IMG/VR virus record: IMGVR_UViG_3300032462_000022
Span: 1 to 42,332 of that record
Source: a virus
Direction: 5' to 3' (one strand)
Length of the DNA: 42,332 nt
Both the position numbers and the translations under genes were made by a program. Below, in pieces: positions 1 to 42,332 of the stretch. Numbering within the stretch: the first letter of the stretch is position 1; the number at the start of each line of letters is the position of its first letter. The notes below the pieces were generated by a model. It was given only the letters and a program-made list of their open reading frames with translations. It searched no databases and had not been told where the DNA came from.

Positions 1-1
1 C

Positions 2-2200
2 GAAGGTAACGCTTTCCTAGGTGCTCGAATTAAAGCGATAGAGGAAGAGAACGATGAGTTTGAATTTAATGGTAAAACGTATAAGGTAACTTATAAAACA
101 AAGAAAGTAACCGAAGGTAATGCCTTCGGAGATGCTGTAAGAAAAGCAAAAGAAGCTGGAGACAAAGAATTTGAATTTGAAGGTAAAACTTTCAAAGTTG
201 AAGAAGCTTTAGTTAATGAAGGTGGAACTGCCATTTATTCTAGAGTAGGACCACATATAGGCGAATTGCGTCAAGAACTACGAGATCTTATACAATCAGC
301 CGAAGATGATAAATGGATTAAAGCCTTACAGTCTATCGAAAATGAATTAGATAAATTTGATAAATTTATAGATAAATTTGATTCTAAATTAGGAATTATT
401 AATACTAACGAATCTGAAATTTCAGAAGCTTTTTCAACTTCTCAAAAACTAGTTGTAAATTTTGTAAATAGGTTAGAAAAGGAATTTGGTCTTCCAAAGG
501 ATGAAATTGTAAGTTTCATTATAGATACTTTAAGGGTAATGGGATTTAATGTCAATGAAGGTAATGCCTTCGGAGATGCTGTAAGAAAAGCAAAAGAAGC
601 TGGAGACAAAGAATTTGAATTTGAAGGTAAAACTTTCAAAGTTGAAGAAGCTTTAGTTAATGAAGGTCGTGGAACATCGGCACTTGAAAAATATGTTAAA
701 TCTAAATATAAGGATCAACGTGTTAATTCAGTTACCTTTGAAGAATTATTAGAACCTATTGCTATACACATAGACGCATATACAGGAGCAACTATGGGTG
801 ATTTAGAATATAATTCTAATGTAATAAATGACTTTAAAAAATTAACTGATTCAATGGCTCAAGCACATATTGATGGATCTGATTTAGACGAATCTAAAGT
901 TAACGAAGCTAAAAACTTCCAAAGCAGTGAAAATTGGGATGATTTCTTAGAGGAAATCGACAGAATGCCAGAAAATAGAATCAGAAGAATCATGGGTAAA
1001 GATTACATTGATACACCTGGAGGTTATGCAGATGAGAAAGATGATTATGATACAATTGAAGATTATATGATTTCTAATATGGGTTCTAAAGAATACGGAA
1101 ACCTCGAAGACTGGTGGATAAAAAATGTACGAGAATCCGTAACTAACGAAAGCGATTCTAGAAGTCTAAATAAAATCGAAGCAGACCTCAACATGTTAAT
1201 GAAAGGACCTGATAATGAGTCAACTGACGCTAGTATTAATAGCTTAGAAAAAATTTACAGAAAAAAGGGAGGAAAGAAATCATTAGCTGAAATAGAAAAA
1301 TTAGACGAATCTAAAGTCAATGAAGGTGCAGGTGTTGATGAGGCAAGCGCTTTTATGGCAAAAGACGTAATAAAAACCGTTGATTTTCTAAATAGAGAAA
1401 CTGGTGGTAAGCCTGGATATTTATTTTTTGGTGAAGATACGGATATTGCACAATTTGACAAATTATGGGCAAGCCGTAAATATCAAAATGCATTAGACAT
1501 GCTTGCTCAAGATAGAGAAATTGAAGCACAGAGTTTTGATGATGTTAAGATCTTTGTAAAGGAATCTGCAAGTGTTTATGAAAAAACAAAATTAAACCAT
1601 GAATTAGAACATTATCTATCGAGCAAATTTATTGATGAAAGTGCATTATCTGACATTGACCTGTTAGCAAAAGATTCTAAAGATTTTAAAGATTTTGTAA
1701 AAAACTTTAAGCGAGATTATAAAAACCTAAATACGGGAAATACCAAAGAATTGGAAGCTTGGTTAAAAACTATATATGATGTTGCAATCGAAGAATCATT
1801 GGTTAATGAAGCCAATATATTTATTTCTAATCTTACAGACATAGACCACACTAGAATTTTAAAATGGATGTCAAGCCAATTTTATCAAGATCAAGTTAAT
1901 GTCAAAAAGAAAGGATCATCTGGGAATTCCTCTCTTAATAATTACATAATAAATACTGATAAACTTTCTAAGCCAGAAATAGAAGACCTTAAATCTTATC
2001 TAAAGTCTGCGAATCATATTAACGAAGCCGAAATTAAATCTGATGACGAATTCAAAGAATACGCATTTTCAGTCTTGAAAAAAGCATTCGCTTCTGATTT
2101 CGATGAAGAAAAAGCACAAGAAGTAGTTGATGGTATCTTAAAGAAATCTGATGGAGACTATGGTGCTGCTATAGGTATTCTTACAAGTTCATTAGGATAA
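2..2200 (+). CDS. Internal-head polyprotein-like protein with repeated VNE cleavage sites (5' partial)
   Basis: The reading frame is open from base 2, so the true start lies upstream; a TTG at 266 is only an internal codon. Visible are 732 residues, hydrophilic and acidic. Sites of the form (V/I)(N/T)E followed by G or A recur, with the Glu codon ending at 220, 559, 664, 907, 1324, 1810 and 2026. Several sit in a repeated context (DESKVNE, EALVNE). This matches the T4 gp21 prohead-protease rule (hydrophobic-x-Glu). A module of about 37 residues containing GKTFKVEEALVNE occurs twice identically, and a diverged copy (GKTYKV) lies at the window edge. I infer a capsid-internal precursor cut into many peptides. 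No enzymatic domain was recognised. Confidence 0.75.
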   Translation, partial: EGNAFLGARIKAIEEENDEFEFNGKTYKVTYKTKKVTEGNAFGDAVRKAKEAGDKEFEFEGKTFKVEEALVNEGGTAIYSRVGPHIGELRQELRDLIQSAEDDKWIKALQSIENELDKFDKFIDKFDSKLGIINTNESEISEAFSTSQKLVVNFVNRLEKEFGLPKDEIVSFIIDTLRVMGFNVNEGNAFGDAVRKAKEAGDKEFEFEGKTFKVEEALVNEGRGTSALEKYVKSKYKDQRVNSVTFEELLEPIAIHIDAYTGATMGDLEYNSNVINDFKKLTDSMAQAHIDGSDLDESKVNEAKNFQSSENWDDFLEEIDRMPENRIRRIMGKDYIDTPGGYADEKDDYDTIEDYMISNMGSKEYGNLEDWWIKNVRESVTNESDSRSLNKIEADLNMLMKGPDNESTDASINSLEKIYRKKGGKKSLAEIEKLDESKVNEGAGVDEASAFMAKDVIKTVDFLNRETGGKPGYLFFGEDTDIAQFDKLWASRKYQNALDMLAQDREIEAQSFDDVKIFVKESASVYEKTKLNHELEHYLSSKFIDESALSDIDLLAKDSKDFKDFVKNFKRDYKNLNTGNTKELEAWLKTIYDVAIEESLVNEANIFISNLTDIDHTRILKWMSSQFYQDQVNVKKKGSSGNSSLNNYIINTDKLSKPEIEDLKSYLKSANHINEAEIKSDDEFKEYAFSVLKKAFASDFDEEKAQEVVDGILKKSDGDYGAAIGILTSSLG
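113..223 (+). repeat. 111-bp direct repeat, copy 1
   Basis: This copy is identical by eye to 557-667 and in the same reading frame. It encodes a module running from EGNAFGDAV to EALVNEG. A diverged relative, starting EGNAFLGAR, occupies positions 2-115. Identity at the DNA level points to recent duplication or gene conversion. Confidence 0.95.
557..667 (+). repeat. 111-bp direct repeat, copy 2
   Basis: This is the second identical copy of 113-223 inside the same coding sequence. It begins and ends at candidate VNE protease sites, so each copy would be released as one peptide. Confidence 0.95.
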
Positions 2201-2216
2201 AAAATAATAAAAAACT

Positions 2217-2474
2217 ATGAAACACATTAAACTATTTGAAGAGTTCTTAAATGAAGGATCTTTTTATGACGGTATGAGTACCGAAGCCATTAAAATCTAT
2301 GATAATATTAAATCATTAATAGATTTACACAAAGGCCCTATTAACAGTTATAAATCTTTAAATGATTATCTTAAAAAAGATAAAGAATTTAATACATTAG
2401 ACCGTTCAGATAAATTAAAACTTGAAAGAGGTCTTAATTGGCAAATCACGTTTGCCGAAGAAATGGAAAGATAA
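2217..2474 (+). CDS. Small CTS-bearing internal head protein
   Basis: An 85-residue protein beginning MKHIKLFEEFLNEG. This leader recurs in many genes of the window and resembles the capsid-targeting sequence of T4 internal proteins (for example MKTYQEFIAEA in IPIII). The expected cut is after FLNE, leaving about 72 residues that are charged and probably helical. The start is 16 nt after the previous stop, with an A-rich leader and no Shine-Dalgarno. The function of the mature part is unknown. Confidence 0.8.
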   Translation: MKHIKLFEEFLNEGSFYDGMSTEAIKIYDNIKSLIDLHKGPINSYKSLNDYLKKDKEFNTLDRSDKLKLERGLNWQITFAEEMER

Positions 2475-2481
2475 AATTAAT

Positions 2482-2565
2482 ATGAATATCCAAACATCAG
2501 ATAAAGAAGACGATAAAGAAATCGAAACATGTCAAACATGTATTGATGGAAAGTGTCAATGTTAA
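2482..2565 (+). CDS. 27-residue cysteine peptide (possible)
   Basis: A short ATG frame between two genes encodes a 27-residue acidic peptide whose C-terminal half reads CQTCIDGKCQC, so a CxxC and a CxC could hold a metal. It starts 7 nt after the previous stop and overlaps possible upstream starts of the next gene. The short length means it could be chance, but the clustered cysteines and the tight fit between genes favour a real gene. Confidence 0.45.
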   Translation: MNIQTSDKEDDKEIETCQTCIDGKCQC

Positions 2566-2570
2566 ATAAT

Positions 2571-3860
2571 ATGAAAACAAAAATCCTTAATTTCAATCAA
2601 TTTCTAACTGAAAAATATGAAGTTAGACTTAATGAATCCCTTTTGTTAGAAGGCGGCGCGGCCGGACATATGCTGCATCCTTTTGATAATAACAATTTAA
2701 CATTTGCAGACTTTAAGGCTATGATTATTGGAGGACTTCAAGGCGAATTAAACTTCGAAGAAGAACCCACCGAAAAAACTGATGGAGCTAATGTTTTTGC
2801 GACAATACAGAATGGTGAAGTTAAATTTGCAAGAAATAAAACTGAACTAAAGGACCCAATGAGCCTTTCACAATTTCAAAGTAAATTCGAAGGACATCCC
2901 AGTAAATTAGTACAAGACACATTTCAATTCGCCGCTGCCGATCTATCATCATTATTAATTAAACTACCTGCTAAAACCCAAGAGGAATTGTTCCAGAATG
3001 GTCTGAACTTCATGAACATGGAGTTAATATATTCTCAAAATCCTAATGTAATTCACTATGATGTTGATGTAATTCAATTTCACGGCATTAAGAAGACTGA
3101 TGGCTCTGGCAATATTATAGGAGATGATAATAGCGCAGCTAAAAGTGTTTCAGGAGTTCTTAAAAGTTTAAATGCTAATGTTGGTAAAGTATTTACCATA
3201 ATTCCTCCACAAGTTATTCAATTACGAAAAGATGTTGATTTCGAAGCAAATCAGTCTAAATTTATAGGAAAACTAGAAGTTCTTAAGAACAGATATAAAT
3301 TAACAGATGCTGATTCCGTTGGAAAATACCATGAAATGTGGTGGAGAGAACAAATTGAAACTCTATTTGGAGAATTTCCTCAAGATATTAAAGAAGGTCT
3401 ATTACTTAGATGGGCATATGACGACAAGAAAACTTTAAATATAAGGTCACTTGATAAAACATTGACAAAGGAACAGGCAGGCGTAGTTAGTAGATTTGAC
3501 AAGGAAGATGTTAAAAAGAAATTTAAAGAGAACATTAGACCCTTTGAGGATTTATTTTTAGAATTAGGAAGCGTTATATTAAAAAATGCAAGTAATTTTA
3601 TTGCAGTTTCTCCCGATAAAGAAATGCAACGGCTACATGTTGAAATTAGAAAAGCAGCAGACAATATTAAAATAAACGGAGACCTTTCACAGATAGCAAA
3701 AGTTACAAGTGAACTTGAAAGAATTGAAAGAATTGGAGGTATTGAATCAATAATTCCAACAGAAGGTATCGTATTTTCATATAAAGGTCACATGTATAAG
3801 CTTACTGGAATTTTCGCTGCCGCAAATGCGTTAATGGGCATAATGCGATATGGAAGATAA
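2571..3860 (+). CDS. CTS-bearing nucleotidyltransferase (DNA/RNA ligase fold)
   Basis: The start at 2571 gives MKTKILNFNQFLTE, a CTS-like leader; GTG 2553 and ATG 2559 are possible in-frame alternatives. With 429 residues, the protein shows covalent nucleotidyltransferase motifs: motif I EKTDGAN near residues 68-74 with the predicted adenylated Lys69, a motif III-like NMELI near 149-153, motif IV EGIVFSY near 398-404, and motif V YKLTG with Lys410. A GGAAGHM signature near residues 28-34 precedes the catalytic domain. The family seals or adenylates nucleic-acid ends. The leader suggests packaging in the head and delivery with DNA. The substrate (RNA, DNA or other) cannot be read from the sequence. 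Confidence 0.75.
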   Translation: MKTKILNFNQFLTEKYEVRLNESLLLEGGAAGHMLHPFDNNNLTFADFKAMIIGGLQGELNFEEEPTEKTDGANVFATIQNGEVKFARNKTELKDPMSLSQFQSKFEGHPSKLVQDTFQFAAADLSSLLIKLPAKTQEELFQNGLNFMNMELIYSQNPNVIHYDVDVIQFHGIKKTDGSGNIIGDDNSAAKSVSGVLKSLNANVGKVFTIIPPQVIQLRKDVDFEANQSKFIGKLEVLKNRYKLTDADSVGKYHEMWWREQIETLFGEFPQDIKEGLLLRWAYDDKKTLNIRSLDKTLTKEQAGVVSRFDKEDVKKKFKENIRPFEDLFLELGSVILKNASNFIAVSPDKEMQRLHVEIRKAADNIKINGDLSQIAKVTSELERIERIGGIESIIPTEGIVFSYKGHMYKLTGIFAAANALMGIMRYGR

Positions 3861-3876
3861 AAAAACAAACAAAACA

Positions 3877-4143
3877 ATGAAACATATTAAATTATTCGAA
3901 GAATTCGTAAATGAATCTTATAAGATAAACGATTTTCCAGAAGGATCTTTGATTACATTTAAAGATAAAGAAGTTTGGAGAGTTGTTAAAGCATGAATGA
4001 GAAGATCAAATGATAGAGTAGGATCTGATGAGATAACAATTAAGCCATATAATGACTTAGCTAAGGATAAAAATGTTAGCATGGTTATAGATGTTAATTT
4101 AGATTTTTTAAATGCTAACGTTAAAAAAATAGAACAATTATGA
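3877..4143 (+). pseudogene. CTS internal-protein gene interrupted by in-frame TGA
   Basis: The frame starts MKHIKLFEEFVNES and runs to codon 39, where TGA (3994-3996) is followed at once by ATG, and the same frame continues to 4143. Both halves match residues of about 28-85 of the protein encoded at 6432 (ITFKDKEVWRVVK here against LNFKDGETWKVTK there), so the break is inside one domain. It may be a nonsense mutation, a readthrough or TGA-ATG restart arrangement, or a sequencing error. The final TGA overlaps the next start (ATGA). TGA also ends the HNH gene at 16714, so it is not generally recoded. Confidence 0.7.
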
Positions 4144-4523
4144 AAAACATACAAATATTCGAAGAGTTCATTAGTAGTCTTCATGAAAAGAGTGATATAA
4201 CACCAGAGCGAATGTTACTATCAGTTTACGACGTCGTAAAACAACGAAAAGGCATTAAAGTAGGCAAAATAAATAACGATTCTTTTGATTTTTCGATAGA
4301 CACTAAACAATACATTGGAGGTAATAATATTATACTAACAGATGTGATAGAAGGAGCAGTCGAATCCAGAGAAGGTAAAATTTTAATATCATTTTATAGT
4401 GTAAAAGTTAATCCGATTCAATATGATTTAATATACGATGGTGATACAACACTAACTAAAGACCATACTAGAGGTAAAGTAAATGACATCATTAGACAAT
4501 TCGCATTAAAATTTAGAAAATAA
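4140..4523 (+). CDS. CTS-bearing internal head protein
   Basis: A 127-residue protein beginning MKNIQIFEEFISSLHEK, a variant of the shared capsid-targeting leader with LHE as the likely gp21-type cut. The mature part looks like a small alpha/beta domain (IKVGKINNDSFDFSID and later strands). The start codon overlaps the TGA of the preceding broken gene, so translation is probably coupled. No known family recognised. Confidence 0.75.
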   Translation: MKNIQIFEEFISSLHEKSDITPERMLLSVYDVVKQRKGIKVGKINNDSFDFSIDTKQYIGGNNIILTDVIEGAVESREGKILISFYSVKVNPIQYDLIYDGDTTLTKDHTRGKVNDIIRQFALKFRK

Positions 4524-4537
4524 AACACATAAAAGAA

Positions 4538-6409
4538 ATGGCACTACTGAAACTTAGAGAATACTTCAATAATACCAATAGAGAAACATTCATCGACATG
4601 TTAACTAATAGGGTAATAGTAACTGAAAATGTTGCAGCTCCCTCATTTCTTGTGAGAAGAAAACAAGATGGATTCGAATACTTCAAATCTTCAAATTCTG
4701 AGAAGTTAAATATGGTAGATAGGACTATTATATCTTTATATGAAATTGCTATTAATTATATGCAAAGTTTGCCAACTAATACTAAAAGTGAAATGCCAGT
4801 TGATTGGAGATTTTGTTTTGAATATTTACCAGAGGTAGAGGCTTCTAAAATTAAATACGCAAAAACACCGAAGAATAATTTAATTTTAACACATATTCAA
4901 CAAATAGGAGATGAAGACAAAATTAAGAAAACTATAAATGATCCTGTCATTTTAAATAAATGGGCCAAAATCTTAGATGTTCAAGCTCCAACCATATACT
5001 TCGATGGCTATTTGTCTAAATTGCAAAAAGATGGGTTAATTGAATTACTAACAATGAATGATAGAGAATTCAGCGAGAATTTCGATTATGACATAGAAGC
5101 TAAAGAGAAGACTAGTTTTACTAAAAAAATAGTAAAACTTTTTAATCCAAACGGTTATGCAACGTCATTAAATAATGATATAGAAAGTGAAATAGATGGG
5201 CTCATTGTGAACTTCATTAACGAAAAAACAATGAAGTCTTTTAAATTAGAAGATTTCTCTAGAAAATATGAAACAGATAACACATCTAGCCACACATATC
5301 AAATAGCAGTCACCGACTTTCTCGAATATTTAGCACAATATAACCTAGACAACATACAATTAAAAGATGAAAATGCCGATAGTAGATATATTGAACTAAT
5401 GTCAGTTTTATTTAATGAATATGTTGACAAAAATTCTTCAAAATACATTGGAGTTAACTTTGAAAGTGCAGAATTCTCTTCTGCTAATTCATTTAAGTTA
5501 AATTCAAAGTATATCAATAATGAAAAAACATTAAAGTTTGTTTCCGATTCAATATTAGCTGAACTTTTTAAAATGATTTTAAGTTCATTTAGAAGGAAAA
5601 GAGCCAAAACATCAGATTTAATAGACAAAGACACTTTGATTCGAATGAATGAAATCATAGTTAAAATCAATGAAAAGATATTTGTAGAGAATACTGATGA
5701 AAATGCAATGTACGATTATAATAACTTTATGTTACATAACAAAATTAAAGCTTCAGTTTATTTAAACGAGGCTCTTAAGGTTAATCATACTGAACAAGGC
5801 AAAACTCCAGTTAATATGTTTGTAGGAAGATTTCAACCATTTACATTAGGACATGCTAAAGTATTAGAGGCTATTCATAAAGAAAACGGATTTCCTGTCG
5901 TAGTGTTTTTAGTTAAAGCTAAAGGACAAAAGAAAGGAGACGAATTTAGTAGACCTTATGATGAGAAAACACAGATTTCAATGTTCAATTCCGTTAAAAA
6001 ACAATATCCATTTCTAAAAGAAATATTTGTAGTTCCAACAGGAGGTATCGATGTAATGTTCAATGAAATGAGACCTAAATATGAACCTGCATTATGGGGT
6101 ACTGGAAGTGACAGAATGACAAGTTATGGTTATCAGGTTAACAATGACTCTTACAGAGACCAATTGAACGTAAGAACTGACTTCGGTCTTTTTGAAATTC
6201 CAAGGACTGACGATGACATCTCCGCAACTAATGTTAGAAATGCACTATTAGATGGTGACGAAAAAACGTTTAACGAGATGACTCCAAAAGCAGTGCACTC
6301 AATGTATAAAGAACTTAAATCAAAAATTGAAGCATCAATGGGAGTTGTTGTTGAAAGAGTTTCAGAAGATCTTATGACATTTAAACAGTTTTTAAACAAA
6401 TATATATAA
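4538..6409 (+). CDS. Ligase-fold / NMN adenylyltransferase fusion protein
   Basis: A 623-residue two-enzyme fusion. Residues of about 30-240 carry nucleotidyltransferase (RNA-ligase-like) motifs: RKQDG at 41-45 with candidate Lys42, CFEYL at 93-97, DGLIVNF at 220-226 and a basic KSFK at 233-236. After a helical linker, residues of about 425-595 form a NadM-type nucleotidyltransferase: GRFQPFTLGHA at 430-440 (the HxGH region) and ISATNVRNAL at 561-570 (the ISTTxR-like motif). This domain would join NMN and ATP into NAD, or act on a similar nucleotide. The tail TFKQFLNKYI resembles the capsid-targeting leader but lies at the C-terminus, and YLNEA near 408-412 could be a protease site. It follows another ligase-fold gene. 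Confidence 0.8.
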   Translation: MALLKLREYFNNTNRETFIDMLTNRVIVTENVAAPSFLVRRKQDGFEYFKSSNSEKLNMVDRTIISLYEIAINYMQSLPTNTKSEMPVDWRFCFEYLPEVEASKIKYAKTPKNNLILTHIQQIGDEDKIKKTINDPVILNKWAKILDVQAPTIYFDGYLSKLQKDGLIELLTMNDREFSENFDYDIEAKEKTSFTKKIVKLFNPNGYATSLNNDIESEIDGLIVNFINEKTMKSFKLEDFSRKYETDNTSSHTYQIAVTDFLEYLAQYNLDNIQLKDENADSRYIELMSVLFNEYVDKNSSKYIGVNFESAEFSSANSFKLNSKYINNEKTLKFVSDSILAELFKMILSSFRRKRAKTSDLIDKDTLIRMNEIIVKINEKIFVENTDENAMYDYNNFMLHNKIKASVYLNEALKVNHTEQGKTPVNMFVGRFQPFTLGHAKVLEAIHKENGFPVVVFLVKAKGQKKGDEFSRPYDEKTQISMFNSVKKQYPFLKEIFVVPTGGIDVMFNEMRPKYEPALWGTGSDRMTSYGYQVNNDSYRDQLNVRTDFGLFEIPRTDDDISATNVRNALLDGDEKTFNEMTPKAVHSMYKELKSKIEASMGVVVERVSEDLMTFKQFLNKYI

Positions 6410-6431
6410 ACAAAACAAAGTAAGAAATAAT

Positions 6432-8195
6432 ATGAACTTTATACAATTTATAAATGAATCGAAACTTTCAATAGAGGTTTCCGAAGGTACCGACTTGAAT
6501 TTTACTTTAAAACCTGGAGTAATTTTAAACTTTAAAGACGGAGAAACGTGGAAAGTTACGAAGGTGATTGGAAACGCAAATAATCCAAGAGGAGTCATGG
6601 CTAATCCATACGGAGATACTAAAAAACAATACGTTTCAGTTGCAATTGAATTTACAATAGACCAATTGAAATCAGATCTACAGATTTCTGAATCTAATAC
6701 CAATTCTGATGAATATGAGGAAACTCATGAATCTAAAGTTTCTGAAAGCAAAATAACTTTAAAAAGACAATACACAAATAACCATCCAGAAATTACAGTA
6801 GGTAAGGACGCTAGAGTTAGAAATAAAGTTATAGAGGCTATTAAAGATGGTAAAATATCACAAGACGAATTTGACAGTGTCATAAGAGAAATGTCAACAG
6901 ATGCTAAAAGATGGATGAGAAGAAACTCTCAGTTCTTTAATGTGTCAGAAGATGGAATCTCTCTATCAAAGATAGGCAATAGGATATTAAAAAGTATCAT
7001 GATTTCTGAAGCAAATAAGCAACCACAAATATGGGTTCCTGCTGGCTTCGAAAAGGAGATTTCAAAATATACAACCTCGCAAATTACAAGAGATATTGTG
7101 CTTAAAGCCGCTAAAAAATGGAACGTAGATTCCGAAGATGCAATACAATATTATGAATATGCGTGGGGAGTAAACTTAACAGAAAATAAAAATACAAAAA
7201 CAATAAAAACAAAATTTATATTTGAAAGCTTTAAAGAATTCACAGAATCTTTAAACGAAGCATTTGGATCAGCTATATTAGCAGCTGTTTTAACAGGCAA
7301 AGGTACTAAAACCGACAAAGACTTAACTAAAGCATTTTATGGTAAAACTAAATTAGCGTTAGACAAAATACAAGATGAAGATATCATTGTTACTGATCCA
7401 ATGACAGCGTATAAAGAGAAATCCGAAAATACTATTGTGTTCTATGTTTCAGATAATGAAAAGCCAAACCCATACGCGCCTTCTGATGCATTTCACTCCA
7501 ATAAAACTATACCAGGTGGAGCTTATTTATTAGCACTTACAACAGGTGATAATAGTTTTTATGAAAACTCATGGAAAAAAGGCCTGATAACAACTGGAGA
7601 TACTGGAGCAGACTCAGTAGGTATTAGTAAAAGATACAAAGGATGGGATGCAACCGGACTTTATAATGTTAAAAGAATTGCAGAAGTTGCTGATAGAGCA
7701 ATCATAATTAATTTATCATTATTACAACAAAAGTATTCAACTGCAAACCTAAAAGCTGAAAGATCAGCTGCACAAGCAGGAGCAACTGCATTTCAATCTG
7801 ATAAAGATTTTAAATCGGAGAACCTAGCAAGATACCATACTATTTTAGCTACAAACGCAGTATCATTGCCATTAGACAAAATGGTTGCAGATGCAATTGA
7901 TGCATTAGCAGCACAAATTAAATCAGGATTAGCTTCTGGTGAGAAAACTAAATATGGCGAGCCAATGATTGGTACATCATCAAAGGGTAAAGAAGTTAAA
8001 TTAAAAGATGCTTCTCAACACATGAACAACATATTAGATGATTATTCTAGATATGCTGATTACACTAAACAAGAAGCTGACGAAATTGCTACATATGGTA
8101 AAGCATCTAACTGGTATAGTGTATCTGCTAAAGATTATGCAAAAAGATGTGTAGATAATATCAAAAAGATTGAAGGTCTAACCTACGCTTGGTAA
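6432..8195 (+). CDS. Composite internal head protein with an embedded second CTS
   Basis: A 587-residue protein starting MNFIQFINES, a short targeting leader. Residues of about 28-85 are the same domain as the broken gene at 3877. Further gp21-like sites follow, such as ISEA near 192-195. At roughly residues 258-275 a second leader-like stretch, FKEFTESLNEA, is embedded, followed by about 310 residues rich in Ala, Lys and Asp with no family that I recognise. This looks like two internal-protein genes fused into one polyprotein that the prohead protease could separate. Confidence 0.75.
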   Translation: MNFIQFINESKLSIEVSEGTDLNFTLKPGVILNFKDGETWKVTKVIGNANNPRGVMANPYGDTKKQYVSVAIEFTIDQLKSDLQISESNTNSDEYEETHESKVSESKITLKRQYTNNHPEITVGKDARVRNKVIEAIKDGKISQDEFDSVIREMSTDAKRWMRRNSQFFNVSEDGISLSKIGNRILKSIMISEANKQPQIWVPAGFEKEISKYTTSQITRDIVLKAAKKWNVDSEDAIQYYEYAWGVNLTENKNTKTIKTKFIFESFKEFTESLNEAFGSAILAAVLTGKGTKTDKDLTKAFYGKTKLALDKIQDEDIIVTDPMTAYKEKSENTIVFYVSDNEKPNPYAPSDAFHSNKTIPGGAYLLALTTGDNSFYENSWKKGLITTGDTGADSVGISKRYKGWDATGLYNVKRIAEVADRAIIINLSLLQQKYSTANLKAERSAAQAGATAFQSDKDFKSENLARYHTILATNAVSLPLDKMVADAIDALAAQIKSGLASGEKTKYGEPMIGTSSKGKEVKLKDASQHMNNILDDYSRYADYTKQEADEIATYGKASNWYSVSAKDYAKRCVDNIKKIEGLTYAW

Positions 8196-8216
8196 TAAAA
8201 CAAAAATAAAACAATT

Positions 8217-8759
8217 ATGAAACACATTAAACTATTTGAACAATTTATAAACGAAAAAGCTTACAGACTGACCGGACAGTATGCTACTAAAGGTATTATA
8301 GGAAAAGTGATGCAAGCTTTTAAACTAGAAATAGGAAGAGTACAATTCGATGGAGATTCTGAAGCGACTTTAAAAGAAGTTAACAAAGAATGGAGAAAAT
8401 TCTTTGGTAAAGCAACAGACATTATTATTAAAGAAGTTGCAAATAATGTCAAAGACCTTGAATCAGAAGTTGCATTTATTAGTGCAGATCTTTCAACTGA
8501 CTGGATAAAAGATGTTATTAATAATATTAATAGTGAAGGTTCATCTGAATTATACATAACTCCCGGTGAATTTGTAATTAACATTGGTTTCATGGATGGC
8601 GCCGATGCTAACAGATACTCAAGAAGATTAGGTGGTATGACAAATAGACCTAGCGAAACTGGTTATAGTGAAGACATCTATGGTTCATTTGACATGTCTG
8701 TCGGAGATAATAATGTTGAAATCAGAGGAATGGAAAATATATCAATTGACGCAAGATAA
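8217..8759 (+). CDS. CTS-bearing internal head protein
   Basis: A 180-residue protein with the leader MKHIKLFEQFINEK; cleavage after FINE would leave about 167 residues. The first half is probably helical (GKVMQAFKLEIGRVQFDG), the second half strand-rich and Gly/Asp-rich. The stop overlaps the next start as TAATG, implying translational coupling. Function unknown. Confidence 0.78.
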   Translation: MKHIKLFEQFINEKAYRLTGQYATKGIIGKVMQAFKLEIGRVQFDGDSEATLKEVNKEWRKFFGKATDIIIKEVANNVKDLESEVAFISADLSTDWIKDVINNINSEGSSELYITPGEFVINIGFMDGADANRYSRRLGGMTNRPSETGYSEDIYGSFDMSVGDNNVEIRGMENISIDAR

Positions 8760-16714: not shown

Positions 16715-18336
16715 ATTACGAGAAAAATTACTGGCTTAATGAAGATAGTCGAACATTCCTCTCTCGAGGATATATTAAAGAATCTCCTGAACAACGAATT
16801 AAGGATGTATCTAATAACGCAGAAAAGATACTAAAAATTGATGGATTTGCAAAAAAGTTTGAAGAGTATATGAACTTAGGTTTTTACAGCCTATCAACTC
16901 CAGTTTGGATTAATTTTGGTAAAGACAAAGGTCTTCCAGTTAGTTGTTATGGAAGTAATGTAGACGATAACTTAGATAGTATATTAAATGCAAGTAGAGA
17001 AATAGGAATGATGTCAAAATATGGAGGAGGAACTTCAGCTTTTTTAGGAAACATTAGAGAAAGAGGAGCTCCAATTTCCACAGGAGGAACAGCAGACGGA
17101 CCTGTGCATTATGCTAGAATGTATGATACAACTGTCGATGTATGTAAACAATCAGAGGCAAGAAGAGGTGCATGTGCAGTATGGCTACCAATCGAACATA
17201 AAGATATTTTAGAATTTTTAGACATCGGAACTGATGGAAATCCTATTCAAAACTTACAATATGGAGTTACAGTAACAGATGCATGGATTTTAGAAATGAA
17301 AGAAGGTGACGCTGATAAGCGCAAGATATGGGCAAAGGTTATTCAAAGACGTAACGAGTTTGGTTTTCCTTACATTATGTTTAAGGATAACAGTAATAAC
17401 AATTCTCCTTATAAGGAATTAGGCCTTGACATTACTGCCTCAAACCTTTGTAGTGAGATTCAGCTTCCAACTGATTCTTTTAATTCGTTTGTATGTTGTT
17501 TAGGTTCTATTAATCTTTTACATTGGGATGAGATTAAAAAAACAGATGCCATCGAAACATATGTATTGTTCTTAAACGCAGTTATGGATGAATTTATTAA
17601 GAAGTCATTTAATATGCCAGGTATGTCAAGAGCACATCGATTTGCTGAACAACATAGAGCGTTAGGCCTAGGAGTTCTTGGTTATCATTCACTATTTCAA
17701 TCAAAATTAATAACGTTTGACTCTTTGCAATCAAAGGCATTAAACCATGAAATATTTTCAACTTTAAAAGAAAGAAGTGATGCAGCATCACGTTGGCTAC
17801 ATGATGAAAAGGGTTATAGATCACTAAGAGATGGATATGCAAATACAACATTAGTTGCAATCGCACCGACAAAAAGCAGTTCATTTATTTTAGGTCAAGT
17901 TTCAATGGGAATAGAGCCAATTAAATCTAATTATTTTATTAAAGATTTAGCAAAGTCGAAAACAGTATATAAAAATCCATTTCTAACTAATGAATTAATC
18001 AAGTATAACTTAAATACACCATATGTATGGGAAGGAATTCTTAAAAGAGATGGAAGTGTTCAGCACTTGGACTTTCCAACAAAGGAAGTTTTTAAATCTT
18101 TTGTTGAAATTACACCAAAAGAAATAGTTTTACAAGCAGCACAGAGACAGAAATTTATAGATCAGTCACAATCATTAAATTTAATGATTCATCCTAGTGT
18201 TCCAGCAAAGGACATTAATAAATTGTATTTATATGCGCATGAAGAGGGAATCAAAACACTTTACTACCAATTTAGTCAAGGTTCAGCTCAATCATTTGCT
18301 AGAGATATTTTAGATTGTGCAAGTTGTGAAGCGTAA
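16711..18336 (+). CDS. nrdA: Ribonucleotide reductase class I, alpha subunit
   Basis: 541 residues. Active-site elements: GLPVSCYG (first redox Cys), ASNLCSEIQL (Asn-x-Cys-x-Glu), FVCCLGSINL (second redox Cys), TLYYQFSQGS (the radical-transfer Tyr pair), and a C-terminal CASC for reduction by thioredoxin or glutaredoxin. At 541 residues it is far shorter than T4 NrdA (754), and the N-terminal ATP-cone is missing, so the usual dATP shut-off is probably absent. This suits sustained dNTP supply during infection. Followed by a hairpin and terminator. Confidence 0.94.
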   Translation: MNYEKNYWLNEDSRTFLSRGYIKESPEQRIKDVSNNAEKILKIDGFAKKFEEYMNLGFYSLSTPVWINFGKDKGLPVSCYGSNVDDNLDSILNASREIGMMSKYGGGTSAFLGNIRERGAPISTGGTADGPVHYARMYDTTVDVCKQSEARRGACAVWLPIEHKDILEFLDIGTDGNPIQNLQYGVTVTDAWILEMKEGDADKRKIWAKVIQRRNEFGFPYIMFKDNSNNNSPYKELGLDITASNLCSEIQLPTDSFNSFVCCLGSINLLHWDEIKKTDAIETYVLFLNAVMDEFIKKSFNMPGMSRAHRFAEQHRALGLGVLGYHSLFQSKLITFDSLQSKALNHEIFSTLKERSDAASRWLHDEKGYRSLRDGYANTTLVAIAPTKSSSFILGQVSMGIEPIKSNYFIKDLAKSKTVYKNPFLTNELIKYNLNTPYVWEGILKRDGSVQHLDFPTKEVFKSFVEITPKEIVLQAAQRQKFIDQSQSLNLMIHPSVPAKDINKLYLYAHEEGIKTLYYQFSQGSAQSFARDILDCASCEA

Positions 18337-18340
18337 AGAA

Positions 18341-18395
18341 ACGGCAACTTGAAATATAGTTGCATTTTAGGACCGGGTTAGTTCACGGAAAGTAA
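18341..18395 (+). other. Hairpin element after nrdA
   Basis: GCAACT (18344-18349) pairs with AGTTGC (18358-18363). It is followed by GGACCGGGTTAGTT, reminiscent of GGACCGACTCATTTAGTTT in the repeated elements near 20275 and 22321. It could be an mRNA 3' end or small RNA. No promoter seen. Confidence 0.35.
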
Positions 18396-18425
18396 AGCAG
18401 GGAATTCGCTACTCCCTGCTTTTTT
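18396..18425 (+). terminator. Rho-independent terminator after nrdA
   Basis: AGCAGGGA pairs with TCCCTGCT (8 bp) around a 9-nt loop, followed by TTTTT. Confidence 0.9.
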
Positions 18426-18442
18426 ATGTAAAAAAATTGATA

Positions 18443-18450
18443 TATAAATA
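18443..18450 (+). promoter_or_regulatory. T4-type late promoter box TATAAATA
   Basis: An exact TATAAATA 17 nt before the start codon of a CTS internal-protein gene and just after a terminator. T4 late promoters consist of this box alone, read by gp55. A gp55 homologue is encoded at 33037. Confidence 0.7.
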
Positions 18451-18466
18451 AAAAACAAAAACAATT

Positions 18467-19201
18467 ATGAAATTCATTAAATTATTTGAACAATTCCGAA
18501 ATGATTTAATCATATCAGAATCACTAATACTAGAAGCGGAAGAAAAGGATTGGTTACGGATGGCAGATTTATATCTTAATGATAAATCTGGAGAAAAGGT
18601 AGCAAACTCTATAAAAGACAAGAAAAAGGCTATTAGTCGATATGTAACTGGTTTAAAAATTGCAGGTGATAATTTTCCGGAAGAAGAAAAATATGTATAT
18701 AGAACTTCATTCGAATATTTTTATTATACAGCTAAGTCATTAGGAGCAACTTACGATGAAGTTAAATTAGAATTTGATAAATTAGGTGACATTCCTGAAA
18801 ATATACTTACAAAAATTAGCATTTTTGCTGCGAAGAGTTTTGGTAACTGGATTACAGGTGATTTTGCTAAAGCAGCATATAAAGCAGGTTTCGATATGAA
18901 ATTTGATAAGGGCGGCCGCGCAATGACATATGAAGGTAAAGACGCTATGTCTAGAAACGGTGCTAAATGGACAATTGGATATACTGCCTCCATTGTGATT
19001 AAACACAAAGATAAACCCGATAGTAATATTGAACTTAAATTTGACGCAATCACAGACGAGGGTGTAGATAATAACACAATCAAATATGTATTATTCTCTA
19101 TGCCGAATGGCTTTAGCAAGTTAGACACTCAGAGAATTTACTCTAAAACTGAGTTTATTCGTGGAATTGTGTCAGGATTACAAGAATTAGAGATATCATA
19201 A
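18467..19201 (+). CDS. CTS-bearing internal head protein
   Basis: A 244-residue protein starting MKFIKLFEQFRNDLIISES, a capsid-targeting leader in which the usual NE is replaced by ND; LILEAE near residue 20 supplies a gp21-type site (ILE followed by A). The mature portion is mixed alpha/beta with no known family. Expected to be late-expressed because of the TATAAATA box upstream. Confidence 0.75.
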   Translation: MKFIKLFEQFRNDLIISESLILEAEEKDWLRMADLYLNDKSGEKVANSIKDKKKAISRYVTGLKIAGDNFPEEEKYVYRTSFEYFYYTAKSLGATYDEVKLEFDKLGDIPENILTKISIFAAKSFGNWITGDFAKAAYKAGFDMKFDKGGRAMTYEGKDAMSRNGAKWTIGYTASIVIKHKDKPDSNIELKFDAITDEGVDNNTIKYVLFSMPNGFSKLDTQRIYSKTEFIRGIVSGLQELEIS

Positions 19202-19251
19202 ACATATAAAGAAAAAAATTATGAAATACAAATCAGATTACGCAAACTAAA

Positions 19252-19285
19252 ATGAAATACATTAAATTATGAAATACATTAAATT
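19252..19285 (+). repeat. Tandem duplication of a CTS gene start
   Basis: ATGAAATACATTAAATT occurs twice in a row (19252-19268 and 19269-19285). A third, truncated start at 19221 encodes only MKYKSDYAN and a stop. The second tandem copy starts the real gene. These look like scars of recombination or slippage at the conserved leader. Confidence 0.8.
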
Positions 19286-20252
19286 ATTTGAACAATTCGT
19301 AAATGAATCAGAGTGGAAGGATAAATCAACTGATGCTTTAAAAACATCTAATGTTTTTTTAGTAAAAACAGTTAATAAGCTTTTTAATGGATTGCAAAAA
19401 TCAGGAAAAGAACAAAGACAAAGCGATTTAAAAGAAGACCAATATGTAGATAATCAAATGACAGAATTAACTGCCATTATACAGAAGGCAATGGGATCTA
19501 AATTTAGCGTAGAAAATAAACCTACGAATTCAGATCTAAGGTCTTCAAATGATGCAATTGTAGTAAGTATCGCAGGGTTCGAGGCATTTGTTTTTAGTTA
19601 TCAATCATATCAAACAACTGGATGGATGACCGTTTATAATCCACCTAGGCCAGGTGATTCGTTTGCTGCTACTCCAACATATATTATAACAGAAGGCAAT
19701 TGGGAAGCAATTAAAAAAATATTTAGCACTTCTAATTTAACAGGCATGATTGCTAAACATGGCAATTTAATCGTCAATTATAATAATGATGCAGAGTTAC
19801 GAGCAACCGCAGTAATTGACGCTAAAAATATTAAAACTAAAGAAGCTTTAGTTCTGCTTCAAACATTAGGTGTAGATACTAACACTTTATTAAATCCACT
19901 AAAAATAAATAATTTTTCAGATGACAAAAATGGTAGTAATATATTAGATCGTAAATTTTATTCAAAATTAAATTTGACAATGTTACTTGATTTAGCGTAT
20001 GACATTAAGAGTATGTCAGGTATTATTAATCAACAGACAATAGATTCAATAAGAACCTCGAATGGTGCAAGCATCAGGGCAACCGCAAATGGATATGTTT
20101 TACGTAGCCGGGAATATACATATCGTTTTGAATATAATAAGGAGTATGGATACTGGGAAGGTGGATATGAAAATCAAAAATATCCTGAATCTAGTAGTGT
20201 TCCAATGAATGCCTTTGAATTTTTAGTGTTAGTGGGACAAGCCATTAAATAA
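19269..20252 (+). CDS. CTS-bearing internal head protein
   Basis: A 327-residue protein starting MKYIKLFEQFVNES, with the predicted cut after FVNE. The body is mixed alpha/beta. A C-terminal region with YVLRSREYTYRFEYN looks like antiparallel strands. No known family. Its last codons and following bases (AAATAAACCCTCTCC) are duplicated at 22293, next to the remnant of another CTS gene, showing that this 3' end took part in a tandem duplication. Confidence 0.75.
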   Translation: MKYIKLFEQFVNESEWKDKSTDALKTSNVFLVKTVNKLFNGLQKSGKEQRQSDLKEDQYVDNQMTELTAIIQKAMGSKFSVENKPTNSDLRSSNDAIVVSIAGFEAFVFSYQSYQTTGWMTVYNPPRPGDSFAATPTYIITEGNWEAIKKIFSTSNLTGMIAKHGNLIVNYNNDAELRATAVIDAKNIKTKEALVLLQTLGVDTNTLLNPLKINNFSDDKNGSNILDRKFYSKLNLTMLLDLAYDIKSMSGIINQQTIDSIRTSNGASIRATANGYVLRSREYTYRFEYNKEYGYWEGGYENQKYPESSSVPMNAFEFLVLVGQAIK

Positions 20253-20334
20253 ACCCTCTCCATGTGATAGTATCAAGGGACCGACTCATTTAGTTTAACT
20301 TAAACCTGCTGGTAATAGCAGGTTTTTTTATGTG
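20247..20334 (+). repeat. Terminator cassette repeat, copy A
   Basis: 88 bp matching 22293-22380 with about five mismatches. It includes the end of a coding frame (Lys-stop), CCCTCTCCATGTGATAGTATC, GGACCGACTCATT and the terminator hairpin. It runs directly into a GAAAC promoter. It may also be transcribed as a small structured RNA. Confidence 0.9.
20307..20331 (+). terminator. Rho-independent terminator (cassette copy A)
   Basis: CCTGCTG pairs with TAGCAGG around a GTAA tetraloop, followed by a T-run. Related hairpins are at 11335 and 22347. Confidence 0.88.
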
Positions 20335-20361
20335 AAACAAAGTGATATTTGTGTTTATAAT
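20334..20361 (+). promoter_or_regulatory. Promoter, GAAAC-N17-TATAAT family
   Basis: GAAAC at 20334-20338, 17 nt, TATAAT at 20356-20361. A duplicate of the clamp promoter, now upstream of a clamp fragment and the gene at 20516. Confidence 0.75.
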
Positions 20362-20376
20362 ATTTAAATAATTAAC

Positions 20377-20500
20377 ATGAAAATTGAAAATTAAAAATAA
20401 AGTAATTCAAGCTTTTAGATATTTACCATAAAGAGATGATGTAAAGTATATATGAATATTTTACGCAAGTATATGATTTAAAAATAGGTTACCATAAAAT
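20377..20500 (+). pseudogene. Decayed fragment of the sliding-clamp gene
   Basis: ATGAAAATT at 20377 equals the clamp start at 22438. After a deletion, AAAATTAAAAATAAAGTAATTCAAGC and then CATAAAGAGATGATGTAAAG parallel the clamp gene around 22525-22585, but with in-frame stops. The same terminator and promoter precede both. It is the dead copy left by a tandem duplication; its downstream limit is approximate. Confidence 0.75.
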
Positions 20501-20515
20501 AAATTAGTAAAAATA

Positions 20516-22129
20516 ATGACACATACTGTTTTAGATATTAGGACAAGGTTTCAAAACGCAATGAATGAATCCGATATTAAAAAGTCTCAAACCCAATGGC
20601 ATAAATTATCACATGACGCATATTACGCGTCATTTCCTAAAGAAAATCAAGGTAGATGGATTACGCCTGCTTCAAAGAATCCAACTGAAATAATTAGAGC
20701 ATACTTTGGAACAATTAACCCGGAGGGTGAAATTCAAAAATTCCTAGAGATTAATGGAGTAAAGTCCGACTATTATTCAGGCACATTAGATGCCGCTAGT
20801 ATATCCGGATCTTTTGATTCTTGGGGTATTACATTGACACGTGACGTTAATTGGTTTGGTAAAAAATTGTCAGCCGGGATAACGTATTATATCGTTAACG
20901 CCAGAAAGGTAAGTAAAGACAATGTCGTTGCAGTTATTGGCGACAAGGATACAACTCCTACGAATATGAAGTTAGAAGATATAAGATTTAAGACTATAGG
21001 GCATATAATGGATGCTGCTAGCAATGCCATTAGAACTGTAGTATTTAATAAAGATTACATTGACTTTATGCAGGAATTAGTAGACGCCGTAGGTGGATAT
21101 TCAATATCGAATAAATTTACAACTGCATTGGATATGGCATCATCCAGTACTCCTTATAATATTACACATGATTTTTCTAAATATGATGGCGTAATTGATT
21201 CGGTTTCCATAAATAATATTAAAAAAGATTTTGGAGAAGTTTTAGGTGGTATTTTAATGTTCGGTCTAATCAAACAGACAGGGGAAGGTTTAGTATTTCC
21301 AAAAGGTTCTAACGAAGCAGTCATGGATTTTGAATTTGATAACTTAAAGATTTCTTCTAAATCCGATAAAGGTGGAAACGCATCCGCTTCGGGGTACTTA
21401 GAGTTAATAAATAATGCATTTAAAGAAAACAAAGCATGGATTTTTGGTAACGAAGAGAAGGATTTTATTGATAACTGCAGTAATGTTATATTAGCTGATG
21501 GTAGTGAACCAAAAAATACAAATTACTATAAACGAGGAAAGGGTTCTGGAACATTCAGCAATACAGTAAAGTTATGTAATATGCATTTAGGTACGGATAG
21601 TGCGTGGTATTATTGGGCATCAGCTACTGGAATAAGTATACACAGTTTAAATAGAGATGCAATCATTCAATCATTTGTTGATTTAAAAAAGCAAGGATCT
21701 GTTCATTCTACATTAAATACATATATAAATAAAGCTGGAGGTTTTAGAGATAATAGCAGCGGTAGTAGTGCCGCGGCTAAAATGACCGCAGAATTGGTAA
21801 AGGCTAAAAACGAAGACGAAATAGTTACAGTTCTTGATAAAATACTTAAAATAGACGAAGGACAAATGTACGACGTATTAGTTGGTATTATTTTATATCC
21901 TAGCTCTAAAAACGTAGTTGATATATTAAATCAAAAATACAGTACTACATTATCTGATTTAATTAATAAAGCTCTTTCTGCTAAGCAACTTTATTTAAAA
22001 TTAAATATTAAAAAAGGAAGCATTGATTTTGAAATGAAATCAATGTCAGTTTCTAATTTTGAAATAACAGGATTAAATGGAGCTTCTTCATGGATGACAA
22101 AAGGTCTTGGCATTAAAATGGTAAAATAA
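20516..22129 (+). CDS. Hypothetical protein inserted by duplication, possible internal protein
   Basis: 537 residues. The N-terminus MTHTVLDIRTRFQNAMNES ends in MNES, a possible variant of the targeting leader with a gp21-like cut. The middle region GGILMFGLIKQTGEGLVFPKG followed by DFEFDNLKISSKSDKGGNAS has the spacing of a PD-(D/E)xK-type nuclease core (acidic, then SSK), but this is weak. The gene lies between a decayed clamp copy and a decayed CTS gene, so it may have arrived or been rearranged with the duplication. Function unknown. Confidence 0.65.
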   Translation: MTHTVLDIRTRFQNAMNESDIKKSQTQWHKLSHDAYYASFPKENQGRWITPASKNPTEIIRAYFGTINPEGEIQKFLEINGVKSDYYSGTLDAASISGSFDSWGITLTRDVNWFGKKLSAGITYYIVNARKVSKDNVVAVIGDKDTTPTNMKLEDIRFKTIGHIMDAASNAIRTVVFNKDYIDFMQELVDAVGGYSISNKFTTALDMASSSTPYNITHDFSKYDGVIDSVSINNIKKDFGEVLGGILMFGLIKQTGEGLVFPKGSNEAVMDFEFDNLKISSKSDKGGNASASGYLELINNAFKENKAWIFGNEEKDFIDNCSNVILADGSEPKNTNYYKRGKGSGTFSNTVKLCNMHLGTDSAWYYWASATGISIHSLNRDAIIQSFVDLKKQGSVHSTLNTYINKAGGFRDNSSGSSAAAKMTAELVKAKNEDEIVTVLDKILKIDEGQMYDVLVGIILYPSSKNVVDILNQKYSTTLSDLINKALSAKQLYLKLNIKKGSIDFEMKSMSVSNFEITGLNGASSWMTKGLGIKMVK

Positions 22130-22150
22130 TAAAGATACATAAACAAAATT

Positions 22151-22298
22151 ATGAAACACATTAAATTCTCAAAGTGTAGATTAACTTTAAATTAGATTGT
22201 CGTATGCTTATAAAGGGAAAGATGATACTGATGCCACTATTACTAAATCAGAAAAAAGATGCGAAGGGTCTCTCGCTGAAATAAAAATATGTAAATAA
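22151..22298 (+). pseudogene. Remnant of a CTS internal-protein gene
   Basis: It begins ATGAAACACATTAAATTC (MKHIKF), stops after 14 codons, then another frame from about 22200 stays open to a TAA at 22296-22298 that has the same Lys-stop-cassette junction as the gene at 19269. Consistent with the head and tail of a lost CTS gene joined by an internal deletion. Confidence 0.65.
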
Positions 22299-22380
22299 AC
22301 CCTCTCCATGTGATAGTATCGATGGACCGACTCATTGAGTTTAACTTAAACCTGTTAGTAATAGCAGGTTTTTTTATGTG
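22293..22380 (+). repeat. Terminator cassette repeat, copy B
   Basis: The second copy of 20247-20334; it precedes the functional clamp promoter. Confidence 0.9.
22347..22376 (+). terminator. Rho-independent terminator (cassette copy B)
   Basis: CCTGTTA pairs with TAGCAGG around a GTAA tetraloop and is followed by a T-run. Confidence 0.9.
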
Positions 22381-22407
22381 AAACAAAACGCTAACTATGT
22401 TTATAAT
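22380..22407 (+). promoter_or_regulatory. Promoter of the sliding-clamp gene, GAAAC-N17-TATAAT
   Basis: GAAAC at 22380-22384, 17 nt, TATAAT at 22402-22407; the clamp start is 30 nt further on. It probably drives clamp, polymerase C-fragment, uvsX and the small genes between. Confidence 0.8.
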
Positions 22408-22437
22408 ACTTAATAATATTATTTATAAATAGACAAC

Positions 22438-23193
22438 ATGAAAATTAGCATTGAAAAAGTAGACCAAAATAATTTTATTGGTTTTGTAAATAGACTTAAA
22501 GTAATTGATTCGTTCATTTATTTTAAAATTAAAAATGGAGTAGTTCAAGCGTCCGCATATCTTCCACAAAGAGATGCAGTAAAGCATCACAGAATCCCTG
22601 TAGGAAATGTATTCCAAATTGAAGAAGGAACAATCAACTCAACAAAGGAATTGAAAATTGCATTCTTTGACGCAGGTCGTTTGATCGAAGCGTTTAAACA
22701 ATTTGAATTTGGAAATATACAAGCAGAAATTGAATTCGTAGAAAACGAAGAGGATTTTGTAGCAACTGAATTCCGTATCTTTAACAATGAGTTAGAAATT
22801 ACATTATCATGTTCTGAACCATCATTAGGGTATAAGGATCTTACAGACTCACAAATTGCGTCAATATTCAATCTCGATTCAGCAAACTATGTCTTTGACA
22901 TGGATGCATCTGTTTCAAATAAAATTCGTTCTCTCTTCGGATTAGACAAAGAAGAAACATTCACAATATCCGCAAACACTGATGGTGTAAGAATAAAAGG
23001 TAAAACTTATAATTACCTAGTTACTAATACATATAGCGGAAGCAATCCTACAAGCGTAATTCTATTCAAAAAATATTTAAACCTTTTAGACAAAGAAGAC
23101 TATGTAGCGAATGTGATGGACAATCGAGTTGTTTTCAGATCAAAAGACTCAGAAACGTTATTGACAATAGCAACATGTCAAACCCCTGAATAA
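22438..23193 (+). CDS. 45: Sliding clamp (gp45-like)
   Basis: 251 residues, near the size of T4 gp45 (228). A start such as MKISIEKVDQNNFIGFVNRLKVIDSFIYF, a DAGRLIEAFKQF helix, and the alternating strand pattern suit the trimeric clamp fold. It lies 3 nt before the C-terminal half of DNA polymerase, whose last residues (STSLF) could be the clamp-binding tail. In T4 the clamp also activates late transcription through gp33 and gp55, and candidates for both are in this window. A decayed partial copy lies at 20377. Confidence 0.8.
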   Translation: MKISIEKVDQNNFIGFVNRLKVIDSFIYFKIKNGVVQASAYLPQRDAVKHHRIPVGNVFQIEEGTINSTKELKIAFFDAGRLIEAFKQFEFGNIQAEIEFVENEEDFVATEFRIFNNELEITLSCSEPSLGYKDLTDSQIASIFNLDSANYVFDMDASVSNKIRSLFGLDKEETFTISANTDGVRIKGKTYNYLVTNTYSGSNPTSVILFKKYLNLLDKEDYVANVMDNRVVFRSKDSETLLTIATCQTPE

Positions 23194-23196
23194 TGT

Positions 23197-24876
23197 ATGA
23201 CAATAAATGAATTAATAGTCAAGCCAGAGGATGAGCTAACTCAAATTGAGATAAAAACATTGGTTAAACATTATACTGAAGCATCTGCTCAATATACTGC
23301 AAATGAGCAAGCAGTTAAAGTAATGCTTAACTCTATATATGGTGCCTTTGGAAATAAATACTTTCACTTTTTTAATATAGACATTGCAGAATCAATCACA
23401 ATGCAGGGTCAATCTGCAATTCTATATTCAGAAAAAATACTTAATAGGTATTTTCATGAATTTTGGCAAAAAGACAAAGCAGTGCACGAGCGCTTCAATA
23501 TATCAGTTAAGAACAAATTAGTAAGACCCTCAGTTGTCTATATTGACACGGACAGCGTTGCTGGAGATACTAAAATAAGGTTAGACGATGGCAGAATTAT
23601 TACAATAGAACAATTGTATAATGAAGGTGTTGAATCAATGGGAAGTACTGCAAGTGGACATGATTCTGTTTCTATTAAAAATGATGTATTAAATTGGTCA
23701 GAGGGTAATGATTTATATTATGCTAAAGTTAAGCGTGTAATTAGGCATAAAGTAAATAAATCTAAGTGGAAATTAAAAACAAAAAGTGGTAAAGAAATTA
23801 TTGTAACAAATGACCACTCTATGATTGTTTTTAGGGATGGACAAAAGATAGAAGTTAAACCATCTGAAATATTGAAAACCGATAAAGTACTTACGATACA
23901 TGAATACGTTACATATGAAATAGAAGAAATCGATAGCATCGAAAATATCGGTGAATTTAATGACGAGCATGTGTATGATATAGAAGTAGATGATTATACA
24001 CATACATTTATTGGTAATGATATATTAGTTCATAATTCAGCATATGTTCAATTTGAGGAAATGTATGAATCTATTAATTGGTTAAGTGAACCCATGCCAA
24101 TCGATAAATTCATAATGGAGATGTACATATTCAGACTTAAGGAATATATCTTTAAATGTATGGAGAAATATGCTGCAAATACCAACACTGATAATTTCCT
24201 TATGTTTGAACTAGAAACCATAGCATACTCTGGAATTTGGATGGCAAAGAAGAATTATTTACAAAACATTGCATGGGAAGATAGGCTAGGAGTTAATGAA
24301 AGGTACCCCTCGTTAAACAAAATCAAAACAGTTGGGTTTACAACAATACAAGGGTCAGCCCCCACAATAGCAAGAAAACATCTAACTGAGGCAATTAGAT
24401 TAATTCTTTCAGAAAAACCAACAGCGTCACTATTAAAAAGATTAGTAGATTATTTAAAACAATGTAAAAAGGAATTTCAATTAGCTAATATTGACGATAT
24501 ATGTTTTAATAAGAGAACCAATAATATTGGAAAATATATAATCGACGATAATGCCGAATTGCAATATGCTTTAAAATGTCCTTCAAATGTTAAGGCCGCT
24601 GGCTTTTATAACCTTTTAATGAATCAAAATCCAAAGTATAAAAACAAATATAAAATGATAGTCGACGGTGAAAAATTAAAATTATATCATTGTAAGCATC
24701 AAGCATGTGAACAATTTGCATATTATCAAGGTAATCATCCATATGAAATAGCACCACCAGTTGACTATGAACTACAATTTGAAAAGAGTGTAATTGACCC
24801 ATTGAATAGAGTTCTTTCTGCAGTTGGATTACATAATTTAAACAGAAATTTAATATATTCAACCTCATTATTTTAA
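23197..24876 (+). CDS. 43: DNA polymerase family B, C-terminal fragment with mini-intein (gp43-like)
   Basis: 559 residues. After about 40 residues comes motif B (QAVKVMLNSIYGAFGN), then motif C YIDTD-S interrupted by a 161-residue intein (residues 120-280), then the thumb. Spliced, motif C reads YIDTDSAYVQF and the fragment is 398 residues. The end NRNLIYSTSLF may bind the clamp encoded just upstream. Motif A and the exonuclease are in the separate gene at 13372, so the active polymerase needs both protein splicing and assembly of two chains. Confidence 0.93.
   Translation: MTINELIVKPEDELTQIEIKTLVKHYTEASAQYTANEQAVKVMLNSIYGAFGNKYFHFFNIDIAESITMQGQSAILYSEKILNRYFHEFWQKDKAVHERFNISVKNKLVRPSVVYIDTDSVAGDTKIRLDDGRIITIEQLYNEGVESMGSTASGHDSVSIKNDVLNWSEGNDLYYAKVKRVIRHKVNKSKWKLKTKSGKEIIVTNDHSMIVFRDGQKIEVKPSEILKTDKVLTIHEYVTYEIEEIDSIENIGEFNDEHVYDIEVDDYTHTFIGNDILVHNSAYVQFEEMYESINWLSEPMPIDKFIMEMYIFRLKEYIFKCMEKYAANTNTDNFLMFELETIAYSGIWMAKKNYLQNIAWEDRLGVNERYPSLNKIKTVGFTTIQGSAPTIARKHLTEAIRLILSEKPTASLLKRLVDYLKQCKKEFQLANIDDICFNKRTNNIGKYIIDDNAELQYALKCPSNVKAAGFYNLLMNQNPKYKNKYKMIVDGEKLKLYHCKHQACEQFAYYQGNHPYEIAPPVDYELQFEKSVIDPLNRVLSAVGLHNLNRNLIYSTSLF
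23554..24036 (+). mobile_element. Mini-intein in polymerase motif C
   Basis: 161 residues from SVAGDTKIRL to NDILVHN, followed by Ser. Splicing block A: Ser1 with GDTKI; block B: TNDHSM with the conserved Thr and His; block F/G: VYDIEVDDYTHTFIGN and the terminal His-Asn before Ser+1. No LAGLIDADG or HNH endonuclease, so it splices but cannot home by itself. The insertion point DTD/S is a site used by inteins in other family B polymerases. Confidence 0.93.
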
Positions 24877-24878
24877 TT

Positions 24879-24998
24879 ATGAAAAATGCACTAGAACAAA
24901 AAATTAAAGAATTAGTCAAGTTATATCCAAATGATATGGAACTTGGAAGACATGTAAGGAAATTTATAAATGAAAACTCAGAAAATAATAAAAACTAA
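24879..24998 (+). CDS. 39-residue conserved-looking small protein
   Basis: The start follows the polymerase stop by 2 nt; the stop overlaps the next start (TAATG). The peptide KELVKLYPNDMELGRHVRKF is well formed and helical, and tight coupling on both sides argues for a real gene. Small proteins of this style lie near polymerase in other T4-like phages. Function unknown. Confidence 0.65.
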   Translation: MKNALEQKIKELVKLYPNDMELGRHVRKFINENSENNKN

Positions 24999-25198
24999 TG
25001 GAAGGAATTGATATTAATAACATTACACCAGAACAAAACAAATTCATTATTAATTACAAGAGAATTAATAGTAGATTAGAATCTCTAACAAGGGATATGA
25101 ATCTTATACAACTAGAAACAAAAGAGTTAATATCAGAACTTGAAGAATTAAGAAAACAAGAAATTAAAACATTTAAAAATGGCAACAACAAAACATAA
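24998..25198 (+). CDS. Small coiled-coil protein
   Basis: 66 residues, mostly one amphipathic helix (INSRLESLTRDMNLIQLE and onward with a heptad pattern), ending in a basic tail. It overlaps the start of uvsX by 20 nt. The position between polymerase and uvsX suggests an accessory replication or recombination role, but nothing specific is visible. Confidence 0.65.
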   Translation: MEGIDINNITPEQNKFIINYKRINSRLESLTRDMNLIQLETKELISELEELRKQEIKTFKNGNNKT

Positions 25199-26309
25199 AT
25201 TTACATTTGACGACTTAAACGCTGAATTAGCATCTCTCAATCCACTAGGTTCAGTTATGGATAAATCAGACTTCTCTGAAGTTACAGAGTGGATTCACAC
25301 TGGAAACTATCACTTAAATGCATGTTTATCAGGAACCTTATTTGGAGGATGGCCTAACAATAGGTCCTGTAGCATTGTTGGTGAATCTGGTACAGGAAAG
25401 AGCTTTTTAGCGCTAAACTCAGTCAGAGAGGCTCAAAATATGGGATATTATATAATATATTATGACTCTGAAGCAGCTATCGATAAAGATCAAATGATTA
25501 AATTTGGAATTGATATAACAAAGGTGAATTATCAACCAGTCAATACAGTACAAGAGTTCAGAACTTCAATAACTGCTATAACTCAAAAAATGCAAGCGGT
25601 TAAACGAAAAGGAGGAGAGATTCCAAAGATTATGATTGTTCTTGATTCTGCAGGAAATCTAGCAACTGCAAAAGAAGTTGAAGATGCCGCTACCGGAAGC
25701 GAGAAAACCGATATGACTCGTGCTAAAATATTAAAGTCAATATTTAGAATCATAATGACACCACTCGCTGATTTAAAAATTCCGTTCATATTCACGAACC
25801 ACTCATATGCGTCTCTCGACTTTTTTTCGAAACAGACAGCATCGGGAGGGACAGGTCCGGCGTACGCGGCGTCAATTGTTCTCATGTTAACAAAAGCACA
25901 ATTAAAGGACGGAGATCAAAAGGTTGGAATTGTAGTAACTGCAAAACCTGAGAAGAATCGTTTTGCAAAACCACATCCTGTTAAGTTTCATCTAGATTTT
26001 ACTAAAGGTATGAATCCATATGTTGGATTGGAACAGTACGCAACATGGGAAATATGCGGTATTACACGAGGAACTATAGAGAAGAAAGTAAAAACGCCTA
26101 GAGCAACTGCTAGGGGTTGGATTTGTAAACATTTAGACGATGTTGTTTCAAACACAGAATTCTTCACCGAAAAAGTATTCACCAGGGAGGTAATGGAACT
26201 TATAGACGCACACATTAAACCTTTATTTAACTATAACACTTCATCTGAAAATATAGACCATGAAATTGGTGAACTTTTAAATGAAGTGTTAAAAAAAGAT
26301 GACGAATAA
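25179..26309 (+). CDS. uvsX: UvsX-like RecA-family recombinase
   Basis: 376 residues (T4 UvsX 391). Walker A GESGTGKS at 68-75, Walker B-like KIMIVLDSAGNL, a PFIFTNHSY motif, and TASGGTGPAYAAS as the DNA-binding loop region. It forms filaments on single-stranded DNA and drives strand exchange for recombination-dependent replication. The start lies within the end of the upstream small gene, and the end overlaps the next gene by 11 nt. Confidence 0.92.
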   Translation: MATTKHKFTFDDLNAELASLNPLGSVMDKSDFSEVTEWIHTGNYHLNACLSGTLFGGWPNNRSCSIVGESGTGKSFLALNSVREAQNMGYYIIYYDSEAAIDKDQMIKFGIDITKVNYQPVNTVQEFRTSITAITQKMQAVKRKGGEIPKIMIVLDSAGNLATAKEVEDAATGSEKTDMTRAKILKSIFRIIMTPLADLKIPFIFTNHSYASLDFFSKQTASGGTGPAYAASIVLMLTKAQLKDGDQKVGIVVTAKPEKNRFAKPHPVKFHLDFTKGMNPYVGLEQYATWEICGITRGTIEKKVKTPRATARGWICKHLDDVVSNTEFFTEKVFTREVMELIDAHIKPLFNYNTSSENIDHEIGELLNEVLKKDDE

Positions 26310-26631
26310 TATGGAAGTAAATCTAAATCTAATAGATGAAGATAAATTACCGATAAAATATATTCTAGGAATCCAGTCTGAACTTGAAAATTTCCCGGAT
26401 GCATTCGACATTATACATATATATGTAGTTGAAACTATAAATAGGCCATCAAGACCAATGTATAATTTCACAAAACCATCGTTAATTAAGTATCATACTA
26501 ATGGTAATGCTGCTAGTATTACAAACGTTGAAAAGGGGTTGGCACATGCTATTCAACTTGGATTAATAGAACAAACTAGGTTCGAAGAAGGTAAAGAGGC
26601 ATACACCATATTGATTAATCCATTTCAATAA
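26299..26631 (+). CDS. Hypothetical protein between uvsX and helicase
   Basis: 110 residues, probably a small helix-rich fold (NVEKGLAHAIQLGLIEQTRF could be part of a winged helix). In T4 the small gene 40 lies between uvsX and 41, but no sequence similarity is evident. The start overlaps the uvsX end. Followed by a promoter for the helicase gene. Confidence 0.65.
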   Translation: MTNNMEVNLNLIDEDKLPIKYILGIQSELENFPDAFDIIHIYVVETINRPSRPMYNFTKPSLIKYHTNGNAASITNVEKGLAHAIQLGLIEQTRFEEGKEAYTILINPFQ

Positions 26632-26655
26632 GACACAGTGTTCAACTTTCCTTAC

Positions 26656-26674
26656 TGTTCACTATCAATGAACA
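26656..26674 (+). other. Small inverted repeat before the helicase promoter
   Basis: TGTTCA and TGAACA form a 6-bp stem with a 7-nt loop, without a T-run, so it is not a typical terminator. It could be an operator or an mRNA structure. Confidence 0.3.
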
Positions 26675-26692
26675 TCCAGATATAATAAAACT

Positions 26693-26720
26693 GAAACTTA
26701 GTCTAACAATACCTTATAAT
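26693..26720 (+). promoter_or_regulatory. Promoter, GAAAC-N17-TATAAT family
   Basis: GAAAC at 26693-26697, 17 nt, TATAAT at 26715-26720, 14 nt before the helicase start. Confidence 0.75.
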
Positions 26721-26733
26721 TTATAAAAAATAA

Positions 26734-28047
26734 ATGAAATTCGGACAAGATTTTGAAAAAATATTCTTTAAGTTATCTTTGGCAAAACCAAAGTACTTAG
26801 AAAAAATACATAAAGGCTTTTATACTTCAGATGAAATAGACACGATGCACTTTTTGGCAACGAAGTTCTATGAGAAATTCCATGAGGCTCCAAAGTCCGA
26901 TCAAATGAGAGTTCTTTTGCAAAGTCCTAAATTTAAAGGAAAAGTAGAAGATGGAATTATCGAACTAGTCTACAGTACTGATCTATCCCAATATGACGAA
27001 GAGTGGTTAATTTCAACCGCAGAATCCTGGATTAAATGGAGAACGTTCGATTCAACATTAATAGACACGATTGAATATATTAAAACAACAGAAGTCAATC
27101 CCGAAAATGTTGATTCTATTATCTCTAAAGTTAAATGCCTAATTAATGATAGAAACTCCATTGTATTTAATTCTGATATAGGATTAGATTTCTTCAACCC
27201 GGAAGACCACCACCAAGAAGGCCGCGAAAGATTTTCAACAGGATATAATTTCTTAGATAAATTACTAACAGGTGGATTTGACAGAGATGGGATGTTGATT
27301 GTCTATGTTGGAGAATCTGGAATTGGAAAGTCGATTTTTCTTGCAAATGATGCGGCAAATTTTGTTAAAATGGGAGTAAATACAGCAGTAATTACTGCTG
27401 AAATGTCATCTCATAAATTTCTTAAGAGAATAGGATCTAATCTTTTGACAATTTCAATGAATGAATATGACATTAAGGCTAAAAATAAAGATTTAATCAA
27501 AAGGAAGATTGAAAGTGTAGGGGATGGTTTAACACCACCTGGAAATCTTTTCATAAAACAATTCCCAACATCTCAGGCGACAGTTCCCGACATTGAATCA
27601 TATTTAAAACAAATTGAAGAAGAGCGTAAAATAAAACTAGGAGTGGTTGTTATTGACTATATCAATATATTATCAAATTATAGAAACCCAAACTCAGAAA
27701 ATACATACATGAAAATTAAGCAAATTGCTGAGGATTTAAGAGCAATGGGAGTAAGGAACAATTGGCTAATCTTGACAGCTACTCAGATCAATAGAAATAA
27801 TTTTAATTCAAGCGACATTGGAATTGGCGATGTCGCCGAATCGTCTGGGCTTTTACATACAACTGATCTAATGCTCGGAATTATTCAAGATGATATAATG
27901 AGAGCTTCAAATGAATATTGGCTTAAAGTACTAAAAATTAGAGATGGAGAAGGTAAAGGGGTAAAATGTAGATTGGACATAAATTATCAATACATGCGAA
28001 TAACAGAAACCGATGATGTTACGAATTCAAACATACATAACCTATAA
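26734..28047 (+). CDS. 41: Replicative DNA helicase, DnaB/gp41-like
   Basis: 437 residues (T4 gp41 475). N-terminal helical domain, then the RecA-like core: Walker A GESGIGKS at 193-200, AEMSSHKFLKRI, Walker B VVVIDYINIL, and LTATQINR further on. A hexameric helicase that unwinds the lagging strand with primase at the fork. It has its own promoter and begins a unit running into the gp33-like, gp47 and gp46 genes. Confidence 0.92.
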   Translation: MKFGQDFEKIFFKLSLAKPKYLEKIHKGFYTSDEIDTMHFLATKFYEKFHEAPKSDQMRVLLQSPKFKGKVEDGIIELVYSTDLSQYDEEWLISTAESWIKWRTFDSTLIDTIEYIKTTEVNPENVDSIISKVKCLINDRNSIVFNSDIGLDFFNPEDHHQEGRERFSTGYNFLDKLLTGGFDRDGMLIVYVGESGIGKSIFLANDAANFVKMGVNTAVITAEMSSHKFLKRIGSNLLTISMNEYDIKAKNKDLIKRKIESVGDGLTPPGNLFIKQFPTSQATVPDIESYLKQIEEERKIKLGVVVIDYINILSNYRNPNSENTYMKIKQIAEDLRAMGVRNNWLILTATQINRNNFNSSDIGIGDVAESSGLLHTTDLMLGIIQDDIMRASNEYWLKVLKIRDGEGKGVKCRLDINYQYMRITETDDVTNSNIHNL

Positions 28048-28049
28048 AC

Positions 28050-28493
28050 ATGAGAACACAAAGAGATAAAATATTCGACAATAAATTTGGAGACAGTGAG
28101 TTTGAATTTAATCCAACATTTTCATTTGAAATTGCACCAAGTTTTTTAGATAACCGAGACGAGGAAGACAAAATTGAAACACAAATTATTGTTTCAAAAA
28201 TACATGAACTTATTGAATCTTCTAGATTCAAATGCTTTAATGAAATCAATGAATTCAATGAGACCATCAAATTAAAGAAAAATGAGATAAATGACATATA
28301 TGAATATATTTATGGTGAGTTGAAACCAAAACACTCAATCATAGATGTATTTTCTGAATTATGTGAATACTTCAATGTCAATCCAACAAAATTTTATCAA
28401 TCGCTTGGAAACAAGTTTAAAGAAGAGTTAATAGAGACGTTGGATAAAAAAACAAATATATTAAAGAAAAAAAACATAGGTAGATTATTCTAA
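28050..28493 (+). CDS. Late transcription coactivator-like protein (gp33, tentative)
   Basis: 147 residues, acidic N-terminal half and helical C-terminal half (SELCEYFNVNPTKFYQSLGNKFKEEL), pattern-like with gp33-type late coactivators. It ends in KKKNIGRLF, a short hydrophobic tail such as clamp-binding peptides have. T4 gp33 (112 residues) bridges RNA polymerase and the clamp. The location 3 nt after gp41 and before gp47/46 fits. Sequence support is modest. Confidence 0.5.
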   Translation: MRTQRDKIFDNKFGDSEFEFNPTFSFEIAPSFLDNRDEEDKIETQIIVSKIHELIESSRFKCFNEINEFNETIKLKKNEINDIYEYIYGELKPKHSIIDVFSELCEYFNVNPTKFYQSLGNKFKEELIETLDKKTNILKKKNIGRLF

Positions 28494-28496
28494 GTT

Positions 28497-29609
28497 ATGA
28501 TTGATAAAGAGATATTAACCAAAAATGTTAAAAGAATTTGGATTCTAGGTGATATGCACCTAGGCGTTCGTTCTAGTTCTTTGGAATGGCTAGAAACACA
28601 AAAGGATTTTTACGACAATCAATTTATTCCAACACTTCTGGAAAATTATGAAGATGGAGATATTTTAGTTCAAGTCGGAGATGCCTTTGATAATAGACAG
28701 AGTCTTAACATTAGAGTGCTTCACTATGCAATTGATCTTTTTGAAAGACTTGGTCAAATTTTACCTACCCATATTATCTGTGGTAATCACGATATATGGG
28801 CAAAGAAGAGTAATGATGTAAGTTCAATTGATGTGTTGAAATGGATTCCAAATGTGAGTATATACAAAGAACCTCAAACATTCAACTGGGGTGGGAGAGA
28901 GGTTCTATTAATGCCATGGAGAAGAGATGTTGAACATGAAATTGAAACATTAGATTTATATCCAAATGCAGAGATCATTTTTTGCCATTCCGAAGTAAGA
29001 GGTATTAAATTAAACAAAAAGGTTGAAAACCATCATGGAACTGATGCATCAACATATGACAGATTTACTGCAGTTTATTCAGGACATATACATTATAGAC
29101 AAAGAAAAGGCCAGTTGCGAATGGTTGGTACCCCCTATGAATTAACACGATCCGACATGGATAATACTAAAGGATTCGACCTGGTTAATCTAGAAGACAT
29201 GCAAGAAACTTTCTTTGAAAATACAATATCTCCAAAGTTTGTAAGGTTCTATATCACTAATCTATATAACGTCCCTCTAGGGGAATTTAAAAAAGCAATT
29301 AGAAATAATTATGTAGACCTTTATATTCCTTCAAATATAGCAACAACATCTGCTCTCTCTAGACTTATTAATAAGGTACAGGAAATAAGTAGAAAAATAG
29401 ATCCCAATATATATGAGCATGACTCATTTTTAGATGTAGAATCATATGACATTGCTCAAATTGAGGAGCTATATAAAAATTATAACATTTTAGATTTATG
29501 TGACATGTTTGTCGACAATACAAAACATAGTGCAGACATTAAGTTACAGATAAAAGATAGACTTAAGAAACTACATGACTTTTATGCGTACAACAATCAA
29601 ATAGTTTAA
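28497..29609 (+). CDS. 47: Recombination endonuclease subunit, SbcD/Mre11-like (gp47)
   Basis: 370 residues (T4 gp47 339). Calcineurin-like phosphoesterase motifs: GDMHLGV, QVGDAFDNR, ICGNHDIW, FCHSEVRG and YSGHIHYR. With gp46 it resects DNA ends for recombination and host-DNA breakdown. Translationally close to both neighbours (3 and 2 nt). Confidence 0.92.
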   Translation: MIDKEILTKNVKRIWILGDMHLGVRSSSLEWLETQKDFYDNQFIPTLLENYEDGDILVQVGDAFDNRQSLNIRVLHYAIDLFERLGQILPTHIICGNHDIWAKKSNDVSSIDVLKWIPNVSIYKEPQTFNWGGREVLLMPWRRDVEHEIETLDLYPNAEIIFCHSEVRGIKLNKKVENHHGTDASTYDRFTAVYSGHIHYRQRKGQLRMVGTPYELTRSDMDNTKGFDLVNLEDMQETFFENTISPKFVRFYITNLYNVPLGEFKKAIRNNYVDLYIPSNIATTSALSRLINKVQEISRKIDPNIYEHDSFLDVESYDIAQIEELYKNYNILDLCDMFVDNTKHSADIKLQIKDRLKKLHDFYAYNNQIV

Positions 29610-29611
29610 GT

Positions 29612-31285
29612 ATGAAAATACGAAGTATAGAACTAAAGAACTTTGCATCTTATGGAAATCAAATTCAAAAGATAGAATTTGAAGACGATGTATACGAGCT
29701 TTTACATGTGTCTGGCCAAAATGGAAATGGAAAGTCGACGATTGCCACTGCAATAATATTTGCGTTATATGGTAAGATAGATGGTGTTAAACTATCAGAT
29801 CTTCCAAATAGAATCAATAAAGAACTCTGGGTTAGAATTAAAATACAATGTAAGAATACCATGGTAGTTATTGAACGTGGACTTTCTCCCGGAATATTTA
29901 AAGTCACATTAAACGGTATCGAATTCGATAAAGCCGGAAAGAAATCAGTACAAGATTATATTGAAGAGGAAATATATGGAATTCCATACCATGTTTTCAA
30001 AAATATTATAATACTATCAGTCAATGACTTTAAGTCATTTTTGACAATGGGTAACAGTGACAAACGACAAATCATCGACAGGATGTTTGGATTCTCCATT
30101 CTAAATGAAATGCAGAACGCCATAAAAGAAGAAAGAAAGATACTAAAAACAGAGGTTGATTCATTTTCAAGAGACCTTATACAAATTAACGAAAGCATAA
30201 AATCAGTCAGAGAAAAACTTGATATATTAATGACTGAAAGCAAAGCAAAGGACAAGAAGAAGATTAAAGAGCTTATATCATCTTTGGTAAAATTCGATGA
30301 TGATAAAAATAAACTAGAAGAAGCTCAAACTAAAATAGCCGAAGGAATTAAAAAGTTAACAAGCAGTCTACAAACAAAACAGACGAAGGAGTCAGAACTT
30401 AGGTTTAACATAAATGATCTTCAAAAGAAATTAGATTTATATGAAGGCAATATATGTCCAACTTGTGAAAGCGAATTATGTGGAGAATTTCATATTACGA
30501 GAAAGGTTGAGTTGGAAAATGAATTAAATGTTATCCCTGTAAAGCTAGAAGAAATTTCATCAAAAGTCATATCAATAAGAGATTCGATCACAGACCTAAG
30601 ATCTAAAGATAGAGTGGTTTTAGATAGAGTATCCGCACTAAACGTAAATATTAGAAACTTTAAAAATGAGTTATTATTGATAAAAGAATCAATAAAGGGT
30701 ACAACTGATTTTTCACACTTGGAACAGATAATTGATGATTTTAAAATAACAGAGTTTGAGAAGGGAAATTCTAGAGATTCTAAGAATATTGATTATGCAT
30801 TCTTAGAGATGGTTGAAGATGTTCTTGGAGAAGATGGAGTTAAAAATCTGGCGATTAAAACGATTTTACCTGGACTTAATGCAAACATTGCATTAATGAC
30901 TCAGACCATGCACCTTCACTTTCATCTTAGATTTGACGAGAAATTCAATTGCATCATAAATCATCTAGGAGAAGAGATAAATCCAATGACTTTATCTACT
31001 GGTGAAAGAAAGAAAGCAGACTTTATTATAATCATAGCAATTATAAAGATTTTAAAATTAAGATTTCCACAATTGAATTTGTTATTTTTAGATGAGTTAT
31101 TAAGTTCAGTTGATCCAGATGGAATTCATAACATTTTAAATATATTAAGTCAGGTTATCAAGGACATAAAAATAAATGCAATCGTGATTAATCATACCCC
31201 TTTACCTAGAGAATTATTTGATAAAGAGATTAATATATTCAGAGAGAATGGTTTCTCTAAATTTACTATAACTTCCACTGAATAA
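29612..31285 (+). CDS. 46: Recombination endonuclease subunit, SbcC/Rad50-like (gp46)
   Basis: 557 residues (T4 gp46 560). Walker A SGQNGNGKST at 34-43, coiled-coil arms around a zinc hook CPTC at 281-284, signature LSTGERKKADF and Walker B LLFLDELLSSVD. The ATPase partner of gp47. Confidence 0.93.
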   Translation: MKIRSIELKNFASYGNQIQKIEFEDDVYELLHVSGQNGNGKSTIATAIIFALYGKIDGVKLSDLPNRINKELWVRIKIQCKNTMVVIERGLSPGIFKVTLNGIEFDKAGKKSVQDYIEEEIYGIPYHVFKNIIILSVNDFKSFLTMGNSDKRQIIDRMFGFSILNEMQNAIKEERKILKTEVDSFSRDLIQINESIKSVREKLDILMTESKAKDKKKIKELISSLVKFDDDKNKLEEAQTKIAEGIKKLTSSLQTKQTKESELRFNINDLQKKLDLYEGNICPTCESELCGEFHITRKVELENELNVIPVKLEEISSKVISIRDSITDLRSKDRVVLDRVSALNVNIRNFKNELLLIKESIKGTTDFSHLEQIIDDFKITEFEKGNSRDSKNIDYAFLEMVEDVLGEDGVKNLAIKTILPGLNANIALMTQTMHLHFHLRFDEKFNCIINHLGEEINPMTLSTGERKKADFIIIIAIIKILKLRFPQLNLLFLDELLSSVDPDGIHNILNILSQVIKDIKINAIVINHTPLPRELFDKEINIFRENGFSKFTITSTE

Positions 31286-31303
31286 AAAAGAATATATAAA
31301 AAT

Positions 31304-32125
31304 ATGAGTGTATACAACCAAAAATTTAATTCCGATGATAGTGTAATTAGGCATATAATCATAGGACTATTAGCAGATTTGAACACTAAGTTATATTTCC
31401 ATCGACAGCTAAGTAATAATGAGAGAATCACAATCGATGTTCCATTTTACTATTCTATATCAGGTGACGACCAGTTTTTGAGAGATCAGTTTTTATTCTC
31501 AACTGCATCAGGCCCAGATTGTACTCCAGACAGAGCGTTTGCTGATGGCAATTATGACAAAATTCCTAGAGGAGTTGTTAATTTAACATCATTAGCAATT
31601 GACTCAGGCAAATTGGTGAATAAACGCACACTTGGCAATTATACCAAAATGAATATGGAAGGATCAATGGAAGGATATGTTGCAGAATTTGATTTGATTC
31701 CAGTGAATATTAGTTTTGAAGTTGAGATATTAGTATCTTCAACGTTAGATGCATTTAAAGTAACAGAAGGAATCATCAAGAGGATGTATAAGTCTAACTA
31801 TTTTAATGTGGAGGTTGGACACTTGAACGAAGGTACATATAGAATAGCGTCATATTATACTTTACCCGAAGATTACGATATTCAAAGACCTATTGGATTT
31901 ACATATGAAGACAAGGACCAATATAAAGTAACATTTCCAATTGAAGTCAGTACGTTTATACCGTCATTCAATTGGGGCAATGAAGAAAGTTTTGGAATGA
32001 ATAGGATATCGACTGAAATGCATGTTGGAAACCGTATGTTTGAAATTGAGTCTAACGTAATCAATAAAAATTCTGGAGAAATGAATGAACGCATTATTGA
32101 TTCCACCGATATTGATAACAGATAA
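31304..32125 (+). CDS. Tail sheath stabiliser/completion protein (gp15-like)
   Basis: 273 residues, the same size as T4 gp15 (272). The pattern matches gp15: an early helix with IRHIIIGLLADLNTKLYF, a strand with ITIDVPFYY, PRGVVNLTSLAID, then FDLIPVNISFEVEILVSSTLDAFKV and a helix leading to FNVEV. gp15 caps the tail before head joining. Preceded by ATATATAAA, like the late box. Similarity is by pattern, not high identity. Confidence 0.65.
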   Translation: MSVYNQKFNSDDSVIRHIIIGLLADLNTKLYFHRQLSNNERITIDVPFYYSISGDDQFLRDQFLFSTASGPDCTPDRAFADGNYDKIPRGVVNLTSLAIDSGKLVNKRTLGNYTKMNMEGSMEGYVAEFDLIPVNISFEVEILVSSTLDAFKVTEGIIKRMYKSNYFNVEVGHLNEGTYRIASYYTLPEDYDIQRPIGFTYEDKDQYKVTFPIEVSTFIPSFNWGNEESFGMNRISTEMHVGNRMFEIESNVINKNSGEMNERIIDSTDIDNR

Positions 32126-32164
32126 AAATAAATAAGATATATAATAATAAAATAAAAACAATAT

Positions 32165-32926
32165 ATGAAAACTAATATTCTTGCACCATTTGTTAAATTA
32201 GAAGAATCTTTTCAGTTCTATGTGGGCGGTAGACTTTTCGAAATAAATAACACTGAAATTAAAGAGGTTGAAGCCACTAACAATTCCACCTTAATGAATG
32301 CGATTAATGCATTCGAATCTTTTGAATTCTCAGCTGATTCCATTAGATGGTTTCATGGACCAAGCAGATTTATTTACAATTTAACTGAAGGCATTTTCCA
32401 ACATAACAATTCTGAAATCATAGGAAATTCATTTTCAAACCATGTAATGGCGGCAGGTATGATTAGATATGCTGAAAAACCAAAAGCAGAATTGTTCGAA
32501 TCTTTACCTACTATTTTAGAAAATTTCATGACTCTTGATTTTGCCGCAACATTTGAAGGAAACAACATAACTATAAATCTTTTCAAATTAAATGAAGATG
32601 TATATGTTGCTCGTTTAAATAAATCAAATAGAATTTCTAAGTTTTTCAAAGCACACAACGCAAATGAAGCCCTTGAATATGTTACTAAAGAAACTGGAGA
32701 ATCTGCACTTTCTTTCTTAAAAGAAATGCTTGAAGGGCAATCTGCAGAATTAGCGATTAAAGAAGAAAAACTCGAAACATATGAATCAATGACTGCTTTC
32801 TTAAAAGATCAAAAGGGTTTATTAGCAACAGCAGATAGAAATGACATATGCATTAAAGAAGCTGAATCATTAATCAACTTGGAAATTAAATTATGGGAAG
32901 ACAAGATTACTGCATTGTCAGTATAA
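32165..32926 (+). CDS. Hypothetical protein, possible structural component
   Basis: 253 residues. The N-terminal two thirds are mixed (FYVGGRLFEINNTEIKEVEA, then SFEFSADSIRWFHGPSRF); the C-terminal part is a long helix or coiled coil from about residue 175 (SALSFLKEMLEGQSAELAIK). No targeting leader; LEESF near residue 12 only loosely resembles one. It lies between the gp15-like gene and a strong terminator, with GATATATAATAA upstream, so late expression is likely. Function unknown. Confidence 0.65.
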   Translation: MKTNILAPFVKLEESFQFYVGGRLFEINNTEIKEVEATNNSTLMNAINAFESFEFSADSIRWFHGPSRFIYNLTEGIFQHNNSEIIGNSFSNHVMAAGMIRYAEKPKAELFESLPTILENFMTLDFAATFEGNNITINLFKLNEDVYVARLNKSNRISKFFKAHNANEALEYVTKETGESALSFLKEMLEGQSAELAIKEEKLETYESMTAFLKDQKGLLATADRNDICIKEAESLINLEIKLWEDKITALSV

Positions 32927-32941
32927 ATCTTTATACTTTAA

Positions 32942-32971
32942 AACAAAAAGGGACATATGTCCCTTTTTGTT
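32942..32971 (+). terminator. Strong rho-independent terminator
   Basis: A perfect inverted repeat AACAAAAAGGGACAT / ATGTCCCTTTTTGTT, about 15 bp, with a T-run on the 3' side. Confidence 0.9.
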
Positions 32972-32986
32972 GTTTATTTAGAATAT

Positions 32987-33014
32987 GAAACAAAGTAAAC
33001 AGGGAGTGTATAAT
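32987..33014 (+). promoter_or_regulatory. Promoter, GAAAC-N17-TATAAT family
   Basis: GAAAC at 32987-32991, 17 nt, TATAAT at 33009-33014, directly after the terminator and 22 nt before the late sigma gene. Confidence 0.78.
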
Positions 33015-33036
33015 ATTATAAATTAAATAAAATAAG

Positions 33037-33411
33037 GTGGCTAAAAGTAAAAATTATCTAAACAATAAAGATTTCCATACTGCAATGTCTGAGTCTAAAG
33101 ATCTAGATAAGTTAACACCAATCGCAGAGAAGATGTTAATATTGATAGCAGAACGAGCAATAAATAAAATGTACTATGTTAATAGAGACGATAGGGCCGA
33201 CTGTCTTCAATTCGCAATACTAGATCTTTTAAAGTATTGGAGAAATTTTAACCCAGTATACCCTAATGCATTCGCATACTTCACTGAAATTGCAAAGAGA
33301 GGATATGCTAAAGGATGGAATAAAATACATCCAGTTAAATATAAAGGTACAATATCAATGAGTAACCATACTGGATATGACGACAACAACGGAGGAATTT
33401 ATTCAATATAA
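33037..33411 (+). CDS. 55: Late-promoter sigma factor (gp55-like)
   Basis: 124 residues (T4 gp55 185). KNYLNNKDFHTAM parallels T4 gp55 YNYVNNKELLQAI; then MLILIAERAINK, the DRADCLQFAILDLLKYWRNFNP region and PNAFAYFTEIAKRGYAKGW, a sigma region 2-like helix pair. It would direct host RNA polymerase to TATAAATA late promoters. GTG start at 33037 after AATAAG, a rare weak RBS-like spot. The C-terminal part is shorter than in T4. The stop overlaps the next start (TAATG). Confidence 0.85.
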   Translation: MAKSKNYLNNKDFHTAMSESKDLDKLTPIAEKMLILIAERAINKMYYVNRDDRADCLQFAILDLLKYWRNFNPVYPNAFAYFTEIAKRGYAKGWNKIHPVKYKGTISMSNHTGYDDNNGGIYSI

Positions 33412-33899
33412 TGTCGATAAAAAACCTCAAACCAACGAAGAAATCTAGATTCCATCAGGGTTATTACAATCCAAAGAATCCCGAAAAATATATAGGGATA
33501 TTCCCTATCATTTATAGGAGTTCATGGGAATATAGGTTCATGATTTGGTGTGATACTAACGATAAAGTTCTTATATGGTCAAGTGAACCAGTTAAGATTA
33601 AATATTGGTCTAGAGATGGAAACAAACAGAGAACATATCACCCTGATTTTTATTTTAAAATTTTAAAGCAAGATGATACGACTCAGGAATTTCTTGCTGA
33701 AATAAAACCAAAAAACCAAATTCAAAAACCGAATCCACCATCAAAAATGTCTAAAAAGGCATTGGAGTCTTATAAGTTTCTAGCAGAACAATATGTTAAG
33801 AATATCGACAAATACAATGCTGCAAAGGAATATGCAGTAAATAGAAGTTGGAAATTTATAGTTCTAACGGAAGACACTATCATACATGGGTTACGTTAA
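33411..33899 (+). CDS. 4: Head completion nuclease (gp4-like)
   Basis: 162 residues (T4 gp4 150). Pattern: YYNPKNPEKYIGIFPIIYRSSWE, MIWCDTNDKVLIWSSEPVKIKYW, TYHPDFYFK and LAEIKPKNQ, a TnsA-like PD-(D/E)xK order with Glu in SSWE, Asp in HPDF and Glu-x-Lys in EIKP. It finishes packaged heads. It overlaps the next gene by 14 nt. Confidence 0.88.
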   Translation: MSIKNLKPTKKSRFHQGYYNPKNPEKYIGIFPIIYRSSWEYRFMIWCDTNDKVLIWSSEPVKIKYWSRDGNKQRTYHPDFYFKILKQDDTTQEFLAEIKPKNQIQKPNPPSKMSKKALESYKFLAEQYVKNIDKYNAAKEYAVNRSWKFIVLTEDTIIHGLR

Positions 33900-34488
33900 A
33901 CAACAGATAGCAATATTAGCTAAAGAGCATAATGGAAAAATTAATGCATCAAGGTTCTCTGAGAATTGGTTCAATGAGGCTATACGCTCTAAATCTATTA
34001 AAGAAGCACAAAGCACTCCAAAACGATTTGAACCAGGAAAGATATATGTTTTTGAATATTTTCCAAAATACAAAAACGAATTGCCATGGTTTGATAAAAA
34101 CCCAGTGGTATTGGCAATAGAGCAAGTGGGCAACAATGATTTTGGAGTTAACTTAAATTTACTTCCGGTTCCAGTAAAAGAAAAGCTACTAGATGATATT
34201 TATTCTAGGCTTCAATCTGCAATTGAAGGTACTGTAAAAAAACAAGTTAACCCATTGAAACAAAGACCTTTAAAAATTTCATATGAAGGTATGAAGGCGT
34301 ATCTAGAGAAGTTTGGATGCGATTTTGCACTTAGACAATATATTCCTTCAAGAAAAAAAGGACAAGCTGTTGTAAGTTACTCAAAGTGGCCGGAGATTGC
34401 ATTATGTAACTTTATTCAATTAGAAGGAACTAATTTAATGGATATTAGAAATGAATTTAAAGAATACTTTAGAAAAGAAGATATATAA
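33886..34488 (+). CDS. Hypothetical T4-like virion-assembly protein
   Basis: 200 residues. A helical N-terminus (SENWFNEAIRS), then FEPGKIYVFEYFPKYKNELPWFDKNPVV and GVNLNLLPVPVKEKLLD, a strand-rich pattern (hydrophobic-x-tyrosine, PK, LPxxDxxP, NLxxLP) seen in assembly proteins of T4-like phages. It lies between gp4 and the portal; in T4, gene 2 (DNA-end protector, 274 residues) adjoins gene 4, but no clear sequence match allows that name. Confidence 0.7.
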   Translation: MGYVKQQIAILAKEHNGKINASRFSENWFNEAIRSKSIKEAQSTPKRFEPGKIYVFEYFPKYKNELPWFDKNPVVLAIEQVGNNDFGVNLNLLPVPVKEKLLDDIYSRLQSAIEGTVKKQVNPLKQRPLKISYEGMKAYLEKFGCDFALRQYIPSRKKGQAVVSYSKWPEIALCNFIQLEGTNLMDIRNEFKEYFRKEDI

Positions 34489-34507
34489 CAAAACTAAATA
34501 ATATAAT

Positions 34508-42332: not shown

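Follow-up and report, generated by a model that had tools for sequence, protein, structure and literature searches.

The window (the whole 42,332-nucleotide stretch analysed here, IMG/VR virus record IMGVR_UViG_3300032462_000022) begins inside a gene: the frame at positions 2-2200 is open over 732 codons (732 aa) and its 5′ end lies beyond the left window edge. A previous reading of the letters alone (hereafter the sequence-only reading) had placed the start outside the window and proposed extending the contig upstream to find the leader; the frame does run off the edge, but the start was recovered in the overlapping contig L002 (IMGVR_UViG_3300027983_000166), which is identical to the window protein over 732/732 residues and extends it by 73 residues at the N-terminus. 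The complete protein has 805 aa and is encoded by ORF L002:4149-6566; ORF 2-2200 covers its C-terminal 732 aa.

Eight sites of the form [VI][NT]E↓[GAS] (the arrow marks the predicted cut) occur in ORF 2-2200, seven of them [VI]NE-[GA], in agreement with the at least seven (V/I)NE-(G/A) sites claimed in the sequence-only reading, and one VTE-G. Shuffling of the full protein yielded 0.24 such sites on average and reached eight in 0/20,000 shuffles; with the second repeat copy left out, the remaining seven sites were again matched by no shuffle. Since the protein is acidic, a composition rich in Glu and Asn might in principle, together with the two repeats, have produced the sites by chance, but the shuffling rules out such an origin and the sites are conserved in relatives, which leaves this explanation with next to no probability. 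The other 41 genes of the window hold 13 such sites in 12,484 aa, of which five end leader-like motifs, one lies at the start of the capsid protein and two in the protease-scaffold protein. The exact 111-bp repeat (113-223 and 557-667) is bounded by sites, as had been noticed before, each copy starting at one site and ending at the next. A DNA-level repeat as the cause of the sites was ruled out by their codons, which vary from site to site (GTTAAT, GTCAAT, GTTAAC for the Val-Asn pair of VNE); the motif is thus maintained at the protein level and not as one copied DNA repeat. With weaker sites that had been overlooked (ANE↓G at the window edge, ISE↓A, VTNE↓S and FIDE↓S), the polyprotein divides as follows:

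L002:4149-4367, outside the window: first 73 residues of the N-terminal domain (MGQVNKISSFKSFSEV...)
2-4, + strand: last residue (E74) of the N-terminal head domain, site ANE↓G; from the full-length ORF in L002, domain common to relatives
5-115, + strand: module A (GNAFLGARIKAIEEENDEFEFNGKTYKV...), ending VTE↓G; from the alignment, alpha-beta-beta in the model
116-220, + strand: module B (GNAFGDAVRKAKEAGDKEFEFEGKTFKVEEALVNE↓), first copy of the exact 111-bp repeat (113-223)
221-559, + strand: cassette 1, ending FNVNE↓G, with an internal ISE↓A; from the sites
560-664, + strand: module C, second copy of the exact repeat (557-667), ending LVNE↓G
665-907, + strand: cassette 2, ending SKVNE↓A; from the sites
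908-1150, + strand: cassette 3 (AKNFQSSENWDDFLEEIDRMPENRIRRIMGKDYIDTPGG...), ending SVTNE↓S; from relatives' blocks, a compact helical domain in the model
1151-1324, + strand: cassette 4, ending SKVNE↓G; from the sites, C-terminal border of low confidence in the model
1325-1639, + strand: cassette 5a (GAGVDEASAFMAKDV...), ending FIDE↓S; from blocks in leader-type polyproteins
1640-1810, + strand: cassette 5b (SALSDIDLLAKDSKDFKDFVK...), ending SLVNE↓A; relatives in L006, L058, L096, L097 and L169
1811-2026, + strand: cassette 6, ending HINE↓A; from the sites
2027-2197, + strand: C-terminal domain (AEIKSDDEFKEYAF...LTSSLG); 102 IMG/VR relatives, pLDDT about 97

Structure models were of moderate quality (mean pLDDT 61.6 and 67.6), with the N-terminal domain, the modules, cassette 3 and the C-terminal domain predicted well. 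Most sites fell in or beside low-confidence stretches, near linkers between helical domains of the models, where the low confidence may also stem from shallow alignments. Between the relatives L003 and L004, dN/dS was 0.14 overall and 0.06-0.18 in most cargo blocks; the cargo blocks are thus under purifying selection. Family, PDB sequence and fold searches with the cargo blocks yielded only PHROG families of unknown function above noise level, and the polyprotein itself had no family match above noise in Pfam or PHROG and no similarity to a known internal protein family.

Relatives are numerous in IMG/VR, with 102 retrieved by the C-terminal domain and at least 205 by the module. In over 100 uncultured phages the two terminal domains are retained while the blocks between them are exchanged. 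The full proteins of L003 and L004 (788 aa), for example, agree with the window protein in the N-terminal domain, the GNAF modules and the C-terminal domain but carry other blocks in between. Among complete proteins that have the C-terminal domain, lengths run from 195 aa (the N-terminal domain with a single C-terminal domain) up to 1016 aa. Cutting the relatives in silico at the sites released recurrent blocks, often of 55-90 aa. Blocks 57-67% identical to cassette 3 occur in other phages and in both carrier types, and L097 holds a tandem duplicate of the whole block; cassette 5a has 71-74% identical blocks in the leader-type polyproteins of L097 and L111, and the first half of cassette 1 has relatives at block borders in L054, L108 and L111. 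For cassette 2, no relative as a single block was found among the relatives' blocks.

We analysed insertions and losses of blocks between pairs at least 75% identical, scoring whether the ends lay within 3 residues of a motif. Both ends were at [VIL][NTS]E in 40% of the 45 distinct block indels, compared with 1.8% under random placement; [VIL]-x-E with other middle residues was also enriched (31% vs 3.8%), and three control motifs reached 0-4%. A test of HSP boundaries over all pairs had given a 3-fold enrichment but was redundant and is superseded by the indel analysis. In 44 non-redundant linkers preceding the C-terminal domain, P1 was Glu in 43/44, P3 was V, I or L in 42/44 and P1′ was A or G in 43/44, while positions further upstream carried ~1 bit or less each, except for ES at -7/-6. 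Comparison thus shows that entire blocks come and go, are duplicated and are swapped between phages at the predicted cut sites, and that the sites between the presumed products are conserved and match the motif of the virus protease. Any linker between folded domains is a natural place for indels, and the protein could instead stay uncut, its ES-VNE stretches being only flexible linkers in which recombination is tolerated, like those of polyvalent proteins, which are multidomain injected proteins (PMC5512222). We consider this very unlikely: outside ES..[VIL]-x-E↓[AG], in which the Glu is kept in 43 of 44 cases, the linkers are random, the control motifs show no enrichment at indel ends, the same motif terminates capsid leaders and is interchangeable with them, and the 11 polyproteins searched contained no Pfam domain above cut-off and no effector or peptidase domain such as is typical of polyvalent proteins.

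Interchangeability became apparent from a second polyprotein in the window, which we list here with two small leader proteins:

2217-2474, + strand: small protein with the leader MKHIKLFEEFLNE↓G, like T4 internal proteins by comparison with T4
6432-8195, + strand: leader-type polyprotein, MNFIQFINE↓ followed by ~95 aa of cargo and ESKVSE↓SKITLKRQYT body; 43 relatives compared
40583-40846, + strand: leader protein MKTFNDFINE↓S; residues 1-30 match phrog_2667 (internal head proteins) weakly, E 0.0066

The relatives of 6432-8195 carry 0 to about 6 blocks between leader and body: 20/43 have the arrangement leader↓body and 23/43 leader↓cargo...↓body. A T4-like [LIVF]-x-E lies within a few residues of the body in 43/43 (background 22%), and since it is kept with or without cargo, the leader site and the internal sites are interchangeable. 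Moreover, 16/44 cargo segments of this type have relatives in the first family, including cassettes 3, 5a and 5b of the window. We propose that 6432-8195 works like the first polyprotein, with a classic short leader. The leader is present in most of its relatives, and the leader-family relatives in L036 (9351-11705), L046 and L075 start with a cargo block (MATVTMDAMDPK...) without a leader, which counts against reading these proteins as head polyproteins. In the window family, the N-terminal 20 residues (MGQVNKISSFKSFSEV) display the F..F leader pattern; because the N-terminal domain has no constant [LIV]-x-E end, the case for head targeting is weaker here than for the leader-type family. In L096 (10037-11383), a single gene contains a complete leader-cargo unit in two head-to-tail copies.

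Many genes of the window open with leaders, for instance MKHIKLFEEFLNE↓G, MKYIKLFEQFVNE↓S and MKTFNDFINE↓S, resembling the T4 sites MKTYQEFIAE↓A (IPII, IPIII), TITE↓A (IPI) and FLTE↓AE (gp23). There are about ten leader-like gene starts (2217, 2571, 3877, 4140, 8217, 18467, 19269, 36115, 39975 and 40583), seemingly many compared with T4. The gene at 3877-3996 encodes only 39 aa, a leader with a very short tail, and at 19252-19287 the leader gene start is tandemly duplicated (ATGAAATACATTAAATT twice). In 2571-3860 the leader precedes a protein with an EKTDG (KxDG) motif, which is suggestive of a ligase-type nucleic-acid nucleotidyltransferase that may be packaged in the head.

The head genes lie together:

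34508-36094, + strand: portal protein (gp20-like); phrog_213, E 3e-69
36511-38304, + strand: S77 prohead protease fused to a scaffold-like region, the presumed cutter; PF03420, E 1.2e-11, phrog_207
38412-39872, + strand: gp23-like major capsid protein with a conserved NHKLYE↓(D/E); PF07068 and relatives

They follow the T4 order 20-(67)-21/22-23, and the phage is T4-like. With T4 gp21 the protease shares 30% identity and, as expected of an S77 protease, it retains GEL(D/N)HP and SSR, whose His and Ser we take to be catalytic. NHKLYE↓(D/E) is present in all capsid proteins of relatives examined, at the position where T4 gp23 is cut at FLTE↓AE. An S77 protease match was found on 15/19 long contigs carrying the polyproteins; the other 4/19, which may be fragments, had none. 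Among named phage records, the capsid protein comes closest to those of a 462-kb uncultured phage (50% identity) and of Lak phages (37-38%). Two scans of bacterial genomes revealed no relative of the C-terminal domain or the capsid protein, and a search of the cultured phages in INPHARED matched neither the window protein nor the GNAF module nor L163. In the L009-type protein (L009:7698-10238), only the end modules are common to hypothetical proteins of cultured marine phages (Pelagibacter and Flavobacterium phages and cyanophages), and such phages may offer a laboratory model. Flavobacterium phage immuto was rejected as a cultured model: its leader-like starts differ (FLTENKL type), and the 49 kb examined contained no clear block polyprotein. 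Elsewhere in the window, a family-B DNA polymerase is seemingly split into two genes ~8 kb apart (13372-14775 and 23197-24876), the second with an intein-like insert at the DTDS motif, and 9603-11051 encodes a DUF2828 plus DUF7788 protein (phrog_850, RNA-binding protein), possibly Ro60/TROVE-like.

The position of the head genes also bears on whether the polyprotein might be a component of the prohead core or scaffold like T4 gp22 and gp67, chopped so that the pieces exit and the DNA fits, with blocks that are functionless filler. T4 gp22 and gp67 are each cleaved to several fragments, most of which exit the head (PMC9026906), additional sites in the propeptides of giant phages have been explained as aiding clearance (PMC5694885), and the C-terminal domain is nearly universal in a family whose protein is acidic and helical. 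Against such a role, a scaffold-like region already resides on the protease gene 36511-38304, the blocks are wholly different between relatives and common to two carrier families, purifying selection acts block by block, and the second family puts the same blocks ahead of a conserved body carrying a capsid leader. The comparison with gp22 and gp67 gave no sequence match, and the gene lies at 2-2200, away from the head block at 34508-39872. A scaffold role is therefore improbable, if less so than an uncut protein. The scaffold-like region on the protease gene is repeat-rich (YSEHIATKFDQ...) with several [VIL][NTS]E sites, and in the relatives L106, L116 and L132 a GNAF module lies inside the protease-scaffold gene.

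We therefore favor, with some confidence, a modular head polyprotein by which many small internal proteins would be loaded and which the prohead protease would cut at [VIL]-x-E. The N-terminal helical domain would bring the 805-aa protein into the prohead core, where the S77 prohead protease of the phage would cleave flexible linkers behind the Glu of [VIL]-[NTS]-E↓[AGS], as the comparison suggests. About ten units of about 35-110 residues would be freed, namely the GNAF modules, the variable cargo blocks and the C-terminal domain, and might remain with the DNA inside the head and pass into the host on infection, like T4 IPI, IPII, IPIII and Alt. The phage thus probably packs several different small proteins per head from one gene, and block exchange at the cut sites would change the delivered set quickly while leaving gene order and leader unaltered. 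Counting against this reading, P3 is mostly Val in these sites and Leu or Ile in the published T4 motif, L/I-X-E (PMC9026906). The sequence-only reading had proposed a polyprotein with prohead-protease sites; that the sites are block borders, conserved before the C-terminal block and interchangeable with leader sites, now speaks strongly for it, the cutting itself being a prediction.

T4 injects a handful of internal proteins, one of which, IPI, defeats a host restriction enzyme. Whether the polyproteins form a widespread, undescribed delivery system of aquatic T4-like phages, in which magazines of small effectors are co-injected and the protease site doubles as the exchange joint, we regard as evenly poised. 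If true, one gene would deliver many IPI-like proteins at equal dose, a new delivered protein could be added by a single in-frame block exchange, the evolution of injected cargo would become directly testable, and the [VIL]-x-E↓ rule would read hundreds of unannotated phage proteins as candidate lists of counter-defence or takeover proteins. Our searches of the open-access literature turned up no description of a head polyprotein of a tailed phage whose blocks are exchangeable.

Among known systems, the T4 internal proteins IPI, IPII, IPIII and Alt share with the leader-type polyproteins an F..F-type leader ending [LI]-x-E↓A; further common features are an S77 protease, gp20 and gp23 head genes and a cargo that varies between relatives. 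They have one cargo per gene, whereas here many site-bounded blocks lie in one chain, and in the window family a longer, helical domain stands at the N-terminus. The polyvalent proteins known from phages and plasmids are likewise modular and presumed to be delivered with the DNA, and their authors likened them to polyproteins, but they rely on embedded peptidases (PMC5512222). They consist of large enzymatic domains with embedded metallopeptidases, their block borders are without prohead-protease sites, and our searches found no domain common to them and the polyprotein family. Several cuts in one head protein are known: SPN3US gp53 is cut at at least three sites (PMC10052503), and some propeptides of giant phages are cut several times. 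The head proteins of SPN3US and phiKZ (such as gp53 and gp54; cutters gp245 or gp175) resemble what is predicted for the window protein in their Glu-directed cutting by a related protease at several sites; their motif is A-x-E or S-x-E, however, and nearly all cuts strip an N-terminal propeptide from one mature protein. In T4 gp22 and gp67 (the latter annotated as precursor to internal peptides), one chain carries several prohead-protease sites, as predicted here. They are scaffold parts without sequence match to the polyprotein and their pieces mostly leave the head, whereas the polyprotein would yield distinct pieces that are under selection and can be exchanged, and the phage has its scaffold-like region fused to the protease. 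Cutting into many peptides, which the sequence-only reading had called unusual for a tailed phage, is in itself known from T4 gp22 and gp67 and from giant-phage propeptides; what stands out is a series of folded blocks that differ from one another, are under selection and can be swapped. In its parts the cassette polyprotein resembles T4 internal proteins and gp22/gp67; as an arrangement it is new.
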